This document shows, piece by piece, positions 1-64,000 of a DNA stretch of 64,000 nt (position 1 is its first letter; each line of letters opens with the position of its first letter). This stretch comes from Methylobacterium mesophilicum SR1.6/6 (GTDB lineage: Bacteria > Pseudomonadota > Alphaproteobacteria > Rhizobiales > Beijerinckiaceae), in contig NZ_CP043538.1 of the NCBI RefSeq assembly GCF_000364445.2, forward strand, positions 784,501 to 848,500. The letters are read 5' to 3'. A model generated the notes under the pieces. That model was not told the DNA's origin. It made no database searches and saw only the letters and a program-made list of their open reading frames with translations. The translations under genes were made by a program, and so were the position numbers.

Positions 1-1127
1 ACGGCGTCTCCGAACGGTTCTTCTTCTGGAAGCCGGTGGAGGACCTGTTCGACACGATCAACATCCGCGCCAACATGAATCCCGGCACGCTGCGCGACGT
101 GCTGTCCCTGCGCATGCACGCCTCCGTCGCCTCGACCATCCGCGGCAAGGTCAAGGACGCCCGGCTCGCGCAGATGCTCGACCACTTCGTGCAGTATGTC
201 GGCTCCTCGCCCTACGGCGCACCGGCGGTGCTCTGCGCCATCGCCCACATGCAGACCGCGGACGGCATCTGGTATCCGATGGGCGGCACCCGGGCGGTGG
301 CGGAAGGACTGGCGAAGCTCGCCCAGGAACTCGGCGCCACCTGCAAGACCGACACCGAGGTTACGGGGATCGAGACCGCCAACGGCGCGGTCCGGGGCGT
401 GCGCACCGCCGACGGCGTCACACCGTTCGACGCGGTGATCTCCAACATGGATTCGGTGCGGACCTACCGCGAGCTCGTCGGCGGCGAGGCGGCCAAGGCC
501 TACGCCAAGAAGAATCCGGAGCCGGCCTGCTCGGGCGTGGTGCTCTATCTCGGCCTGAACAAGCGCTACGAGCACCTGAACCACCACGACTTCGTCTTCT
601 CCCGGGACCCGGAAGAGGAGTTCGATTACATCTACAACAAGGGCGAGCCGGCCCCGGACCCGACCGCCTACCTGGCGGCACCTTCCTCCACCGATCCGAG
701 CGTGGCGCCGGAGGGCGGCGAGGCGCTCTACGTCCTGGTGCACACGCCCTATCTCCGGCCCCACCACGACTGGCGCCCGGACGGGCCGCTGTTCCAAAAA
801 TACCGCCGGACGATCCTCGACAAGCTCAAGCGGACCGCCGGCATGCCGGATCTGGAGGAGCGCGTCGTGGTCGAGCGCCATCTGACGCCGCAGGACATCC
901 ACGAGCGCTACAAGGTCCTCAACGGCGCGATTTACGGCCTCGCCTCGCACGGGCGGGTGATGGGCGCGTTCAAGCCGGGCAACCGCTCGCGGCAAGTGCG
1001 CGGGCTCTATCTCGCGGGCGGCGCCGCCCACCCCGGACCCGGCATGCCGATGGTCATGATGTCGGGCTGGATCGCCGCAGACGCGCACGATCAGGACGCC
1101 CGCGGCACGCTGCGCGCCTCTGCGTGA
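1..1127 (+). CDS. Carotenoid desaturase/oxidase-family FAD enzyme (CrtI/CrtN/CrtP-like), 5' end missing
   Basis: The reading frame is open from the first bases of the window, so the N-terminus with its FAD-binding Rossmann motif lies outside. What remains, about 375 residues, looks like the substrate and C-terminal part of the phytoene/diapophytoene desaturase family. It contains an early FFFWKPVEDLFDT stretch, a GGTRAVAEGLAKLA segment, and a C-terminal LAGGAAHPGPGMPMVMMSGW, which resembles the closing FAD-contact motif of CrtI enzymes. Its stop overlaps the GTG of the acyltransferase gene, and a glycosyltransferase follows, so the three probably form one carotenoid-tailoring operon in the membrane. 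Whether it acts as desaturase or as terminal oxidase cannot be told from this fragment. Confidence 0.85.
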   Translation, partial: GVSERFFFWKPVEDLFDTINIRANMNPGTLRDVLSLRMHASVASTIRGKVKDARLAQMLDHFVQYVGSSPYGAPAVLCAIAHMQTADGIWYPMGGTRAVAEGLAKLAQELGATCKTDTEVTGIETANGAVRGVRTADGVTPFDAVISNMDSVRTYRELVGGEAAKAYAKKNPEPACSGVVLYLGLNKRYEHLNHHDFVFSRDPEEEFDYIYNKGEPAPDPTAYLAAPSSTDPSVAPEGGEALYVLVHTPYLRPHHDWRPDGPLFQKYRRTILDKLKRTAGMPDLEERVVVERHLTPQDIHERYKVLNGAIYGLASHGRVMGAFKPGNRSRQVRGLYLAGGAAHPGPGMPMVMMSGWIAADAHDQDARGTLRASA

Positions 1128-1972
1128 GGCATACGGAGCCGGATACGTCCTCCTACGCGGGAGGAGGGAGACGCGCGCAGCTTCCTCCCGTTTCCCCTCC
1201 GATCCGCGCGTTCATGGTGGCATGGTTCGCGCGCTACCTGCATCGCCACTTCGATGCCCTGCGCTTGCCGCTCTGGAGCACGCTCCCGGCCGCCGACCAC
1301 CCCGGGCCGATCGTCGTCTACAGCAACCATCCGGCATGGTGGGACGCGCTCCTCATCATCGTGCTGGCAGGGCGGCTTTACCCGCGCCGGACGAGCCGCG
1401 CGCCCTTCGACGCGGCGATGCTGGCGCGCTACCGCATCTTCGAACGGATCGGCGCATTCGGGGTGGATCTCGACAGTCCCCGTGGCGCCGCGCAGTTCCT
1501 GGCCGCCGCCCGCTCGATCCTGTCCGGACCGGACGGGATGCTCTGGATCACCGCCCAGGGCCGCTTCGCCGACGTACGGGCCCGCCCCCTCAACCTCCGG
1601 GCCGGCGTCGCGCGGCTCGCCGAGATTGCGCCGGATGCCCTGTTCGTCCCCCTCGCTCTCGAATACACCTTTTGGGACGAGCGCGGTGCCGGCGCCTTCG
1701 CGGCGTTCGGTCCGGGGATCGCGGGTGCCGAACTCGCCGCCCTGCCCCGGCCGGAGCGGCTCGCACGCCTCGAAACCGAGCTCACCGCCACCCTGGACCG
1801 CCTCGGCACCGACGTGATCAGCCGCGACCCGGAGCGCTTCCGGGTCTTGGTGACCGGCCGCAAGGGCGTCGGCGGGGTCTACGACGTCTGGCGGCGCGCC
1901 GCAGCCCGGCTCTCCGGGCGCCGGTTCGATCCGTCGCACCGCGCGTCCGACGGCTCCGGTCCAACCCCATGA
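1124..1972 (+). CDS. PlsC-type lysophospholipid/carotenoid acyltransferase
   Basis: This 282-residue protein has the acyltransferase HX4D box as NHPAWWD (His69 to Asp74) and a second block, QGRFAD near residue 145, where the family usually has an EGTRS-like motif. The GTG start overlaps the upstream stop (GTGA), which suggests translational coupling; ATG at 1214 is an alternative that would keep the catalytic box. Its place between a carotenoid desaturase and a glycosyltransferase suggests that it esterifies a glycosylated carotenoid with a fatty acid, as CrtO does in staphyloxanthin-type pathways. That role is inferred from context; the family itself also acylates lysophosphatidic acid. Confidence 0.8.
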   Translation: MRHTEPDTSSYAGGGRRAQLPPVSPPIRAFMVAWFARYLHRHFDALRLPLWSTLPAADHPGPIVVYSNHPAWWDALLIIVLAGRLYPRRTSRAPFDAAMLARYRIFERIGAFGVDLDSPRGAAQFLAAARSILSGPDGMLWITAQGRFADVRARPLNLRAGVARLAEIAPDALFVPLALEYTFWDERGAGAFAAFGPGIAGAELAALPRPERLARLETELTATLDRLGTDVISRDPERFRVLVTGRKGVGGVYDVWRRAAARLSGRRFDPSHRASDGSGPTP

Positions 1973-2039
1973 GGCCTTTCGCTCCAACAGGTCCGCGTGC
2001 GATGCCTGCAGCCGGTGGCGCCACTCCCGAGGCCGGAGC

Positions 2040-3185
2040 ATGACCGACCCGTTCACCGCGATCGCGACGGCCCTAGCCCTCCTCTGCCTGATCGCGGCGC
2101 TGGTTCCGGCCGTGATGGCGGCGGTGAACCTCGCGGTGCTGCGCAGGCCGCCCCCGGCGGCGGAGGCCGAGCCCGTCTCGATCCTGATCCCGGCGCGCAA
2201 TGAGGCCGGCAACATCGCCGAGACCGTGCGGGCGGCGCTGGCCAGCACCGGCGTCCCGGTCGAGGTGATCGTCGGCGACGACCATTCGACGGACGCGACC
2301 CCGGAGATCGTGCGCGCCGTCGATGATCCGCGCCTGCGGCTCGTGTCCGTGCCAGCCCTGCCCGAGGGCTGGACCGGGAAGAACCATGCCTGCGCCCATA
2401 TGGCCGGGCTGGCGACCGGCCGGGACCTGCTGTTCATCGACGCCGACGTGCGTCTGGCGCCGGAGGCCGCCTCCTGCCTCGCCGCGCAGGCGCGGCGCAC
2501 CGGGGCGGCCCTGGTCAGCGGCGTGCCACGCCAGCGGACCGAAACCGTCGGCGAGATGCTGACGGTGCCGATGATCGACTTCCTGCTCCTCGGCTACCTG
2601 CCGGTGCCGCTCATGCGCCGCCTGCGCGACCCGGCCCTTGGGGCAGCCTGCGGCCAGCTCATCCTGATCGATCGCGCGGCCTATGTGGCAACCGGAGGAC
2701 ACGGCGCGATCCGCACCTCCCTCCACGACGGCGTACGCCTGCCGCGGCTGTTTCGCGCCGCCGGATACAGGACCGACCTCGTCGCGGCCGCATCGCTCGC
2801 CACCTGCCGGATGTACGAGGGCTTCGCCCAGGCCTGGGCAGGCTTCTCCAAGAACGCCCACGAGGGCATGGCGACGCCGCGCGCCCTGCCGGTCTGGACC
2901 GTGCTGCTCGGCTGCGGCCAAGTCCTGCCGCCGCTCCTCGTCCTGGCCGGCCTGTGCGGCCTCGCGTCGTCCACCGTCCTGGTCCTCGCGGCGGCGGCCT
3001 GCCTCTTATCCCTCGCGACCCGGACGGCAATCACCCTGGCGGTACGGGCGCCACTGGCGACGATCCCGCTCCATCCCGCCGCGGTGCTGGTCGCCCTGGC
3101 GATCCAGTGGAACGTCCTGCTACGCCGGGAGCGGGCGGGTGCGGCCACCTGGAAGGGTCGGAGTTATCCGGTGAGCGGGCACTGA
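2040..3185 (+). CDS. Family 2 glycosyltransferase, CrtQ/HpnB-like, membrane-bound
   Basis: The 381-residue protein has an N-terminal membrane segment (about residues 8-30), then a GT2 catalytic domain with PARNEAGNI (51-59), GDDHSTD (79-85) and the DAD sugar-nucleotide/metal motif (134-136), then two or three C-terminal membrane helices from about residue 285. The GWTGKNHAC stretch (110-118) and a later CGQLILIDRAAY segment are typical of carotenoid glycosyltransferase CrtQ and of the related hopanoid HpnB group. A GGAG ribosome site precedes the ATG. Following a carotenoid desaturase and acyltransferase, it most likely glycosylates a carotenoid carboxylate or hydroxyl. HpnB-like action on hopanoids is the alternative. 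Confidence 0.83.
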   Translation: MTDPFTAIATALALLCLIAALVPAVMAAVNLAVLRRPPPAAEAEPVSILIPARNEAGNIAETVRAALASTGVPVEVIVGDDHSTDATPEIVRAVDDPRLRLVSVPALPEGWTGKNHACAHMAGLATGRDLLFIDADVRLAPEAASCLAAQARRTGAALVSGVPRQRTETVGEMLTVPMIDFLLLGYLPVPLMRRLRDPALGAACGQLILIDRAAYVATGGHGAIRTSLHDGVRLPRLFRAAGYRTDLVAAASLATCRMYEGFAQAWAGFSKNAHEGMATPRALPVWTVLLGCGQVLPPLLVLAGLCGLASSTVLVLAAAACLLSLATRTAITLAVRAPLATIPLHPAAVLVALAIQWNVLLRRERAGAATWKGRSYPVSGH

Positions 3186-3238
3186 CCCTGTCGACGGATC
3201 CGCCGGCGGAATCGTTCCCAGCGGAGCGGCCCGACGCC

Positions 3239-3598
3239 TCAACCCGCGGCCGGATCGCCGGCGGCACCGACCGACCCGGCGGCGCCCGTCTCCGCCAGGA
3301 TCCAGGCCGCGGTGTCGGCATCGGAGCCGGCGACCGGCAGGTGCAGGATGATCGGCGTCTCGTAGGGATGGCGGGCCTTCAGCGCCGCCGACAAGGCGTC
3401 CGCGAGGCCCTCGCGGCTCTTGAGGATCGCCGCAACCTCCTCGCCGCGTTCCACGGCGCCCTTCCAGCTGAAGACCGATTGCATCCCCGGCAGCACGTTG
3501 ATGCAGGCGATCAGCCGCTCGCGGACAAGGGCCTCGCCGATGTTGAGGGCCGAGGCGAGGTCGGGAAAGGTGGTGTAGACGAGGAGCGGACGCTCCAT
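3239..3598 (-). CDS. cutA: Divalent-cation tolerance protein CutA
   Basis: This is a 119-residue protein of normal CutA length. It starts MERPLLVYTTFPD and carries the family signatures ACINVLPGMQSVFSWKG and RHPYETPII. CutA forms small trimers and has been linked to copper tolerance in E. coli, though its biochemical role is unclear. The open frame continues upstream, but ATG at 3598 has a good GGAGG site and is where family similarity begins. The gene lies convergent with the glycosyltransferase and divergent from nadK. Confidence 0.93.
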   Translation of the reverse strand: MERPLLVYTTFPDLASALNIGEALVRERLIACINVLPGMQSVFSWKGAVERGEEVAAILKSREGLADALSAALKARHPYETPIILHLPVAGSDADTAAWILAETGAAGSVGAAGDPAAG

Positions 3599-3740
3599 GC
3601 TATGCCTCCGGTATGCAGCTTTCCCGGCAGTGAGGCGCAGGCCGGGCCGAGACGTCAACCGGGCGGTTCGCTCATCAGACTGGAGCCGTGACGTGAACGC
3701 CGACGCCACCCCGACGCGCCCGCCAAGCTGCGCCTGAGCG

Positions 3741-4508
3741 ATGCCGCACGTCAAGAAGATCGCCTTCGTGGCGAGCCCCACCGGCCATGCCCGCGAGGCC
3801 GCCGCCGCCCTGATGCGGCGCTACGACCATGTCCCGCCCGAAGAGGCGGACGTTGTCGTGGCCCTCGGCGGCGACGGGCTGATGCTCCAAGTGCTGCATC
3901 GGTTCATGGACAACCCCAAGCCGATCTACGGGATGAACCGCGGCACGGTCGGCTTCCTGATGAACGAGTTCCGGGACGACGACCTGCTGGAGCATCTGGA
4001 AGCAGCCCAGCGCAGCGTCATCCACCCGCTGTTGATGGACGTGCTCGACACCGAGGGCCGGTCCCACCGGGCGCGGGCGATCAACGAGGTCTACCTGCTG
4101 CGCCAGACGCACCAGACGGCCAAGCTGAAGATCGCCGTCGACGGAAACGTAAGGCTGGATCTACTGATCGCCGACGGAGTCTTGGTCGCCACCGCGGCGG
4201 GCTCGACCGCCTACAACCTGTCGGTGGGAGGACCCATCCTGCCGCTCGATGCCAAGCTGCTGGCGCTCACGCCGATCTCGGCCTTCCGGCCCAGGCGCTG
4301 GCGCGGCGCGCTGCTGCCGGATTACGCGCGGATCCGGATCGACGTGCTGGACGCACCTCATAGGCCCGTGGCGGCTGTGGCCGATCACACCGAGTTCCGC
4401 CGTGTCTGCACGGTGGAGACCTCCCTCGATCGGGCGACCGAATTGGTCCTGCTGCACGATCCCGGCCACAGCCTCGACGAGCGCATTCTCCGCGAGCAGT
4501 TCGGATGA
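3741..4508 (+). CDS. nadK: NAD kinase
   Basis: This 255-residue protein has the length of the short rhizobial NAD kinases. It carries the GGDG nucleotide motif at residues 43-46, the [10 protein letters not shown] segment that follows it, and the SVGGPILPL region that shapes the substrate site. It phosphorylates NAD to NADP in the cytoplasm with ATP or polyphosphate. Its stop codon overlaps the start of the next gene as ATGA, so the acetyltransferase behind it is probably co-translated. Confidence 0.95.
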
Positions 4509-4993
4509 GCCTGCACATCCGGGCCGCCTGCGCGGCGGATCGTGGGGCGATCACGCACATCATTCTGCCGACGATCCGGGCCGGGGAGACCTACGCGCTG
4601 GATCCCGACCTCGGCGAGGCCGAGGCCCTCGCCTACTGGACCGGCGCGGACCGCGAGACCTTCGTGGCCGCGTCTGACGGCGTGGTGCTCGGCACCTACT
4701 ACCTCCGCGCCAATCAGGCCGGCGGAGGCGCCCATGTCGCGAATTGCGGTTTCATGACCGGCGCCGAGGCGACGGGACGCGGCGTCGCACGGGCCATGTG
4801 CGCGCACAGCCTTGACCGGGCGCGGGCGCGCGGCTTCACGGCGATGCAGTTCAACTTCGTGGTCAGCGCCAACGTGCGGGCGGTACGGCTATGGGAGAGC
4901 TTCGGCTTCGCCGTCGTCGGGCGGCTGCCAGGGGCGTTCCGGCATCCGAGCCTCGGCCTCGTCGATGCGCTTGTGATGTTCCGGACGCTCTGA
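4505..4993 (+). CDS. GNAT family N-acetyltransferase
   Basis: The 162-residue protein is one GNAT domain. It has the acetyl-CoA pyrophosphate loop as [13 protein letters not shown] (about residues 86-98) and the C-terminal [23 protein letters not shown] segment typical of the fold. It overlaps nadK by ATGA. The acceptor substrate cannot be read from the sequence; the arrangement resembles small-molecule or antibiotic acetyltransferases such as the phosphinothricin group, but no substrate residue is diagnostic. Confidence 0.88.
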
Positions 4994-5011
4994 CCTCGTG
5001 AGCGGTCGGCG

Positions 5012-5206
5012 CTACGGCGCCGCGACGAGGTCGCCTTCGCGAATCGCGCGCTCACCGCCCTGCGTGCGGATTCGATACGAGGGCTCGCCGGTCTGATCCT
5101 CCGGCATCAGCCGCAGGACCTCGAACACCTCGCCCGCCCCCTTATCTTCGGGAAGCCCGGTGCGGGGCCGGCAGACGCGCTGGCCGACCTTGAACTTGTG
5201 CGACAT
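5012..5206 (-). CDS. Small conserved hypothetical protein, 64 residues
   Basis: I chose the ATG at 5206 because an AGGAG site lies just upstream; an in-frame ATG eight codons earlier is less well placed. The protein (MSHKFKVGQRVCRPRTGL start, VAAP end) is a single compact basic domain with no signal peptide or membrane segment. It looks like a small beta-barrel, SH3-like fold, but this is only an impression from alternating hydrophobic residues. It sits just downstream of the DUF6481 gene on the same strand (33 bp gap), so the two may be co-transcribed. Function unknown. Confidence 0.7.
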   Translation of the reverse strand: MSHKFKVGQRVCRPRTGLPEDKGAGEVFEVLRLMPEDQTGEPSYRIRTQGGERAIREGDLVAAP

Positions 5207-5239
5207 GGCGGGCTCCTGGGGTGTCGTCACGACGGCGGT

Positions 5240-5614
5240 TCAGCGCCGCTTCTGGGCCTTCGCCTTGCGGGCGAGATAGCGCGCGTCGCGCTGCGCCTTC
5301 TGCTCCGCCTGCAGGGCCTTGGCGCGCTCCTGTGCGGCCAGCTGCTCGGCCTGCTTCCGCTCGATTTCGGCCAGGCGCTCGGCCTCCGCAGCGGCGGCGG
5401 CACGGGCGATCTCGGCCTGACGCGCGGCCTCGCGCTCCGCGGCGCGGGCTTCCCGGGCGTCGATCACGGCGCGGCGGGCGGATTGGCGGGCGAGAACCGC
5501 CGGGTCATCGGCGCGCGGTCGCGCCCGGAACCGGGCCAGCATCTCGGACCGCGCCTTGGCGGCGGTCTCGAGGCGATCAACGACGCCCTGCTTGTTGAGA
5601 AAGCTCACGAACAC
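5240..5614 (-). CDS. DUF6481 family protein
   Basis: This 124-residue, very charged protein starts with a short NKQGVVDRLETAAKARSEMLARF segment followed by RPRADDP and then a long Ala/Glu/Arg/Lys-rich helix or coiled coil to the end, closing with KAQRDARYLARKAKAQKRR. That layout matches DUF6481, a family common in Rhizobiales and often beside a cold-shock gene, as here. The function is unknown; the charge pattern would suit RNA or ribosome association, which is only inference. A hairpin between it and the cold-shock gene suggests largely separate transcription. Confidence 0.82.
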   Translation of the reverse strand: MFVSFLNKQGVVDRLETAAKARSEMLARFRARPRADDPAVLARQSARRAVIDAREARAAEREAARQAEIARAAAAAEAERLAEIERKQAEQLAAQERAKALQAEQKAQRDARYLARKAKAQKRR

Positions 5615-5668
5615 TCCGGGTCAGGGCGTGGCAGAGGCCGACGCCGCGGATAGGGTTGCAGAAACGAA

Positions 5669-5694
5669 GAAGCCGCTCCGGGAGGAGCGGCTTC
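5669..5694 (-). terminator. Rho-independent terminator after the cold-shock gene
   Basis: An 11-bp perfect stem (GAAGCCGCTCC paired with GGAGCGGCTTC) with a 4-base loop is followed on the minus strand by a T-rich TTCGTTTC stretch. It lies 24 bp beyond the cold-shock stop codon. Confidence 0.8.
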
Positions 5695-5717
5695 GCGGGA
5701 AACCTGGCGGACGGCGA

Positions 5718-5927
5718 TCAGGCCGTCTGGAGCTGGCCGGCGGACTGCTTGCCGCTGCGACGGTCGGTCTCCAGCTCGTAGGAGACCTTCTGGCCCTCGT
5801 TCAGGCTGCGCAGGCCGGCGCGCTCGACGGCCGAGATGTGGACGAACACGTCCTTGCCGCCGTCATCCGGCTGAATGAAGCCGTAGCCCTTGGTCTCGTT
5901 GAACCACTTGACGGTTCCGGTGCTCAT
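5718..5927 (-). CDS. Cold-shock protein, CspA family
   Basis: The 69-residue protein is a single cold-shock domain with both RNA-binding motifs, RNP1 as KGYGFIQ and RNP2 as VFVHIS, and the usual start [14 protein letters not shown]. It binds single-stranded RNA or DNA and acts as an RNA chaperone in the cytoplasm. An AAGGA site about 8 bases upstream supports this ATG. A long non-coding stretch lies upstream, which fits a long structured leader as in many csp genes, but I cannot demonstrate one. Confidence 0.95.
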
Positions 5928-6570
5928 GGAAGTCCTTGGTCTTCGCAGGAAAAGTGAGAGATGGCACCCGCTCGACCGAGCTGGTACCGGCATCGACCGC
6001 TAGCGATAGGAAAGTTAGAACCGCCCTGCGAAGGCGTAACGGTCCAAAATATCCGGACACGTGCCGATTGCGTCGGAATAGACCCTCGACGGTTTTTTGG
6101 CAAGCCTGAGGAAATACTTCTCTCGGCGCTGGGACGGTTCCGCCGGAGAATTCCGTCCCGACAATCGCGTTGAACCGCCGCAGGTCAGGAAATTTGCCGC
6201 CACGATACGGGTGTAAATCGTGGTTGGAACTGACGAATTCTGTCACCGCGGGCGTCCGCCCGGGGCGCCTCGGAGACGAAAGCGCTCCCTGGATCACGCT
6301 CCCACGGGCTGGCGCGCCGCTGCCTACCCAGCAAGTCTGCGCCGGCCAGTCATACGGGACACGACACGCGACCTCGAAAGCCTCCGGCCGCCCTTCCGAC
6401 CCTGTCCCTGAGGCGTCGGAGCGCCGCGGAGGCCTCAAGCGAGTCCTCCAGCCGGCCGCTGCGGCCCCTGAGAAAGTACGGTTTGGAAACGCGAAATCCG
6501 ATCTTGCGGGGTCCTCGTGCAATGCCAGTCCCCGAGAGCGTGCTGACGTCCCCTGAGATCGTAGCACGCT
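5928..6570. other. Intergenic region without a supported gene
   Basis: These 643 bases lie between the cold-shock gene and the keto-synthase-like gene. Open frames on both strands have no ribosome site, no family features and proline/arginine-rich shadow composition. The part from about 6000 to 6250 is poorer in GC than the rest and probably holds the cold-shock promoter and leader. No clear sigma-70 or EcfG-type promoter pair was found by eye. Confidence 0.6.
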
Positions 6571-7698
6571 CTAGGCCGGCACCACGCGCAGCACGCCCTC
6601 GCCGCGGCGATGCCCCACCGCCGTCACGGCGACTTCGCGGGCTCGGCCATGGGCGACAAGGGCCGCAGCGAGAGCCGCACCGGCCGGCGCCGCCACCTCG
6701 AGGCCGTGCCCGACCACGTCGCCGAGGGCGTGGATCCGGGCGCCCGGTGCCAGCCGCGCGAGGGCATCCTCCTCCTCCGCGGTGATCGGCGCGACGCCGG
6801 TCGCACCCGACAGAACCCGGTCGGGCGACTCAATCCCGGCTTGGCGCCAGAGGCCGTCGAGGCTTGTGGCGACGCTGCCCGGCGCGCGCCGGGTCCGGTC
6901 GCTCGCCACCGCGTCGAGCCGGGCGAGGGCTCGGGCTCCGCGGGCGGCGGCATGCGCCTCCGACTCGAGCATCAGGAAGGCCGCGCAGCTCCCGAGGATG
7001 AAGCCGCCCGCCGCGCCGCGCGCGAAGACCGGCCGATAGGCGTCGCGGGCGAGATAGCCGCCCATCTCGTGGATCACCAGCACGTCCGGCCGCTCGGCGC
7101 TGTAGGAGCCGCCGACCAGGATCGCGTCGATCTGGCCCGACGCCACCCGCGCCCGTGCGATCCGCAGGGCGTCGACCCCGGCGGATTCCTCACCCATGAA
7201 GGTGCGCGAAGCACCCGTGACCCCGTGCACGATGGCGATGTTGCCGGCGAGCAGGTTCGAGAGCTGGGCGAGGAACAGCGTCGGGCGCAGGTCGTTCTGG
7301 AGCCGCTCGTTCAGGTAGGCACCGGGGTCCGGCGCGTCGCGCAGGCCGGTCAGGATCGCTCCATCGACCGCGTAGTCGCGCTCGCCGCCGCCCGCCGCCA
7401 CCACGAGGTGGAGCGCCTGTTTCAGGCCGGCCTCGTCCTTCACCCCGGCGGATTCCAGGGCAAGCCCCGCAGCGTAGACGCCGAGGCGCTGCCACGCCTC
7501 CATCTGGCGCTGATCGCTGCGCTTCGGGATCTGTCCATCCCAGGCGATCGTCGGGGCCGGATGCACCGGATAGGGCGCGAAGGTCTCGGTGTCGGTGCGG
7601 GGCGCCGCGCCGCCATCGAGGGCCGCGAGATGCGCCTCGACGCCCTCGCCCGCGCAGGAGACGAGGCCGAGGCCGGTGACGACGACCGGTCGGCTCAT
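6571..7698 (-). CDS. Beta-ketoacyl-ACP synthase-like protein lacking the active-site Cys (FabF2XL-like)
   Basis: The 375-residue protein has the thiolase fold of KAS enzymes: VVVTGLGLVSCAGEG at the N-terminus, GGSYSAERPDVL in the middle, and GDVVGHGLEV with His331 near the C-terminus. Where KAS enzymes have the nucleophile in a TACxxG motif, this one reads TGASRTFMGEESAG (residues 161-174), so the Cys is absent. It is the last gene of acpXL-fabZXL-this, with ATGA overlap to the dehydratase. In rhizobia two keto-synthase genes follow fabZXL in the pathway for 27-hydroxyoctacosanoate on lipid A. A role as a non-catalytic partner, like a chain-length factor, is inference. Confidence 0.8.
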   Translation of the reverse strand: MSRPVVVTGLGLVSCAGEGVEAHLAALDGGAAPRTDTETFAPYPVHPAPTIAWDGQIPKRSDQRQMEAWQRLGVYAAGLALESAGVKDEAGLKQALHLVVAAGGGERDYAVDGAILTGLRDAPDPGAYLNERLQNDLRPTLFLAQLSNLLAGNIAIVHGVTGASRTFMGEESAGVDALRIARARVASGQIDAILVGGSYSAERPDVLVIHEMGGYLARDAYRPVFARGAAGGFILGSCAAFLMLESEAHAAARGARALARLDAVASDRTRRAPGSVATSLDGLWRQAGIESPDRVLSGATGVAPITAEEEDALARLAPGARIHALGDVVGHGLEVAAPAGAALAAALVAHGRAREVAVTAVGHRRGEGVLRVVPA

Positions 7699-8186
7699 GG
7701 CTGGCCCACCGGCTGGCCAACCAGCTGGTCCACCGCCGGAAGCAGCCCGATGGACCGGGCCCGCGCGCGCATGGGCGCGTCGAGCCCGTCGGGGAACGGC
7801 ATGGTGCGGAAGCGCAGCTCGGCGTCGCACAGGGCCTTGCCGGCATGGCTGATCGCGGCCTTCGTCACCGCGTAGCCCGAGCCGTCATGCTCCAGGCTCG
7901 CCGTCACGACGAGGTCGGCTCCCGGACCGACGAAGGAGCGGAACCGGGCCTTGTCGACGCCGGTGAGGAAAGGCATCCGGGCGAAATCGAGATGGGCGAG
8001 GACGAGGTAGCCCGACGCCTGCGCCATGGTCTCGGTGAGCAGCACGCCGGGCACCAGCGGATGGCCGGGGAAATGCCCCTCGAAGACCGGGCTCTGGAGA
8101 GGCACCTGGGCGAGCGCCTCGATCCGCCCGGCGGCTCGGTCCAGGAGCCGCACGGAATCGATCATCTCGAAGTATTCGAGGCGCAT
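7695..8186 (-). CDS. 3-hydroxyacyl-ACP dehydratase for very-long-chain lipid A acyl chains (FabZXL-like)
   Basis: This 163-residue protein is a single hot-dog domain. It has the FabZ active-site block GHFPGHPLVPGVL (His38) and the partner acidic residue in LLTETMAQ (Glu52). The start MRLEYFEMID is characteristic of the rhizobial fabZXL group, and the frame upstream of this ATG has no homology. It lies 20 bp after acpXL and overlaps the next gene by ATGA. Expected role: dehydration of 3-hydroxyacyl-AcpXL during synthesis of the C28 chain that anchors lipid A. Confidence 0.87.
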   Translation of the reverse strand: MRLEYFEMIDSVRLLDRAAGRIEALAQVPLQSPVFEGHFPGHPLVPGVLLTETMAQASGYLVLAHLDFARMPFLTGVDKARFRSFVGPGADLVVTASLEHDGSGYAVTKAAISHAGKALCDAELRFRTMPFPDGLDAPMRARARSIGLLPAVDQLVGQPVGQP

Positions 8187-8206
8187 GGCGGACCGGGCTA
8201 CCCGAG

Positions 8207-8515
8207 TCAGACCTTGGCGGCCTTCTCGGCCACCAAGCCGTCGATGCGCGCGCACAGGTTCTTGAGAACGAAGTACTCTTCCGCCGGGACCTTGCCCTCG
8301 TTGACCTCCTGGGTCCAGCGCTCCAGGGGCAGCTTGATACCGAAGGCCTTGTCCACCGCGAAGGCGATGTCGAGGAAGGCGAGGCTGTCGATGCCGAGGT
8401 CGTCGATGGCGTGGCTCTCGGGCGTGATCTTGTCCCGCGGGATGTCGGCGGTCTCGGCTATGATGTCGGCCACGCGCTCGAAGGTGGCGCTGCCGTGGGC
8501 GGGCTCGTCGGACAT
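8207..8515 (-). CDS. acpXL: Acyl carrier protein AcpXL
   Basis: The 102-residue protein has the phosphopantetheine attachment site GIDSLAF (Ser44). The stretch [20 protein letters not shown] and the end KNLCARIDG are nearly diagnostic for AcpXL, the dedicated carrier of the very-long-chain 27-hydroxy fatty acid of rhizobial lipid A. It is the first gene of the three-gene minus-strand operon. In Rhizobium and Sinorhizobium the cluster continues with fabF1XL, an alcohol dehydrogenase and lpxXL; those are not adjacent here. Confidence 0.95.
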
Positions 8516-8815
8516 ATCTTCTCGCGGGCTGTTCGAATTCCGGTCGATCGTGCGGGAGCCCCCTCGCCGCCGGGCGGCCCGGTGCTCGCGTCCCGCGCGG
8601 CCGCCCAACGCGTCTACGGGCCCCGTACGCGGCCCCGTCGAATGGCGGCGACCTCTACACGAGGGGGTCAGAGGCGGCAACCGCGACGGTTCCCCCGGCG
8701 TTTGAGGGCTTGTCCACACGCACGCGCAATCGTGTGTGCGGACGCGCGTTCCGTCGTCCGGCGCCGACCCTAGGTGCAAGGCGCGGCGGCCGAGTGTGCC
8801 CAGGAGACCTGACGG
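8516..8815. other. Divergent promoter region of acpXL and the AI-2E permease, with an inverted repeat
   Basis: This 300-base region has no supported gene. It contains an inverted repeat at 8712-8743: two 13-base arms (GTCCACACGCACG and CGTGTGTGCGGAC) that match at 11 positions around a 6-base spacer. It could be an operator or an RNA hairpin in the permease leader. No promoter boxes could be assigned with confidence. Confidence 0.4.
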
Positions 8816-9961
8816 ATGCAACCGATGATCAAACCCGGCACCCCGCCGGTGCCGGTCGAGACGCCCTTGCCGCAAAATCAGGGTCCATCGCAGGAGCTTC
8901 CGCCTCACGAGCGGGCGCGCTCGCAGGGGGCGGCTCGGGTCCTGCTGGTCCTGGCGCTCTCGGCCCTCGGCCTGTGGATCCTGCACGAGTTCCTGCCGGC
9001 GCTGGCCTGGGCGGTGGTTCTGGCGATTGCCCTGTGGCCGCTCTACACGCGCCTCGAGCGGCGCTTCCCACCCGGCAAGCACAACATCCTGCTACCCACG
9101 CTGATGACCGTGGCGGTAGCGCTGGTCTTCCTCGCGCCGCTCGCCGTTCTGGGCATCCAGGCCGCCCGGGAAGCCCACGACGTGGCCGAGTTCGTGCGCA
9201 ACGCCGAGGCGAACGGCATCCCGGCGCCGGACTTCCTCCAGCACCTGCCCTACGGCGCGCCTCAGGCGACTGCGTGGTGGAACGACAATCTCGGCCACGC
9301 CCAGGCCGGCTCCGACCTGCTGCGCCGGTTCGAGAACAACTCGGTGATCGGCGCCTCGCGGAATGTCGGCCGCGAGATCGTGCACCGGATCGTGCTGTTC
9401 GGCTTCAGCCTCGTGGCATTGTTCTTCCTGTTCCGCGATTGGCGCACGGTTCGGGACCAGTCGCTCACCGCCTGCCACCGGCTGTTCGGACCCCGCGGCG
9501 AGCGCGTCGCCCGCCAGATGGTGGCCTCGGTGCACGGGACCGTCGACGGCCTCGTGCTGGTGGGACTCGGCGAGGGCTTCGTGCTCGGGATCGTCTACTA
9601 CTTCGCCGGCGTGCCGCACCCGGTCCTACTCGGCGCCTTCACGGCAGTGGCGGCGATGATCCCGTTCGGCGCCGCCGTCGCCATCGCCATCGCCGCGCTG
9701 CTGCTGGTGGCGGCCGGCTCGGCGAAGGCGGCGCTGGTCGTCGCGGCGGCAGGACTCGTGGTGACCTTCGTGGCCGATCACTTCATCCGGCCGGCCCTGA
9801 TCGGCGGCACGACGAAGCTGCCCTTCCTATGGGTGCTGCTCGGCATTCTGGGGGGTGTCGAGACCTTCGGGCTGCTCGGCCTGTTCGTCGGGCCTGCCGT
9901 GATGGCTGCCCTGGTCCTGCTGTGGCGCGAATTCACCGAGGGCCACGATCAAACGGCCTGA
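8816..9961 (+). CDS. AI-2E (PerM) family permease
   Basis: The 381-residue protein has about seven or eight membrane segments: two near residues 35-70, one near 85-105, one near 190-210, and a dense C-terminal block from about 240 to 370. The [18 protein letters not shown] stretch is typical of this family. Members include the AI-2 exporter TqsA and Na+/H+ antiporter-like proteins, so the substrate is uncertain. An AGGAG site lies 10 bases upstream. The gene is convergent with the nuclease gene, with a palindrome (CCGATTAATCGG) in the 16-base gap. Confidence 0.88.
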
Positions 9962-9977
9962 GCCGTCCGAACGCCGA

Positions 9978-10481
9978 TTAATCGGCCGCGCCCGTCCCGG
10001 CCGAGGCCTCGACCCGGCGCCGGTCCTGGCGCCAGTCGGCCGGCTTCTCGAACGTGCCAGCCCAGATGCCGCGGCGGGTCGCCCAGGCGCGGCCCTCTTG
10101 GCGGTTGTAGGCCGTCGTCACGTGGCGGCTGGCGAGCGCCAATCCCTGTCCGACCATCCAGGCGGACAGATCCTCGCCATGCGCGTGGCAGATTCCTGCG
10201 ACGCGTCCCGCAACCGAACCCTCGCGCCTCTCACAAGTCACCACGGCCCCGGCAATCCTGGCATTCAGCGCCTGCATGGCCTCGCGGCCACAACGGTATT
10301 CCCGCCCCGCCGCGGTCTCGCAGCTCTGCGCGGTCTCGGGGGCGTCGATACCGTAGAGATGGATGCGGGTGCCCTGCACCTCGATCGTATCGCCGTCGAC
10401 CACAGTCGCCGGGCCACTGACCGTCCCGGCAGCGGCCGCGGGACCGCAGAGGAGGAGCAGGGCAAGCATCGGTCTGATCAT
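9978..10481 (-). CDS. Secreted thermonuclease (SNase-like) protein
   Basis: The 167-residue protein begins with a signal peptide (MIRPMLALLLLCGPAAAA) and has one staphylococcal-nuclease OB-fold domain. Visible family motifs are VVDGDTIEV (residues 27-35), IHLYGIDAPET (40-50) holding a catalytic Glu, and AWATRRGIWAG near the C-terminus. Four Cys residues probably form disulfides in the periplasm. Such proteins cut nucleic acids non-specifically with calcium, but activity of this one is not shown. ATG at 10469 is an alternative start. Confidence 0.87.
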   Translation of the reverse strand: MIRPMLALLLLCGPAAAAGTVSGPATVVDGDTIEVQGTRIHLYGIDAPETAQSCETAAGREYRCGREAMQALNARIAGAVVTCERREGSVAGRVAGICHAHGEDLSAWMVGQGLALASRHVTTAYNRQEGRAWATRRGIWAGTFEKPADWRQDRRRVEASAGTGAAD

Positions 10482-10637
10482 CGGAGGATGTCCACGCGGG
10501 AGGCGATCGTTCTGACGAGAAGTCTGGTGGGGCCGCCAAGCTGCGCGGCCAATGTGGCGATTTTGCCGAAGCGGACAATTGCCGGTCGTAGGTGGCAGAC
10601 GCTATCGCGCGCGGGTTGCGAAAGTGTTCCGCGTCGC

Positions 10638-10662
10638 GGAACGGCGGCTCAGACCAACCGTT
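10638..10662 (+). promoter_or_regulatory. EcfG-type promoter match close to a start codon
   Basis: The pattern GGAAC, 16 bases, CGTT matches the alphaproteobacterial general-stress sigma factor EcfG consensus exactly. The -10 box ends only 7 bases before the ATG at 10670, so it would give a leaderless message or it may be a chance match; roughly one chance hit per 64 kb on both strands is expected. Confidence 0.45.
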
Positions 10663-10669
10663 CAGCTGG

Positions 10670-10930
10670 ATGACCTTCCTCAAAACCGTGCTGACTGCGC
10701 TGGCCGTCTGCCTCGCCCTTATCGTCTGGGCCAGCTACGCGATCGGGCCGACGCGGCCGGGTGCTGAAACCGCGCCGGGCCTGACGGCCGCAGCGGTGCT
10801 CGCGAGTGACGGCATGGCGCCGGATGGCCGGCCGGGTGAACCGGCGCTGGATCGCGCGGCCCTCAGCCGCCTGACGGGGAGCATCTCCGACGGGAAGCAG
10901 GCGGCATCGGTGGGTACGCCTGCTGGCTGA
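10670..10930 (+). CDS. Small membrane-anchored hypothetical protein, 86 residues
   Basis: The protein starts MTFLKTVLTALAVCLALIV, a single membrane segment or uncleaved signal, followed by a short alanine/proline-rich periplasmic part with no recognised domain. The open frame reaches further upstream, but hydrophobic signal-like sequence begins here, which favours this ATG. There is no ribosome site, and an EcfG-type promoter match ends 7 bases before it, so a leaderless transcript is possible. I do not recognise the family. Confidence 0.55.
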   Translation: MTFLKTVLTALAVCLALIVWASYAIGPTRPGAETAPGLTAAAVLASDGMAPDGRPGEPALDRAALSRLTGSISDGKQAASVGTPAG

Positions 10931-11003
10931 GAAGAGGTCGGCGCGATTCGCGTGCGGCTAGGGCGCGACAAGGACGCGACCAAGCACGCCGTCTTCGCTT
11001 ACC

Positions 11004-11684
11004 TCAGGTCCGGTACTTGCCGTTGCGCTTGACGAGGACTCGGGTCCCAACCGGCACGCGCTCGTAGAGGTCGGCGATATCCTCGTTGAGCATCCGCACG
11101 CAGCCCGAGGAGAGCTGCTCGCCGATGCTCCACGGCTCGTTGGTGCCGTGGATGCGGAAGAGGATGTCGCGGTTGCCCTGGTAGAGGTAGAGCGCGCGGG
11201 CGCCGAGGGGATTGTCGACGCCGCCCTTGCGGGTCCGTGGCAGGTCCGGATTCAGCGAGACCATCGTAACAGTCGGGCTCCAGTCGGGCCAGACGCCCTT
11301 GCGGCCGACGCGCGCCTCGCCCTTCCAGGAGAAGCCGGCCTTGCCGACGCCGACGCCGTACTGCATCGCGGTACCGTCCGCCTGAACGAGGACGAGCTGG
11401 CGCTTGTCGATGTCGACCACGATCGTGCCGGGCTGCTCGGGCCCGTTATAGCTCACCTGCTGGCGGCGGTACTTCGGATCGAGCCGCTGGGTGTCGACCA
11501 GGGGAATGTCGTAGGGCTTGTCGGCCTTCGTCCCGATGTACCACGCCGAGTCGTCGTCCTGCGCGACCTGGACGGGTCGGGTCTGGCAGGCCGCCAGGGG
11601 TGCGATCGCCACGACGGCGAGCAGGATTCGCGAGAGGAGGATCCGGCGAACGCGGCTCCAGGCCGAGGGATTGGTCGCGATCAT
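11004..11684 (-). CDS. L,D-transpeptidase (YkuD domain) lipoprotein
   Basis: The 226-residue protein has a lipoprotein signal ending LAAC (Cys33) and a YkuD catalytic domain with the active-site motif SSGCVRM (nucleophile Cys195) and a preceding RIHGTNEP (His179). It forms 3-3 crosslinks in peptidoglycan or attaches proteins to it, acting in the periplasm and anchored to a membrane. Several in-frame ATGs exist upstream; I chose 11684 because AGGA lies 6 bases before it and the signal peptide then has normal length. Length and motifs are complete. Confidence 0.9.
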   Translation of the reverse strand: MIATNPSAWSRVRRILLSRILLAVVAIAPLAACQTRPVQVAQDDDSAWYIGTKADKPYDIPLVDTQRLDPKYRRQQVSYNGPEQPGTIVVDIDKRQLVLVQADGTAMQYGVGVGKAGFSWKGEARVGRKGVWPDWSPTVTMVSLNPDLPRTRKGGVDNPLGARALYLYQGNRDILFRIHGTNEPWSIGEQLSSGCVRMLNEDIADLYERVPVGTRVLVKRNGKYRT

Positions 11685-11867
11685 GGGTCCTGTCATGCGG
11701 GCTGCGGTTCTCGGGCCGGTTCTCGAGCCCATGACTACCGTCTCGCGGCCGGCGACGATGTAGCTTTTCAGCCGCATCGAACCGCGAGCGCCCGCTCCCG
11801 CGGCCACGGTTGCGCCCTAATTCAGAATCGAGGCGGACCTTCGGTACGGTCACCGCGGAGGGGATTG

Positions 11868-12311
11868 ATGCCCGACACCCAGACACTTGCCGATGTTGCG
11901 CCAGAGGCGCCGACTGCGATCCTCAGCCCGGCCATCCACCTCGACCATTGCGTCATCCACGTGAGCGACTGGGCGCGGTCCAATGCCTTCTACCGCGACG
12001 TGGTGGGCGCCGAGATCATCGAGCGCGGCGCGGGCTTCGCTTACCGGTTCGGCGGCGTGCAGCTCAATTGCCACGGCCCGGGCGTCGCGGCGACGCCGGT
12101 GGCCGAGAAGCCCGTGATGCCCGGCAACAGCGATCTCTGCTTCCGCTGGTCGGGGACGATCGAGGAAGCCATCGCCCATCTCCAAACATCGGGCGTCCCG
12201 GTCGAACTGGGTCCGGTCGAGCGGCACGGCGCCGCGGGCGCGGGCATCAGTGTCTACTTCCGGGATCCGGACGGCTCCCTGCTGGAATTCATCACCTATC
12301 CGCTGGAGTGA
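11868..12311 (+). CDS. VOC (glyoxalase/dioxygenase superfamily) protein
   Basis: This 147-residue protein is one vicinal-oxygen-chelate domain made of two beta-alpha-beta-beta-beta modules. The metal-ligand positions are visible as HLDHCVIHV near residue 26, and the C-terminal YFRDPDGSLLEFITY with its Glu. A GGAGG site precedes the ATG. Proteins annotated this way include glyoxalase I, fosfomycin-resistance enzymes and virulence-protein STM3117-like members; the closing motif favours the last group, but the substrate is unknown. It is convergent with the cyclic-nucleotide-binding gene. Confidence 0.85.
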   Translation: MPDTQTLADVAPEAPTAILSPAIHLDHCVIHVSDWARSNAFYRDVVGAEIIERGAGFAYRFGGVQLNCHGPGVAATPVAEKPVMPGNSDLCFRWSGTIEEAIAHLQTSGVPVELGPVERHGAAGAGISVYFRDPDGSLLEFITYPLE

Positions 12312-12327
12312 CGCGGCACAGGCGCAG

Positions 12328-12771
12328 TCAGGCCCGGCTCTCGGCGAGCGCTTGGTTAGTCTGCTCCAGGCGCAGCGCCAGCACCCGCATGAGGGCGATG
12401 CTAATCTGTGGAAACTGTGCGAGCAATTCCAGGAAGACGCCGCGATCGATGCGCAGGGCCGTGACCGCGGATTCTGCCGTGACAGTGGCGGATCGAGGCT
12501 GCTCGGCCAGGATGCCCATCTCGCCGACAAGGGCATCCTGGCCCAGCAGCGCCAGCCGCACCGGGCCGGCGGGACCATCGATGCTGACCTCCGCGGTTCC
12601 CTGAAGGATCACGTAGGCCGCATCCGCCACGTCGCCGCGGGCAAAGAACCGCTGCCCCGGCTCGAAATGCACACGCTCGCTGGTGAAGGCCAGGAGCTTC
12701 AGGCGCGCCGGCTCCACCTCGCGGAACAGCGGCACCTGCTTCAGGGAGGAAACCTCGGTGTCGAGGGTCAT
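12328..12771 (-). CDS. Stand-alone cyclic-nucleotide-binding domain protein
   Basis: The 147-residue protein is a single cNMP-binding beta-roll: PLFREVEPARLKLLAF at the start, then FFARGDVADAAYVILQG and the phosphate-cassette region GEMGILAEQPRSATV. It ends with the long C-helix (ALMRVLALRLEQTNQALAES) and has no helix-turn-helix, so it is not a normal Crp/Fnr regulator. It may bind a nucleotide and signal by protein contact. Function unknown. The divergent neighbour is an SCO-like gene. Confidence 0.85.
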   Translation of the reverse strand: MTLDTEVSSLKQVPLFREVEPARLKLLAFTSERVHFEPGQRFFARGDVADAAYVILQGTAEVSIDGPAGPVRLALLGQDALVGEMGILAEQPRSATVTAESAVTALRIDRGVFLELLAQFPQISIALMRVLALRLEQTNQALAESRA

Positions 12772-12832
12772 ACGGGGGCTCCGCGACGGGTCTCAAGCCC
12801 AGGACGGCGGGGCCGGACGGGCCCGCCTATCC

Positions 12833-13699
12833 ATGCGGTTCGTCAAGCACTTGTCCAGCCCCGACCCCGACGCAGCGCCCTCGCGGCCGCACCGCAGCCT
12901 TGCCGCACGCCCGGCCATCGGCTTGGTTCTGTGGTTGGTCCTAGCCTTGGGCACGGCAGGCCATTCGGCCCAGGCGCGCCTCGCCCAGGCCGACCTCGCC
13001 CGCGTAGCCGTCGCCCCACCACCGGGGGCGCGTGCGCCCCTCGACCTGACAGCTACGGACGCGCGGACGGGGCAGGCCACGACCCTTGGGCAGGCGCTCG
13101 GGGGCAAGCCAGCCCTGTTGCTGCCGGTGGACTACACCTGCGGCAACGTCTGCGATCCGATGGTCTCCATGTCGGCCGACGCCCTGGCGTCCACTGGTCT
13201 CGCCCAGACCGACTACGCCCTGGTGCTTGTCGGGATCGACCCGCGCGACGATGCCGCGGCCGCTCGTCGCATGATCGCGGACACCCTGGGCGACCGTGCG
13301 ACGGCAACCAGCCCCATCATGCTCATCGTCACAGAACCCGCCCTCGCCCAGCTTAGCGGCGCCCTTGGCTACACCGCCCTCTACGACGCGGGCACGGATA
13401 GCTTCGCCCACCCGGCCGCCGCCCTGCTGCTTGCAGGCGACGGGCGCGTCGCCCGGGTGCTCTCGCCACTGGCCCTCACCGGGCGGGATCTCCGCCTCGC
13501 CCTCACGGAGGCGGGTGAGGGCCGGGTCGGAAGCCTGACCGATCGGCTCGCTCTTCTCTGCTACGGTTTCGACGCAGCGCGCGGCATCTACACGCCCCTG
13601 ATCCAGCGCATCCTCACGATAGCCGGGATCGTGACGATCCTAGCCATCGGCCTGCTCATTCTGGGGCTTACCCGCCGCGCGCGAACGCGAGCGGGTTAA
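12833..13699 (+). CDS. SCO1/SenC-like protein for cytochrome oxidase copper assembly
   Basis: The 288-residue protein has an N-terminal membrane segment (about residues 26-46), a thioredoxin-like domain with the copper-binding CGNVC (Cys103 and Cys107) and a matching His in DSFAHPAA (His193), and a C-terminal membrane helix (about 262-282). These are the copper ligands of SCO proteins, which deliver copper to the CuA site of cytochrome c oxidase at the periplasmic face. The extra C-terminal helix is longer than in classic SCO1. No oxidase genes are adjacent. Confidence 0.85.
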   Translation: MRFVKHLSSPDPDAAPSRPHRSLAARPAIGLVLWLVLALGTAGHSAQARLAQADLARVAVAPPPGARAPLDLTATDARTGQATTLGQALGGKPALLLPVDYTCGNVCDPMVSMSADALASTGLAQTDYALVLVGIDPRDDAAAARRMIADTLGDRATATSPIMLIVTEPALAQLSGALGYTALYDAGTDSFAHPAAALLLAGDGRVARVLSPLALTGRDLRLALTEAGEGRVGSLTDRLALLCYGFDAARGIYTPLIQRILTIAGIVTILAIGLLILGLTRRARTRAG

Positions 13700-13712
13700 G
13701 CTGCTACCCGGA

Positions 13713-13919
13713 TCAGCGCTTCGTCGACAGGCCCTGCTCGCCTGGCTCAGGCGCTTCACGCTTGAGGCTGGCATTCAGGTGAGGCGAATCGACCGGCTCT
13801 TCACGGGTCGTCGGCCGGGCGGAATCCTCGGGTGCCGGCATCGGCGGCAGGGGCGGCGTGTTTGGCTCCAACGCCGGGCTCCGCCCCGCGCCATCCTTCA
13901 CCATGTTGCGATTCGTCAT
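13713..13919 (-). CDS. Small proline-rich hypothetical protein, 67 residues
   Basis: The frame from ATG 13919 gives MTNRNMVKDGAGRSPALEP, then a Pro-rich middle (NTPPLPPMPAPEDS) and a polar C-terminus. It has no signal peptide, membrane segment or known domain and appears disordered. The ribosome site is weak. It is convergent with the SCO-like gene 13 bases away, and the frame would extend further upstream. It may be a real small gene of this genus, but the support is limited. Confidence 0.4.
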   Translation of the reverse strand: MTNRNMVKDGAGRSPALEPNTPPLPPMPAPEDSARPTTREEPVDSPHLNASLKREAPEPGEQGLSTKR

Positions 13920-14117
13920 GCGAGAAAGCCCTTTTCCCCGTTCGGCATCGAGGGACGACGTTGCGCCACGATCCCCAAGCCGCTCCGCTGACCCTTCCAG
14001 GGCGTGCCGGAGGGCATGTGCGCAGACCAACCCAGGTCGTTCCTGGTCCAACGCCGTGCACAAGACGCAGGTTGCCGCCAAGCTGAGCTGTTAGAAGCTT
14101 GAGCAGGTCTCGGGACA

Positions 14118-14142
14118 GGAACCTTGGTTATTGCTGAAGGTT
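14118..14142 (+). promoter_or_regulatory. Possible EcfG-type promoter (variant -10) before the KGG gene
   Basis: GGAAC, 16 bases, then GGTT instead of CGTT lies 35 bases before the ATG of the KGG stress protein. Position and gene type suit the general-stress regulon, but the -10 box is one base off consensus. Confidence 0.4.
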
Positions 14143-14176
14143 GTTGCGGGGTGAAGCGAAGCCTGAGGAGGAACTG

Positions 14177-14365
14177 ATGGCATCCGGAAACTCGACCTCG
14201 AAGCGAGGCTTTGCCTCGATGGACTTGGAGCGGCAGCGCGAGATCGCCAGCAAGGGCGGACGCAGCGTGCCCGCCGAGAAGCGCTCATTCTCTCAGGATC
14301 GCGAACTCGCCTCCTCCGCTGGGCGTAAGGGTGGCCAATCTACGGGTACCGGCCGCGCCGAGTGA
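14177..14365 (+). CDS. KGG-repeat (Con-10-like) general stress protein
   Basis: This 62-residue hydrophilic protein carries two copies of the stress-induced KGG motif, ASKGGRSVPAEKRSFS and ASSAGRKGGQS, as in fungal Con-10 and bacterial GsiB/YciG-like proteins. These are small disordered proteins made in stationary phase, desiccation or osmotic stress. The ATG is preceded by GAGGAGG. It lies at the start of the stress island and is followed by a clear terminator. Confidence 0.88.
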   Translation: MASGNSTSKRGFASMDLERQREIASKGGRSVPAEKRSFSQDRELASSAGRKGGQSTGTGRAE

Positions 14366-14461
14366 CGCATCCATCCCGTCGTAATGCGTAGCGGCGCCGC
14401 GTCCTCTGGACCGGCGCCGCCTTCGTTTGGTGGAAACATGCGCGGTGAGACGCGCACAACG

Positions 14462-14491
14462 AAAAGCCCCGCCTGACCAGCGGGGCCTTTT
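14462..14491. terminator. Bidirectional rho-independent terminator
   Basis: AAAA precedes and TTTT follows a 7-bp GC stem (GCCCCGC with GCGGGGC, 7-base loop). It can end both the KGG transcript and the convergent gene at 14518. Confidence 0.85.
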
Positions 14492-14517
14492 GTAGGTCGG
14501 CGTCGGAAAGGCCGAAA

Positions 14518-14883
14518 TCAGGAGATGCAGCGGCCTGGGGTCATGCGCCGCGCCTCGGGGCCCACCAGTGAGCTGAGGGCGGTTTCACACCCCTCGCGAA
14601 CCATCCGACGCGCCGGCTGCTTCAGGATCGGCCGAATGTTCAAATCCTGCGCCTCGCCGGCGACCGGAGCGATGCCGCGCTCGGCCCTCTGAACACCCGC
14701 GACACGCGTCGGGCTGATGGAGAGAGAGACGGGCCGCATGCCGGGCAGCGGGGCCTGGATGACCTGCATCACCGGGACCGGAGCCTTCCAATGGTCGGCG
14801 GTGTCACGCACGACCGGCTGCACGAGGACAGTGAGAAGAGCGGCGGGAGCACTCACGCCCAGAATGAAACCAGACCGCAGCAT
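14518..14883 (-). CDS. Secreted small hypothetical protein with EcfG-type promoter
   Basis: The 121-residue protein has an N-terminal hydrophobic segment (MLRSGFILGVSAPAALLTV) that looks like a signal or anchor, and a conserved-looking C-terminal block EGCETALSSLVGPEARRMTPGRCIS with two Cys that could pair. I recall this block in unnamed secreted rhizobial proteins but know no function. An exact GGAAC-N16-CGTT element lies 42 bases upstream on the same strand, so it is probably part of the general stress response. Confidence 0.75.
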   Translation of the reverse strand: MLRSGFILGVSAPAALLTVLVQPVVRDTADHWKAPVPVMQVIQAPLPGMRPVSLSISPTRVAGVQRAERGIAPVAGEAQDLNIRPILKQPARRMVREGCETALSSLVGPEARRMTPGRCIS

Positions 14884-14924
14884 AGCCCCGACCTCATCGC
14901 GAGAGCTTGACAGGATGTTGTGAT

Positions 14925-14949
14925 AACGCGGCCTGCAATCGCAGGTTCC
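14925..14949 (-). promoter_or_regulatory. EcfG-type promoter of the secreted small protein
   Basis: Read on the minus strand, GGAAC (14945-14949), 16 bases and CGTT (14925-14928) match the consensus exactly. The expected transcript start near 14917 gives a leader of about 35 bases to the ATG at 14883. Confidence 0.75.
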
Positions 14950-15080
14950 TAGACTGTGTCGCGCCTAGAAGCTCTCAGTATTCGATCGCAGGCCGGGCGC
15001 CGGTGCGCCCGCGCACGCGCGCCGTCCACAACCGTCCCCTGTGTCTTCAGCGCCACGTCCGTTGAAAAAGTGCATTTGCT

Positions 15081-15105
15081 GGAACCCTTCGGTCCCGCAG
15101 CCGTT
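15081..15105 (+). promoter_or_regulatory. EcfG-type promoter of a probable small RNA
   Basis: GGAAC (15081-15085), 16 bases and CGTT (15102-15105) match the EcfG consensus exactly. No credible open frame follows, but a strong terminator ends 95 bases downstream. Confidence 0.75.
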
Positions 15106-15112
15106 TCCTCAG

Positions 15113-15200
15113 CACCCGGCCACCTGGTCCTCCCCGCATTCCCCTTGTGCATCGGCCGGAACCTCTGCGACGGGCTGGAGTCCCTCCGGCCCGTTTTTTT
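15113..15200 (+). ncRNA. Candidate stress-regulated small RNA with anti-Shine-Dalgarno motif
   Basis: An exact EcfG promoter at 15081-15105 and a rho-independent terminator ending at 15200 bound a transcript of about 88 bases, here in the gap between a stress gene and phyR. The transcript has TCCTCCCC at 15128-15135 and CCCC at 15141-15144 outside the terminator stem; C/U-rich loops of this kind let many alphaproteobacterial small RNAs block ribosome-binding sites. The only short frame inside (a 20-codon frame starting GTG at 15148) lacks a ribosome site and runs through the terminator. Transcription and targets are unproven; the start site is estimated from the promoter. Confidence 0.6.
15171..15200 (+). 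terminator. Rho-independent terminator of the candidate small RNA
   Basis: A 10-bp stem (CGGGCTGGAG with CTCCGGCCCG, one G-T pair, 3-base loop) is followed at once by seven T. Confidence 0.9.
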
Positions 15201-15222
15201 GTGCCGTGACGAGGTCGACAAC

Positions 15223-15253
15223 AAAAAAGCCCCGACTTTCGCCGGGGCTGCTT
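15223..15253 (-). terminator. Rho-independent terminator of phyR
   Basis: On the minus strand a 7-bp AGCCCCG/CGGGGCT stem is followed by TTTTTTGTTG. It lies about 55 bases beyond the phyR stop. Confidence 0.88.
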
Positions 15254-15305
15254 TGCATGTGCCGACCTGCTGAGATCAGTGGGTCGGGCGATACAGCCAG
15301 TCGTG

Positions 15306-16112
15306 TCAGGCTGTCTTCGCCTCGCGGCGCCGAGCCGTTTGCTGGAAGAACAGCGCTTGGCTGATCACCGCCGAGACGTTGGCGGGCTGGAACGGCTTGG
15401 CGATGAGGAAGGCCGGCTCGGGCCGCTCGCCGGTGAGGAAGCGCTCCGGATAGGCCGTGATGAAGATCACCGGCACCTCGAACGTCTTGAGCAGGTCGTT
15501 CACCGCGTCGAGGCCAGAAGAGCCGTCGGCGAGCTGGATGTCTGCCAGGATCAGGCCGGGCCGCTTACCGCCCTCGCCGGCGATCTTGATAGCCTCGCTG
15601 CGGGTCCGGGCCACGCCGATGACGTTGTGGCCCAGGCCTTCGACGAGCGCCTCGAGATCCATGGCGATCAGCGGCTCGTCCTCGATGATGAGGATCTCGG
15701 TGGCCATATCGGCGGCAAGTTCACGGCCGGCCTCGTCCACGAGGTCGCGCACCTCGGAAACGTCGACACCCAGGATGATCGCCGCATCCTCTTCGGAGAA
15801 ACCTTCCAGGCAAGAGAGCAGAAAGGCCTGCCGCGGCAGCGGCGTGATCTGGCCGAGGCGAACTTCCGCCGGCAGATCGTGCTGGACCTGCTCGCTGCGG
15901 CCGTTCACCGACAGCGAATTCCAGATCCGCGTGAAGACCCGGAACAGATCCGCCTTGATGTTGGTGCTCCGGCCCAGCGTGTCCGGCTCGTTGACGAGGG
16001 TCTCCAGGGTGGCGGCGACGTACGCGTCACCCGCCACTTGGCTCCCCGTGAGCGCACGCGCGTAGCGGCGCAGGTACGGCAGGTGCTGTACCACGAGTTG
16101 CGATGTCGACAT
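15306..16112 (-). CDS. phyR: General stress response anti-anti-sigma factor PhyR
   Basis: The 268-residue protein joins an N-terminal sigma-like domain (about residues 1-135, with IKADLFRVFTRIWNS and SCLEGFSEEDAAIILGV resembling sigma regions 2 and 4) to a C-terminal response-regulator receiver (about 138-260) with acidic IIEDEPLIA, phospho-acceptor Asp191 in ILADIQLADG, and the conserved Lys in IAKPFQPA. When phosphorylated it binds NepR and frees the sigma factor EcfG. It is divergent from nepR and has an exact EcfG-type promoter about 100 bases upstream, so it is likely autoregulated. A terminator follows. Confidence 0.97.
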   Translation of the reverse strand: MSTSQLVVQHLPYLRRYARALTGSQVAGDAYVAATLETLVNEPDTLGRSTNIKADLFRVFTRIWNSLSVNGRSEQVQHDLPAEVRLGQITPLPRQAFLLSCLEGFSEEDAAIILGVDVSEVRDLVDEAGRELAADMATEILIIEDEPLIAMDLEALVEGLGHNVIGVARTRSEAIKIAGEGGKRPGLILADIQLADGSSGLDAVNDLLKTFEVPVIFITAYPERFLTGERPEPAFLIAKPFQPANVSAVISQALFFQQTARRREAKTA

Positions 16113-16214
16113 TCGATCCCCTGTGCCTCGCCGTGTTGCCCGGCCGCGATCGCCTCGATCCTTTTACCGAGGGCCTGCCGGGGCCGGCTTTGTGTCCTGC
16201 GCAGCCTACCGCCC

Positions 16215-16239
16215 AACGCGGCGGCCCGCACTCCGTTCC
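16215..16239 (-). promoter_or_regulatory. EcfG-type promoter of phyR
   Basis: On the minus strand GGAAC (16235-16239), 16 bases and CGTT (16215-16218) match exactly. The expected start near 16207 leaves a leader of roughly 95 bases to the phyR ATG at 16112. Confidence 0.85.
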
Positions 16240-16249
16240 ACCCCCCGGC

Positions 16250-16275
16250 GGAACCGATCCCGGCGGGCAGGCGTT
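16250..16275 (+). promoter_or_regulatory. EcfG-type promoter of nepR
   Basis: GGAAC (16250-16254), 17 bases and CGTT (16272-16275) match the consensus with the longer allowed spacer. It begins 11 bases from the phyR promoter, back to back, and would start nepR mRNA near 16283. Confidence 0.83.
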
Positions 16276-16350
16276 GCCGCCGCAGCCATGGCGTATGTCG
16301 AGCCGCAGCACAATGCGGCCGGGCCGAGTTCGGCAACAAGGGGCGTGTTG

Positions 16351-16638
16351 ATGGTGGACCAGGGGAAGGAGGCGGCTCTCCCCGCGCGTGTTACGCGCTC
16401 GGGAACTGCTTCCCATCACACGCCACACGCCGATTCAAACGCCCAAGACAGCAGCACCGATCCGCTCTCGCCGCCTTCCGCCAAGCCTACCGCTCGCGGC
16501 GGGTTGAGCGACCATACCCGCACCCGTCTCGCAGCGCAGCTGCGGACCATGTACGATACGATCACGCAGCAGCCCGTTCCGGATCGCTTCGCCGAACTTA
16601 TCGCGAAGCTCGACAGCGGCGACCGCGAGAGCACCTGA
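16351..16638 (+). CDS. nepR: Anti-sigma factor NepR
   Basis: The 95-residue protein has a variable, polar N-terminal half and the NepR core at the C-terminus: LAAQLRTMYDTITQQPVPDRFAELIAKLD broken into two helices around PVPDRF. NepR holds the sigma factor EcfG inactive until phosphorylated PhyR captures it. I use ATG 16351, preceded by GGGG; ATG 16288 would begin only about 5 bases after the predicted transcript start. The protein is longer than usual (often 60-70 residues) because of the N-terminal extension. The ecfG gene itself is not in the window. Confidence 0.93.
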   Translation: MVDQGKEAALPARVTRSGTASHHTPHADSNAQDSSTDPLSPPSAKPTARGGLSDHTRTRLAAQLRTMYDTITQQPVPDRFAELIAKLDSGDREST

Positions 16639-16785
16639 TCGGGATGATCAGCGGCGCACCGCGACCTGTGCCGAGGTCCACCCGCTCCTCTTGAACGAGG
16701 GCCCGATCGATTTGCCGACGGTCTGTCAAAGTCCTGAGCTTTAGGCCCTCCAGCGCGGGGCATGCAGTCGTGCGGCTGGAACGGA

Positions 16786-16814
16786 AAGAGCCGCCGCGGT
16801 CGGCGGCGGCTCTT
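16786..16814. terminator. Hairpin terminator between nepR and the DUF1328 gene
   Basis: An 11-bp perfect stem (AAGAGCCGCCG with CGGCGGCTCTT) with a 7-base loop lies between the convergent genes. The minus-strand side runs into CTCTTTCCG, so it best serves the DUF1328 transcript. Confidence 0.7.
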
Positions 16815-16863
16815 CGTGTAATCAGACCGGTCCAGAAACAGGACCAGCGTCCCGCGCTACGCG

Positions 16864-17040
16864 TCAAAGTGTGGGCGAACGGCCGCGCATCAGGCCGACG
16901 ACGGCCGAGATCGCGAAAAGAACGATCGCCACGAAGAACACCAGCTTGGCGGCTTCCATTGCGGTACCGGCGATGCCGCCGAAACCAAGCAGAGCGGCCA
17001 CGAGGGCAACGACGAGGAAAGTTACGGCCCAACCGAGCAT
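16864..17040 (-). CDS. DUF1328 (UPF0391/YtjA) membrane protein, 58 residues
   Basis: Translating the minus strand from ATG 17040 gives [20 protein letters not shown], then [21 protein letters not shown] and a short basic tail ending RGRSPTL. This is a textbook DUF1328 protein with two membrane helices. It is too short for ordinary gene-length cut-offs. AAGGA lies about 10 bases upstream, and an exact EcfG-type promoter at 17097-17121 drives it. The family is often stress-induced; its molecular role is unknown. Confidence 0.93.
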
Positions 17041-17096
17041 TGTTCGTATCCTTCGAAAGTATCAACGCGGGCGGGCCGCGTCGTTCTGACCACGAA

Positions 17097-17121
17097 AACG
17101 CCAAGGTTTCGCTCAGGTTCC
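17097..17121 (-). promoter_or_regulatory. EcfG-type promoter of the DUF1328 gene
   Basis: On the minus strand GGAAC (17117-17121), 16 bases and CGTT (17097-17100) match exactly; the ATG is 57 bases downstream. Confidence 0.82.
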
Positions 17122-17184
17122 GCCACCTTGACAAAGTCCTGTGTGCCGGGCGGCCTCGACGACCGGGCCGCGGCAATGAGGGAC

Positions 17185-17209
17185 GGAACGGGACGGGGAC
17201 GCTAGCGTT
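17185..17209 (+). promoter_or_regulatory. EcfG-type promoter of a 58-residue gene
   Basis: GGAAC (17185-17189), 16 bases and CGTT (17206-17209) match exactly. The ATG at 17246 follows with an expected leader of about 29 bases. It is divergent from the DUF1328 promoter, 64 bases away. Confidence 0.75.
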
Positions 17210-17245
17210 CGAAGAGAGGTCTTCAGGTTCAAGCCGGGATCCGCG

Positions 17246-17422
17246 ATGCTGCAATCTGTGAAGAACACCGTTCGATCGAAGGTCGCCGCGACCGCGGCCA
17301 GCCTCGCCGCGGCTATCGAGAGAGCCGGCGACGCCCTGCGCGCCGCAGCCCTCGGTCTCGTTCCGGCTCCGGCCCCCGTGCCGGTGCGCGTGCGTGCCCG
17401 TCGCACCGGCCGTGCGGGTTGA
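17246..17422 (+). CDS. Small hypothetical stress protein, 58 residues
   Basis: The frame MLQSVKNTVRSKVAATAASL continues as an alanine-rich amphipathic helix (AAAIERAGDALRAAALGL) and ends with a Pro/Val/Arg-rich basic tail. There is no known domain or signal peptide. The ribosome site is weak, but the exact EcfG-type promoter in front supports a real stress-induced gene. It could be a small DNA- or membrane-associating protein, judged only from charge and helix pattern. Confidence 0.55.
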   Translation: MLQSVKNTVRSKVAATAASLAAAIERAGDALRAAALGLVPAPAPVPVRVRARRTGRAG

Positions 17423-17513
17423 AGCAATCCGTAGCGCGGCCCGCGGCGATCCCCGATTGCAACGCGGCCCGGACAGGCCTTAGGAACCGCCACCAGATCG
17501 CGCGGGAGCAGCG

Positions 17514-18434
17514 ATGGCGGACGCCGACGAGATTAGCCTGACCCTCGAACCATCGATGCCGCCAGCCGGACCTCTCGAGTCTGTGGCACCTCTGATCCGC
17601 CGTCGCGTGGCGTCGAATGGCGGCCCGTTCACGGCGACCGGTACCTGCACTTACGTGATCGGCCATGGTCGTGTGGCAATCCTCGACCCCGGTCCGGATG
17701 ATCCTGCCCACATCGACGCCTTGATGCGGGATCTCTCCGGCGAGATGGTCGAGGCGATCATGGTCACGCACACGCACCGCGATCATTCACCCGGGGCGCG
17801 GCTGCTCGCAGCCCGAATCGGCGCGCCGATCCTCGGCTGCGGTCCGCACCGGGCTTCACGGGCGCTGACCGATGCGGAGGCCCCACGGCTCGACGCCAGC
17901 GCCGACCGGGCGCACGCGCCCGATCGCGTGATGACGGAGGGCGATGCGATCTCAGGGCCGGGCTGGACGCTCGTCGCCGTGGAAACGCCGGGTCACACGA
18001 TGAACCACCTCGCCTTCGCGCTGCCGGAGGCCGACGCCCTGTTTTCCGGCGACCATGTCATGGCGTGGTCCACCACCATCGTGGCGCCTCCGGATGGGGA
18101 GATGCGGGCCTACATGGCGTCCCTCGACAAGCTGCGCGGCCGCACCGAGGCGACCTACTGGCCGGGCCATGGAGGGCCGGTCCGAGATCCGGCACGCTTC
18201 CTGCGCGGCCTCGCGGGACACCGACGCCACCGCGAGGCCGCGATCCGGGCGCGGCTCGCGGCCGGGGATCGGCGCATCGCCGACATCGTCGCGGCGATCT
18301 ACCAGGGCCTCGACCCGCGCCTGAAGGGTGCCGCGGCCCTGTCGGTCCTTGCCCACTTGGAGGATCTGGTCGGGCGCGGGCTCGCGACGTCGGACGGCGC
18401 ACCGACCCTGGACGCCGCCTACGCCCTCGCCTGA
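17514..18434 (+). CDS. Metallo-beta-lactamase fold hydrolase (LACTB2-like)
   Basis: The 306-residue protein has the metal-binding THTHRDH at residues 85-91, then GHTMNHLAF and SGDHVMAWS with further ligands, and a C-terminal winged-helix-like region (about 225-295: HRRHREAAIRARLAAG onwards) as in LACTB2 and related hydrolases. Animal LACTB2 is an RNA endonuclease; bacterial relatives are mostly uncharacterised thioesterase- or glyoxalase-like hydrolases. It is a single gene, convergent with the DUF1499 gene. Confidence 0.88.
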   Translation: MADADEISLTLEPSMPPAGPLESVAPLIRRRVASNGGPFTATGTCTYVIGHGRVAILDPGPDDPAHIDALMRDLSGEMVEAIMVTHTHRDHSPGARLLAARIGAPILGCGPHRASRALTDAEAPRLDASADRAHAPDRVMTEGDAISGPGWTLVAVETPGHTMNHLAFALPEADALFSGDHVMAWSTTIVAPPDGEMRAYMASLDKLRGRTEATYWPGHGGPVRDPARFLRGLAGHRRHREAAIRARLAAGDRRIADIVAAIYQGLDPRLKGAAALSVLAHLEDLVGRGLATSDGAPTLDAAYALA

Positions 18435-18456
18435 GACGCCGCGCCGCCGGGACGGC

Positions 18457-19245
18457 TCACTTCACCGCGAGGGCGAAGTTGGCGACGTCGTCGAGGTACG
18501 CGCGAATCCGGTCGGCATTGCTGCCGAAGTCGCGCCCGCCGAGCCGCGAGGCCGACCGCACGTCGATCCGCGCTCCGTCGGCGCGAGGGCGGATCCGGAC
18601 GGTCACGTCGTCGGGCAGGTTCAGGATCAGGCCGCGCGCCACCGCCTCGATCCGGCCGTTGCCGGTGCGCCCGCCGGGGCGGATCGCCTCGACGATCTGC
18701 CAGTTCCGCTTGAGGGCCGCCTTGCGGGCGAGTTCAAAAGCCTCGTCGGCACCGATATCGAGGGTCAGCGGGGCAATCTGCGGATAGGCGCCGCGCTGGC
18801 GCTCGCGAAGCGCCGGGCCGGGATCGGCCGGATAACGGCCACCGCGGGCCGCGAAGGCCGCCCGCGAGCGCGAGAAGGCGGGCGGATTGTCGATGTCGGT
18901 GCTGATGTCGGACAGGGCGGGCAGCCGCAGGCTGCGCAGGCCCAGGAAGGCGGGATAGCCCAGGACGAGGAGCGCCAGGACCAGCCCGGCGACGGCCGGC
19001 CCGAGGCCCCGCGCGCCCTCGCGCCAGACCCGCACGAAGGCAAAGAAAGCCGCCAGCGCCGCCGCGAGGGCGATGCCGAGACCGGCCGCCAAGGCGGTGA
19101 GCGCGGCGTCGGTATCGGCGCGCGGATCGCGGACCAGCACCAGAGCGATCCCGGTGGCGACGATGGAGAACACGGCGAGCCGCCGGGCCAGCGGCCCCGC
19201 GCGTGTTACGGGTTCCTCGATGAGCAGACGGCGCATGGGGATCAT
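18457..19245 (-). CDS. DUF1499 membrane protein
   Basis: The 262-residue protein has three hydrophobic helices in the first 110 residues (about 20-40, 50-72, 80-102) and a C-terminal DUF1499 domain (about 145-262) with RNWQIVEAIRP and the ending SRLGGRDFGSNADRIRAYLDDV, typical of the family. The function is unknown. It may be in one transcript with the AsmA gene upstream (54-base gap). ATG at 19236 is an alternative start. Confidence 0.85.
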   Translation of the reverse strand: MIPMRRLLIEEPVTRAGPLARRLAVFSIVATGIALVLVRDPRADTDAALTALAAGLGIALAAALAAFFAFVRVWREGARGLGPAVAGLVLALLVLGYPAFLGLRSLRLPALSDISTDIDNPPAFSRSRAAFAARGGRYPADPGPALRERQRGAYPQIAPLTLDIGADEAFELARKAALKRNWQIVEAIRPGGRTGNGRIEAVARGLILNLPDDVTVRIRPRADGARIDVRSASRLGGRDFGSNADRIRAYLDDVANFALAVK

Positions 19246-19299
19246 AAGGGCGTTCGGTGCCGGATCTTAGAGCTTGGCCGTCGTGGGCGCCATCGGGGC

Positions 19300-21132
19300 T
19301 TACGGGGCGTAGGCGCGGGCCATTCCGGGAATTCCGAGGGCGGCGGGCTCCTTGAAGGCGTCAGTCAGCAGCGCCTCCCCCGCCCGCTCGGCCGGCTCGG
19401 CGGCCTCACCCCGCGCAACGGTCTGGGCGGTCGGCGCGCTCAGAGGGCCCGCGATCTCGAACACGAGGCCGCGCAGCGGGTCGCTCGAGGGCCGCAGGGC
19501 GAGGCTGCCCCGGGCCCTCACGCGGCGCTCGGGCAGCGACACCTGCCCGTGCAGGCTCGCCCCGACGCTGGGCCCGATCAAACCCGCCTCGGCGATCTCG
19601 CCGATGCCGTCGACGAAGCGCAGGGTAATGGCAGCGCGCTCGAACGCCGTCCGGCCGTTGCGGCGTGCGAGGGCCCCGGGGGCGACGGCGCCGTTGCGAT
19701 GGATGACATCGGCAAGGTCGAGCCCCGTGATCGTCCCGCCCTCGACGACGAGGCTCGCCCGGCCGCCGAGACGTGCCAGGAGGGCGGCGCTGTCACGGGC
19801 GCTGGCTTCCAGCGCGAATTGACCGTGCGCGGGGCCTGTCAGCCAGCGCGCCGCGCCGATGTCGTTCAGCAGGCTGCCGAGATCGAGGCGGTCGAGGCTT
19901 CCCTGGGCGCGCATCTCGGTCGCGGCCGGGTCGGACCCGCTCGCCAGGATCACGCGACCCTTGAAGGTTCCGTTCTGGATCCGGGCCCGGTTGACTGCCA
20001 CCTCGATGGCGGAATTCCGCACGAGGACGCTGGCCGCCAGATCCTGGACCTGGACCGGACCCGCGCGCCCCTCGGCCGCTGATAGACGAAGGTCGAGATC
20101 GCCCCGGGTGAATGGGCCCAGCGCCAATGGCCGGGGCTCGCGGTCGAGGACCTGCCGTAGATCGCCGACGAGCGGCGCGAGATCGAGCGACTCGGCTGCC
20201 AGCGTCGCCTGGACCGAGAGGCGGGGCGCATCACCCGGCCCCAGGGCGACGGCACCCGCACCCTCCAACACGTTCCGGCCGAGCCCGATCCGCAGGCTCG
20301 GCCAGGATACTGCCCGATCCGTCGTCTCGAACCGCCCGGCGATCGAGAAGGCGCCGGCAAGCGGCGAGAGCGGCACGTCCCGTCCGATCCAGGCGAGGCA
20401 TTCGGGCAGCGACCGGGTCTCGGCACGCACCTTGCCGGCGAGAACCGGCAGCGCCGTGCCCGCGCCGGGCGCCGCCACCGTGCCCTCTGCCGCCAGGTTA
20501 CCGCCGGCCCAGGTGACCTCCGCGGTGAAGGGGCTGCGCCGGCCCTGGACGAGCTCGGCCGGCCGCAGATTGGCGAGGGTGATCCGCGTGGGCACGCCCC
20601 GCCACGTCAGACTCGCGCTGCCCTCCGCCGATGCGCTCCAGAACGGCCAGGCAAGGTCCAGGTCAATGTCCCTGGCCTCGTCGCCGCCGGCCAGGCGGGC
20701 ACCGCTCACGGTGAGCCGACGCGGCCGGACCGTCGCGCCGGCACGGGCCTGCTCGGCGAGGCGCGAGACGGGCGCGCGCCAGTCGGCATCGGCCGACAGG
20801 CGCGCGCCGTCCAGGCGAAGCCCGCCAACCGCCGCACGCCCTGCAAGGAGGCTCAGGGGATCGAGGTCGAGGACGAGGCGTCCGTCCTCCGCCAGGGCCG
20901 GCCCGCCGGATGCGGTCGCCACGCGGACGCGGTTGAGGGTGAGACGCGGCAGGGGCAGCAGCGTCAGGCTCGCGGCGCCCTCGACGCGCACGGAGAGGCC
21001 GTATGTCTCGAAGGCCCGGTCGGCGAAGGTCGTCGCCCGGGCACCATCCACCGGCCAGTCGCGCAGGCCGAAACCGGCAACGACCAAGCTCCCGAGGGCG
21101 AGGATGAGGATCGGGCGGCGCAGCGACATCAT
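19300..21132 (-). CDS. AsmA family protein
   Basis: The 610-residue protein has one N-terminal membrane anchor (RRPILILALGSLVVAGFGL) and a long periplasmic beta-rich region. Visible family features are LTLNRVRVA near residue 65 and the C-terminal AsmA block with GPAHGQFALEASARDSAALL and an RRVRARGSLAL strand. AsmA-like proteins bridge inner and outer membranes and take part in lipid transport or outer-membrane assembly. It is shorter than the large TamB/YhdP members. It is followed by the DUF1499 gene. Confidence 0.86.
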   Translation of the reverse strand: MMSLRRPILILALGSLVVAGFGLRDWPVDGARATTFADRAFETYGLSVRVEGAASLTLLPLPRLTLNRVRVATASGGPALAEDGRLVLDLDPLSLLAGRAAVGGLRLDGARLSADADWRAPVSRLAEQARAGATVRPRRLTVSGARLAGGDEARDIDLDLAWPFWSASAEGSASLTWRGVPTRITLANLRPAELVQGRRSPFTAEVTWAGGNLAAEGTVAAPGAGTALPVLAGKVRAETRSLPECLAWIGRDVPLSPLAGAFSIAGRFETTDRAVSWPSLRIGLGRNVLEGAGAVALGPGDAPRLSVQATLAAESLDLAPLVGDLRQVLDREPRPLALGPFTRGDLDLRLSAAEGRAGPVQVQDLAASVLVRNSAIEVAVNRARIQNGTFKGRVILASGSDPAATEMRAQGSLDRLDLGSLLNDIGAARWLTGPAHGQFALEASARDSAALLARLGGRASLVVEGGTITGLDLADVIHRNGAVAPGALARRNGRTAFERAAITLRFVDGIGEIAEAGLIGPSVGASLHGQVSLPERRVRARGSLALRPSSDPLRGLVFEIAGPLSAPTAQTVARGEAAEPAERAGEALLTDAFKEPAALGIPGMARAYAP

Positions 21133-21436
21133 GCTCCGGACGGGCCGCGGGTGCGGCGGAAGCCGGGTGCCGCGCCAGGCCCCCTCAAGCCGGCGCGGGC
21201 CCGGCAGGCTCTGCTCGTCGTCGGAGCCTTGTAGCCCTCTCAGCGCGGTTTGTCTGCCGGCTGCACGCGGGACCCTGGCCTGTTCCCCAGGGAGCGCGGG
21301 TTACGGATCGTCGCAGACCGCGCGGAGACGCAACGCCCGGCACTGGATTTCGACGGGGGAATCGGGAACAGGAGGCGCGAGGAAACGCGCTTCCAAAGTT
21401 TCGGCCGGCCGGGCCCGGCGCGAGAAGGACGGTTCG

Positions 21437-22177
21437 ATGAAGAAGGTCTACACGGATGCCGCGGCTGCGCTGGCCGGCCTCCTGCGCGACGACATGATGG
21501 TGATGTGTGGCGGCTTCGGCCTGTGCGGCATTCCCGACGAGCTGATCGAGGCGGTGCGCCTTTCGGGCGTCAAGGGTCTCACGGTCGTCTCGAACAATGC
21601 CGGCATCGACGGCGTCGGCCTCGGCAAGCTCCTCGATACCCGCCAGGTGCGAAAGATGATCTCGTCCTATGTCGGCGAGAACAAGGAATTCGCGCGCCAG
21701 TATCTCGGCGGCGAGCTGGAGATCGAGTTCAACCCGCAGGGCACGCTGGCCGAGCGGATCCGGGCCGGCGGCGCCGGCATCCCGGCCTTCTTCACCAAGA
21801 CCGGCGTTGGCACCAAGGTCGCCGAGGGCAAGGAGGTCCGCGAGTTCGACGGCGAGCAGTACGTGATGGAGCGCGGCCTGTTCGCCGACATCGCCCTCGT
21901 CCACGCCCATACTGGCGACACCGAGGGGAACCTGCGCTACCGGATGACCGCGCGCAACTTCAACCCGATGATGGCGACGGCCGCCCGGATGACGGTGGCG
22001 CAGGTGGAGCACCTCGTGAAGCCGGGTGAGATCGATCCGGACACGATCCACACGCCGGGCATCTTCGTGAAGCGCATCATCGACGTCGGGCAGCGCGACA
22101 AGCGCATCGAGCAGCGCACGACCCGCAAGCGCGGCGACAACACCCCGGCCGCTGCGGCCGGCGGCGGCACCCACTGA
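21437..22177 (+). CDS. scoA: 3-oxoacid CoA-transferase subunit A
   Basis: The 246-residue protein has the subunit A signature [13 protein letters not shown] (residues 26-38), [15 protein letters not shown], and the ITxTGVGT-like FFTKTGVGT motif. Together with subunit B, which follows 23 bases later, it moves CoA from succinyl-CoA to acetoacetate or similar oxoacids, feeding ketone bodies and PHB breakdown products into central metabolism. GAAGGA precedes the ATG. A Gly/Ala-rich C-terminal tail is slightly longer than usual. Confidence 0.95.
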
Positions 22178-22200
22178 CGGTCGGGAAGGGAGCGAGAACG

Positions 22201-22863
<663 letters not shown>

Positions 22864-23066
22864 TCGGGGGTTTGCGGGAGGCCGCCAAGCGGCGGCGTCC
22901 ACCGGCGGGCGGGCCGGTCAGGCCGCCCGCACATCGACGGGAAGACGGACCACCTCGGATCTGAGGCGGCGGGACCGGCTCGACAGTTCCGAGGCCGCCC
23001 CGAGCACCTGGCTCGCGGCGGCCGTCGTCCACTCAGACGCATCGGCGACGGCGACGCCGTGCTGCC

Positions 23067-23753
23067 TCACATCGGTGGAGTCAGGCCGTCCTTGCCGACC
23101 GCGACGAGCTTGCCCTCGGCCTTCGCGCCGTCCTTGGCGACCACCGCGAAGACCTTGGAGCCGGGGCTAAGGATCGCCTTGTCGGCGGGCTCGAAGGCGA
23201 CGATCGGTGCCGAAGAGGGCACCACGATCTCCTTGGAGCCGTCCTTTCCGTAGCTCACCGTCAGGGTGCGCTCGCCGCCGGACGCCGCCTTGTCGGCCTT
23301 CACGGTGCCGTTGGTCATCGAACTCTTCACCTTGGGTGCGCCGGAGCTCTCGGCCTTCACGGTGCCGTTGGTCATGGAACTCTTCACCTTGGCGCCGGCG
23401 CCTGCGGTCTGGTCGGTGATCGAATCCCAGCCGTAATGGCCCTCGCCGGTGCCGCGCATCGACTCGGGAAACAGGACTACCTCCAGGGCGGTCATCGGGT
23501 TCTCGCCCTTGGTGGCGGTGCCGATGAACACGCCGTCCTTGATCTGGTCGAGGCTCGACGGAACAACCCAGGCGAACTTTGCGCCGCCGACATCCACCGT
23601 CTCGGTCTTGCCGTCCTCGGTCTTGATCGTGAGCGTGCTGCCGTCGGCCTTGTCGATGGTGCCGCGGACGCGCTCGACTTGGGCGGCGAAGGCCGCGCTC
23701 GACAGCAACGCTGACAGGCCGGCGACGACGAGGGTCTTGCTGAGGTGCTTCAT
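23067..23753 (-). CDS. Periplasmic hypothetical protein with an internal repeat
   Basis: The 228-residue protein has a clear signal peptide (MKHLSKTLVVAGLSALLSSAAFA) and a beta-rich body starting QVERVRGTIDKADGSTLTI, which resembles DUF5666-like OB domains. In the middle lies a duplicated 19-residue unit, KVKSSMTNGTVKA plus a variable tail. Similar proteins in this genus carry misleading transporter names; I see no membrane helix. Function unknown. Confidence 0.75.
   Translation of the reverse strand: MKHLSKTLVVAGLSALLSSAAFAAQVERVRGTIDKADGSTLTIKTEDGKTETVDVGGAKFAWVVPSSLDQIKDGVFIGTATKGENPMTALEVVLFPESMRGTGEGHYGWDSITDQTAGAGAKVKSSMTNGTVKAESSGAPKVKSSMTNGTVKADKAASGGERTLTVSYGKDGSKEIVVPSSAPIVAFEPADKAILSPGSKVFAVVAKDGAKAEGKLVAVGKDGLTPPM
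23294..23391. repeat. 57-bp in-frame tandem duplication inside the periplasmic protein gene
   Basis: Two nearly identical stretches of about 41 bases start 57 bases apart and encode KVKSSMTNGTVKA twice. One base separates the cores (ATCGAACT against ATGGAACT). The unit is a multiple of three, so copy number can change without breaking the frame. Confidence 0.85.
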
Positions 23754-23852
23754 CGAAAGTCCCGTGCTCGCTTCAGGAGCCGGGTTATGGGGCGCTGGCC
23801 CCTCCGAACAAGGTTGCGCGCAAGTGAAATCCGGGGTCTGTGAAACAAATAA

Positions 23853-23875
23853 GGCGGCGCCGGGTGGGCGCCGCC
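23853..23875 (-). terminator. Rho-independent terminator of acnA
   Basis: A 9-bp stem (GGCGGCGCC with GGCGCCGCC, 5-base loop) is followed on the minus strand by TTATTTGTTTC. It lies 47 bases beyond the acnA stop. Confidence 0.82.
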
Positions 23876-23921
23876 TCATGGATTGCTGCGGGCAGTCCGA
23901 TGACCGCCCTATCAGGGAAAC

Positions 23922-26621
<2,700 letters not shown>

Positions 26622-26999
26622 GGCTGGTTCTATCCTCGCTGCGGGTTGTCGAACACGCGCAGGCAAGACCTGCGCTACGAAGTCTGTGTTCGGCCTGTGT
26701 AGCGCCCGACGGGCGCGCGCCGCCCCGGGAGTGCCCGGGCAGGACGATGCGCGGGGGCGATTTGGACGCCCGTGATGCCGCGCGGCGCAGCCAGGGAGGG
26801 ATATAGAACTTTTCGAATCTGGCCGCTACCGGGTCGTGATGACAGGTGCGTTTTCCTGTCGGAGGGGCGGCGGCGGATCGGGGCATCCGCCCTCTGGCTG
26901 TCGTGGGCAGCGCTCTTCACGAAACCTCGTTGAAGACTCAGCGCAAGCGGCTGCCGCGTTTCGCCTTCCTCACTCTGTGGGGAGAAGCCCGCGGAACCG
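26622..26999. other. Intergenic region without a supported gene
   Basis: These 378 bases lie upstream of acnA and downstream of the TPR gene. Open frames on both strands lack ribosome sites and family features. It presumably holds the acnA promoter; no convincing boxes or repeats were seen. Confidence 0.5.
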
Positions 27000-27812
27000 T
27001 CACCCCTGCCCAGGCACAGCCTTGCCGGACAGCGCCTTGAACCGGTCCGGCTGGGCAGCGAGCTTACGCAGGGAGGCGACGTTGGCCGCGGCCTCCTCCG
27101 GGCTCATGTCGCGGCGCAGGACCGTTTCGGCGTCGGCGAAACGGCCCTTGAGGCCGAGCACGAGGGCGAGATTCGCCCGCACCCGGGCGTCAGCGCCGGG
27201 CTGGTCGGCGGCGAGGCGCAGGGTCTGCTCGGCCTGATCGAGGTTGCGCGACAGGGCGTAGGACAGGCCGAGGTTCGACAGGAGCGAGGGCTCGTTCGGC
27301 CGGATCTTCAGGGCGGCCTCGTAGAAGCCCTGGGCGCGGGTCTGCTCGCCGAGCTGAGCCGACGCTGAGCCCTGCGCCGAGAGGACGCGCCAATCCGGAG
27401 CGGCCGGGGAATGGGCGTTGGCGAGCACGTCGATCGCCTCTCGGAAGCGGCCGACCTCGACCAGGGACTTGCCGTAGGCGCCCAGGATCACCGTGTCACG
27501 CGGGTTCCGCAGGGCGGCCTGCTGAAGGACCGCGCTCGCCTGGCTCGTCTGATCGGTGGCCCGGAGCACGCGGGCATAGGCCATCGCCGCCCGGGCGTCT
27601 CCGGGATTGGCATTGTAGCGCTCGGCCAGCGCCTCGAGATCCTTGCGGGACGGGGACGACTTGGCGCTGAGGTCGCCGATCGAGCCGGTGGTCTCGGGCG
27701 AGCGGGTGTTGCAGCCGGCGAGGCCGAGCGCGATCACCAGCGCGGCGGCGAAACCGGCGCGGCGCCCCGCGGGGGCCGACGTGGTGGCGACACGGGTCAG
27801 GGCCGTCATCAT
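27000..27812 (-). CDS. TPR-repeat lipoprotein, TadD-like
   Basis: The 270-residue protein has a lipoprotein signal with lipobox GLAGC (Cys34) and about four tetratricopeptide repeats between residues 55 and 235, for instance NPGDARAAMAYARVLR, NPRDTVILGAYGKSLVEVG and RPNEPSLLSNLGLSYALS. The layout fits TadD, the pilotin-like lipoprotein of Tad/Flp pilus assembly. No other tad genes are nearby, so the role is inferred from similarity only. Confidence 0.82.
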   Translation of the reverse strand: MMTALTRVATTSAPAGRRAGFAAALVIALGLAGCNTRSPETTGSIGDLSAKSSPSRKDLEALAERYNANPGDARAAMAYARVLRATDQTSQASAVLQQAALRNPRDTVILGAYGKSLVEVGRFREAIDVLANAHSPAAPDWRVLSAQGSASAQLGEQTRAQGFYEAALKIRPNEPSLLSNLGLSYALSRNLDQAEQTLRLAADQPGADARVRANLALVLGLKGRFADAETVLRRDMSPEEAAANVASLRKLAAQPDRFKALSGKAVPGQG

Positions 27813-27930
27813 GGTAGGCTCCGCGGGCAGGACCGGCAGGCGCGCGCTTCACGCTTCCCGCCGGGCGGTGATAGAGCGTTAACCCTAATCACCGGTTAAG
27901 CCGCCGGCCCGACCGGCGCACGAGAGGCCC

Positions 27931-29331
27931 ATGACGCAGCCCGATCCTCCGGAGACCCCGACCGCCTTGCTGCCCGAGGAGGCGCAGGCCGTGCCGGTGA
28001 CCCTGGTGACAGCGGCGTCCTGGACGGAGGTCGAGGCCGGCCTGGATCCCACTCAGCGCAGCTTCGCACGCGCCCTCGGCTTCAAGCCGAAGGCCGGCAG
28101 CCTCGCCCTGTTGCCCGGCCCGGATGGAGGCCTCGGCCGGGTCCTCTTCGGCCTCGGCGATCCCGACGGCGCCGCCTACGACCGGCTGCTCGTCGGCAAG
28201 CTGCCGGGTCTTCTACCCGAGGGCAGCTTCCGCCTCGAAAATGCGCCCGATCCCGCCGAGGCCACCCTCGCATGGCTGATGGGTAGCTATCGCTTCGGCC
28301 GCTATCGATCGGCCGGCGGCGGCAAGGCGCGGCTCGCGACACCGGCGGGCATCGACGCCGCCGAGGTGGCGCGGATCGCCGCCGCCGTCGCGCTAGGTCG
28401 CGACCTCGTCAACACACCGGCGAACGACATGGGGCCCGCCGAGATCGAGGCCGCTGCCCGGGCGCTCTCCGCGCGCCACGGCGCGGCCATCACCGTCACG
28501 CAGGGCGACGCTCTGGCGGCGGAGTTTCCGCTGATCGAGGCGGTCGGCGCCGCCTCGCCGCGGGCGCCGCGGCTGATCGACATGACCTGGGGCCCGGCGG
28601 AAGCGCCGCGGGTGACCCTGGTGGGCAAGGGTGTCGCCTTCGACACGGGCGGCCTCGACATCAAGCCGTCCGCCGCGATGCTGCTCATGAAGAAGGACAT
28701 GGGCGGCGCCGCCGCAGCGCTGGCGGCTGCCGACATGGTCATGGGGGCGGGTCTGCATCTGCGTCTGCGCGTCCTGATCCCCGCGGTGGAGAACGCGGTT
28801 TCCGGCAACGCCTTCCGCCCGGGCGACGTGCTTCCGAGCCGGGCCGGGCTCAGCGTCGAGATCGGCAACACCGACGCGGAGGGGCGCCTGATCCTGGCCG
28901 ACGCCCTGGCTCTCGCGGACGCGGACAGCCCGGAGCTGATCCTCGACTACTCGACGCTGACGGGCGCGGCGCGGGTGGCCCTCGGGCCGGACCTGCCGGC
29001 CTTCTTCACTGAGGACGAGGCCCTCGCCGGCGCGGTGGCGGAGGCCGGGCACCGGGCTATCGACCCGGTCTGGCGGATGCCCCTGCACGCGCCCTACGCG
29101 AGCCTGCTCGACTCGAAGGTAGCCGATCTCAACAACGTCTCGGGCGGCCCATTCGCCGGGGCGATCACCGCGGCCCTGTTTCTGCGCCGCTTCGTCCCGA
29201 AGACGAAGGCCCACGGCCATTTCGATCTGTACGGCTGGAACCCGTCGACCAAGCCGGGCCGTCCGGAGGGCGGCGAGGTCCAGACCGCGCGGCTGACCTA
29301 CGCGTTGCTGAAGGCGCGCTACGGGGGCTGA
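27931..29331 (+). CDS. Leucyl aminopeptidase family (M17) metallopeptidase
   Basis: The 466-residue protein has the M17 catalytic domain in its second half: GKGVAFDTGGLDIK with the metal-binding Lys/Asp, KKDMGGAAAAL, and the signature NTDAEGRLILADAL. The N-terminal domain (about 1-150) is divergent, as in the PepB-like subfamily. It removes N-terminal amino acids from peptides in the cytoplasm with two metal ions. GAGAGG precedes the ATG. It is divergent from the TPR gene. Confidence 0.93.
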   Translation: MTQPDPPETPTALLPEEAQAVPVTLVTAASWTEVEAGLDPTQRSFARALGFKPKAGSLALLPGPDGGLGRVLFGLGDPDGAAYDRLLVGKLPGLLPEGSFRLENAPDPAEATLAWLMGSYRFGRYRSAGGGKARLATPAGIDAAEVARIAAAVALGRDLVNTPANDMGPAEIEAAARALSARHGAAITVTQGDALAAEFPLIEAVGAASPRAPRLIDMTWGPAEAPRVTLVGKGVAFDTGGLDIKPSAAMLLMKKDMGGAAAALAAADMVMGAGLHLRLRVLIPAVENAVSGNAFRPGDVLPSRAGLSVEIGNTDAEGRLILADALALADADSPELILDYSTLTGAARVALGPDLPAFFTEDEALAGAVAEAGHRAIDPVWRMPLHAPYASLLDSKVADLNNVSGGPFAGAITAALFLRRFVPKTKAHGHFDLYGWNPSTKPGRPEGGEVQTARLTYALLKARYGG

Positions 29332-29401
29332 TCCGGGCTGCGCGTCCATTGAACGCGCCGACATTGGTCGAGCCGTCCCTGTGCCCGCCCGCGATCCGTA
29401 T

Positions 29402-29524
29402 CACCCCGTCGTTCCGGGGCGCCGAAGGCAAGCCCGGAACCCAGAGACGCCGTCGGCGCAAGACCGGAGGCCTCGGGGGCTCTGGATCCCGGGCTCCGCT
29501 CCGCGGCCCCGGGAGGACGGGGTG
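29402..29524. repeat. Composite palindromic intergenic repeat, family A
   Basis: The element begins CACCCCGTCGTTCCGGGGC and ends with its near complement GGGAGGACGGGGTG. Inside are further inverted arms around CCCGGAACC and GGATCCCGGGCTC. The same core (TCCCGGG with GCCCGGG around GCxGGCGA) recurs at 35381 and 57251. It fills the gap between the convergent peptidase and chrA genes. It looks like a REP/BIME-type element. Confidence 0.75.
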
Positions 29525-29539
29525 CGATGACGAGGCCGA

Positions 29540-30910
29540 TCAGCTCCAGCCCGCCTGCCGCAGGAGCATCCCCGCCCCGGCGCAGAGCGCCAGGGTCTGC
29601 AGCGTTCCGAGCCCGAACCGGAACACCGCCAGGATGGCTGCCGCCGTCAGAACCAGCGCGGCCGGATCAAGGCTTGCCGGCACCGGCAGGTCGAGGCGCA
29701 GCGGCCCGACCGGCACCGTCTCCACCTGTGCGAACAGCGTCCGCAAGCCGAACCAGACCGCGAGGTTGAGGATCACGCCGGCCACTGCCGCGGTGATCGC
29801 CGAGAGCGCGCCCGCGAGCCGTCGGCTGCCGCGCAGGCGCCCGATCAGGGGTGCACCGGCGAAGATCCACAGGAAGCAGGGCACGAAGGTGACCCAGGTG
29901 GTGATGAGCCCCGCCAGCGTCCCGGCCACCAGCGGCGGCAGGGATCCGGGTGCGCGAAATCCCGCCAGGAAACCCACGAACTGGAGTACCATGATCAGCG
30001 GGCCGGGGGTGGTCTCGGCGAGGCCGAGCCCGTCGAGCATCTCGCCCGGTTTCAGCCAGCCGTAATGCTCCACCGCCTGCTGGGCCACGTAGGCGAGCGC
30101 CGCGTAGGCTCCGCCGAAGGTGACGAGCGCCATCTTGGAGAAGAACAGGGCCGCCTGCCCGAAGACCGGCGGCACGCCCGGCAGCACGAAGAGCGCCGCC
30201 ACCGGCACGAGCCAGATCGCGAACCATAGGACGGCCGTCCGCAGCGAGGCCGCGGCGCGGACGCGCTCGCGCGGCAGCGCTGCCTCGCCGATGAGCACGC
30301 CCGCCTCCTCCTCTGGGCCGTCCGCGGTCTCGACGGCCGGCCGCCGGCCGCGGGCGAGACCGACGATGCCGGCCGCGACCACCACGAGCGGGAACGGCAC
30401 GCCGAGGGCGAAGATCGCCACGAAGGCCGCGAGGGCCACAAGCCGGTCGGTCCGGTCGCGCAGGGCGCGACCGCCGAGGCGCCAGAGGGCGTGCAGCACG
30501 ATCGCCAGCACCGCCGCCTTCAGCCCGAAGAACAGCCCGGCGACCGCGTCGACGTGGCCGTACAGCACGTAGAGCCAGCTCAGGGCCATGAGGGCCAGCA
30601 GCCCCGGCAGGACGAACAGCCCGCCCGCCACGAGGCCGCCGGCCGGTCCGTGCATCAGCCAGCCGATATAGGTCGCGAGCTGCTGCGCCTCCGGCCCGGG
30701 CAGCAGCGTGCAGAAGCCGAGCCCGTGCAGGAAGCGCCGCTCGGAGATCCAGCGCCGCTCCTCCACGAGGATGCGGTGCATCACGGCGATCTGGCCGGCC
30801 GGGCCGCCGAACGACAGGGCCGCCACCAGCAGCCAGACCGGGACGGCCTGCGCGAGGGTCGGCGCGCTCAGGCGGTGAGCGGCAGCCCCGTCTCGATCAG
30901 GCGAGCCCAC
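29540..30910 (-). CDS. chrA: Chromate transporter ChrA, long form
   Basis: The roughly 456-residue protein has two homologous halves with about ten membrane helices. Family signatures occur in both: SFGGPAGQIAVMH and LPGPEAQQLATYIGW in the first half, TFGGAYAALAYVAQQ and TTPGPLIMVLQFVGF in the second. ChrA pumps chromate out of the cell and may import sulfate-like anions in some contexts. There is no ATG in place. GTG at 30910 overlaps the upstream hydrolase by 43 bases; a CTG at 30871 overlapping its stop is another possibility. The downstream GTG would cut the first helix. Confidence 0.9.
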   Translation of the reverse strand: MGSPDRDGAAAHRLSAPTLAQAVPVWLLVAALSFGGPAGQIAVMHRILVEERRWISERRFLHGLGFCTLLPGPEAQQLATYIGWLMHGPAGGLVAGGLFVLPGLLALMALSWLYVLYGHVDAVAGLFFGLKAAVLAIVLHALWRLGGRALRDRTDRLVALAAFVAIFALGVPFPLVVVAAGIVGLARGRRPAVETADGPEEEAGVLIGEAALPRERVRAAASLRTAVLWFAIWLVPVAALFVLPGVPPVFGQAALFFSKMALVTFGGAYAALAYVAQQAVEHYGWLKPGEMLDGLGLAETTPGPLIMVLQFVGFLAGFRAPGSLPPLVAGTLAGLITTWVTFVPCFLWIFAGAPLIGRLRGSRRLAGALSAITAAVAGVILNLAVWFGLRTLFAQVETVPVGPLRLDLPVPASLDPAALVLTAAAILAVFRFGLGTLQTLALCAGAGMLLRQAGWS

Positions 30911-32040
30911 AGGGAGGCCCCGTACGGCGTCGCGGCGTCGTTGAAGTCGTAATGCGGGTGATGGAGCGAGGCACTGTCGCCGTTGCCGATGAACATGTAG
31001 GCGCCGGGGCGGCGGTCCAGCATGTAGGAGAAGTCCTCGGCGGTCATCATGGGCGCCACGTCCCGATCGACGTTCTCCCCACCGACCAGGGCCTCGGCGA
31101 CCTCCGCCATGAACGCGGTCTCCGCGGGGTGGTTCTCGGTGACCGGGTAGCTGCCGCCGAATTCGGTGACGCCGGTGGCGCCGAAGCCCGCGGCGATCTC
31201 CGACACCAGCGCCGCGATCCGTCCCCGGATCTCGGCGCGCACCGCCTGCGACAGGGTGCGCACGGTGCCCCTTAGGGTCACGGTCTGCGGCAGCACGTTG
31301 AAGGCTTCCCCGGCTTCGAGGGCGCAGACCGAGACCACGGCCGATTGCAGCGGGTCGAGGTTGCGGGACACGATGCTCTGCAGGGCGATGATCACGTGGC
31401 TCGCGACCAGCACGCTGTCGACGGCGTTCTGCGGCAGGGCCGCGTGGCCGCCCCGTCCCTCGACGGTGAGCGTGAAGCGGTCGGTGGAGGCCATGATCGG
31501 CCCTGGCCGGATCGCGAAGGTGCCGACCGGCATGCCGGGAATGTTGTGCATCCCGTAGACCGATTCGACCCCGAACCGTTCCATCAGCCCGTCCTCGACC
31601 ATCGCCTCGCCGCCGCCTCCACCTTCCTCGGCGGGCTGGAAGATCAGCACGGCGGCGCCGTCGAAGTCCCGGGTCTCGGCGAGGTACCTGGCGGCGCCGA
31701 GCAGCATCGTCGTGTGCCCGTCGTGACCGCAGGCGTGCATCCGCCCCGGCACGGTGGAGCGGTAGGGCAGATCGCGGACTTCCTGGATCGGCAGGGCGTC
31801 CATGTCGGCGCGCAGGCCGATGGCACGGTTGGACGCCCGGCCCTTGCCGCGGATCACGCCCACCACGCCGGTGCGACCGATTCCGGTCACCACCTCGTCG
31901 CATCCGAAGGACCGCAGCCTGTCCGCCACGAAGCCGGCGGTTCGCTCGACGTCGTACAGTAGCTCGGGATGAGCGTGCAGATCGTGCCGCCACGCCTGCA
32001 TCGTGTCGGCAAAGTCGCAAATCCGTTCGAGGACGGGCAT
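30868..32040 (-). CDS. M20 family amidohydrolase (hippurate/N-acyl-amino-acid hydrolase type)
   Basis: The 390-residue protein has the M20D metal-binding features: LRADMDALPIQE, RMHACGHDGHTTMLLGAA with the metal Cys/His, FQPAEEGGGGGEAM with the catalytic Glu, and MTAEDFSYML near the C-terminus. It hydrolyses N-acyl amino acids such as hippurate or N-acetyl-diaminopimelate; the exact substrate is not readable. It probably shares a transcript with chrA, which overlaps its 3' end. The ATG at 32040 fits the family start. Confidence 0.92.
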   Translation of the reverse strand: MPVLERICDFADTMQAWRHDLHAHPELLYDVERTAGFVADRLRSFGCDEVVTGIGRTGVVGVIRGKGRASNRAIGLRADMDALPIQEVRDLPYRSTVPGRMHACGHDGHTTMLLGAARYLAETRDFDGAAVLIFQPAEEGGGGGEAMVEDGLMERFGVESVYGMHNIPGMPVGTFAIRPGPIMASTDRFTLTVEGRGGHAALPQNAVDSVLVASHVIIALQSIVSRNLDPLQSAVVSVCALEAGEAFNVLPQTVTLRGTVRTLSQAVRAEIRGRIAALVSEIAAGFGATGVTEFGGSYPVTENHPAETAFMAEVAEALVGGENVDRDVAPMMTAEDFSYMLDRRPGAYMFIGNGDSASLHHPHYDFNDAATPYGASLWARLIETGLPLTA

Positions 32041-32152
32041 CGGGTCGGGGCTCTCGTGGCCTTCGGGGTCGGCCGGACCAGCAAAGCTGGGGCCAGAGCC
32101 GCCGTCAACGGCCGCAACGGAGCCCTGTCGCCACTCAGCAGTGTGGCCCGGA

Positions 32153-32619
32153 TCAGGAAGCGCGCCGTCCCCGTTCCGACAGTCCGCGTGCCGGGCGGCG
32201 ACGCGGCTGCAGCGGCCTGTCCGGCGCGGCGAGGTCGTCCAGGATCGGGCAGTCGGGCCGGTCGTCGCCGCAGCAGGCCTCCGCCAGGCGCTCCAGGGTC
32301 CGCGCCATCCCCTCAAGCTCGGTGATGCGGCGGCGCAGATCCGCGATCTGCTCCCGGGCGATCGCCTTGACGCCGGCGCTCGGTCGGGCGCGATCGTGCC
32401 AGAGCGCCAGGAGGTCCGCGATCGCGTCCACGCTGAAGCCGAGGTCGCGGGCGCGTCGAATGAAGCGCAGCGTGTGAAGGTCGGCCTCGCCGTAATGCCG
32501 GTAGCCGGCTTCGGAGCGTCTGGCCGGGGGCAGCAGGCCGGTCGTCTCATACCAGCGGATCATCTTGGCCGAGACGCCGGTGCGGCGCGCCGCCTCGCCG
32601 ATGGTGAGGACGACCGCGC

Positions 32620-32623
<4 letters not shown>
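32153..32623 (-). CDS. Copper-responsive MerR-family regulator (CueR-like)
   Basis: The 156-residue protein has the MerR helix-turn-helix ([21 protein letters not shown]), the dimerisation helix, and a metal loop with Cys117/Cys118 and Cys125 ([10 protein letters not shown]), the eight-residue spacing of CueR Cys112/Cys120. It follows copA with ATGA overlap and should sense Cu(I) and activate copA. A CueR-type operator lies upstream of copA. A basic C-terminal tail of about 25 residues is longer than in E. coli CueR. Confidence 0.92.
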
Positions 32624-35094
<2,471 letters not shown>

Positions 35095-35128
35095 GGCGGC
35101 GGTTCCGTTCGAGGGTCCCATGCCCCGA

Positions 35129-35159
35129 GAGATGGGGGTTCCCATCATGGGAAGGTCAA
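35129..35159 (-). promoter_or_regulatory. CueR-type promoter/operator of copA-cueR
   Basis: On the minus strand the -35 box TTGACC (35154-35159) and a -10-like CATCTC (35129-35134) are separated by 19 bases, the stretched spacing MerR regulators require. Between them lies the palindrome TTCCCATGATGGGAA, and the -35 side reads TTGACCTTCCC exactly as in the E. coli copA promoter. The copA ATG is about 35 bases downstream. Confidence 0.9.
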
Positions 35160-35380
35160 GGGGTGCCCGATGCGCCGCGTTCCCGGCAGGGTTCCAGGTG
35201 GCGTGCCGCTTCGCGGCAACCGGCCGGGACCGAGCCTGAACATCGCGCCAGCCCTCGCACCGCGCACACGGCGCGCCAGTGGGCGCCGCCTCGGGGACAG
35301 CTAGGCTGCGCGAGGGCCGCGAACACGGGCTGACGATTTGCAACTAATCCGTGTGGTAGTTGCCGTGTGACAACCAATAC

Positions 35381-35416
35381 GTCATCCCGGGGCACCGCAG
35401 GCGAGCCCGGGATGAC
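35381..35416. repeat. Palindromic intergenic repeat, family A (short copy)
   Basis: An 11-bp perfect inverted repeat (GTCATCCCGGG with CCCGGGATGAC) surrounds GCACCGCAGGCGAG. It is the simple form of the composite repeats at 29402 and 57251. The rest of the 388-base gap 35160-35547, between the copA promoter and the GST, shows no other gene or site. Confidence 0.8.
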
Positions 35417-35547
35417 GGGGTTGTCTCTCTGAGGCGGAGCCAGGTCTCGCCAACCTGAGTTCGCAGCCCTGCAGGCTCCGCCGCAACGGTTGTCGAATCG
35501 CCCCGGTCCGGCCAAGCTCCTCGACCGTCGGGCCGAAGAGGACTCGG

Positions 35548-36149
35548 ATGACCGAACCCCTGACGATCTACGGCGATCCGGGCTCCGGGAACTGCCTCAA
35601 GGTCAAGTGGGTCGCGGCCCATCTCGGTATCCCGGCGACCTGGCACGACGTGGACGTGCCGGGTGGGGGACGCGCACGCCCGCGTTCCTGGCGCTGAACC
35701 CGGCCGGGCGCGTGCCGATCGTGGTCTTCCCCGACGGCGCGATCCTGTCGGAGTCGAACGCGATCATCGTCCATCTTGCGGACGGCTCGCACCTCATCCC
35801 GCAGGCACCGTTCGACCGCGCCCGCATGCTGCAATGGATGTTCTGGGAACAGTACAGCCACGAGCCGTACATCGCGGTCCGCCGCTATCAACTCCACTAC
35901 CTGAGGCGATCTCCGGCGGATCTGGATCCGAAGCTCGCCGAGCGCGGCGCGGACGCCCTGCGCCTGATGGAGGGCACCCTCGGACGGTCCACCTTCATGG
36001 CGGGCGATGCGCTGACACTCGCCGATGTCGCCCTCGTCGCCTACACCCGCATGGCGCACGAGGGCGGCTTCGATCTCGCGGCCTACCCGGCCGTCCGCGC
36101 CTGGATCGGGCGCGTCGAATCCGGGCTCGGGATCGGCCCCTACGACTGA
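35548..36149 (+). pseudogene. Glutathione S-transferase, broken by a one-base frameshift
   Basis: Translation from ATG 35548 gives a good GST N-terminus, MTEPLTIYGDPGSGNCLKVK, up to about 35660. The C-terminal part (TRTPAFLALNPAGRVPIVVF and onward to GIGPYD, with SESNAIIVHLA of the GSH site) is in the -1 frame. The shift lies at the GGGGG run 35665-35669; restoring one base would give a PGGETRTP joint usual in the family. So a deletion of one base either inactivated the gene or is a sequencing error. Intact, it would be a two-domain GST of about 200 residues. It overlaps the end of the convergent kinase gene by 10 bases. Confidence 0.85.
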
Positions 36150-37405
36150 TCGGCCACCAGTGGCGGCGCGGCGGTGGCCCCATATTCCGGCAGGCTGACC
36201 CGCACCGTCGTCCCCTGCCCCATCGTGCTCTCGATGGTGAGGCGACCGCGATGACGGTTCAGGCTGTGCTTGACGATGGCGAGCCCGAGCCCGGTGCCGC
36301 CGCGCGCGCGGCTCGAGACCACGTCGATCCGGTAGAAGCGCTCCGTCAGCCGCGGGATGTGCTCGGGCGGGATCCCCGGTCCGTCGTCGGTCACCGACAG
36401 GACGATCCGGCGACCGAGCCGGGGATCGTCTTCGCGTGCGAGCCCGACGCCGATCCGGCCGCCGCCGTACTTCACGCCGTTCTCGATCAGGTTCTCGATG
36501 ACCCGGGCGAGTTCGTCGGCGTCGCCCGGCACCCCGTAGGGCCCCGCCCCGTCGTCCAACCGGATCGTGGCGCCCCGGGACTCGGCCAACGGCCCCTGGG
36601 CGTCGACCATCTGGCGCGCGAGCGCCCCGAGATCGACCATCAGGGTGGGGGCTACGTGCTCCCGCAGCTCGATGCGCGAGAGCGACAGCAGATCGTCGAT
36701 GAGGCGCGTCATCCGCAGCGCCTGGACCCGCATGATCTCCAGGAAGCGCTCACGCGCCTGCGCATCCTCGCGGGCGGGCCCCTGCAGGGTCTCGATGAAG
36801 CCGATCAGGGTGGCCAACGGCGTGCGCAGCTCGTGGCTGGCGTTGGCGACGAAGTCGACCCGCATCGCCTCCAGGCGCCGGGCCGAGGTGAGGTCCCGCA
36901 GGAACAGCAGCGCGCTGACGCCGGATCCGTCGGGCATCGGCAGGGCTCCGATCTGCACCTCGAAGGTCCGCTCCAACGGGATCCGGGTCGCGAGAGCGAC
37001 GCGTCGGGGCATGCCGGAACTCAGGACCGCCTCGACGCCGTCGAGAACCTCCGGATCGCGGAGGGCGAAGGACAGGGGTCGGGCCTGGTGCAGGGCGGGC
37101 AGCAGCGCGCGGGCAGCGGGGTTGGCCTCGACCACCAGGGTCCGACGATCCACGAGGATCACCGGGTCGGGCACGTGTGCGAGCAGCGCCTCCGCCACCG
37201 CGTGCCGGTGCGCGGTGGCGGCCGGTCGCGGCACCGGGGCTTCGGGGCCGCGTCCCCCGAGCCAGCCGCCCACGCAGACTGCACCCAGCCCGATCAGGAT
37301 CAGCGGCAGATCGAGGCGACCGGCGACGGCAAGCGCCAGCGCGAGCAGGCCCGTGCCGATCGCGGCGCCGGTCCAGGCAGGAGAGGTGCGCAGACGGCCG
37401 GGCAT
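36140..37405 (-). CDS. PhoR-like sensor histidine kinase
   Basis: The 421-residue protein has two N-terminal membrane helices (about 11-28 and 33-49), a PAS-like domain (about 70-170), the phospho-acceptor motif VANASHELRTPL with His191, and a HATPase domain with IENLIENGVKYG, DDGPGIPPEHIPRLTERFYR and GGTGLGLAIVKH. FYRID and the layout are those of PhoR, the phosphate-starvation kinase. No phoB or pst genes are adjacent, so its partner lies elsewhere. It follows the YbhN-like gene on the same strand after 19 bases. Confidence 0.88.
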   Translation of the reverse strand: MPGRLRTSPAWTGAAIGTGLLALALAVAGRLDLPLILIGLGAVCVGGWLGGRGPEAPVPRPAATAHRHAVAEALLAHVPDPVILVDRRTLVVEANPAARALLPALHQARPLSFALRDPEVLDGVEAVLSSGMPRRVALATRIPLERTFEVQIGALPMPDGSGVSALLFLRDLTSARRLEAMRVDFVANASHELRTPLATLIGFIETLQGPAREDAQARERFLEIMRVQALRMTRLIDDLLSLSRIELREHVAPTLMVDLGALARQMVDAQGPLAESRGATIRLDDGAGPYGVPGDADELARVIENLIENGVKYGGGRIGVGLAREDDPRLGRRIVLSVTDDGPGIPPEHIPRLTERFYRIDVVSSRARGGTGLGLAIVKHSLNRHRGRLTIESTMGQGTTVRVSLPEYGATAAPPLVADQS

Positions 37406-37424
37406 GGCAGGCGCGGCAATCGGG

Positions 37425-38510
37425 TCAGCGCGGCTCGGACTCGTCGCGCCACGCCCGGCCGGACGGGCCCGCAGTACCCTCCGGGGGGCCGGAATCCCGT
37501 GCGCCGCCCGCGCGCTTGACGATCTCATAGAGGCCGAGCATCGCCAGGGCGGTCACGAACGGCACGACGTAGTAGCAGCCCCGGAACAGGAGCAGAGAGG
37601 TCAGCACCTCGTTGCGCGGCAGGCTCGACAGGGCGAGCAGCACCGTCGCCTCGAACACGCCGATCCCGCCCGGCGCGTTCGACGCGATGCCCAGCATGGC
37701 GGCGAGCACGTAGATCGCCAGGAAGGTGGTGAAGCCCAGCGTCGTCTCCTGCGGCAGCAGGACGTAGAGCACGGCTGCCGCCGCGCAGACGTCGCCGATC
37801 CCGACGATCATCTGGCCGATCGAGACCGAGGCCCCGGGCAGCTCAAGCCGCCACTGCTTCACGGTGATGCTGCGCTTCTTGGCCGAGACCCAGGCGAGGT
37901 AGCCCAGCACCAGGGCGAGCGCCGCGAGACCCACGCCCTGGTTGATCCGGATCGACGTGAAGGCGAGCCCCGCGAGCTGGCCCGCCTCGATGATCAGGCT
38001 GAGACCCAGGACCACGCCCATGCCGAGCCAGAAGGTGAAGCCGGCGATCACCGTCAGCGCCGCGATCTTGGCCGTCGAGAGGCCCTGGCGGGCGTAGATC
38101 CAGTAGCGGATCGTGCCGGCGGTGAGCAGCGGGAAGCCCAGGGTGAAGCTCACCGCGTAGCTGGTGAACGAGGCGAGCGCGGTGATCCGGTAGGGGACCT
38201 TGATCTTGAGCTGGCGCAGGGCCAGCGCGTCGTAGCCCGTGAGGAACAGGTAGCTGATCGCGACGAACAGGAAGGCGAGGCCGAGCTGCTCGCCCGTCGC
38301 GGCCGCGATGGCGGTGCGCACCTCCGCCCAGCTCACGCTCTGGACGAGCTTCCACAGCACGCCGAGCGAGACCGCGACCAGCACGATGCTGGCGGCCGTG
38401 CCGATCCAGGCGTAGCGGCTGCGTCGGCTCTTCCCCTTCGAGCCCGCGGGGTCGTGCTGGACCGGCTCGGCCTTCTCGGCCGCGCTCCGGTGCTGTCCCT
38501 GAAAATTCAT
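37425..38510 (-). CDS. YbhN / lysylphosphatidylglycerol-synthase-like membrane protein
   Basis: The protein of about 361 residues has a charged N-terminus and about eight membrane helices. It carries the UPF0104/LPG-synthase transmembrane features: YAVSFTLGFPLLTAGTIRYW, SNAPGGIGVFEATVL and LLLFRGCYYVVPF. The C-terminal aminoacyl-transferase domain of MprF is missing, so it is more probably a lipid flippase-type or unknown membrane protein. ATG 38603 is an alternative start. The C-terminal tail is hydrophilic. Confidence 0.83.
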   Translation of the reverse strand: MNFQGQHRSAAEKAEPVQHDPAGSKGKSRRSRYAWIGTAASIVLVAVSLGVLWKLVQSVSWAEVRTAIAAATGEQLGLAFLFVAISYLFLTGYDALALRQLKIKVPYRITALASFTSYAVSFTLGFPLLTAGTIRYWIYARQGLSTAKIAALTVIAGFTFWLGMGVVLGLSLIIEAGQLAGLAFTSIRINQGVGLAALALVLGYLAWVSAKKRSITVKQWRLELPGASVSIGQMIVGIGDVCAAAAVLYVLLPQETTLGFTTFLAIYVLAAMLGIASNAPGGIGVFEATVLLALSSLPRNEVLTSLLLFRGCYYVVPFVTALAMLGLYEIVKRAGGARDSGPPEGTAGPSGRAWRDESEPR

Positions 38511-38661
38511 GCCGTTCGGCGTCCGCCCTTCCGGCTGCGCGGCCCGGCCGAAGGCCGTCAGCCCGTGCCGGAATCTCCCGGACCGCGGCCCGTTGCCCCG
38601 CATGTAGGCCGAACCAGCGCGCAAGGCCAGGGAAGGCAGGGCCGTGACGGCCTTTCTATCC

Positions 38662-39291
38662 TCAGGCGGTCTCGCGATCGAGGATCTCAGCCGCCTCCGC
38701 GAGGCCGCGCCGGATCCGGGCGGGCACCTCCGGCGAGGTGCAGACGTAGGTCGGGCTCGGATGGGGAACCCGGATCACCGGCAGGTCGGGGCGCAGAGCC
38801 GCGAGGGTCGGCGCCGCTTCGCCGGCGAAGCGGCCGGCCAGAACAGCCACGGCGAGGCGCGGCAACAGGTCGAGGAGCGGGGCCAGGTAGAGCGCGCCGG
38901 CCGCGACCTCGGCGCGGCGGGGCGCGCGGTTGAGGGCGCCCGCCGCGTGGATGAGCCAGGGCACGGCGTTCCAGATCAGCGTGTCGGCCCGGGCGATTCG
39001 AGCCTCGGCGAGAAAGCGGAACAGGTTCGCGGCGGTGCCGTTCGCGCTGTCGCGGGTGACGAAGCCGGTACGCAACACCGCCGGGCCAGGCGTCTCAAGG
39101 AGGAGGAGCATCCGCGCCGCGACGCCACCGTCCAGCGGGTCGGGTGCGGGCACGGGAGCAGCGCGCTCCGCCGAGATCCGCGCGCCAAGGGCCCGGATCG
39201 GCGCGATGTGCGGCGCCCCGACCATCGCCCGGCGGGCCGCGAGAGCGTCCGGATCGGCGAGCGATTTCGGGGCCTGCGGCTCAGCCGACAT
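38662..39291 (-). CDS. Uracil-DNA glycosylase superfamily protein
   Basis: The 209-residue protein shows family features: LLLETPGPAVLRTG in the position of the first active-site motif, WNAVPWLIH, and VIRVPHPSPTYV, the HPS loop, near the C-terminus. The start at 39291 overlaps the 3' end of the PIG-L gene, which suggests co-translation. It lacks the Cys residues of iron-sulfur UDGs. It may excise uracil or be a re-purposed member working with its neighbours; the sequence alone does not decide. Confidence 0.75.
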   Translation of the reverse strand: MSAEPQAPKSLADPDALAARRAMVGAPHIAPIRALGARISAERAAPVPAPDPLDGGVAARMLLLLETPGPAVLRTGFVTRDSANGTAANLFRFLAEARIARADTLIWNAVPWLIHAAGALNRAPRRAEVAAGALYLAPLLDLLPRLAVAVLAGRFAGEAAPTLAALRPDLPVIRVPHPSPTYVCTSPEVPARIRRGLAEAAEILDRETA

Positions 39292-40039
39292 CGAGGCCGG
39301 GGATGGCGGCACCGAGGTGGCCGGACAGGCGGAAGCGCTCGGCGCCTTCCTCCCGGGCGAGCCGGGCCTCGAGGCCTGCCGGCCCGCCGAACTGGAAGCC
39401 GATCTGGCTGGCATAGGCCGCGCAGGACGCCCGCTTGCGGGCCTGCGCGTCCGGATCGAGGCGCATCAGCGGCTCGGGAAGGGCGGCGAACAGGCCGGCG
39501 AGGGGCTCCTTCGGCGTGGCCTCGCGCACCGTATAGGGGAAGTCGCGCCACCACAGGACCGGTGCCTCGACCGCGAGACCGCGCAGCGCCCGGACCGCCT
39601 GGACATGGTCGACATGTCCGCCGATCGCCTGCGGGGCGAGGATCAGGTCCGGACGCTCGGCGGCGATCAGGTCCGCGATGGCCGGCGCGAGGTCGGCCGC
39701 GATCCCGTCGTCGGCGCGGGTGTCGGAGAAGAGTTCCGGCGCCGCGCCGTAGCCCCGGTGCGGCGCCTCGCGGAACGGCAGGTGGACGGGCGGCGCGATG
39801 CCGAGCGCGGCGGCGGCCCCGACGTCCTCCTCCCGGCGCAGGGCCATGTAGTCGACCTCCGCCGGCAGCCCCTTGTCGAGCTGGCAGGCCAGCGCGAAGC
39901 CCGTCGGGTCGGGGACGCTGCCGGTGAACAGCGTCGCCATGACCACGTGCCAGCCGTCCGCGGCGAGGCTCGCCAGGAGGCCGCCGCAGGAGAAGGCGGC
40001 GTCGTCGAGATGGGGTGACAGGGCGAGCGCGGTGGGCAT
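39281..40039 (-). CDS. PIG-L/LmbE family deacetylase
   Basis: The 252-residue protein has the zinc site SPHLDDAAFS (His10, Asp12, Asp13) and GGHVDHVQAV with the distal His, both typical of PIG-L enzymes. Members remove acetyl groups from N-acetylglucosamine linked to inositol or other aglycones (MshB in mycothiol synthesis, PIG-L in GPI anchors, BshB in bacillithiol). Here it is in line with an inositol-phosphate synthase and a GT4, which makes a GlcNAc-inositol-like substrate an attractive inference. It overlaps the UDG-like gene. Confidence 0.9.
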   Translation of the reverse strand: MPTALALSPHLDDAAFSCGGLLASLAADGWHVVMATLFTGSVPDPTGFALACQLDKGLPAEVDYMALRREEDVGAAAALGIAPPVHLPFREAPHRGYGAAPELFSDTRADDGIAADLAPAIADLIAAERPDLILAPQAIGGHVDHVQAVRALRGLAVEAPVLWWRDFPYTVREATPKEPLAGLFAALPEPLMRLDPDAQARKRASCAAYASQIGFQFGGPAGLEARLAREEGAERFRLSGHLGAAIPGLDVG

Positions 40040-40078
40040 GGTTCAGGGTGCTGTGGTTTCGATGGGTTCAACCCTGAA

Positions 40079-40192
40079 CCTCATCCGGAGGTGCCGGAGC
40101 GCAGCGCGGGCCTCGAAGGAGGGCTCCAGGGATCGCAGCGGCCTCTGGAGGGCTCCTTCGAGGCCCGCGGGCGCGGGCATCTCAGGATGAGG
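40079..40192. repeat. Palindromic intergenic repeat, family B, copy 1
   Basis: This 114-base inverted repeat has outer arms CCTCATCCGGAGGTGCC and GGGCATCTCAGGATGAGG, and inner arms around GCGGGCCTCGAAGGAG and CTCCTTCGAGGCCCGC. A second copy of the same length is at 44151. It lies between the GT4 and PIG-L genes. Confidence 0.88.
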
Positions 40193-40226
40193 GCACAGGA
40201 TGGGACATCCCGAGTGAGGAATGGCC

Positions 40227-41465
40227 TCAGAGCAGATGCGGCTCGGCGCGGAACCGGCAGCTGGGATCGTCGGGCAGGTCCGGCGCGAAGTCGGTGGCCG
40301 GCTTCTCGTGGCGCACCCGGGCATACACCTCCATGATCTGCCGCCCGACCGCGTGCCAGGAATAGACGCGCCGGCACTCCTCCAGCCCGGCCGCGGCGAT
40401 GCGACGGCGCAGCTCCGCATCGGTGATGATCCGCGTGAGGGCGGCAGCCAGCGCCGGCACGTCGCCGGGATCGACCAGCAGGCCGTTCTCCCCATCGCGC
40501 AGGCAGTCGGACACGCCGACCGCGTGGCAGGAGACCGTGGCGAGCCCGGCCGCCAGCGCCTCCAGGATCGTATTGGAGAACCCCTCCGCGTAGGTCGGCG
40601 AGACGAACACGTCGGCCCGGCGATAGAGGTCGGGCACGGAGCCGTACTCGGCGTAGCCCGTGAAGGCGATCTCACGCTCGGAGAACCCGAGATCCGCGGC
40701 CAGAGCCTGGGCCGGGTCCACATCCGGCCCGATCCCCGAGACGGTGGCCGCGAAGGGCGTGCCCTGCTGGCGCAGGATCGCCAGGGCGTTGATGAAGTCG
40801 AGCACGCCTTTCCGGCGGTCGACGCGGCCGTGATAGAACAGCCGCACCGGCCCGGCATGGGGCACCGGCAGCCCATCGGGCGTGCCTTGTGCGAACCGGT
40901 CGGTATCGACCGCCCCGGGCACGATGGTGAAGCGGGCCGGATCCGATCCCAGCCGCCCGCAGACCTCGTCCACGAAGGAGGCGCCGCCGATGAGGAGCGC
41001 GTTGGCGTGAGCCAGCACTGTGCACATGGCGACCCGGTGCGTCTCGCAGCAGGAACCGACCCAGTGGCCGTCGCCGCCCTGGATCGAGACGACGCTCGGC
41101 ACCCCGAGCCTGCGCGCGGCGAGCAGCACCGCCCAGCCGGTGGGGTAGCCGTACTGCGCGTGAAGGACGTCGAAGGGATGCTGGGCATGCTCCCGGCAGA
41201 TGGCGTCCACCATCGTGGCGATGTCGCGCTCGAAGTCGCCCGAGGTCTGCTCGCCGAGTTGCTCCAGGCCGATCACCCGCACGCCCGGCACGGGCGGCGG
41301 CGGCCCGCCGCCATAGACCCGGGTGCCGAAGGCGTCGCCGCGATACTGCGAGATCATCGTCACGTCGTGGCCGGCTCCGACCAGCTCGCGCAGCAGGTTC
41401 TGCGCGTAGACGCTCATGCCGGAGATCGCCGGGAAGTAGCGGCGGCTGAGGAAGAGGATTCTCAT
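40227..41465 (-). CDS. Family 4 glycosyltransferase
   Basis: The 412-residue protein has the GT-B layout: MRILFLSRRYFPAISGMSVY at the N-terminus with the glycine-rich acceptor loop, and in the C-domain VRLFYHGRVDRRKG and FVSPTYAEGFSNTILEALA, the EX7E donor motif of GT4. The relatives include MshA, which joins GlcNAc to inositol phosphate, and many LPS enzymes. There is no ribosome site directly before the ATG, and a family C repeat is close upstream. Between the TIM-barrel and PIG-L genes, it may make the glycoside the deacetylase acts on. Confidence 0.88.
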   Translation of the reverse strand: MRILFLSRRYFPAISGMSVYAQNLLRELVGAGHDVTMISQYRGDAFGTRVYGGGPPPPVPGVRVIGLEQLGEQTSGDFERDIATMVDAICREHAQHPFDVLHAQYGYPTGWAVLLAARRLGVPSVVSIQGGDGHWVGSCCETHRVAMCTVLAHANALLIGGASFVDEVCGRLGSDPARFTIVPGAVDTDRFAQGTPDGLPVPHAGPVRLFYHGRVDRRKGVLDFINALAILRQQGTPFAATVSGIGPDVDPAQALAADLGFSEREIAFTGYAEYGSVPDLYRRADVFVSPTYAEGFSNTILEALAAGLATVSCHAVGVSDCLRDGENGLLVDPGDVPALAAALTRIITDAELRRRIAAAGLEECRRVYSWHAVGRQIMEVYARVRHEKPATDFAPDLPDDPSCRFRAEPHLL

Positions 41466-41500
41466 CAGTGCAAGCAGTTCGGGGTGCTGTCTGGACGGTG

Positions 41501-41610
41501 TCCCCTCCCCTTGCGGGGAGGGGTAGGGGTGGGGGTGGTTCAGGTCGGATCGCCGCGGTACCTCCTGCACCACCCCCGCCTCCGGCTCCTCCCCACAAGG
41601 GGGAGGAGAG
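41501..41610. repeat. Palindromic intergenic repeat, family C, copy 1
   Basis: The element starts TCCCCTCCCCTTGCGGGGAG and ends CTCCTCCCCACAAGGGGGAG, with GGGTGGGGGTGGTTCAGG and its complement CACCACCCCCGCC inside. It belongs to the widespread alphaproteobacterial CTCCCCTTGCGGGGAGGG repeats. The second copy is at 47558. Confidence 0.87.
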
Positions 41611-41624
41611 ACTCGCATTCGCCC

Positions 41625-42497
41625 TCACTGCCATTGCCGCCGCGTCTCCTGCCCGCCGGCCAGCACCGGCCCGGCCCGCCGACAACCGCGGAGGTAGTCG
41701 AGCGCCTGCGGGATCATCACGTCGGCCCGGTGGCTCTCACGGGACAGCTCGACGCAGATCAGCTTGCCGAAACCGACCTCCTCCAGCGCCTCCAGCACGC
41801 CCGGCACGTCCATGTCGCCCTCGCCGAAGGGCAGGTGGATGTGGCTGCCGCGCTTCATGTCCTCGATCGCCACGGTGCCGATCCGGTCGGCGAACTCCCG
41901 CACGGCCGCCGCCGGCTCCCGCTCGCCGGTGACCAGGCAGTGGCCTGTGTCGAGGGCGAGCTTCAGCCCCAGCACGGTCAGGGCCGCATAATCGTCGAGC
42001 GTCTCGATCAGCATGCCGGGCTCGGGCTCCAGGCACGGCACGACGCCGGCATCCGCGGCGAAGGCCGCGACCTCGTGCAGGCCGTCTGTCAGCCAGCGGC
42101 GGGCTTCCCCATGATCGACGCCGGGCTTCGGCACGCCGGCCCAGAACGAGACCGCCTCGGCGGAGAGCATCGCGCCGATCTCGATCGCCCGCTTCAGGAA
42201 GCCGACCCGGCGGGCGCGGCCGGCGGCGTCGGCCGTCACCAGCGTCGGCTCGTGCTTGGCGCTCGGGTCGAGGAGGAAGCGGGCGCCCGTCTCGATGACG
42301 CAGGTCAGCTCCAGCTTCTCGAGCAGGCTCGCCACCCGTCCGGCCTCCGCGGCCCAGGTCTCGGAGAACGGGTCGAGGTGGTGGATGTCGAGGGTGAGCG
42401 CCACGCCGTCGTAGCCCGCAGCCTTGATCAGGTGGATCGCGTCGTCGAGGCGGTGGTTGGCCGCGCCGTTGGTGTTGTAGGCGAACCGGAGCGTCAC
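41625..42497 (-). CDS. Sugar-phosphate isomerase/epimerase-type TIM barrel
   Basis: The 290-residue protein is of the AP-endonuclease-2 / xylose-isomerase-like group. Metal-ligand positions are visible as PCLEPEPGML (Glu), LALDTGHCLVTGE (Asp/His), GSHIHLPFGEGDMDV (His) and CVELSRESH (Glu). Relatives include IolE, IolI and hydroxypyruvate isomerase. It begins with GTG overlapping the YcaO stop (GTGA), so the two are translationally coupled. With an inositol-phosphate synthase and a Gfo/Idh enzyme nearby, an inosose-like substrate is plausible but inferred. Confidence 0.88.
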   Translation of the reverse strand: MTLRFAYNTNGAANHRLDDAIHLIKAAGYDGVALTLDIHHLDPFSETWAAEAGRVASLLEKLELTCVIETGARFLLDPSAKHEPTLVTADAAGRARRVGFLKRAIEIGAMLSAEAVSFWAGVPKPGVDHGEARRWLTDGLHEVAAFAADAGVVPCLEPEPGMLIETLDDYAALTVLGLKLALDTGHCLVTGEREPAAAVREFADRIGTVAIEDMKRGSHIHLPFGEGDMDVPGVLEALEEVGFGKLICVELSRESHRADVMIPQALDYLRGCRRAGPVLAGGQETRRQWQ

Positions 42498-44095
42498 GCC
42501 GCCCTCCCCTTCCGCTCTGCGAGGCGGAACGGCGCGTGATGCGATTCCGGCTCGCGGTAGAGCGGATAGTGACGGCCCACGATCGTTTCGGCCAGAGCGA
42601 CGTCGAACAGCGGCTGGCCGCCGAACCGCTCCAGGGCTTCCGGCGTGAGGCGTACCGGGCGCAGCGTCTCGCTCGCGGTGCCGAACGTGATCAGCGGATG
42701 GTCGCGGTCGAGGAGCTTCCGCGTGTTGCGCTCGCCGATCCGGTAGTAGCTCATGGTCTCGACTTCGAGCCCCGGCACGATCGCCTTGACGACGCCGACA
42801 CCGCCGCCGGGCGGCGTACAGTCGACGTAGAGCACGTCGAACCCGGCTTCGGTGAGCCGGTCGCAGGCGATCCTGCCCCGGGCATGGCCGTCGGCGGCCG
42901 GTGTGGAGGGCAGCTCCGCGAAGCGCTTGGTGCTCCGCTCCGAGTACACGGTGTCGGCCAGCACGCCGCGCATGTCGGCCGCGGGCATCTCGATCCATTC
43001 GAGCATCGCCTGGAGGGCGCGGCTCTCCTCGAGGTCCAGGCTGGGCAGCGCCTTCTGGATGAAGGCGTCGACGTAGCCCGGAGGGGTCACGGTCGCGGCC
43101 ATGTCGAGGGGGCCGTGGCCGAAGGTCTTGCGCACCCGCGCGGCCTGGAACTCCAGCAGCGCCTTGCGCAGCGCCCGTTCGCGGTCCGGATCGCAGGCCT
43201 CGCCGCAGGCCGAAAGGGCGATCGGCGCCGGCGTGCGCGCCGGATCCTCGTCGTAGCCGACGACGTAGAGGTTGGTGAGGCCGAACTGGTCGGTGGCGAA
43301 TTTCGGAAGCGCGCGGATCCCCAGCTCCTTCAGCCGGGCCAGCATGGCGGCGTTCTCCGGGCCGATGCCGTCGAGGTCGAGCATCACGCCCTGGTCCAGC
43401 GCCCGGAACAGCAGGCCGTTGCCGTCCCGCTGCAGCAGCTCCAGGACACCATGGCCGAGGGCGAAGGGCACGTCGGGCCCGGCGCCGAGGCCGTTGGTGA
43501 TCAGGTTGGTGAAGGGCTTGTAGCCTTCCGACAGCTCGAAATAATCGGTCGCCGCGATGTCGAGCGGCATCAGCACGATCGCCCCGGTGGCGTGGCGGAT
43601 GCTCGGCGTCCATTCCAGCACCGTGTCGCGGCCGACGGGGGAGCCGGCGGGCAGGCAGAGCGTCAGCGGGTCGGCGACGGATGGGGCGCCGTAGACGCGC
43701 GCGAGATCGTTGTAGCTCGCCCGCTCCTTCGCCCGGGGCAGGACCGCCAGGGAGGGCATCAGGTTCTCGGCGATCTCCGCGACGGCGCCGATCAGCGCCT
43801 CGTCGTCGGTGGCGCCGTAGCCGATGCCCGACGGCATCGCGCCCACGAAGAACGGGTCGTCGAGGAAGAGGGCCACGAACCAGACCGGGATGCCGGTGCG
43901 GTCGAGCGGCGCCAGCGGGAAGCCGACGACGCGGCCCTCCGGCAGGACGTCGAGATAGGCCTTCACCGGATCGGGCAGGATCCCGGGCAGCCCCTCGATC
44001 GTGCGCTGGGCGCCGAAGCGGTAGGGGCGCGGCGCCTTGATCCGCTCGTGGCGGGCGCGGTCGTCCTGGTCGTGGAAGGCGTCTGGGTTGGTCAA
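42494..44095 (-). CDS. YcaO domain protein
   Basis: The 533-residue protein carries the YcaO ATP-grasp-like fold in residues of about 60-440. Visible blocks are GYGATDDEALIGAVAEIAEN (Glu107, Glu110), TNGLGAGPDVPFALGHGVLE with Glu219 followed by LLQRD, and VVKAIVPGLEVETMSY. YcaO enzymes use ATP to activate peptide amides, making azolines, thioamides or amidines. No ThiF/ocin, TfuA or precursor peptide gene is adjacent, so it is not a standard azole peptide cluster. The ExxER-type motif reads ExxEN here. It is coupled to the TIM-barrel gene. Substrate unknown. Confidence 0.86.
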   Translation of the reverse strand: MTNPDAFHDQDDRARHERIKAPRPYRFGAQRTIEGLPGILPDPVKAYLDVLPEGRVVGFPLAPLDRTGIPVWFVALFLDDPFFVGAMPSGIGYGATDDEALIGAVAEIAENLMPSLAVLPRAKERASYNDLARVYGAPSVADPLTLCLPAGSPVGRDTVLEWTPSIRHATGAIVLMPLDIAATDYFELSEGYKPFTNLITNGLGAGPDVPFALGHGVLELLQRDGNGLLFRALDQGVMLDLDGIGPENAAMLARLKELGIRALPKFATDQFGLTNLYVVGYDEDPARTPAPIALSACGEACDPDRERALRKALLEFQAARVRKTFGHGPLDMAATVTPPGYVDAFIQKALPSLDLEESRALQAMLEWIEMPAADMRGVLADTVYSERSTKRFAELPSTPAADGHARGRIACDRLTEAGFDVLYVDCTPPGGGVGVVKAIVPGLEVETMSYYRIGERNTRKLLDRDHPLITFGTASETLRPVRLTPEALERFGGQPLFDVALAETIVGRHYPLYREPESHHAPFRLAERKGRAA

Positions 44096-44150
44096 GGTTC
44101 GGTCCCGTCCCTCTCGTGTCCGCCTGTTCCGCCGCCGTGTCCCACCCGCC

Positions 44151-44264
44151 CCTCATCCTGAGGTGCCGAAGCGTAGCGGAGGCCCCGAAGGAGGCCCCAG
44201 CCGGCCGCGCGATCCCTGGAGGCCTCCTTCGAGGCCCGCTGACGCGGGCACCTCAGGATGAGGG
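44151..44264. repeat. Palindromic intergenic repeat, family B, copy 2
   Basis: The same 114-base length and arms as copy 1: CCTCATCCTGAGGTGCCG outside and GGCACCTCAGGATGAGG at the end, with GAGGCCCCGAAGGAGG and CCTCCTTCGAGGCC inside. It lies between the oxidoreductase and YcaO genes. Confidence 0.9.
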
Positions 44265-44318
44265 GATGGATGGGATATGCCGGATCCGAGTTCGGCGATT
44301 GATCGTCCTGTCTTGTCG

Positions 44319-45314
44319 CTACCCCTGCCCGTAGGCGCGGGCGACGAGCCGCATCGTGTGAAGGTCCCGCGCCGCCGAGTACGCCGCCCGCTCCTCGCGC
44401 CGGCGCAGGGCTGAGCCGAAGGCGCGCACCTGCTCGGTGAAGGGCGAGCTGTCGGCGTCGAAGGCGAGCGGCTGCGCTCGGCCGCTGACGCCGTCGATGA
44501 AGGTCAGAGATCCGCCGGCTGTCTGGCCCATCGTGTTCTCGGCAACGAGCAGGCCCCTCGTGCCGACCACCTCCAGGCGGCGGCGGGGCAACGCGTCGGG
44601 GCAATTATAGGCGACGTGCAGGCTCGCCAGCACGCCGCCCGCCGTCCGCCCGATCAGCAGGGCGCCGTCATCGACCGTGTAATCCTGGGCCTTGGTCTGG
44701 GTCAGGGCCGCTAGGTCGGCGATCGGCTCGCCGAGCAGGAAGTCCACGAGGTCGAGACCGTGCGGGGCGAGGTCCATCAGCGCGCCGCCACCGGCTTGGG
44801 CGGCGTCGATCCGCCAGTTCGGCTGGCCGGCCTCCGACCAGTCGCGCCCGAGCCAGCAGGCGTAGACGATCCGCACCGCCGTCACGGTGCCGAGCCGCCC
44901 GGCCTCGACCTGCGCGCGGATCGCCCGGTGGGCCGGATGATGCCGTTGATCGAAAGCCGTGCCGTAGAAGATCTTTCCCGACTCGACCGCCCGCGCGATC
45001 GCCTCGGCGTCGGCGAGCGTCGCCGCCATGGGCTTCTCGCAGAGCACCGCCTTGCCGGCGGCGGCCAGGGCCTCGACGGCGCCGCGATGGAGGTGGTTGG
45101 GCGTCGCCACGTAGACCGCCTCGACCTCCGGCTCGGCAATGAGGCCGGCAAGGTCGGCAAGGCCGCGTGCGCCGGTCCGCTCGGCCGCGGCGCGGCATTC
45201 CGGATTTGGGTCGCAGACCGCGATCAGGCGGTGTCCCGCGGCACGGATGCCGGGCTCCATGTAGTCGCGGGCGACCCAGCCGTAGCCGACGATGCCCCAG
45301 CCGACCGCGTCCAT
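44319..45314 (-). CDS. Gfo/Idh/MocA family oxidoreductase
   Basis: The 331-residue protein has an N-terminal Rossmann fold (WGIVGYGWVARDYMEPGI), the conserved CEKPMA near residue 93 with the catalytic Lys, and a C-terminal substrate domain containing GGGALMDLAPHGLDL. These enzymes oxidise or reduce sugars and inositols with NAD(P); IolG, inositol dehydrogenase, is one. The start overlaps the methyltransferase stop as TGATG. Its place in the inositol cluster makes a cyclitol substrate likely but not proven. Confidence 0.9.
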   Translation of the reverse strand: MDAVGWGIVGYGWVARDYMEPGIRAAGHRLIAVCDPNPECRAAAERTGARGLADLAGLIAEPEVEAVYVATPNHLHRGAVEALAAAGKAVLCEKPMAATLADAEAIARAVESGKIFYGTAFDQRHHPAHRAIRAQVEAGRLGTVTAVRIVYACWLGRDWSEAGQPNWRIDAAQAGGGALMDLAPHGLDLVDFLLGEPIADLAALTQTKAQDYTVDDGALLIGRTAGGVLASLHVAYNCPDALPRRRLEVVGTRGLLVAENTMGQTAGGSLTFIDGVSGRAQPLAFDADSSPFTEQVRAFGSALRRREERAAYSAARDLHTMRLVARAYGQG

Positions 45315-46504
45315 CACCAGCGCTCCGGAAGGTCGACGAATTCGCGCACGCGCACGCGCTGCGTCTCCGGCGCGACGCCGCTCTCGACAATGCCGTCGAA
45401 GGTCAGCGTCTCGGGACCGGGCGAGCGTATCGGATAGGTGGCGCGGGGGGCGTACTCCGCCTCGTAGCGCTCCGAGGGCCAGCGGATGACGTAGCCGTCG
45501 CCCTCGGGCCGGTAGAGCGGGTTGAGCCGCAGCACGGTGCCGGGCTTCGGCAGGGTCAGGCCGTCGACCAGCGCGCGCGGCGCCGGGCGCATGCCGGGCC
45601 CGCACACCACCGAGAACGCCTCGCAGGTCCGCAGGGCGGCGGGCTCCTGAGGGCTCGGTGCCCGGGCTTCGACGAGCGCCCGGGTCAGCTCCGCGTCGTC
45701 GTACACCAGGGCATCCGGGAACAGCTCGGCGATCTCCTCGGCCGTCACCGCGCGGCCTGCCGAGAAGCCCGGGCAGTCTCGGTTGTGGATGTGGCTCAAC
45801 GCCAGCCAGCCATCGTCGCCCGCATTCTGGCGCAGGCAATCGAGCAGCGCCGCCTTGTCGTCGAGGAAGTAGAAGGCATCGTTGCAGACGACGAGATCGA
45901 CAGGCGCCTCCGGGATCGGCCAGTGCGGGGAACCCGCGTCGAAGCAGACGAGCTGCGCCTTCTCGGCCACGACCCAGTGCCGGGCGACCCAGAGCTTGGC
46001 AAAGACCACGTCGGCGCCGGCGACCTTGCAGCCACGCCGCTGCAGCTCCCGCAAATAGTGGCCGATGCCGCAGGCAAACTCGAAGACGCAGATCGGCTCG
46101 TTCCAGTGCGCCTCCAGCAGCGACAGGCCGGCCAGGAAGGTCGGATCGCTCCAGCGGTGCAGGAAATAGTCGCCGACCCGGCCCCAGCCGAGAAGCTCGA
46201 CCGCATCGCGCAGGGTCGCGGTGCGGCGCTCCTTGATCAGGCGGATGATACCGGCCGGATCGGCCGGCGGCCCATTCCACCAATCATCCTGATCGACCAA
46301 GAGGGCGGCGAGAGCCTCGTCGGGCTCACCCGCGTCGAGATGAGCGAGGACCCGCTCGACCAGAGCCTCTCGGTTCACCCGCAGATACGGGATGCCGTCG
46401 ATCACGGGCCAGCGGGCGCCGGTTTCCGCGTCGCGCAGGGCGTGCGGGCCGTCGGCCTTCAGCGGGTTGCCGGTAACCGGCGATCGGAGTGGGAACGGGA
46501 TCAT
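45314..46504 (-). CDS. SAM-dependent methyltransferase with Trm112-like N-terminus
   Basis: The 396-residue protein begins with a Trm112-like segment (RSPVTGNPLKADGPHAL to WPVIDGIPYLR) that lacks the zinc Cys. A class I methyltransferase domain follows with SAM motif I VFEFACGIGHYLREL (about residue 145), an acidic VAGADVVF strand and DLVVCNDAFYFL motif. The C-terminal 130 residues (from about 265) are a domain I do not recognise. It is coupled to the oxidoreductase and 44 bases after the HD gene. Whether it methylates a sugar, cyclitol or other acceptor is unknown. Confidence 0.8.
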   Translation of the reverse strand: MIPFPLRSPVTGNPLKADGPHALRDAETGARWPVIDGIPYLRVNREALVERVLAHLDAGEPDEALAALLVDQDDWWNGPPADPAGIIRLIKERRTATLRDAVELLGWGRVGDYFLHRWSDPTFLAGLSLLEAHWNEPICVFEFACGIGHYLRELQRRGCKVAGADVVFAKLWVARHWVVAEKAQLVCFDAGSPHWPIPEAPVDLVVCNDAFYFLDDKAALLDCLRQNAGDDGWLALSHIHNRDCPGFSAGRAVTAEEIAELFPDALVYDDAELTRALVEARAPSPQEPAALRTCEAFSVVCGPGMRPAPRALVDGLTLPKPGTVLRLNPLYRPEGDGYVIRWPSERYEAEYAPRATYPIRSPGPETLTFDGIVESGVAPETQRVRVREFVDLPERW

Positions 46505-46548
46505 GGCTCTCGGGACCGCCGGGGCAGATGGGCGGCCGGGTTTGGCGA

Positions 46549-47478
46549 TCAAGGGATGCGCATGTCGGCGAGGACACGATCGTGGAAACCCTTCACCGGG
46601 CCGGCATGGACCAGTTCCCACTCGTCGAGCACCATCCCCATCGTGGTCGAGGCCCCGCGCAGGTGCTGGGCGATCTGCAGGACCCGGTCGATGCAATCCG
46701 CCGCGTGGAAGGCGCGGCCCTCCGCGGTGGCGTCGTCCGGCAGGATCGCGCGGGCGCGCTCGACCTGGGCCTTCAGGGGCTCGGCGAGTTCGGCCAGTGC
46801 CCAGGCCGTGGTGGTCGCCATGATCGGTCCGAGATGGTCGCCGAGCAGCATCTCTCCGGTGAAGCCTGCATCCGGCATCGCGGCGTTGTGGAAATGATGG
46901 GCCATCGCGGCCAGGAACACGGCGCCGGGATCGGCCCGGTAGAACGGGCTGAGGCAGACGCCGTAGACCGCCACGATGAGGCAGTGCTCGGCGTGGTTCT
47001 CCGGCGGCTCCAGCAGGATCCGGGCGCGATCCGGGCAGGTCACGCCCGCCCGCGGCTGCTGCGCCAGGGCGCCGACGAAGCTCGGAAGCGGGCCGGGCTG
47101 GCCCGAAGGCCGTGGTGCCAGCCGCGCGCGCAGCCGCGTCCGGAGATCCGGATCGAGGTCGCCGGTGACGGCGTCGAAGCCTGCCACCAGCACGGCGGAC
47201 GCCGCTTCCTCCGACAGGCCGGCGGCTGTCAGGAAGGCCGCGTCGAGGTCGCAGAGGCGGGTCGCCGCCAGCGTCACGGCGGTGATGTCGAGGGCAACGT
47301 CGTCGGGCGATGCACCGCCGGTCAGCAGGCTCCAGCCCTGCGCGAATAGCCGCTCGGCGATCGAGCCCTGACGGCCGGCCGAGCGGACGCGCTTGAGGTC
47401 GTTCATCTCGACCAGCAGGTCGCGCAACGCCTCGGGCGCGGCGGCACCGGATTGCGACGGGTGGTTCTCGCTGAGCAT
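46549..47478 (-). CDS. HD-fold protein of unknown function
   Basis: The 309-residue protein has a central HD-type helical region: NHAEHCLIVAVYGVCLSPF followed by AAMAHHFHNAAMPDAG, where the classic His-Asp pair reads His-His. Its C-terminal helix region (HAADCIDRVLQIAQHL) is also HD-like. HD proteins are phosphohydrolases or di-metal oxygenases such as myo-inositol oxygenase and PhnZ. Next to inositol-3-phosphate synthase, a phosphatase or oxygenase acting on an inositol species is an attractive but unproven guess. Confidence 0.7.
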   Translation of the reverse strand: MLSENHPSQSGAAAPEALRDLLVEMNDLKRVRSAGRQGSIAERLFAQGWSLLTGGASPDDVALDITAVTLAATRLCDLDAAFLTAAGLSEEAASAVLVAGFDAVTGDLDPDLRTRLRARLAPRPSGQPGPLPSFVGALAQQPRAGVTCPDRARILLEPPENHAEHCLIVAVYGVCLSPFYRADPGAVFLAAMAHHFHNAAMPDAGFTGEMLLGDHLGPIMATTTAWALAELAEPLKAQVERARAILPDDATAEGRAFHAADCIDRVLQIAQHLRGASTTMGMVLDEWELVHAGPVKGFHDRVLADMRIP

Positions 47479-47557
47479 CGTTTCTTTCAGGCAGTCGGTC
47501 GCAGTTCGGACGGGGACCACATGCCGAACCGCCGACCTTGGGGCATGCGCACGCGGA

Positions 47558-47670
47558 TCCCCTCCCCCCTTGCGGGGAGGGGTCAGGGGTGGGGGTGGTG
47601 CAGAAGGCACCGTTCCGCCTGGTCCTGAACCACCCCCACCTCCAACTCCTCCCCGCAAGGGCGAGGAGAG
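47558..47670. repeat. Palindromic intergenic repeat, family C, copy 2
   Basis: TCCCCTCCCCCCTTGCGGGG at the start and CTCCTCCCCGCAAGGGCGAG at the end enclose GGGGTGGGGGTGGTGCAG and GAACCACCCCCACC. It is very like copy 1 at 41501. It fills the gap between inositol-phosphate synthase and the HD gene. Confidence 0.9.
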
Positions 47671-47700
47671 TTCGTGCAGTGCTGAGACCTCAGCCTTCGT

Positions 47701-48891
47701 TCAGTGCACGCCCAGCCAGTCGCGCAGCATCTGCTCCTGCTTGCCGAAGGCGTGCTCCGGGCCGTGCCCGTTCTTCACCATCGGGGCCTTGAAGAAGGTC
47801 GAGAGCTGCTCCTGGACGCCGCCATCGCCGCGCTTGTTGGCGAGGTCGAGGACGCGGGCGATCTCGATCACCAGCGGGGCGGCCAGGATCGAGTCCTTGC
47901 AGAGGAAGTTCACCTTCACCTGCATGCGCTGACCCATGAAGCCGGTGACGTCGATGTTGTCCCAGGCTTCCTTGTCGTCACCGCGCGGCCGGTAATAGTG
48001 GATGTGCACGAGGTGGTCCTCGACCGGGTAGCCGAGGATCGAGTCGAGTACCGTACCCTTGGTGTTGAGCTTCGACTGGAGCGAATTCGGGTCGTTCAGG
48101 GCCAGACCGTCGCGGTTGCCGAGGATGTTGGTCGAGAACCAGCCGTCGACATGCAGCGCGCGCGCCTTGAAGGCGGGGGCCAGCACGGTCTTCATCATGG
48201 TCTGGCCGGTCTTGCCGTCCTTGCCGGCGACCGGGACGTTCAGCTCCTTGGCGAGGTCGAGGAGCGCCGGGACGTCCGCCGCCACGCTCGGGGTGAAGTT
48301 GGCGTAGGGGATGCCGCTCTTGATCGCCGCGTAGGCGTAGAGCATGGCCGGCGAGATCGCCTCGTCGCTCGAGTCCAGGCCCTTCTCGAAGGCGGCCGTG
48401 GAGTTCAGGGTCGGATCGTTGAGGTCGGGCCAGCGCTCGGTGGAGGCGAGGTTCACCACGACCACGTCGTCGAGGTTGCTCTCCTTCTGGAAGCGGCGGA
48501 GATCGTTGGCGATCACCGAGACCGCCTCGCGATGGTCCTTGGCGACGATGCGGTTCTGGCCGTCGATGTTCTTGCAGAACTTGGCGCTGCCGACCGCCGG
48601 CCAGGGGGTGATGCCCTTCAGGACCTGGGCGCCGTTCTCGATGTCGTCCTTCGAAAGCACCCCGTGGCCACTGGCGGCCGAGGCGAGATCGTCCCCGTTG
48701 AGGTCCCATCCGCCGAAGACGAGATCCTTGTAGTCGGCCATGCCCGCCACGGAGAGGCCGGCGAGCGGCAGCCCGTCGAGCCGGTTCGAGCCGGATTTGA
48801 TCATCTCGATGCCGGCGATGGCGGTGGTGGCGACGGCGCCACCCATGCCAACGAACGCGACACCGACGCGGCGACCGGACTGCATGCTCAT
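47701..48891 (-). CDS. Inositol-3-phosphate synthase
   Basis: The 396-residue protein matches the prokaryotic/archaeal-type synthases: VAFVGMGGAVATTAIAGIE (NAD loop), VVVVNLASTERWPDL, FTPSVAADVPALLDL, and VAGKDGKTGQTMMKTVLAPA with the catalytic Lys residues. It converts glucose-6-phosphate to inositol-3-phosphate with NAD as internal redox cofactor. It heads the minus-strand array of nine genes. The enzyme is uncommon in alphaproteobacteria, which mostly do not make inositol lipids. AAGGA lies about 13 bases upstream; MQSGRR two codons on is an alternative start. Confidence 0.93.
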   Translation of the reverse strand: MSMQSGRRVGVAFVGMGGAVATTAIAGIEMIKSGSNRLDGLPLAGLSVAGMADYKDLVFGGWDLNGDDLASAASGHGVLSKDDIENGAQVLKGITPWPAVGSAKFCKNIDGQNRIVAKDHREAVSVIANDLRRFQKESNLDDVVVVNLASTERWPDLNDPTLNSTAAFEKGLDSSDEAISPAMLYAYAAIKSGIPYANFTPSVAADVPALLDLAKELNVPVAGKDGKTGQTMMKTVLAPAFKARALHVDGWFSTNILGNRDGLALNDPNSLQSKLNTKGTVLDSILGYPVEDHLVHIHYYRPRGDDKEAWDNIDVTGFMGQRMQVKVNFLCKDSILAAPLVIEIARVLDLANKRGDGGVQEQLSTFFKAPMVKNGHGPEHAFGKQEQMLRDWLGVH

Positions 48892-49227
48892 CGGAAATTG
48901 GTGTCCTTGTGGGGACGCGGGTGGCGTCTGACGGGTGGTGTCCTGAGACCAAAAGGTCTGCCCCCCCGGGCCGTACCTAACTGGCTCGGCGGTGCGGCGT
49001 TCCAAGCCGAATGCGACAACTTTGCGCCTCCGTTGCACCGGGCGTGACCGGATCGCGGCGTTAACGCGGCCTTAAGGGGCAGGGTTAATCCTCCGCTTAC
49101 CGTGCCACGCTTGGATCACGGCGCCGTCCCATTCTGGTCACGGCCGGCGCCGATACGGCCGCCGCTTCAAGGAAACCGGACGCCAGACGCCGGGCCGACA
49201 CAAGGACCAATCTGAAGAGGACCAGTG
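48892..49227. other. Divergent promoter region of the inositol cluster and the transglycosylase
   Basis: These 336 bases contain no supported gene. The run CCCCCCCGGG near 48961 and a lower-GC GGCGTTAACGCGGCCTTAA stretch near 49057 stand out. No exact EcfG-type or sigma-70 pair was identified. Confidence 0.5.
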
Positions 49228-50511
49228 ATGGGGGTTATCCCGGAGCCGGCGCGTCGCGCCGACGACGTGAGCCGACTCGTGCCGAACGCGAGCCATTTCG
49301 AGGATGAAGCCGTGGCGTGGCTGCCGCGGGCCGGGCGCAAGACGGAGCGCCGGTCACGTCGCCGCACAGGCCGGAGCGGGATCCGGCGCCTTCCGGGAAC
49401 GCTGGCGCTGGGCCTCGTCGCCGGGTTTGGCCTGCCGCAGGCGGCTTTCGCGCCCGCCTACTTCGCGCCCGCCGCGCAGGCCCACGATCGGGTCGACACC
49501 AGCCCGCGCGCCGCCCAGGCGCTGGCCGCCGAGGCCTGGACCACGGCCGACACTTCGGCTGAGGGACTGTCGCTCCGGTCGACGCTCGATCAAGCCCCCG
49601 CCGAGGAGACGCCGGCCGAGACCGCGTCGGCCGCATCCGACTGGAACGGCCTGCCCGTTCCGGAGCAGGAGCCGGCCACCACGGCGCTGATTCAAGAGGA
49701 TCTCGCGACCCTGCCGCGCGTCACGGAGGAGCAGGGCGAGGCAGCCGTGCGCTTCGGCGAGCGCAGCGTCCCCCGCAAGGTCGTCGACACGATCGTGAAG
49801 GCCTCCGACGAGGCCGGCGTCGATCCCGTCTACATGATGGCGCTGGCCGACAAGGAATCGAGCTTCGACACGGACGCGAAGGCCGCGACCTCCTCGGCGC
49901 AGGGCCTGTTCCAGTTCGTGGCCCGGACGTGGCTGGAGATGATCCGCGATTACGGCGCCCGCTACGGGCTCGCCGACGAGGCCGCCGCCGTGAAGGGCCG
50001 GGGCTCCGCGATCACCGTCGCCGGCAACATGCGCACCCGGGTGCTCGGCCTGCGCAACGACCCGCGCGTGGCCGCCCTGATGGCGGCCGAGCTGATCAAG
50101 CGCGACCGCGAGCGCATCGAGGCCCGCGTCGGCCGGGCGCTGACCACGACCGAGCTCTACCTCGCCCACTTCCTCGGTACCGCCAGCGCCGGGCGCTTCC
50201 TGTCGCTCTCCTCCGAGAAGCCCGACGAGGTCGCGGGGCGCGAGTTCCGCAGCGCCGCCCGGGCCAACCGCAGCCTGTTCACCGAGAAGGCGGGTGGCAA
50301 GCGCCGCAGCCTCACCGTGGCGGAACTGCACGGACGGATCGACGGCATGATCGACCGGCGCCTGAACCGCTACCAGGGCGTGTCGGCGGTGGCGGAGGCC
50401 CTCGACAAGGCGCCGGCTCAGGCCGACGTCGCCACGAGCGAAGAGACGCCCTCCGCTGCCGGCAATCGCCGCGTCGAGGTGACCGAGGCGCTGCCGCCGG
50501 ACGGTGTGTGA
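49228..50511 (+). CDS. Lytic transglycosylase-like (SLT domain) protein
   Basis: The 427-residue protein has a basic N-terminus with one hydrophobic segment (PGTLALGLVAGFGLPQAAF), a low-complexity Ala/Glu linker, and a Slt-type domain from about residue 185. It contains ALADKESSFDTDAKAATSSA with the catalytic Glu, AQGLFQFVARTWL, and YLAHFLGTASAGRFL. It cleaves peptidoglycan glycan strands in the periplasm. GAGGA precedes the ATG. The C-terminal 80 residues are polar. Confidence 0.88.
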   Translation: MGVIPEPARRADDVSRLVPNASHFEDEAVAWLPRAGRKTERRSRRRTGRSGIRRLPGTLALGLVAGFGLPQAAFAPAYFAPAAQAHDRVDTSPRAAQALAAEAWTTADTSAEGLSLRSTLDQAPAEETPAETASAASDWNGLPVPEQEPATTALIQEDLATLPRVTEEQGEAAVRFGERSVPRKVVDTIVKASDEAGVDPVYMMALADKESSFDTDAKAATSSAQGLFQFVARTWLEMIRDYGARYGLADEAAAVKGRGSAITVAGNMRTRVLGLRNDPRVAALMAAELIKRDRERIEARVGRALTTTELYLAHFLGTASAGRFLSLSSEKPDEVAGREFRSAARANRSLFTEKAGGKRRSLTVAELHGRIDGMIDRRLNRYQGVSAVAEALDKAPAQADVATSEETPSAAGNRRVEVTEALPPDGV

Positions 50512-50589
50512 GTGCCCGCGTGACGCGCGGGTCTCCTTCCAGTGGAAGCTAGCGGGTTCACACGTCAGGGTTTGAGACACGCGACGTTC

Positions 50590-50617
50590 CCCCTTTTCCC
50601 GCGCGCGGGGAAAGGGG
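50590..50617. terminator. Hairpin terminator between convergent genes
   Basis: A 13-bp stem with one G-T pair (CCCCTTTTCCCGC with GCGGGGAAAGGGG) is followed by CTTTCTTC on the plus strand. It lies between the transglycosylase and the efflux genes. Confidence 0.75.
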
Positions 50618-50706
50618 CTTTCTTCGCGGCTCCCGTTGGCGCGGTGTGAGACGTGTGGATCCGCGAGCTCGCAGGGGAAGGACAGACAGCCGCAACCACC
50701 AGCGCC

Positions 50707-52365
50707 TCAATGCCCGGCCGGCGCTCCGCCGAGCTTCACGCTCTTCAGGCTCAGCGCGATCGGGACCGCGCAGGCGGCGACGAGGCCGAGCACCCAGAAC
50801 ACGTCGATATAGGCCCAGTAGGCCACCTGGGTGCTCAGCACGCTGCCGATCCACGCTGTGGCCTGGTTCTGGGCCTCGACGCCCGCGTAGCCGTGCTCGG
50901 AGAAGTACTGCGTGGCCTGCCGCATGGTCTCCTGGTAGGCGGGCGCCGCCGGGTTGACGCTCTCCACCAGCCGGCTCTGATGGAACTGGCTGCGGTAGGC
51001 CAGGATGTTCTGCGCCAGCGAGACGCCCATCGAACCGCCGACGTTGCGGGCGACGTTGATCAGCGCGGAGGCCTGGTCGGTCTGGTCCTTGCGGATTCCC
51101 TCGTAGGAGGCCGAGGTGATCGACAGGAACACCATCGGCAGGCCGATGCCGATCCAGACGCGCGACCACGCGAAGAACGAGAAGGTGGTGCTCCCGTCGA
51201 TCCGCGTCAGGTCGTACATGCCGAGCGCCACGATGGTCATGCCGGAGGCGATCAGCCATTTCGGCTGCACGTAGGCCGACACCCGGCCGGTCAGGAACAT
51301 CATCACCACCGTGACGATGCCGCCGGGGCCGAGCACGAGGCCCGACAGGGTGGCGGTGTAGCCGTAATATTCCTGCGTGATCTGCGGGATGAACTGCGTG
51401 GTCGAGATCAGGATCGCGCCGGTGAACATCATGACGACGAAGCAGGACCCGAACTGGCGGGTGCCGATGAGCCGCAGGTCGACCGCCGGGTTCTTCGTGT
51501 TCAGGAGCCACGGGATCATGGCCGCGAACGAGATGATCATCAGCACGCCGGACACGTTCATCAGCGTCGAGGTGCCGAACCAGTCCTTCCGCTGGCCCTC
51601 GTCGAGGATCACCTCCAGCGAGCCGAGGAACAGGGCGACCAGCACGAAGCCGACGATGTCGAAGCGGATGCCCTTGCGGACCAGCGCGCGGCGCTCCCTC
51701 TTGGCCGCCTCGCTGTCCTCGATCAGCCAGTACATCAGGCCCAGCGCGATCACGCCGACGGGCCCGTTGATCAGGAAGCACCAGTGCCAGGAGGCGTTGT
51801 CGGAGAGCCAGCCGCCCAGCGTCGGGCCGATCACCGGCGCGACCACGATGGCGACGCCGTAGAGCGCGAAGGCCTGGCCGCGCTTCGCGGGCGGGAAGGA
51901 ATCGGCCAGGATGGACTGCGCCAGCGGCGCCATGCCGCCGCCGCCGAGCCCCTGCAGCACCCGGAACAACAGGAGCGATTCGAGGCTCCAGGCGAAGCCG
52001 CACAGGATCGAGGAGATCGTGAACAGGCCCACCGACCACATGAAGAAGGCCTTGCGCCCGTAGCGCTTGGCCAGGAAGCTCGAGGCCGTCAGCGTGATCG
52101 CGTTGGCCACGAGGTAGCTCGTCACCACCCAGGCCGCCTCGTCGGGACCGACCGCGAGGCCGCCCGAGATGTAGCGCAGCGCCACGTTGGCGATGGTGGT
52201 GTCGAGCACCTCCATGAAGGTCGCCAGCGCGACCACGCCGGCGATCAGCCAGGGATTGTGCCCGCCCGGCGCCTTGCCGGAGGCACTCTTGCCCGTCCGC
52301 CGCTTGCCGGAATTCGGCTTGCGCCCGGGTGCGGCCGCGCCAGCTCCGCCGGCCATGGCGCTCAC
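50707..52365 (-). CDS. DHA2-family (EmrB/QacA) multidrug efflux transporter
   Basis: The 552-residue protein has about 14 membrane helices after a basic, disordered N-terminus of some 35 residues. It carries the DHA2 signatures LDTTIANVALRYI in helix 1, WVVTSYLVANAITL, and GLGGGGMAPLAQSIL (motif C-like region). It exports lipophilic drugs using proton motive force, working with the HlyD-type adaptor encoded just upstream, whose stop overlaps its start. GFVLV and VDLRLIG are typical of EmrB. A TolC-type channel is not in the window. Confidence 0.93.
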   Translation of the reverse strand: MSAMAGGAGAAAPGRKPNSGKRRTGKSASGKAPGGHNPWLIAGVVALATFMEVLDTTIANVALRYISGGLAVGPDEAAWVVTSYLVANAITLTASSFLAKRYGRKAFFMWSVGLFTISSILCGFAWSLESLLLFRVLQGLGGGGMAPLAQSILADSFPPAKRGQAFALYGVAIVVAPVIGPTLGGWLSDNASWHWCFLINGPVGVIALGLMYWLIEDSEAAKRERRALVRKGIRFDIVGFVLVALFLGSLEVILDEGQRKDWFGTSTLMNVSGVLMIISFAAMIPWLLNTKNPAVDLRLIGTRQFGSCFVVMMFTGAILISTTQFIPQITQEYYGYTATLSGLVLGPGGIVTVVMMFLTGRVSAYVQPKWLIASGMTIVALGMYDLTRIDGSTTFSFFAWSRVWIGIGLPMVFLSITSASYEGIRKDQTDQASALINVARNVGGSMGVSLAQNILAYRSQFHQSRLVESVNPAAPAYQETMRQATQYFSEHGYAGVEAQNQATAWIGSVLSTQVAYWAYIDVFWVLGLVAACAVPIALSLKSVKLGGAPAGH

Positions 52366-53624
52366 CGCACCGTGACGGTGGGGACGATCGACATGCCGGG
52401 GCCGATCGAGACGTCCTGCGGCCAGTCGTTGACGACGATCTTGACCGGGATGCGCTGCGTCACCTTCACGTAGTTGCCGGTGGCGTTCTGGGCCGGCAGC
52501 AGGCTGAAGGCGGTGCCGGAGCCCGGCTGCACGGAGGCGACGGTGCCGTGGATCTTGCGGCCCGGATAGGCGTCGATCTCGATATCGACGGGCTGGTTGG
52601 GACGCATATCGGTGATCTGCGTCTCCTTGAAGTTGGCGGTGACCCAGATGTCGTCGGGCACGAACATCGACAGGCTCTGCCCGGCCTGGGCGAGCTGGCC
52701 GATGCCGCCGGTGAGCCGGACGACCCGGCCGGGCTGCACCGACCGGACCGTCGTGTAGCCGAGGTTCAGCTCAGCCTGCTCGATCTGCGCCCGGTCGCGG
52801 GCGATCTGCGCCTCGGTGGAGGCCTTCTGCGCCTGAAGCGAACCGATCTGCTTCTGCGCGGCGACTACGCTGGCATTGGCGCTCTGCAGCGCAGCCTGCC
52901 GCTGCTGCAGGGTCGAGGTCGCCGATTGCGACTGCTGGATCGAGCCGGAGCCGCGCTCGGCGAGGTCCTTGTAGCGGGCCGCATCCTCCTGGGCGAATTT
53001 CAGCGCCGCCTCGGCGGTGGCGACCTGCGCCTTCGACACGTCGATGTTGGCGTTCTGAGCCTGGATCTGCGCGTCGATGTTCTTGATCGCGGCCTCGTCC
53101 GCCTGGACCTGCGCCTTCGCCTGCTCGAGGGCGATGGTGTAGTCCCGCTGATCGATCTGGAACAGCACCTGACCGGCCTCGACGTGCTGGTTGTCGGTGA
53201 CCGGCACGTCGACCAGGTAGCCGCCCACCTTCGGCTGGATCGCGATGCTGCGCGCATCGACGAAGGCATCGTCGGTGCTCTCGTACGGATGCATGTACAG
53301 GAGCCAGTAGAAGAAGATCCCGACGCACAGGGCCAGCACGGCGAGGCCGCCCAGCAGGAACATGAACGGGTGGCGCCGCAGGATGTTCGGGCGCCGCGTG
53401 TCGGATTGCTCGTCCTCGTCCTCCTCGCCCGCCTCGTCGGCCTGACCGTCCTGATCCTCGTTGGGCTCGGCTTCGTCGCCCCCCGGCTTTCGGGCAGCCT
53501 CGCGGTCCCGGGCCGGCATCTCCCTGCCGAGGTCCAGGACATCGCGGTCGACCGCGCCGCTCCGGCCATCGGCCGGCCGGGCACGCGCCTCCGCCTCGGG
53601 GGCCTGCCGCTGTTCGTCAAACAT
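52362..53624 (-). CDS. HlyD/EmrA-type membrane fusion protein
   Basis: The 420-residue protein has an acidic, disordered cytoplasmic N-terminus (about 1-85), one membrane helix (FMFLLGGLAVLALCVGIFFYW), and a periplasmic HlyD region with the STDDAFVDARSIAIQPKV start of EmrA, a long alpha-hairpin (about 165-290, rich in Ala/Gln), and a beta-barrel ending in QDVSIGPGMSIVPTV. It links the EmrB pump to the outer membrane. The long acidic extension is longer than in E. coli EmrA. ATGA overlaps the pump gene. Confidence 0.93.
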   Translation of the reverse strand: MFDEQRQAPEAEARARPADGRSGAVDRDVLDLGREMPARDREAARKPGGDEAEPNEDQDGQADEAGEEDEDEQSDTRRPNILRRHPFMFLLGGLAVLALCVGIFFYWLLYMHPYESTDDAFVDARSIAIQPKVGGYLVDVPVTDNQHVEAGQVLFQIDQRDYTIALEQAKAQVQADEAAIKNIDAQIQAQNANIDVSKAQVATAEAALKFAQEDAARYKDLAERGSGSIQQSQSATSTLQQRQAALQSANASVVAAQKQIGSLQAQKASTEAQIARDRAQIEQAELNLGYTTVRSVQPGRVVRLTGGIGQLAQAGQSLSMFVPDDIWVTANFKETQITDMRPNQPVDIEIDAYPGRKIHGTVASVQPGSGTAFSLLPAQNATGNYVKVTQRIPVKIVVNDWPQDVSIGPGMSIVPTVTVR

Positions 53625-53743
53625 GGGAAATTGTCGCCCGATGGGCCGGCCACCTAACGGTGACCGGGCGCTGCACATCGCCCGCCTCGACCTTCAAAAG
53701 TCGGGCGCCGGCCCAAGGTTCCCGAGTTGAAGAACTGGACGGA

Positions 53744-53768
53744 GGAACGGTTGCCGCAGTGCGGCGTT
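53744..53768 (+). promoter_or_regulatory. EcfG-type promoter of the HdeD-like gene
   Basis: GGAAC (53744-53748), 16 bases and CGTT (53765-53768) match exactly. The ATG at 53819 is 50 bases downstream with GGAG before it. The encoded acid-stress-type membrane protein fits a general-stress regulon. Confidence 0.78.
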
Positions 53769-53818
53769 CTGCGGCGGAACCTTTGCCGTTCACGGCCATC
53801 AGGTTTTGGAGTTCAGCC

Positions 53819-54457
53819 ATGACCAGCAGCCCGAACCCAGGTCCGACCGCCACCTCACCCTCCGGCGTCCCGCTCGTGGGCACCGCGCGTCTCGATGCCA
53901 TGAGCGCGGTCCTCGCCCGCAACTGGTGGCTCGTCGCCCTGCGCGGCGTCATCGCCATCCTGTTCGGTGCCATCGCCTTCGTGGCGCCGGGCGCCTTCGT
54001 CCTGTCCCTGGTGCTCTTCTTCGCGGCCTACATGCTGGCCGACGGTGTCTTCGCGATCGTCGGCGCCGTCCGGGCAGCCCAGCGGCACGAGCGCTGGGGC
54101 TTCCTCCTCGTGGAAGGCATCGTCGACATCATCGTCGGCATCGCCGCCGTGCTGGTGCCGGCAGCGGCCGTCTGGGCGTTCGTGCTGCTGCTGGCCACCT
54201 GGGCGCTGGTGACCGGTGGCCTGATGATCGCCGCGGCGTTCCGTCTGCACCTGCATTACGGACGCTGGTGGCTCGTCCTCGGCGGGCTCGTCTCGATCCT
54301 GTTCGGGGCCGCGCTCCTCATCAATCCAGGCATGTCGGCCCTGGTGCTGACGTGGTGGATCGGCTCCTACACCTTCGCGTTCGGCGTGCTCCTGCTGATC
54401 CTTGCGTTCAAGCTGCGGAGCCGGCACGGCGCGGCGAGCCCGCCGGTCGCGCGGTGA
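53819..54457 (+). CDS. HdeD family membrane protein (DUF308)
   Basis: The 212-residue protein has six membrane helices in two similar halves, starting NWWLVALRGVIAILFGAIAF and later RWWLVLGGLVSILFGAALL, which is the HdeD repeat pattern. E. coli HdeD is an acid-resistance membrane protein of unknown mechanism. GGAG lies about 11 bases before the ATG, and an exact EcfG-type promoter lies further upstream, so it is probably part of the general stress response. It is divergent from the efflux pair. Confidence 0.88.
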   Translation: MTSSPNPGPTATSPSGVPLVGTARLDAMSAVLARNWWLVALRGVIAILFGAIAFVAPGAFVLSLVLFFAAYMLADGVFAIVGAVRAAQRHERWGFLLVEGIVDIIVGIAAVLVPAAAVWAFVLLLATWALVTGGLMIAAAFRLHLHYGRWWLVLGGLVSILFGAALLINPGMSALVLTWWIGSYTFAFGVLLLILAFKLRSRHGAASPPVAR

Positions 54458-54458
54458 T

Positions 54459-54485
54459 CCGGCGCGATCCGCGCCGGCGCGTTTC
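54459..54485 (+). terminator. Terminator after the HdeD-like gene
   Basis: An 8-bp perfect stem CCGGCGCG/CGCGCCGG with a 3-base loop starts one base after the stop codon and is followed by CGCGTTTCG. The T-run is short, so termination may be partial. Confidence 0.55.
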
Positions 54486-54570
54486 GTCGCCGGGAGCACG
54501 GGACAGGAGCCTGGATGAGGCTTAAGACACGCCGTCGACCGGTCGATCCGGTCCCGGAAGCTGCAACGCG

Positions 54571-57066
54571 ATGAAGCCCGACGCGCCGGAACGCGCCCCG
54601 GCCGCCGAGCCGACATCGTCAGATCCGGGATCCGGGCCCGCCGCTCCGGACCCGCGCCTGGCGGCCCGGGAAGCCCGGCGGGCTGCGCTCGACCTCTTCC
54701 GCCATCTGTGGGTTCTGATCGCCGCGTCCGGCCTCGGCCTCGCGCGCCTCGGGCGCAGTGTCGTCGCGCGGTCCGGCACCCTGATGGCGCGGGTGCGCGC
54801 CCGGCCAGAGCCAGACGCCGGGCCGGCGCATTCATCGGCGCCTCCGCCGGTATCCCGCACCGCGTCTCGCACGGCCCGGCCGGCCGGTCGCGAGCTGCCC
54901 GCTGCCGCACGGCGTCTGCGCGGGCGACCGCTCCTCCTGATTGCAGTCATCGCAGTCCTGGCCCCCGCCGTGGCCCTGGCGCTCTACCTGCTCGCCGCTC
55001 TCCTGACGCTGCCGCCGCTCGGCGGCGCCGTGGTCGAGACAGGCCAGCGGGCGATCACCGTCGAGGCCGACGACGGGCGGGTCTTCGCCACCCGCGGCAC
55101 GTTCCGCGGCCAGAAACTTACCGCCGCAGACCTGCCGCCGCACCTCGCCCAGGCGATCGTGGCGATCGAGGACCGGCGCTTCTACAGCCACTGGGGGATC
55201 GATCTGCGCGGGCTCGCGCGGGCCGCGTGGCGCAACGCCACGGGCGGCGGCGTTCGCGAGGGCGGGTCGACGATCACGCAGCAATATGCGCGGCTGACCT
55301 CCCTCAACCAGGAGAAGACGCTCTGGCGCAAGGTGCAGGAGGCGTTCCTGGCGTTGCGCGTCGAGGCGACGATGAGCAAGGACGAGATCCTGCTCGGCTA
55401 CCTCGACACCGCCTATTTCGGCGCCGGCGCCTACGGGGCGGACGCGGCGGCCCGGCGCTACTTCGGCAAGCCCGCCAAGGCGCTGAACCTCCCGGAATCG
55501 GCCATGCTGGCCGGGCTGGTGCGCGCGCCCTCGCAGCTCGCCCCGACCCGCAACCTCGGCGGCGCCAAGGAGCGGGCCGACGTGGTGCTCCAGGCGATGG
55601 TGGAATCCGGGGCGATCACCCCCGCCGAGGCCGATGCGGCCCGCAAGCAGAGCGTCACGCTCAAGACGCCGCCCGAGGCGCCCCCAGGCACCAACTACTT
55701 CCTCGACATGATCGCCGGCGACGTGAAGCGGCTGGCCGGCAAGGACGGCGACATCACGGTCCGGTCGACCCTCAACCTCGACCTCCAGAGCCTGGCCGAG
55801 GGCGTGGTCGGCCGCCGCCTCGACAAGGACGGCACGCGCCGCAAGGTCGGCCAGGCCGCCATGGTGGTGCTGTCAAAGGACGGTGCGATCCTCGCGATGG
55901 TGGGCGGGCGCGACTACGAGGACAGCCAGTTCAACCGGGCGGTCCAGGCCAAGCGCCAGCCCGGCTCCCTGTTCAAGCTCCTCGTCTACCTGACAGCCTA
56001 CGAGCAGGGCTACACGCCCGACTCGGTGGTGGTCGACCGCCCGGTGAAGATCGGCGACTGGGAGCCGGAGAACGACGACGGGCGCTATCGCGGGTCGGTA
56101 CCGCTCCGGACCGCCTTCGCGCTGTCCATCAACACGGTGGCGGCCGAGCTCGGCCAGGAGGTCGGCATCCCGGCGGTGATCGCCACCGCGCGCAAGCTCG
56201 GGATCCAGTCGGACCTCCCGAACGTGCCGAGCCTCGTCCTGGGATCGGGCGCCGTGAGCCTGCTGGAGATGACCCGGGCCTACGGTTCGGTCCTGTCCGG
56301 CCGCACGCCGCTCGAGGCCTTCGCGATCCACGCCATCCGCGGCGGGACTCCGCAGCCGCTCTACGTTCACGCCGACCCGTCAGCCGGCGCGACGCTCGCC
56401 CAGGAGCCGCGCACGATGATGCTCGACTCGCTCCAGGCGGTGGTGGAGTCCGGCACGGGCCGGGCCGCGCGGGTGCCGGGCCAGATCATCGGCGGCAAGA
56501 CCGGTACGAGCCAGGATTTTCGGGACGCGTGGTTCGTCGGCATGACGCCCGACCTCGTGGTCGGCGTCTGGGTCGGCAACGACGACGACAGCCCGATGAA
56601 CCGGATGTTCGGCGGCGAGATGCCGGCGGGGATCTTCCACGACTTCGTCCAGCGGGCCGCGGACAAGCTCGCCAAGGGCAAGCCGCGCCGCTCGGCAGAG
56701 CGGGCCGAGCCGGCCCGGGCGGTGGCCTCCGCGGCCAGCCCCGCGCCGGCCGGGGAGATCCGGGGCGTGCCCGAGGTGATCGACACCGGGACGCTGAACC
56801 TGCGCGGCCGACCGGTCCGGCTCCTCGGCGTCGAGGGCGAGCGCGGCCACCTCGCCCGCCAGCTCGCGAGCTACCTGCGGCGCCGCGAAGTGGTCTGCAC
56901 CGGCGTTTCGGACAGCGCGACGGCGCGCTGCCGGATCGAGGGCGACGACCTCGCCGCGCTGATCCTGGCGGCCGGCGGCGCGCGCGCCTCGGAGGACGCG
57001 CCGCCGGACCTGCTCGGCGCCGAGGAGCAGGCGCGCGCCGAGCGCGTCGGTCTCTGGGGTCGGTAG
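54571..57066 (+). CDS. Class A penicillin-binding protein with C-terminal SNase-like domain
   Basis: The 831-residue protein has a disordered N-terminus, a membrane helix (about 120-147), and a GT51 glycosyltransferase domain (about 170-350) with EDRRFYSHWGID (Glu200) and EGGSTITQQ. The transpeptidase domain (about 395-700) has all three motifs: Ser466 in SLFK, SIN at 519-521 and KTGT at 643-646. Then, from about residue 730, comes an SNase-like fold: DTGTLNLRGRPVRLLGVEGE, RRREVVCTG, CRIEGDDLAALIL and a closing AERVGLWG. The catalytic Asp/Arg/Glu set of nucleases is not preserved, so it is likely a binding domain. The PBP part builds peptidoglycan in the periplasm. Confidence 0.92.
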   Translation: MKPDAPERAPAAEPTSSDPGSGPAAPDPRLAAREARRAALDLFRHLWVLIAASGLGLARLGRSVVARSGTLMARVRARPEPDAGPAHSSAPPPVSRTASRTARPAGRELPAAARRLRGRPLLLIAVIAVLAPAVALALYLLAALLTLPPLGGAVVETGQRAITVEADDGRVFATRGTFRGQKLTAADLPPHLAQAIVAIEDRRFYSHWGIDLRGLARAAWRNATGGGVREGGSTITQQYARLTSLNQEKTLWRKVQEAFLALRVEATMSKDEILLGYLDTAYFGAGAYGADAAARRYFGKPAKALNLPESAMLAGLVRAPSQLAPTRNLGGAKERADVVLQAMVESGAITPAEADAARKQSVTLKTPPEAPPGTNYFLDMIAGDVKRLAGKDGDITVRSTLNLDLQSLAEGVVGRRLDKDGTRRKVGQAAMVVLSKDGAILAMVGGRDYEDSQFNRAVQAKRQPGSLFKLLVYLTAYEQGYTPDSVVVDRPVKIGDWEPENDDGRYRGSVPLRTAFALSINTVAAELGQEVGIPAVIATARKLGIQSDLPNVPSLVLGSGAVSLLEMTRAYGSVLSGRTPLEAFAIHAIRGGTPQPLYVHADPSAGATLAQEPRTMMLDSLQAVVESGTGRAARVPGQIIGGKTGTSQDFRDAWFVGMTPDLVVGVWVGNDDDSPMNRMFGGEMPAGIFHDFVQRAADKLAKGKPRRSAERAEPARAVASAASPAPAGEIRGVPEVIDTGTLNLRGRPVRLLGVEGERGHLARQLASYLRRREVVCTGVSDSATARCRIEGDDLAALILAAGGARASEDAPPDLLGAEEQARAERVGLWGR

Positions 57067-57250
57067 GGGCCGTGTCGAAACGTTCGGTCGGGCATGATGC
57101 GGCGACCACCGGCTTCGCAAACCCGGACCTATGAAACGCAACCCTCTTCGGGATACCTCAACGTCAGAAGCTGTGGAATTGTCGTCGCGAAAGCGCGCGC
57201 GGCCCTCGCTTTATTTCCTTCGGGCTCCCCTTCCTCGAGCCGCATCAGCC

Positions 57251-57388
57251 TGTCATCCCGGGGCCGCGCAGCGGAGCCCGGGATCCATAACCGCCGACCG
57301 CTCAGGACCTTGCCAAGATCTTGCCAAGACCTTGCAGTTTCGGCGACTTTGGCTTCCGGGCTCGCCTGCAGCGCCCCGGAATGACGGC
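57251..57388. repeat. Composite palindromic intergenic repeat, family A
   Basis: The element starts TGTCATCCCGGGGCCGCG and ends CGCCCCGGAATGACGG, its near complement, with AGCCCGGGATCC and CTTCCGGGCTCGCC inside. The middle carries a direct repeat CCTTGCCAAGA/TCTTGCCAAGA at 57308-57330. It occupies much of the 329-base gap between the PBP and DUF1810 genes; I see no gene in the rest (57067-57250). Confidence 0.75.
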
Positions 57389-57395
57389 CTTTCCC

Positions 57396-57824
57396 TCAGT
57401 CCGGGCCGAGCTTGCGAAGGGTCAGCGGATCGGGCGAGCCGGCAAAATACTGCGCCAGCGCCGCGGCGAAGGACGGCTCGTCGGGGGCCGCGGCATTGAA
57501 CAGCGTCATGCTGGAGCGGAACTTCATGTCGTCGGGCGCGCCGAAGATCGCGTGGACGGAGCGCCCGGACACCGCGTTCACCGCGTCCGTGCAGGCGCGC
57601 AGACGCGGGCCCAGCAGCCGATGGCCGAGATAGGCCCTCGCCTCGTCCAGCGACGCGATGGCGTAGAGCCGCGCCATCGGGCTGGAACCCAGGCCGGCGA
57701 TCTGCGGGAAGATGAACCACATCCAGTGGCTGCGCTTCTCGCCCGCCTGCAGCTCGGCGAGGGCGCGCGGAAAGACGCCCTCCTGCGCGGCGATGAAGCG
57801 GCTGAGATCGTACGCGTCTCCCAT
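57396..57824 (-). CDS. DUF1810 family protein
   Basis: The 142-residue protein is a single DUF1810 domain: DLSRFIAAQEGVFPRALAEL at the start, KRSHWMWFIFPQIAGLG, and RLYAIASLDEARAYLGHRLLG, then FGAPDDMKFRSSMTLF. The family is widespread, helical and of unknown function; old annotation as calpastatin is misleading. It is a single gene divergent from the small membrane protein at 57913. Confidence 0.92.
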   Translation of the reverse strand: MGDAYDLSRFIAAQEGVFPRALAELQAGEKRSHWMWFIFPQIAGLGSSPMARLYAIASLDEARAYLGHRLLGPRLRACTDAVNAVSGRSVHAIFGAPDDMKFRSSMTLFNAAAPDEPSFAAALAQYFAGSPDPLTLRKLGPD

Positions 57825-57912
57825 CGACGGACTCCTCGATGCGGCGAAGCGTCAACGCTGCGACGGCCATTCGGGCCGCACTTTGCCGCTGATCCGCCGG
57901 CCGGGTTCGTAT

Positions 57913-58305
57913 ATGCGCGGGTACATGTTCGGATCTCTCGTCGCCTTCATGGTCGCGAACCCGGCGACGAGCCACGCGCTGACGGCGATCCTCGAGACCG
58001 CCGGCGTAGCGACCGTCATGATCGCGCTGCGCGGCCCCCGACCGGAGGCCACCGCCGCGCTCCTGGTCTCGACCTACTATTACGGCCGCGAAGCCGGGCA
58101 GCGCGAGCACGACATCAAGCATGCCGGCTGGGACGCGGTTCAGGCGCATCTCGGCGCCGAGTTCCTGTACGGCTGGTCGATCCCGAACCTGGAGCAATGG
58201 GTCGCGCCGACCTGCACGGCCTGGGCTGTCGCGGCGGCGATCTTCCTGATCCGGTCACGGATCGCCCGCGCCGCGACGGCACCGTCGCGGCGCGGCTCGG
58301 TCTGA
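57913..58305 (+). CDS. Small membrane protein of unknown function
   Basis: The 130-residue protein has three hydrophobic stretches (FGSLVAFMVANPATSHAL, AGVATVMIALRG, and near the end APTCTAWAVAAAIFLI) separated by a polar loop with TYYYGREAGQREHDIKHAGWDA. The loop resembles that of small phage-derived or alphaproteobacterial membrane proteins I have no name for. ATG 57925 is an alternative start. There is no phage context here. Function unknown. Confidence 0.62.
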   Translation: MRGYMFGSLVAFMVANPATSHALTAILETAGVATVMIALRGPRPEATAALLVSTYYYGREAGQREHDIKHAGWDAVQAHLGAEFLYGWSIPNLEQWVAPTCTAWAVAAAIFLIRSRIARAATAPSRRGSV

Positions 58306-58327
58306 CACGGGCGCGAGCCCGGCGCGC

Positions 58328-58597
58328 TCAGCTCTGCGCGAAGGGCCCGTCGAGCGGGCCGATCTCGCTGCGGTCCCCGAGCAGCCGCCGGCCGGAGGCG
58401 ATGATCTGGACCGTCTCGCGGCTGCTGCACTGGCGCCGCGCCAGGGACTCCAGGTCCCGCAGGTAGTCGATGACGGGGCTGCGCACCTTCTCACCCCGTC
58501 CGATCACCGGCTCGACCTTCGCGGTGACTAGCCCGGCAACCGTGTCCCAGAAGTCCGCCGGGCGGATCGCCGGCTCTCGACCGGGTGGCTCGTGCAT
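58328..58597 (-). CDS. Small hypothetical protein, 89 residues
   Basis: A GGAAGGGAGCGAGG ribosome site just before ATG 58597 supports this gene. The protein starts MHEPPGREPAIRPADFWDTV, has a helical middle (DYLRDLESLARRQCSS) and no signal or membrane segment. I do not recognise it. It is convergent with the small membrane protein (22 bases). Confidence 0.62.
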   Translation of the reverse strand: MHEPPGREPAIRPADFWDTVAGLVTAKVEPVIGRGEKVRSPVIDYLRDLESLARRQCSSRETVQIIASGRRLLGDRSEIGPLDGPFAQS

Positions 58598-58831
58598 CCC
58601 TCGCTCCCTTCCGCGATTGAAGAGCCTTGTCGGGGGATTCGCGCGCTGCCGCACTGACACATGTTGACGGCGAAGGTCCGCCCGCGCGCATACCGGGCCG
58701 ATCGCACGATCGTGAGGTCCATGCGCGGAACGTTGGGACGGAGCCTCGACACGCCGGTGCGACGCCTATCTGGACGGAACCGGCTTCGTCCCGGCGCGAG
58801 GCGCCGGTCCGGACCCGACACAGGATTTCGC

Positions 58832-59632
58832 ATGCCGCAGATCGCCATCGCCGGACTCAAGTTCCGCTACATCCTCGAAGGACCGGAGGATGCACCGGTC
58901 GTCGCGTTCTCGAATTCCCTCGGCGCTACGCTGGAGATGTGGGATCCGCTGCTGCCGGCACTGGGCGGGCGGTTCCGGACGCTGCGCTACGATACCCGCG
59001 GCCATGGCGGCACGCAGACCCGCGACGCGCCCACGGAGATCGCCGATCTGGCCGGAGATCTCTCGGCGCTGCTCGACGCCCTCGGGATCGCGCGCGCCCA
59101 TCTCGTGGGACTGTCGCTCGGCGGCATGACCGTGCAGGCGCTCGCGAGCGCCGATCCCGGGCGGCCGCTCAGCACCACCCTGATGGCCACGGCCGCCCAT
59201 CTGCCGAGCGCGCAGTCCTGGAACGAGCGCGCCGAGACCGTCCGAACCGGCGGTACCAGCGCGGTTGTCGAGGCGACGCTCGGGCGCTGGTTCACCCCGG
59301 ATTTCGCCCGCCGCGCGCCCGAGGCCGTCCAGGCGATTCGCGACCGCTTCCTCGCCTGTGACCCGGCCGGCTACGCGGTCTGCTGCGGCGCGATCGGGCG
59401 CATGGACCTGCGGCCCGCCCTCCCGGCGATCACGGCGCCCACCCTGGTGATGGCCGGGCGCGATGATCCTTCTACGCCCCCGGCGATGGCCGAGGAGATC
59501 TGTGCTGGGATCACCCAGGCCGAACTCGTCGTGCTGCCGCGCGCGGCCCATCTGCTGGCCGTGGAGCGTGCCGCGGCCGCCGGCAGCTATCTCTGCGCCT
59601 TCCTCGGGCGGAACGGCGGACGCGGCGGCTGA
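58832..59632 (+). CDS. Alpha/beta hydrolase, 3-oxoadipate enol-lactonase-like
   Basis: The 266-residue protein has the hydrolase fold with the nucleophile elbow GLSLGGM (Ser near residue 92), oxyanion region FSNSLGATLEMWDPLL, typical of PcaD, the acid residue in MAGRDDPSTPP and the catalytic His in PRAAHLLAVE. PcaD cleaves the lactone of the beta-ketoadipate pathway, but no other pca genes are adjacent, so the true substrate may differ. A strong terminator follows. Confidence 0.85.
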   Translation: MPQIAIAGLKFRYILEGPEDAPVVAFSNSLGATLEMWDPLLPALGGRFRTLRYDTRGHGGTQTRDAPTEIADLAGDLSALLDALGIARAHLVGLSLGGMTVQALASADPGRPLSTTLMATAAHLPSAQSWNERAETVRTGGTSAVVEATLGRWFTPDFARRAPEAVQAIRDRFLACDPAGYAVCCGAIGRMDLRPALPAITAPTLVMAGRDDPSTPPAMAEEICAGITQAELVVLPRAAHLLAVERAAAAGSYLCAFLGRNGGRGG

Positions 59633-59682
59633 AGGACCTGAGGGCCGGCCATCGCGGGGCGCGTCCGCCGCCTTCAAACGAC

Positions 59683-59714
59683 GAGGCCCCCGTGGACGGA
59701 TCCACGGGGGCCTC
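59683..59714. terminator. Strong bidirectional hairpin terminator
   Basis: A 14-bp perfect stem (GAGGCCCCCGTGGA with TCCACGGGGGCCTC, 4-base loop) separates the convergent hydrolase and EF-hand genes. No long T-run follows on either side. Confidence 0.75.
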
Positions 59715-59751
59715 GATCGCGACAACGATCCTGGGCGGATGCCGCGCGATC

Positions 59752-60165
59752 TTACTTGATGAGGGCGAGGAGCGCCTTGCCGGCCTTCGAGTTCAGCTCC
59801 TTGGCATCCAGGGTGCCGTCGCCATCCGGATCGGCCAGCTTGAAGCGCTCGCCGACCGCCGCGAGGTACTCCTTCTTGTCGAGGGTACCGTCGCTGTCCG
59901 GATCGGCCTGCTTCACGCCGGCCGCGCTCAGACGGCCCTTCAGCTCGCGGGCATCGAGGGTGCCGTCCGCATCCTTCTCGAGGCGATCGAAGGTCGCCGA
60001 GGCCACGGCCTCCACTTCCTTCATGTCCACAGTGCCGTCGTTGTCGGTGTCGATCATCTTGACGGCGCTCGCGCCGCCCGTCGGCTTCGCCATCGCGGCC
60101 GGAACCGCCAGGGTGGAAACGGCGAGGGCGGCCGCGGCGAAGCCACTGAGGATACGAAGGGTCAT
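59752..60165 (-). CDS. Lanmodulin-like EF-hand protein
   Basis: The 137-residue protein has a signal peptide (to about AMAKP) and four EF-hand loops: DTDNDGTVDMKE (39-50), EKDADGTLDARE (63-74), DPDSDGTLDKKE (88-99) and DPDGDGTLDAKE (112-123). The loops are only 12-13 residues apart and the third and fourth have Pro at position 2, both hallmarks of lanmodulin, the periplasmic lanthanide-binding protein of Methylorubrum. Flanking sequence (ELKGR, KKEYLAAV, ALIK end) also agrees with remembered LanM. Here loop 2 starts with Glu-Lys and loop 4 with Asp. A different metal preference is possible. Lanthanide binding is inferred. Confidence 0.82.
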   Translation of the reverse strand: MTLRILSGFAAAALAVSTLAVPAAMAKPTGGASAVKMIDTDNDGTVDMKEVEAVASATFDRLEKDADGTLDARELKGRLSAAGVKQADPDSDGTLDKKEYLAAVGERFKLADPDGDGTLDAKELNSKAGKALLALIK

Positions 60166-60280
60166 TGCCAAAAGCTCCCGAAACTTGATGCTCGATCTTC
60201 CTAGGCCCTGGCCAGCCTTGCTGCAAGTGCGAAATTGATCCCGTGGCGTCGCGTTCCATGTCTGTCCGCGATTGGGCACA

Positions 60281-60308
60281 GAAAAAGGGGCCGGCGGATG
60301 CCGGCCCC
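60281..60308 (-). terminator. Rho-independent terminator of the Tyr/Arg-rich protein gene
   Basis: A 9-bp stem GGGGCCGGC/GCCGGCCCC with a 4-base loop is followed on the minus strand by TTTTTC. It lies about 45 bases past the stop of the gene at 60351. Confidence 0.85.
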
Positions 60309-60350
60309 CCTGTGTATGCGCAGTCCTCGGATGATCCTCCGAAGATCGGA

Positions 60351-60596
60351 TCAGTATCCGTAGCCGCGGCGGACGACGGGTCGGTCATCCTCGAAACGCT
60401 GGCGCCGGTAGTACCGGTCCTCGTCGTAGGCGCGATCCCGGCGATACTCCTCGCGGCGGAAGTCGCGCTCACGCTGGCTGCGGGAGCGCAGATCCACGCT
60501 CGGACCGTTCGGTCCGATGTCGATGCGCTGCGCGGCTGCGGGCACCACGGTCGCGACGGAGGTGGCCAGGATGGCACCGGCGAGCAGGGTCTTCAT
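60351..60596 (-). CDS. Small secreted Arg/Tyr/Asp-rich protein, 81 residues
   Basis: AAGGAG before ATG 60596 supports the start. The protein has a signal peptide (MKTLLAGAILATSVATVVPAAAQ), a short RIDIGPNGPSVDLRS segment, and a tail of charged and aromatic residues (RREEYRRDRAYDEDRYYRRQR). Small secreted proteins of this type are common in Methylobacterium and Bradyrhizobium. No function is known. A GGAAC-N16-GGTT element upstream is a near match to the EcfG promoter. Confidence 0.78.
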   Translation of the reverse strand: MKTLLAGAILATSVATVVPAAAQRIDIGPNGPSVDLRSRSQRERDFRREEYRRDRAYDEDRYYRRQRFEDDRPVVRRGYGY

Positions 60597-60625
60597 GGAA
60601 CACTCCTTCGTGCGTTGGGGGATCC

Positions 60626-60650
60626 AACCCACCGCCTCAAGGATAGTTCC
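60626..60650 (-). promoter_or_regulatory. Possible EcfG-type promoter (variant -10)
   Basis: On the minus strand GGAAC (60646-60650), 16 bases and GGTT (60626-60629) lie 30 bases before the ATG at 60596. The -10 box has the same CGTT-to-GGTT change as the one before the KGG gene. Confidence 0.4.
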
Positions 60651-60695
60651 GACAGCCTCCCGTCCTGGCCGCCACATCCGATGATTCGGAGAGGT

Positions 60696-62315
60696 TCAGG
60701 CGAGCGTCGCCAGGTCCTGAAACCAGTGCTGAGCCTGAACATAATCCTTCACCCGGGGCGACAAAGCGTGTGGATTGGTGTCATGCACCACCCAAACCTG
60801 TACCGCATCGTCCACGACAATCTCGTGGATGCGCGCGAGCAGCCTGTTCTGCTCATCCGTATCGAGGCTCGCCTTGACCTTGTCGCACAGGGCGTCGACC
60901 TCCGGGTTGCGGTAGTGGCTCCAGTTCACGCCGTTCGGTGAGATCTGCCGCGAATCGTAGAAGCGCAGGATCGCGTAGAACGGATCCGACGTGACGTAGG
61001 CGATGTTGCCCGCCGTGACGCCCTTGAGGCTCGGATCCGCCGCCCCCTGGCGCCAGGCGGTGTAGGCCACCTCCAGCTCGACCGTCTTGAACTCGACCTG
61101 GATGCCGATCTCGGCCCAGCTCTGCTGCACGTACTCGTTCATCGGCAGGGACAGCATCTGCCCGGTGCCGCCGGTGGGGATGAGGACGGTGGCCTTCACG
61201 GGCTTCTGGAACGAGTAGCCGGCCTCCTGCACGAGCCTGCGGGCCGCATCGACGTCCGTCTTGATCTGGAAGCTCGGCTTGCCGAACCACGGGCTCGACT
61301 GCTGCACCTGTCCGACCGCCGGCTGGGCGAGGCCGCCCATCAATTCCACGACGCCGGCGCGATCGATGGCGAGGTTGGCGGCCTTGCGCAGGCGCAAGTC
61401 CCGCCAGGGCGAGCCCTCCAGCATCGACAGGTGGTAGTTCCAGACATGCGGCGTGTCGTTGCCGACGACGCGCATGCCGGCGGCCTTCAGGCGCGGCACC
61501 GCGTCGGGCGCGGGCGCCTCGATCAGGTCGACGTTGCCCGACAGGAGCGCGTTCACCCGGGCGAGATCCTCGGGCACGCAAGTGAGCGTCAGCTTGGCGA
61601 GCTTCGGCACCCGCTTCGGGTTCCAGTAGCCGGCGTTCGGCAGGAGTTCGAGGCGCACCCGCGGGACCAGCTGGCCCATGCGGAACGGCCCAGTGCCCGA
61701 AGGCTCGAAGGCGAACTTCGCCCAGTCGCGCCCGACCTTCTCGTACTGCGCGGGCGAGGAGATCAGGAACCACAGCATCTGGTAGGGAAACAGGCTGTCC
61801 GGGGTCTTGGTCGTCACCTGGACGGTCTTCGCGTCGAGCTTCCGGTAGCTCGCCACCCCCGGAAGGCGGGGGCGGACCTGCGCGGCCTGCCGCTGGTCGA
61901 AATGCGGCGCCTCCTTGTTGAGCACCTTGTCGAAGTTCCAGATCACCGCGTCGGCGTCGAAGACCGAGCCGTCGTGGAAGGCCACGCCCTCGCGCAGATG
62001 GAACGTCCACACCTTGGGATCGGCCGGGTCACTCTCCCACGACGTGGCAAGCCCGGGGACCATCCTGCCCGGCCTGTCGGCGACATCGAGCTCCCAGGCC
62101 ACCAGCGGGTCGTACAGGGTCAGGCCCGTGAACTGGTAGCCGCCGGCGCCCCGATCCGGCTGGCCGGTGGTGAGCGGCAGGTCGGTCATGGAGATGCCGT
62201 AGGTGAGGCTGCCGGGGACCGCCCCCTGCGCGCGGGCCCGGCCCGCCGCCCCGAACGCGGCCAGGGCGACGCCCCCGGCCACCAGGGATCGGCGTGTAGG
62301 CTTGATCGGGTTCAT
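60696..62315 (-). CDS. ABC transporter substrate-binding protein, family 5 (peptide/opine/nickel type)
   Basis: The 539-residue protein has a Tat-like signal (TRRSLVAGGVALAAFG) and the SBP family 5 layout: GLTLYDPLVAWE, WTFHLREGVAFHDGSVFDADAV with the family signature, and FRMGQLVPRVRLELLPNAGYW. It would bind oligopeptides or similar ligands in the periplasm for an ABC importer. The permease and ATPase genes are not adjacent, so it is an orphan in this window. It ends at 60696, and the small secreted protein gene follows on the same strand. Confidence 0.9.
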   Translation of the reverse strand: MNPIKPTRRSLVAGGVALAAFGAAGRARAQGAVPGSLTYGISMTDLPLTTGQPDRGAGGYQFTGLTLYDPLVAWELDVADRPGRMVPGLATSWESDPADPKVWTFHLREGVAFHDGSVFDADAVIWNFDKVLNKEAPHFDQRQAAQVRPRLPGVASYRKLDAKTVQVTTKTPDSLFPYQMLWFLISSPAQYEKVGRDWAKFAFEPSGTGPFRMGQLVPRVRLELLPNAGYWNPKRVPKLAKLTLTCVPEDLARVNALLSGNVDLIEAPAPDAVPRLKAAGMRVVGNDTPHVWNYHLSMLEGSPWRDLRLRKAANLAIDRAGVVELMGGLAQPAVGQVQQSSPWFGKPSFQIKTDVDAARRLVQEAGYSFQKPVKATVLIPTGGTGQMLSLPMNEYVQQSWAEIGIQVEFKTVELEVAYTAWRQGAADPSLKGVTAGNIAYVTSDPFYAILRFYDSRQISPNGVNWSHYRNPEVDALCDKVKASLDTDEQNRLLARIHEIVVDDAVQVWVVHDTNPHALSPRVKDYVQAQHWFQDLATLA

Positions 62316-62463
62316 CGTGTCTCTCGGCTGAAGGCGGATGCGCCGCACGGAACGGCGCACGCCCCTCAGGCGCGCGGCGGCGCCCCCTGAGCCGCGTCTC
62401 CATGCTGCATGCAGAATGATGCACGCATCATGCCGAGCCAGACGACGTGTGACCTCGGCGGCG

Positions 62464-63526
62464 TCACGCCTGCCAGACTTGGCCGGGCCGGAGCGCCAGG
62501 AACCGCTCGGGCGCGATCCCGGCTTCTCCCAGCGCCGCCGACAAGGCTTCGGCCGGCCGCTCGATACCCTCGTCGGTGAGCTGGAAAGTACCCCAGTGGT
62601 GACCGAGCGCCTGCTCGGCGCCGAGCAGCCCGTAGGCCTCCACGGCCTCGGCGGGATTGACGTGCTGCGCCCGCATGAACCAGCGCGGCTCGTAGGCGCC
62701 GATCGGCAGCGTCGCCAGGCGGGGAGGTCCGAAATGGCTCCGGATTGCGCGGAACAGGCCGCCATCACCGAAGCCGGTATCGCCCACGTGGTAGTGCACG
62801 CCCCGGGGCGAGGTGATCACGAAGGCGCACCACAGGGCCATGCGCCGGTCGTTGACGCCCCGGGCCGACCAGTGGTTCGCCGGCGCCAAGTGGACCTGCA
62901 GCCCCCTCCCCCAGGTCGACCGACTGGCCCCAGTCGCGCGTCTCCACGTGCATCGTGTCGTCATAGCCGCGCAGGATCGCGTCGTTGCCGAGCGGGGCCA
63001 CGATCAAAGGCTGATGCGCCTGCCAGATCCGGGCGAGGCTTGGCCCGTCGAGATGGTCGTAGTGATTGTGGGTGATGAGCACCGCGTCGATGGGCGGCAG
63101 GTCTGCGAAGGCGATGCCCGGCGGGTTGACGCGCTTCGGTCCGGCGAAGCGCACCGGGCTCGCCCGCTTGGCGAAGACCGGATCGATCAAGAGGTTGCGG
63201 CCGGCGACCTGCACGAGATAGCTCGCGTGGCCGATCAGGGTAACCCGTAGGCCCGCAACGCGCTCGGGTGGCCGGTCCGCGGGATAGGGGCTGGGGAAGC
63301 TCTTCGGCCAGGGCTCGCGCTGCCGCTTGGCCTGCCAGCGTAGAACGTCCGGCAGCGACTTGTCGGTCGCCTGATCCGGCAGGAAGAACCGCAGTCCGTC
63401 AAAATGATCGGAGGTCGGCCCGCTGTAATACGGGTTCCTGCCGCGCCGGTGGGCGGCGTAGCCGACACCGCCGAGCGTCATCACCGTGGCCGCGCTGGCG
63501 ACCGTGAGCAGGCTGCGCCGTTTCAT
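62464..63526 (-). pseudogene. MBL-fold hydrolase (NAPE-PLD/UlaG-like), broken by a one-base frameshift
   Basis: The first part, from ATG 63526, has a signal-like N-terminus (MKRRSLLTVASAATVMTL), GLRVTLIGHASYLVQV and the metal motif ITHNHYDHLDGPS, and reads to about DWGQSVDLGEG. The rest (LQVHLAPANHWSARG through HVGDTGFGDG and GHHWGTFQLTDE) continues in another frame. The shift lies in the two C5 runs at 62902-62912 (G5 on the coding strand); removing one base gives the expected DLGEGLQVHLAPANHW joint. So either a one-base insertion destroyed the gene or it is a sequencing error. Intact length would be about 353 residues. Confidence 0.85.
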
Positions 63527-63598
63527 GGATCACAGATGGCCGCCGCACCGGAGCGGTCAAGCTCCGCCGGGGCGCGGCCGGGCGCCTCAGGGAAGCTT

Positions 63599-63835
63599 TC
63601 AGTCGACCGCCTCGGCGGCGAGCGAGAGGCGCGCCCGGTAAACCACCTTGCCGACGCCGTCGCGCACGCAGGCGACGTAATCCTGACGCTCGACGTCCGG
63701 CAGCATGTCGCGGGCGATGGCCGACATGATGCGGGTGACCTTGGACCGCGCGGCCGACAGGTCCGGCAGGTCGAAGCCGACCTCATCGCGGATCGGCTGC
63801 GAGCCGTCGTGCAGATCGATGAAGAAGCGGGGCAT
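63599..63835 (-). CDS. DUF6894 family protein, 78 residues
   Basis: From ATG 63835 the protein reads MPRFFIDLHDGSQPIRDEVG, then DLPDLSAARSKVTRIMSAIA, the hallmark of DUF6894, a very common small rhizobial family often present in many copies per genome. It has no signal or membrane segment. Function unknown. The upstream 165 bases to the window edge are lower in GC and show no other gene. Confidence 0.85.
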   Translation of the reverse strand: MPRFFIDLHDGSQPIRDEVGFDLPDLSAARSKVTRIMSAIARDMLPDVERQDYVACVRDGVGKVVYRARLSLAAEAVD

Positions 63836-64000
63836 CGGCGCGAAGCGTCTCAATGAGAGGTAATGCTTCGTCAGGATTGCTCTATGTATGGTTAATAAGG
63901 TCTTAAGTGCCGGGCGAGATCGGATTTCGCCGCTACTCCTCGGCTCGCGTTTAGACACGTGGGATCGGGATCGCGCCGGGATCCCGCGTCTCATGCGGGT

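Follow-up and report, generated by a model that had tools for sequence, protein, structure and literature searches.

The question raised by this locus is what is made by an operon that unites an inositol-3-phosphate synthase (Ino1) with an ATP-using YcaO enzyme, and whether its nine genes serve a single pathway. The window analysed is a stretch of 64,000 nucleotides of Methylobacterium mesophilicum SR1.6/6 (contig NZ_CP043538.1, positions 784,501 to 848,500). The evidence given below moderately favours one biosynthetic operon for a stress-induced aminosugar-cyclitol metabolite, in which a small-molecule YcaO would act late. The sugar-like product looks like an undescribed one, and the order of the steps is our inference. 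No account of this locus was found in the open literature, and a paper on YcaO and Methylobacterium (PMC8776678) is unrelated. A promoter-like site, a salvage pattern and an associated metallo-hydrolase are additions to an earlier note, which had read the sequence alone.

Organization and conservation of the operon

The minus strand between positions 38662 and 48891 carries nine uninterrupted genes in the order Ino1, HD protein, methyltransferase (MT), Gfo/Idh oxidoreductase, YcaO, TIM barrel, GT4 glycosyltransferase, PIG-L deacetylase and UDG-like protein (Table 1); the coordinates and Pfam families confirm the co-directional array described in the earlier note. Family calls are Pfam matches above cut-off, except for the HD gene, for which the Pfam search gave no match. 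Three junctions overlap in the window, MT/Gfo by 1 bp, YcaO/TIM by 4 bp and PIG-L/UDG by 11 bp, and not four as had been counted. HD and MT are spaced by 44 bp, and the remaining four gaps measure 159-223 bp, each containing an interspersed repeat from one of two families that occur twice each.

Table 1. Features of the operon region, with positions numbered from the first letter of the window
Feature	Position	Strand	Remarks
UDG-superfamily protein, peripheral member	38662..39291	-	PF03167
PIG-L family deacetylase, 252 aa	39281..40039	-	PF02585
Palindromic interspersed repeat, GT4/PIG-L gap	40105..40193		other copy 44209-44264
GT4 glycosyltransferase, 412 aa	40227..41465	-	PF13692/PF00534
Interspersed repeat, TIM/GT4 gap	41501..41603		inverted relative to 47565-47667
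DTE/UlaE-type TIM-barrel isomerase/epimerase (TIM)	41625..42497	-	D-tagatose 3-epimerase/UlaE-like
YcaO protein, 533 aa	42494..44095	-	PF02624, 151.1 bits, cut-off 25.7
Interspersed repeat, Gfo/YcaO gap	44209..44264		other copy 40105-40193
Gfo/Idh/MocA oxidoreductase, 331 aa	44319..45314	-	PF01408 + PF22725
SAM methyltransferase-family protein (MT)	45314..46504	-	PF13489/PF08241 above cut-off
YfbR/HDDC2-like HD-fold protein, extra N-terminal helical part	46549..47478	-	HD fold by model only
Interspersed repeat, Ino1/HD gap	47565..47667		inverted copy of 41501-41603
Inositol-3-phosphate synthase Ino1, 396 aa	47701..48891	-	PF07994 + PF01658 above cut-off
EcfG-type (general stress response) promoter-like site GGAAC-N16-AGTT	48979..49003	-	112 bp 5' of Ino1 start

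The expected co-occurrence of these genes in relatives is borne out across genera. All nine are present in the same order in 60 of 80 YcaO loci (249 relatives were ordered by similarity to a Microvirga YcaO and the best 80 were used; kinship among genomes inflates this and all other counts), which argues that the arrangement is not due to chance. A complete nine-gene set also occurs in one genome from another family, and six further clusters keep the order of the genes present, with best segments 44-75% identical. The UDG-like gene is likewise found in 60 of these best 80 loci, and is placed divergently at locus L110; genes absent from L034, a MAG, may be unassembled there. In a set of 119 genomes of the family, MT and YcaO are found in the same 13, which belong to five of 43 genera; the genome searches scored the leading first-look candidates of each genome (at most 15 and 12 in the MT/YcaO survey, 4 in two others). 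In the class sample, YcaO matches at E up to 0.001 occur in 12 of 289 genomes; they are strong only in the genome studied here and one congener, the other ten being 22-36% identical. An MBL-fold metallo-hydrolase is also associated with the cluster; it lies outside the fetched Methylobacterium flanks, yet is present in those species, which was counted against the operon reading.

Putative steps from inositol to an aminosugar conjugate

The nearest solved structure to Ino1 is 7nwr, an inositol-3-phosphate synthase (MIPS; 303 bits), and family-level support suggests that Ino1 would convert glucose-6-phosphate to inositol-3-phosphate. GT4 may add an N-acetylated sugar, the amine of which would then be unmasked by PIG-L, as predicted from the families and from conserved residues; the HLDD and GGHxDH motifs of PIG-L are invariant in a 12-row alignment. 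The nearest solved structures to PIG-L include Dbv21 and teicoplanin pseudoaglycone deacetylases, an affinity that recalls glycopeptide tailoring, where glycosylation is followed by PIG-L de-N-acetylation, and the combination of a cyclitol with an aminosugar is parallel to the logic of aminoglycosides. In contrast to both, no aminotransferase is found among the nine operon proteins, and a YcaO is present. GT4, PIG-L and Gfo/Idh belong to large families, the substrates of which sequence cannot give.

Ino1, GT4 and PIG-L also share the family logic of mycothiol biosynthesis (Ino1, MshA, MshB), where such enzymes work in one pathway, and a mycothiol-like redox cofactor or thiol on glucosaminyl-inositol might be the product. 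However, all three fall far under the mycothiol equivalog cut-offs (Ino1, 43.9 against 638 bits; GT4 with MshA, 82.6 against 462.5; PIG-L with MshB, 17.1 against 224.35). The sole match of the whole genome to MshC (TIGR03447) is also under cut-off, at 265.8 against 485.1 bits, as are all matches in 13 of 14 control genomes, and the operon encodes no cysteine ligase. Gfo/Idh, the TIM epimerase, MT, HD and YcaO are moreover additions to the mycothiol set. On these scores mycothiol itself was rejected, in agreement with the earlier statement that this is not a known thiol locus, and a mycothiol-like compound is very improbable. The glucosaminyl-inositol logic proposed for the three enzymes is retained in part, through the closeness of Ino1 to a solved MIPS and the conserved PIG-L motifs, with mycothiol disfavoured.

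Gfo/Idh and TIM had been taken for an inositol/inosose conversion, which their relatives do not bear out: the nearest solved structures to Gfo/Idh are 1,5-anhydro-D-fructose reductases (142-143 bits), its score being far under the IolG model cut-off, and TIM, with both the fold and the acidic/His metal residues present, resembles D-tagatose 3-epimerase/UlaE and not clearly IolE. These two enzymes may oxidize and epimerize or isomerize a ring carbon. A methylation step would be assigned to MT, whose C-terminal LPERW is invariant in an 11-row alignment. The best folds for the modelled HD protein are YfbR/HDDC2, consistent with an HD fold; its expected His-Asp dyad is HH in every row of two alignments (22/22 and 12/12), a pair that we take to stand at the YfbR dyad residues, and the protein may remove a phosphate or display altered metal chemistry. 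A MIOX/PhnZ-type diiron oxygenase was considered for this gene and is less likely in view of these folds and the HH dyad, MIOX not being among the matches listed. YcaO would use ATP to activate a carbonyl of the resulting small molecule and couple it to nitrogen or another nucleophile.

YcaO within and outside the operon

The operon YcaO is the single YcaO match of its genome. The only solved relative found is archaeal MJ1094 (35 bits), and the protein is under the cut-offs of the SagD, McrA and general kinase-domain models, scoring 45.9 bits against a cut-off of 365 with TIGR03266 (McrA-glycine thioamidation). It shares the ATP-using PF02624 domain with the YcaOs of RiPP biosynthesis and McrA thioamidation, but differs from them in these scores, in the missing C-terminal PxPxP and in the occurrence of lone copies beside a sugar-type importer. 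Among 87 YcaO sequences, of which L113 at least is cut by a contig end, none has PxPxP, the C-terminal motif of RiPP azoline YcaOs, in its last 30 residues. Pfam revealed no TfuA or ThiF among the nine operon and ten neighbouring window proteins. In a Lichenibacterium cluster (L023), with the starts that the script assigned, overlaps are seen at five of the six junctions measured, and 49 bp separate the genes at the other one; since intergenic spacing is at most 49 bp there and in L025 and L099, no room is left for a separate precursor gene within the operon. With no partner among the 19 proteins scanned and no PxPxP end, YcaO as a RiPP centre is disfavoured, in line with the earlier view that this is not a known RiPP locus.

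YcaO occurs without the other eight genes nearby in 11 fetched loci of Microvirga and Aurantimonadaceae, and lies outside the cluster in A. leprariae. Its absence from the A. leprariae cluster, and its presence in ten genomes without MT, Ino1 and TIM, were counted against a single pathway and would also suit a separate role. The claim of a single pathway is supported by the clustering across genera and weakened by the separability of YcaO. However, a sugar-type ABC importer lies within 1.6 kb of ten of the 11 lone YcaO genes and at none of 75 cluster loci, although the pattern comes from no more than two lineages. At the thresholds used, these ten genomes lack MT and have no close Ino1 or TIM. 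The eleventh, the sole one with the core, carries Ino1-HD-MT-Gfo-TIM-GT4-PIGL elsewhere with no YcaO inserted. In A. leprariae (L029), distant permease matches (30-36% identical) are 6-8 kb away. Lone and cluster YcaOs are interspersed in a 39-row tree, a topology under which the lone state may still have arisen just once.

Given the importer pattern, the separability of YcaO, which first looks contrary to one pathway, is better read as salvage, in which YcaO would tailor a sugar-like molecule able to diffuse. In genomes without the core, the importer would take up the sugar-like compound of neighbours and YcaO would modify it; because such genomes keep YcaO beside the importer, the enzyme is probably late-acting, on a compound from neighbours. 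The comparison across relatives suggests a small molecule, and not a peptide or protein, as its substrate.

Some archaeal and proteobacterial YcaO proteins modify a protein or a ribosomal component. The operon might likewise hold two functions, a cyclitol-glycoside pathway from Ino1 to PIG-L and a YcaO with such a macromolecular target, as the lone copies, the archaeal relative MJ1094 and the TIGR03266 score would allow; non-RiPP roles are also mentioned for archaea and Proteobacteria in PMC8442711, in a passage that names no proteobacterial substrate. This division is unlikely, however, as MT and YcaO share the same 13 family genomes, YcaO is mid-operon and overlaps TIM, and a sugar-type importer is needless for a protein-modifying enzyme.

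UvdE and spore-photoproduct-lyase-family (SPL) genes flank YcaO in Microvirga loci L019 (by Pfam) and L020 (by sequence clustering), and in A. leprariae L029, genes that fall into the same SPL and DHH clusters lie ∼8-9 kb from YcaO. Seven Aureimonas loci, from which ten proteins flanking YcaO were searched with Pfam, gave no UV gene, four of the proteins being without any Pfam match, and a UV-repair neighbourhood as a general YcaO rule was therefore not taken as main evidence.

Probable stress control and the possible product

The pattern GGAAC-N16/17-nGTT is present ∼100 bp from the start in 49 of 73 Ino1 upstream regions, 24 being without the exact pattern, as compared to 1.7% of random 400-bp stretches and 18 of 472 other ORFs; ahead of the other eight operon genes it is found in 0 or 1 of 61-76 each, and upstream of the lone YcaO genes in 0 of 11. 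The published EcfG consensus of M. extorquens is GAAC-N16,17-C/GGTT; the base preceding GTT is here mostly A as against C/G, CGTT occurring in 2 of 73. The A before GTT, the regions without the pattern and the lone YcaOs were counted against the stress reading. The upstream motif suggests that the operon is probably under the general stress sigma factor EcfG.

An EcfG-type site and sugar-like chemistry would also suit a simple compatible solute, or a glycoside of the cell surface, against desiccation, with YcaO as a minor tailoring enzyme. In its favour, several hosts bear names taken from leaves, lichens, air and dry soil or are known to live there. Nevertheless, a methyltransferase, an HD protein, an epimerase and an ATP-using YcaO exceed the needs of a simple solute, and the importer-linked YcaO suggests that function resides in the YcaO step, which renders this explanation quite doubtful.

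A link of the operon product to methylobamine, a UVA absorber of Methylobacterium, is possible. The likeness to mycosporine-like (MAA) sunscreens and methylobamine would lie in an ATP-driven carbonyl-to-imine chemistry on a cyclitol. Unlike in the MAA pathway, the genome is without a dedicated DHQ-synthase-like cyclase besides AroB; all 16 genomes searched, including lone-YcaO ones, have one PF01761 match each and no second DHQ synthase, which implies no canonical mycosporine cyclase, and the canonical genes were rejected. It is a speculative and improbable thought that a second mycosporine-like UVA sunscreen route evolved independently: Ino1 inositol would be oxidized by Gfo/Idh, rearranged by TIM, methylated, and joined to a glucosamine freed by GT4/PIG-L, and YcaO with ATP would turn a ring vinylogous amide or acid into a conjugated imine. 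The product, which could be methylobamine, would be a leaf public good under general stress control, and Aureimonas and Microvirga would import the precursor and finish it with YcaO.

If the favoured reading of one aminosugar-cyclitol operon is true, Methylobacterium, which is a major bacterium of leaves, would make a stress metabolite that shows signs of interspecies sharing. A YcaO at work in such a cyclitol-glycoside pathway, and kept beside a sugar-type importer where genomes lack the pathway, would add small molecules to the substrates of the family, a natural one among them.

Layout and conservation of the gene set

All nine ORFs of the operon, from the inositol-3-phosphate synthase gene (Ino1) through the UDG-like gene, lie on the minus strand with no internal stops, which bears out the co-directional array described in the earlier note; three overlapping junctions were counted, instead of the four claimed there. 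There are also four long intergenic gaps of 159-223 bp, every one containing an interspersed repeat. The nearest relatives place the host in Methylobacterium: its YcaO is 94% identical to that of Methylobacterium sp. E-005 and is the only YcaO match in the organism's own 6.56 Mb genome. The metal dyad of the HD-superfamily protein (residues 194-198) is HH followed by xHN, largely conserved, and possibly reflects an altered metal chemistry.

Coordinates of operon features in the window
Feature	Position	Strand	Remark
EcfG-type promoter-like site	49003-48979	-	GGAAC-N16-AGTT, ~100 bp upstream of Ino1
Ino1	47701-48891	-	first operon gene
HD protein	46549-47478	-	
UDG-like gene	38662-39291	-	last operon gene
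Interspersed repeats	40105-40193, 41501-41603, 44209-44264, 47565-47667		in operon gaps; two families, 2 copies each

YcaO relatives numbered 249 in a search of named bacterial genomes. Among the best 80 loci, the complete nine-gene set is found in the same order in 60, a partial set in nine (some ended by contig ends) and YcaO without the other eight genes in 11. The order is kept in Methylobacterium, Methylorubrum, Lichenibacterium and several MAGs. The methyltransferase (MT) occurs in 13 of 119 genomes of the family, five of the same genus and eight from four other genera, and YcaO occurs in the same 13, no more than a few kb away on one contig in each, as judged by coordinates. In wider samples, MT was detected in 3/385 genomes of the class and 6/398 of the phylum, all six of the same genus, and YcaO (E up to 1e-20) in 5/249 of the order. 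Locus L110 (genome G720; same class, other family) retains Ino1-HD-MT-Gfo-YcaO-TIM-GT4-PIGL in order, with a divergent placement of UDG and best segments 44-62% identical. Linkage, order and MT/YcaO co-occurrence indicate that the gene set behaves as one unit, and the single-pathway proposal of the earlier note, which scattering of the genes would have refuted, survives this test as the set stays linked in related genomes. UDG, present in 60/80 loci, is a peripheral member.

In L110 and L111, Gfo and YcaO are 800 bp apart, and the intervening DNA encodes an additional protein. It has a domain of metallo-beta-lactamase type, which scores over cut-off in L110 and L099, and its start is rubredoxin-like, below cut-off. 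Its relatives adjoin or neighbour the cluster also in L112, L115, L099 and L033, six loci in all. Methylobacterium species encode such a protein, 72-77% identical to that of L115; it is absent from the window and the fetched Methylobacterium flanks.

Lichenibacterium minor carries a second TIM-barrel paralog outside the cluster (L100, 2403-3254; 57% identical), and the in-cluster TIM of L115 has diverged to a similar extent (58%). HD matches fall in two frames in L112 (5263-7359) and L110 (8421-9307), as does Ino1 in L112, so these are split genes or assembly errors. The organism's own genome has a second, distant MIPS-like match (C1:538887-539468, in L116, C1:531000-547000), 30% identical over residues 183-370, in a neighbourhood differing from that of the operon and resembling, by eye only, epimerase and radical-SAM genes.

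Lone YcaO genes and a sugar-type importer

YcaO is separable from the rest of the set, and informatively so. The lone-YcaO loci, three from Microvirga and eight from Aurantimonadaceae, form two fully supported clades among cluster YcaOs in a 39-row tree; its backbone is weakly resolved, and the lone state may have a single origin. A solute-binding protein and two permeases (Ugp/maltose type) lie within 1.6 kb of YcaO at 10/11 lone loci, adjoining it in Aurantimonadaceae and separated by one or two small genes in Microvirga, and are 55-67% identical between the two lineages. The same importer is beside YcaO in 0/75 cluster loci, 64 of which span >18 kb of DNA.

In the ten importer-linked genomes MT is absent at the thresholds applied, and there is no close Ino1 (28-30% partial matches in three only) or close TIM (one 31% match). 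In the eleventh genome, that of Aureimonas leprariae, the only permease matches are distant ones (30-36%, 6-8 kb off), and Ino1-HD-MT-Gfo-TIM-GT4-PIGL lies elsewhere, without YcaO among these genes. Ten genomes have the importer without the core and one the core without the importer; throughout the 11 lone-YcaO genomes covered, from two lineages, the two are thus mutually exclusive around YcaO. Because of this exclusion, we infer that the YcaO substrate would be a diffusible sugar-like compound, either made or imported.

In the Microvirga locus L019 (2627-11500), UvdE, a spore-photoproduct-lyase (SPL)-family gene and a DHH protein precede the lone YcaO (Pfam); another SPL and a deoxynucleoside kinase-like gene lie farther up. 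L020 shares this UV-damage repair neighbourhood, as assigned by clustering.

Upstream motif and proposed product

GGAAC-N16/17-nGTT is present in 49/73 Ino1 upstream regions, as compared to 1.7% of random 400-bp stretches, 18/472 regions before the remaining ORFs called in these loci, 0 or 1 of 61-76 before each other cluster gene, and 0/11 before lone YcaOs. Counting against an EcfG site, the exact pattern is missing in 24/73, including A. leprariae and L110-L113. In L035-L098, nearly all Methylobacterium or Methylorubrum, GGAA is found 90-140 bp upstream in 61/62 loci searched; in an alignment on this GGAA, information content is 1.1-1.9 bits at the next C and at GTT; within the spacer it is 0-0.7 bits, rising to 1.1-1.3 at the two ends. 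The EcfG motif is given as GGAAC-N17-20-GTT for Sphingomonas melonis (PMC6599016) and GAAC-N16,17-C/GGTT for M. extorquens (PMC4814048). The base before GTT is A in most sites here, whereas it is C/G in the latter; CCAGTT also occurs in one S. melonis gene of the former's EcfG table. By its sequence, the Ino1-upstream motif resembles a site for EcfG, the general stress sigma factor.

According to a review, in YcaO chemistry a nucleophile attacks an amide-containing substrate, and the intermediate is phosphorylated and loses phosphate (PMC7136475); amidine-forming YcaOs exist (PMC8442711). Such chemistry on a cyclitol could yield a conjugated imine, hence a speculative link of the product to methylobamine, described in the literature as a UVA absorber of Methylobacterium. 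No second DHQ synthase was found in the organism's own genome; a methylobamine route here would therefore differ from that of known mycosporines.

The importer pattern, based on two lineages, is the main new argument for a small-molecule YcaO. The genes, their linkage, the promoter-like site and this pattern are observed. The best-supported and a fairly probable reading of them is that the operon directs the stress-induced synthesis of an aminosugar-cyclitol metabolite, with a YcaO that acts on a small molecule; substrates, order of steps and product are putative.
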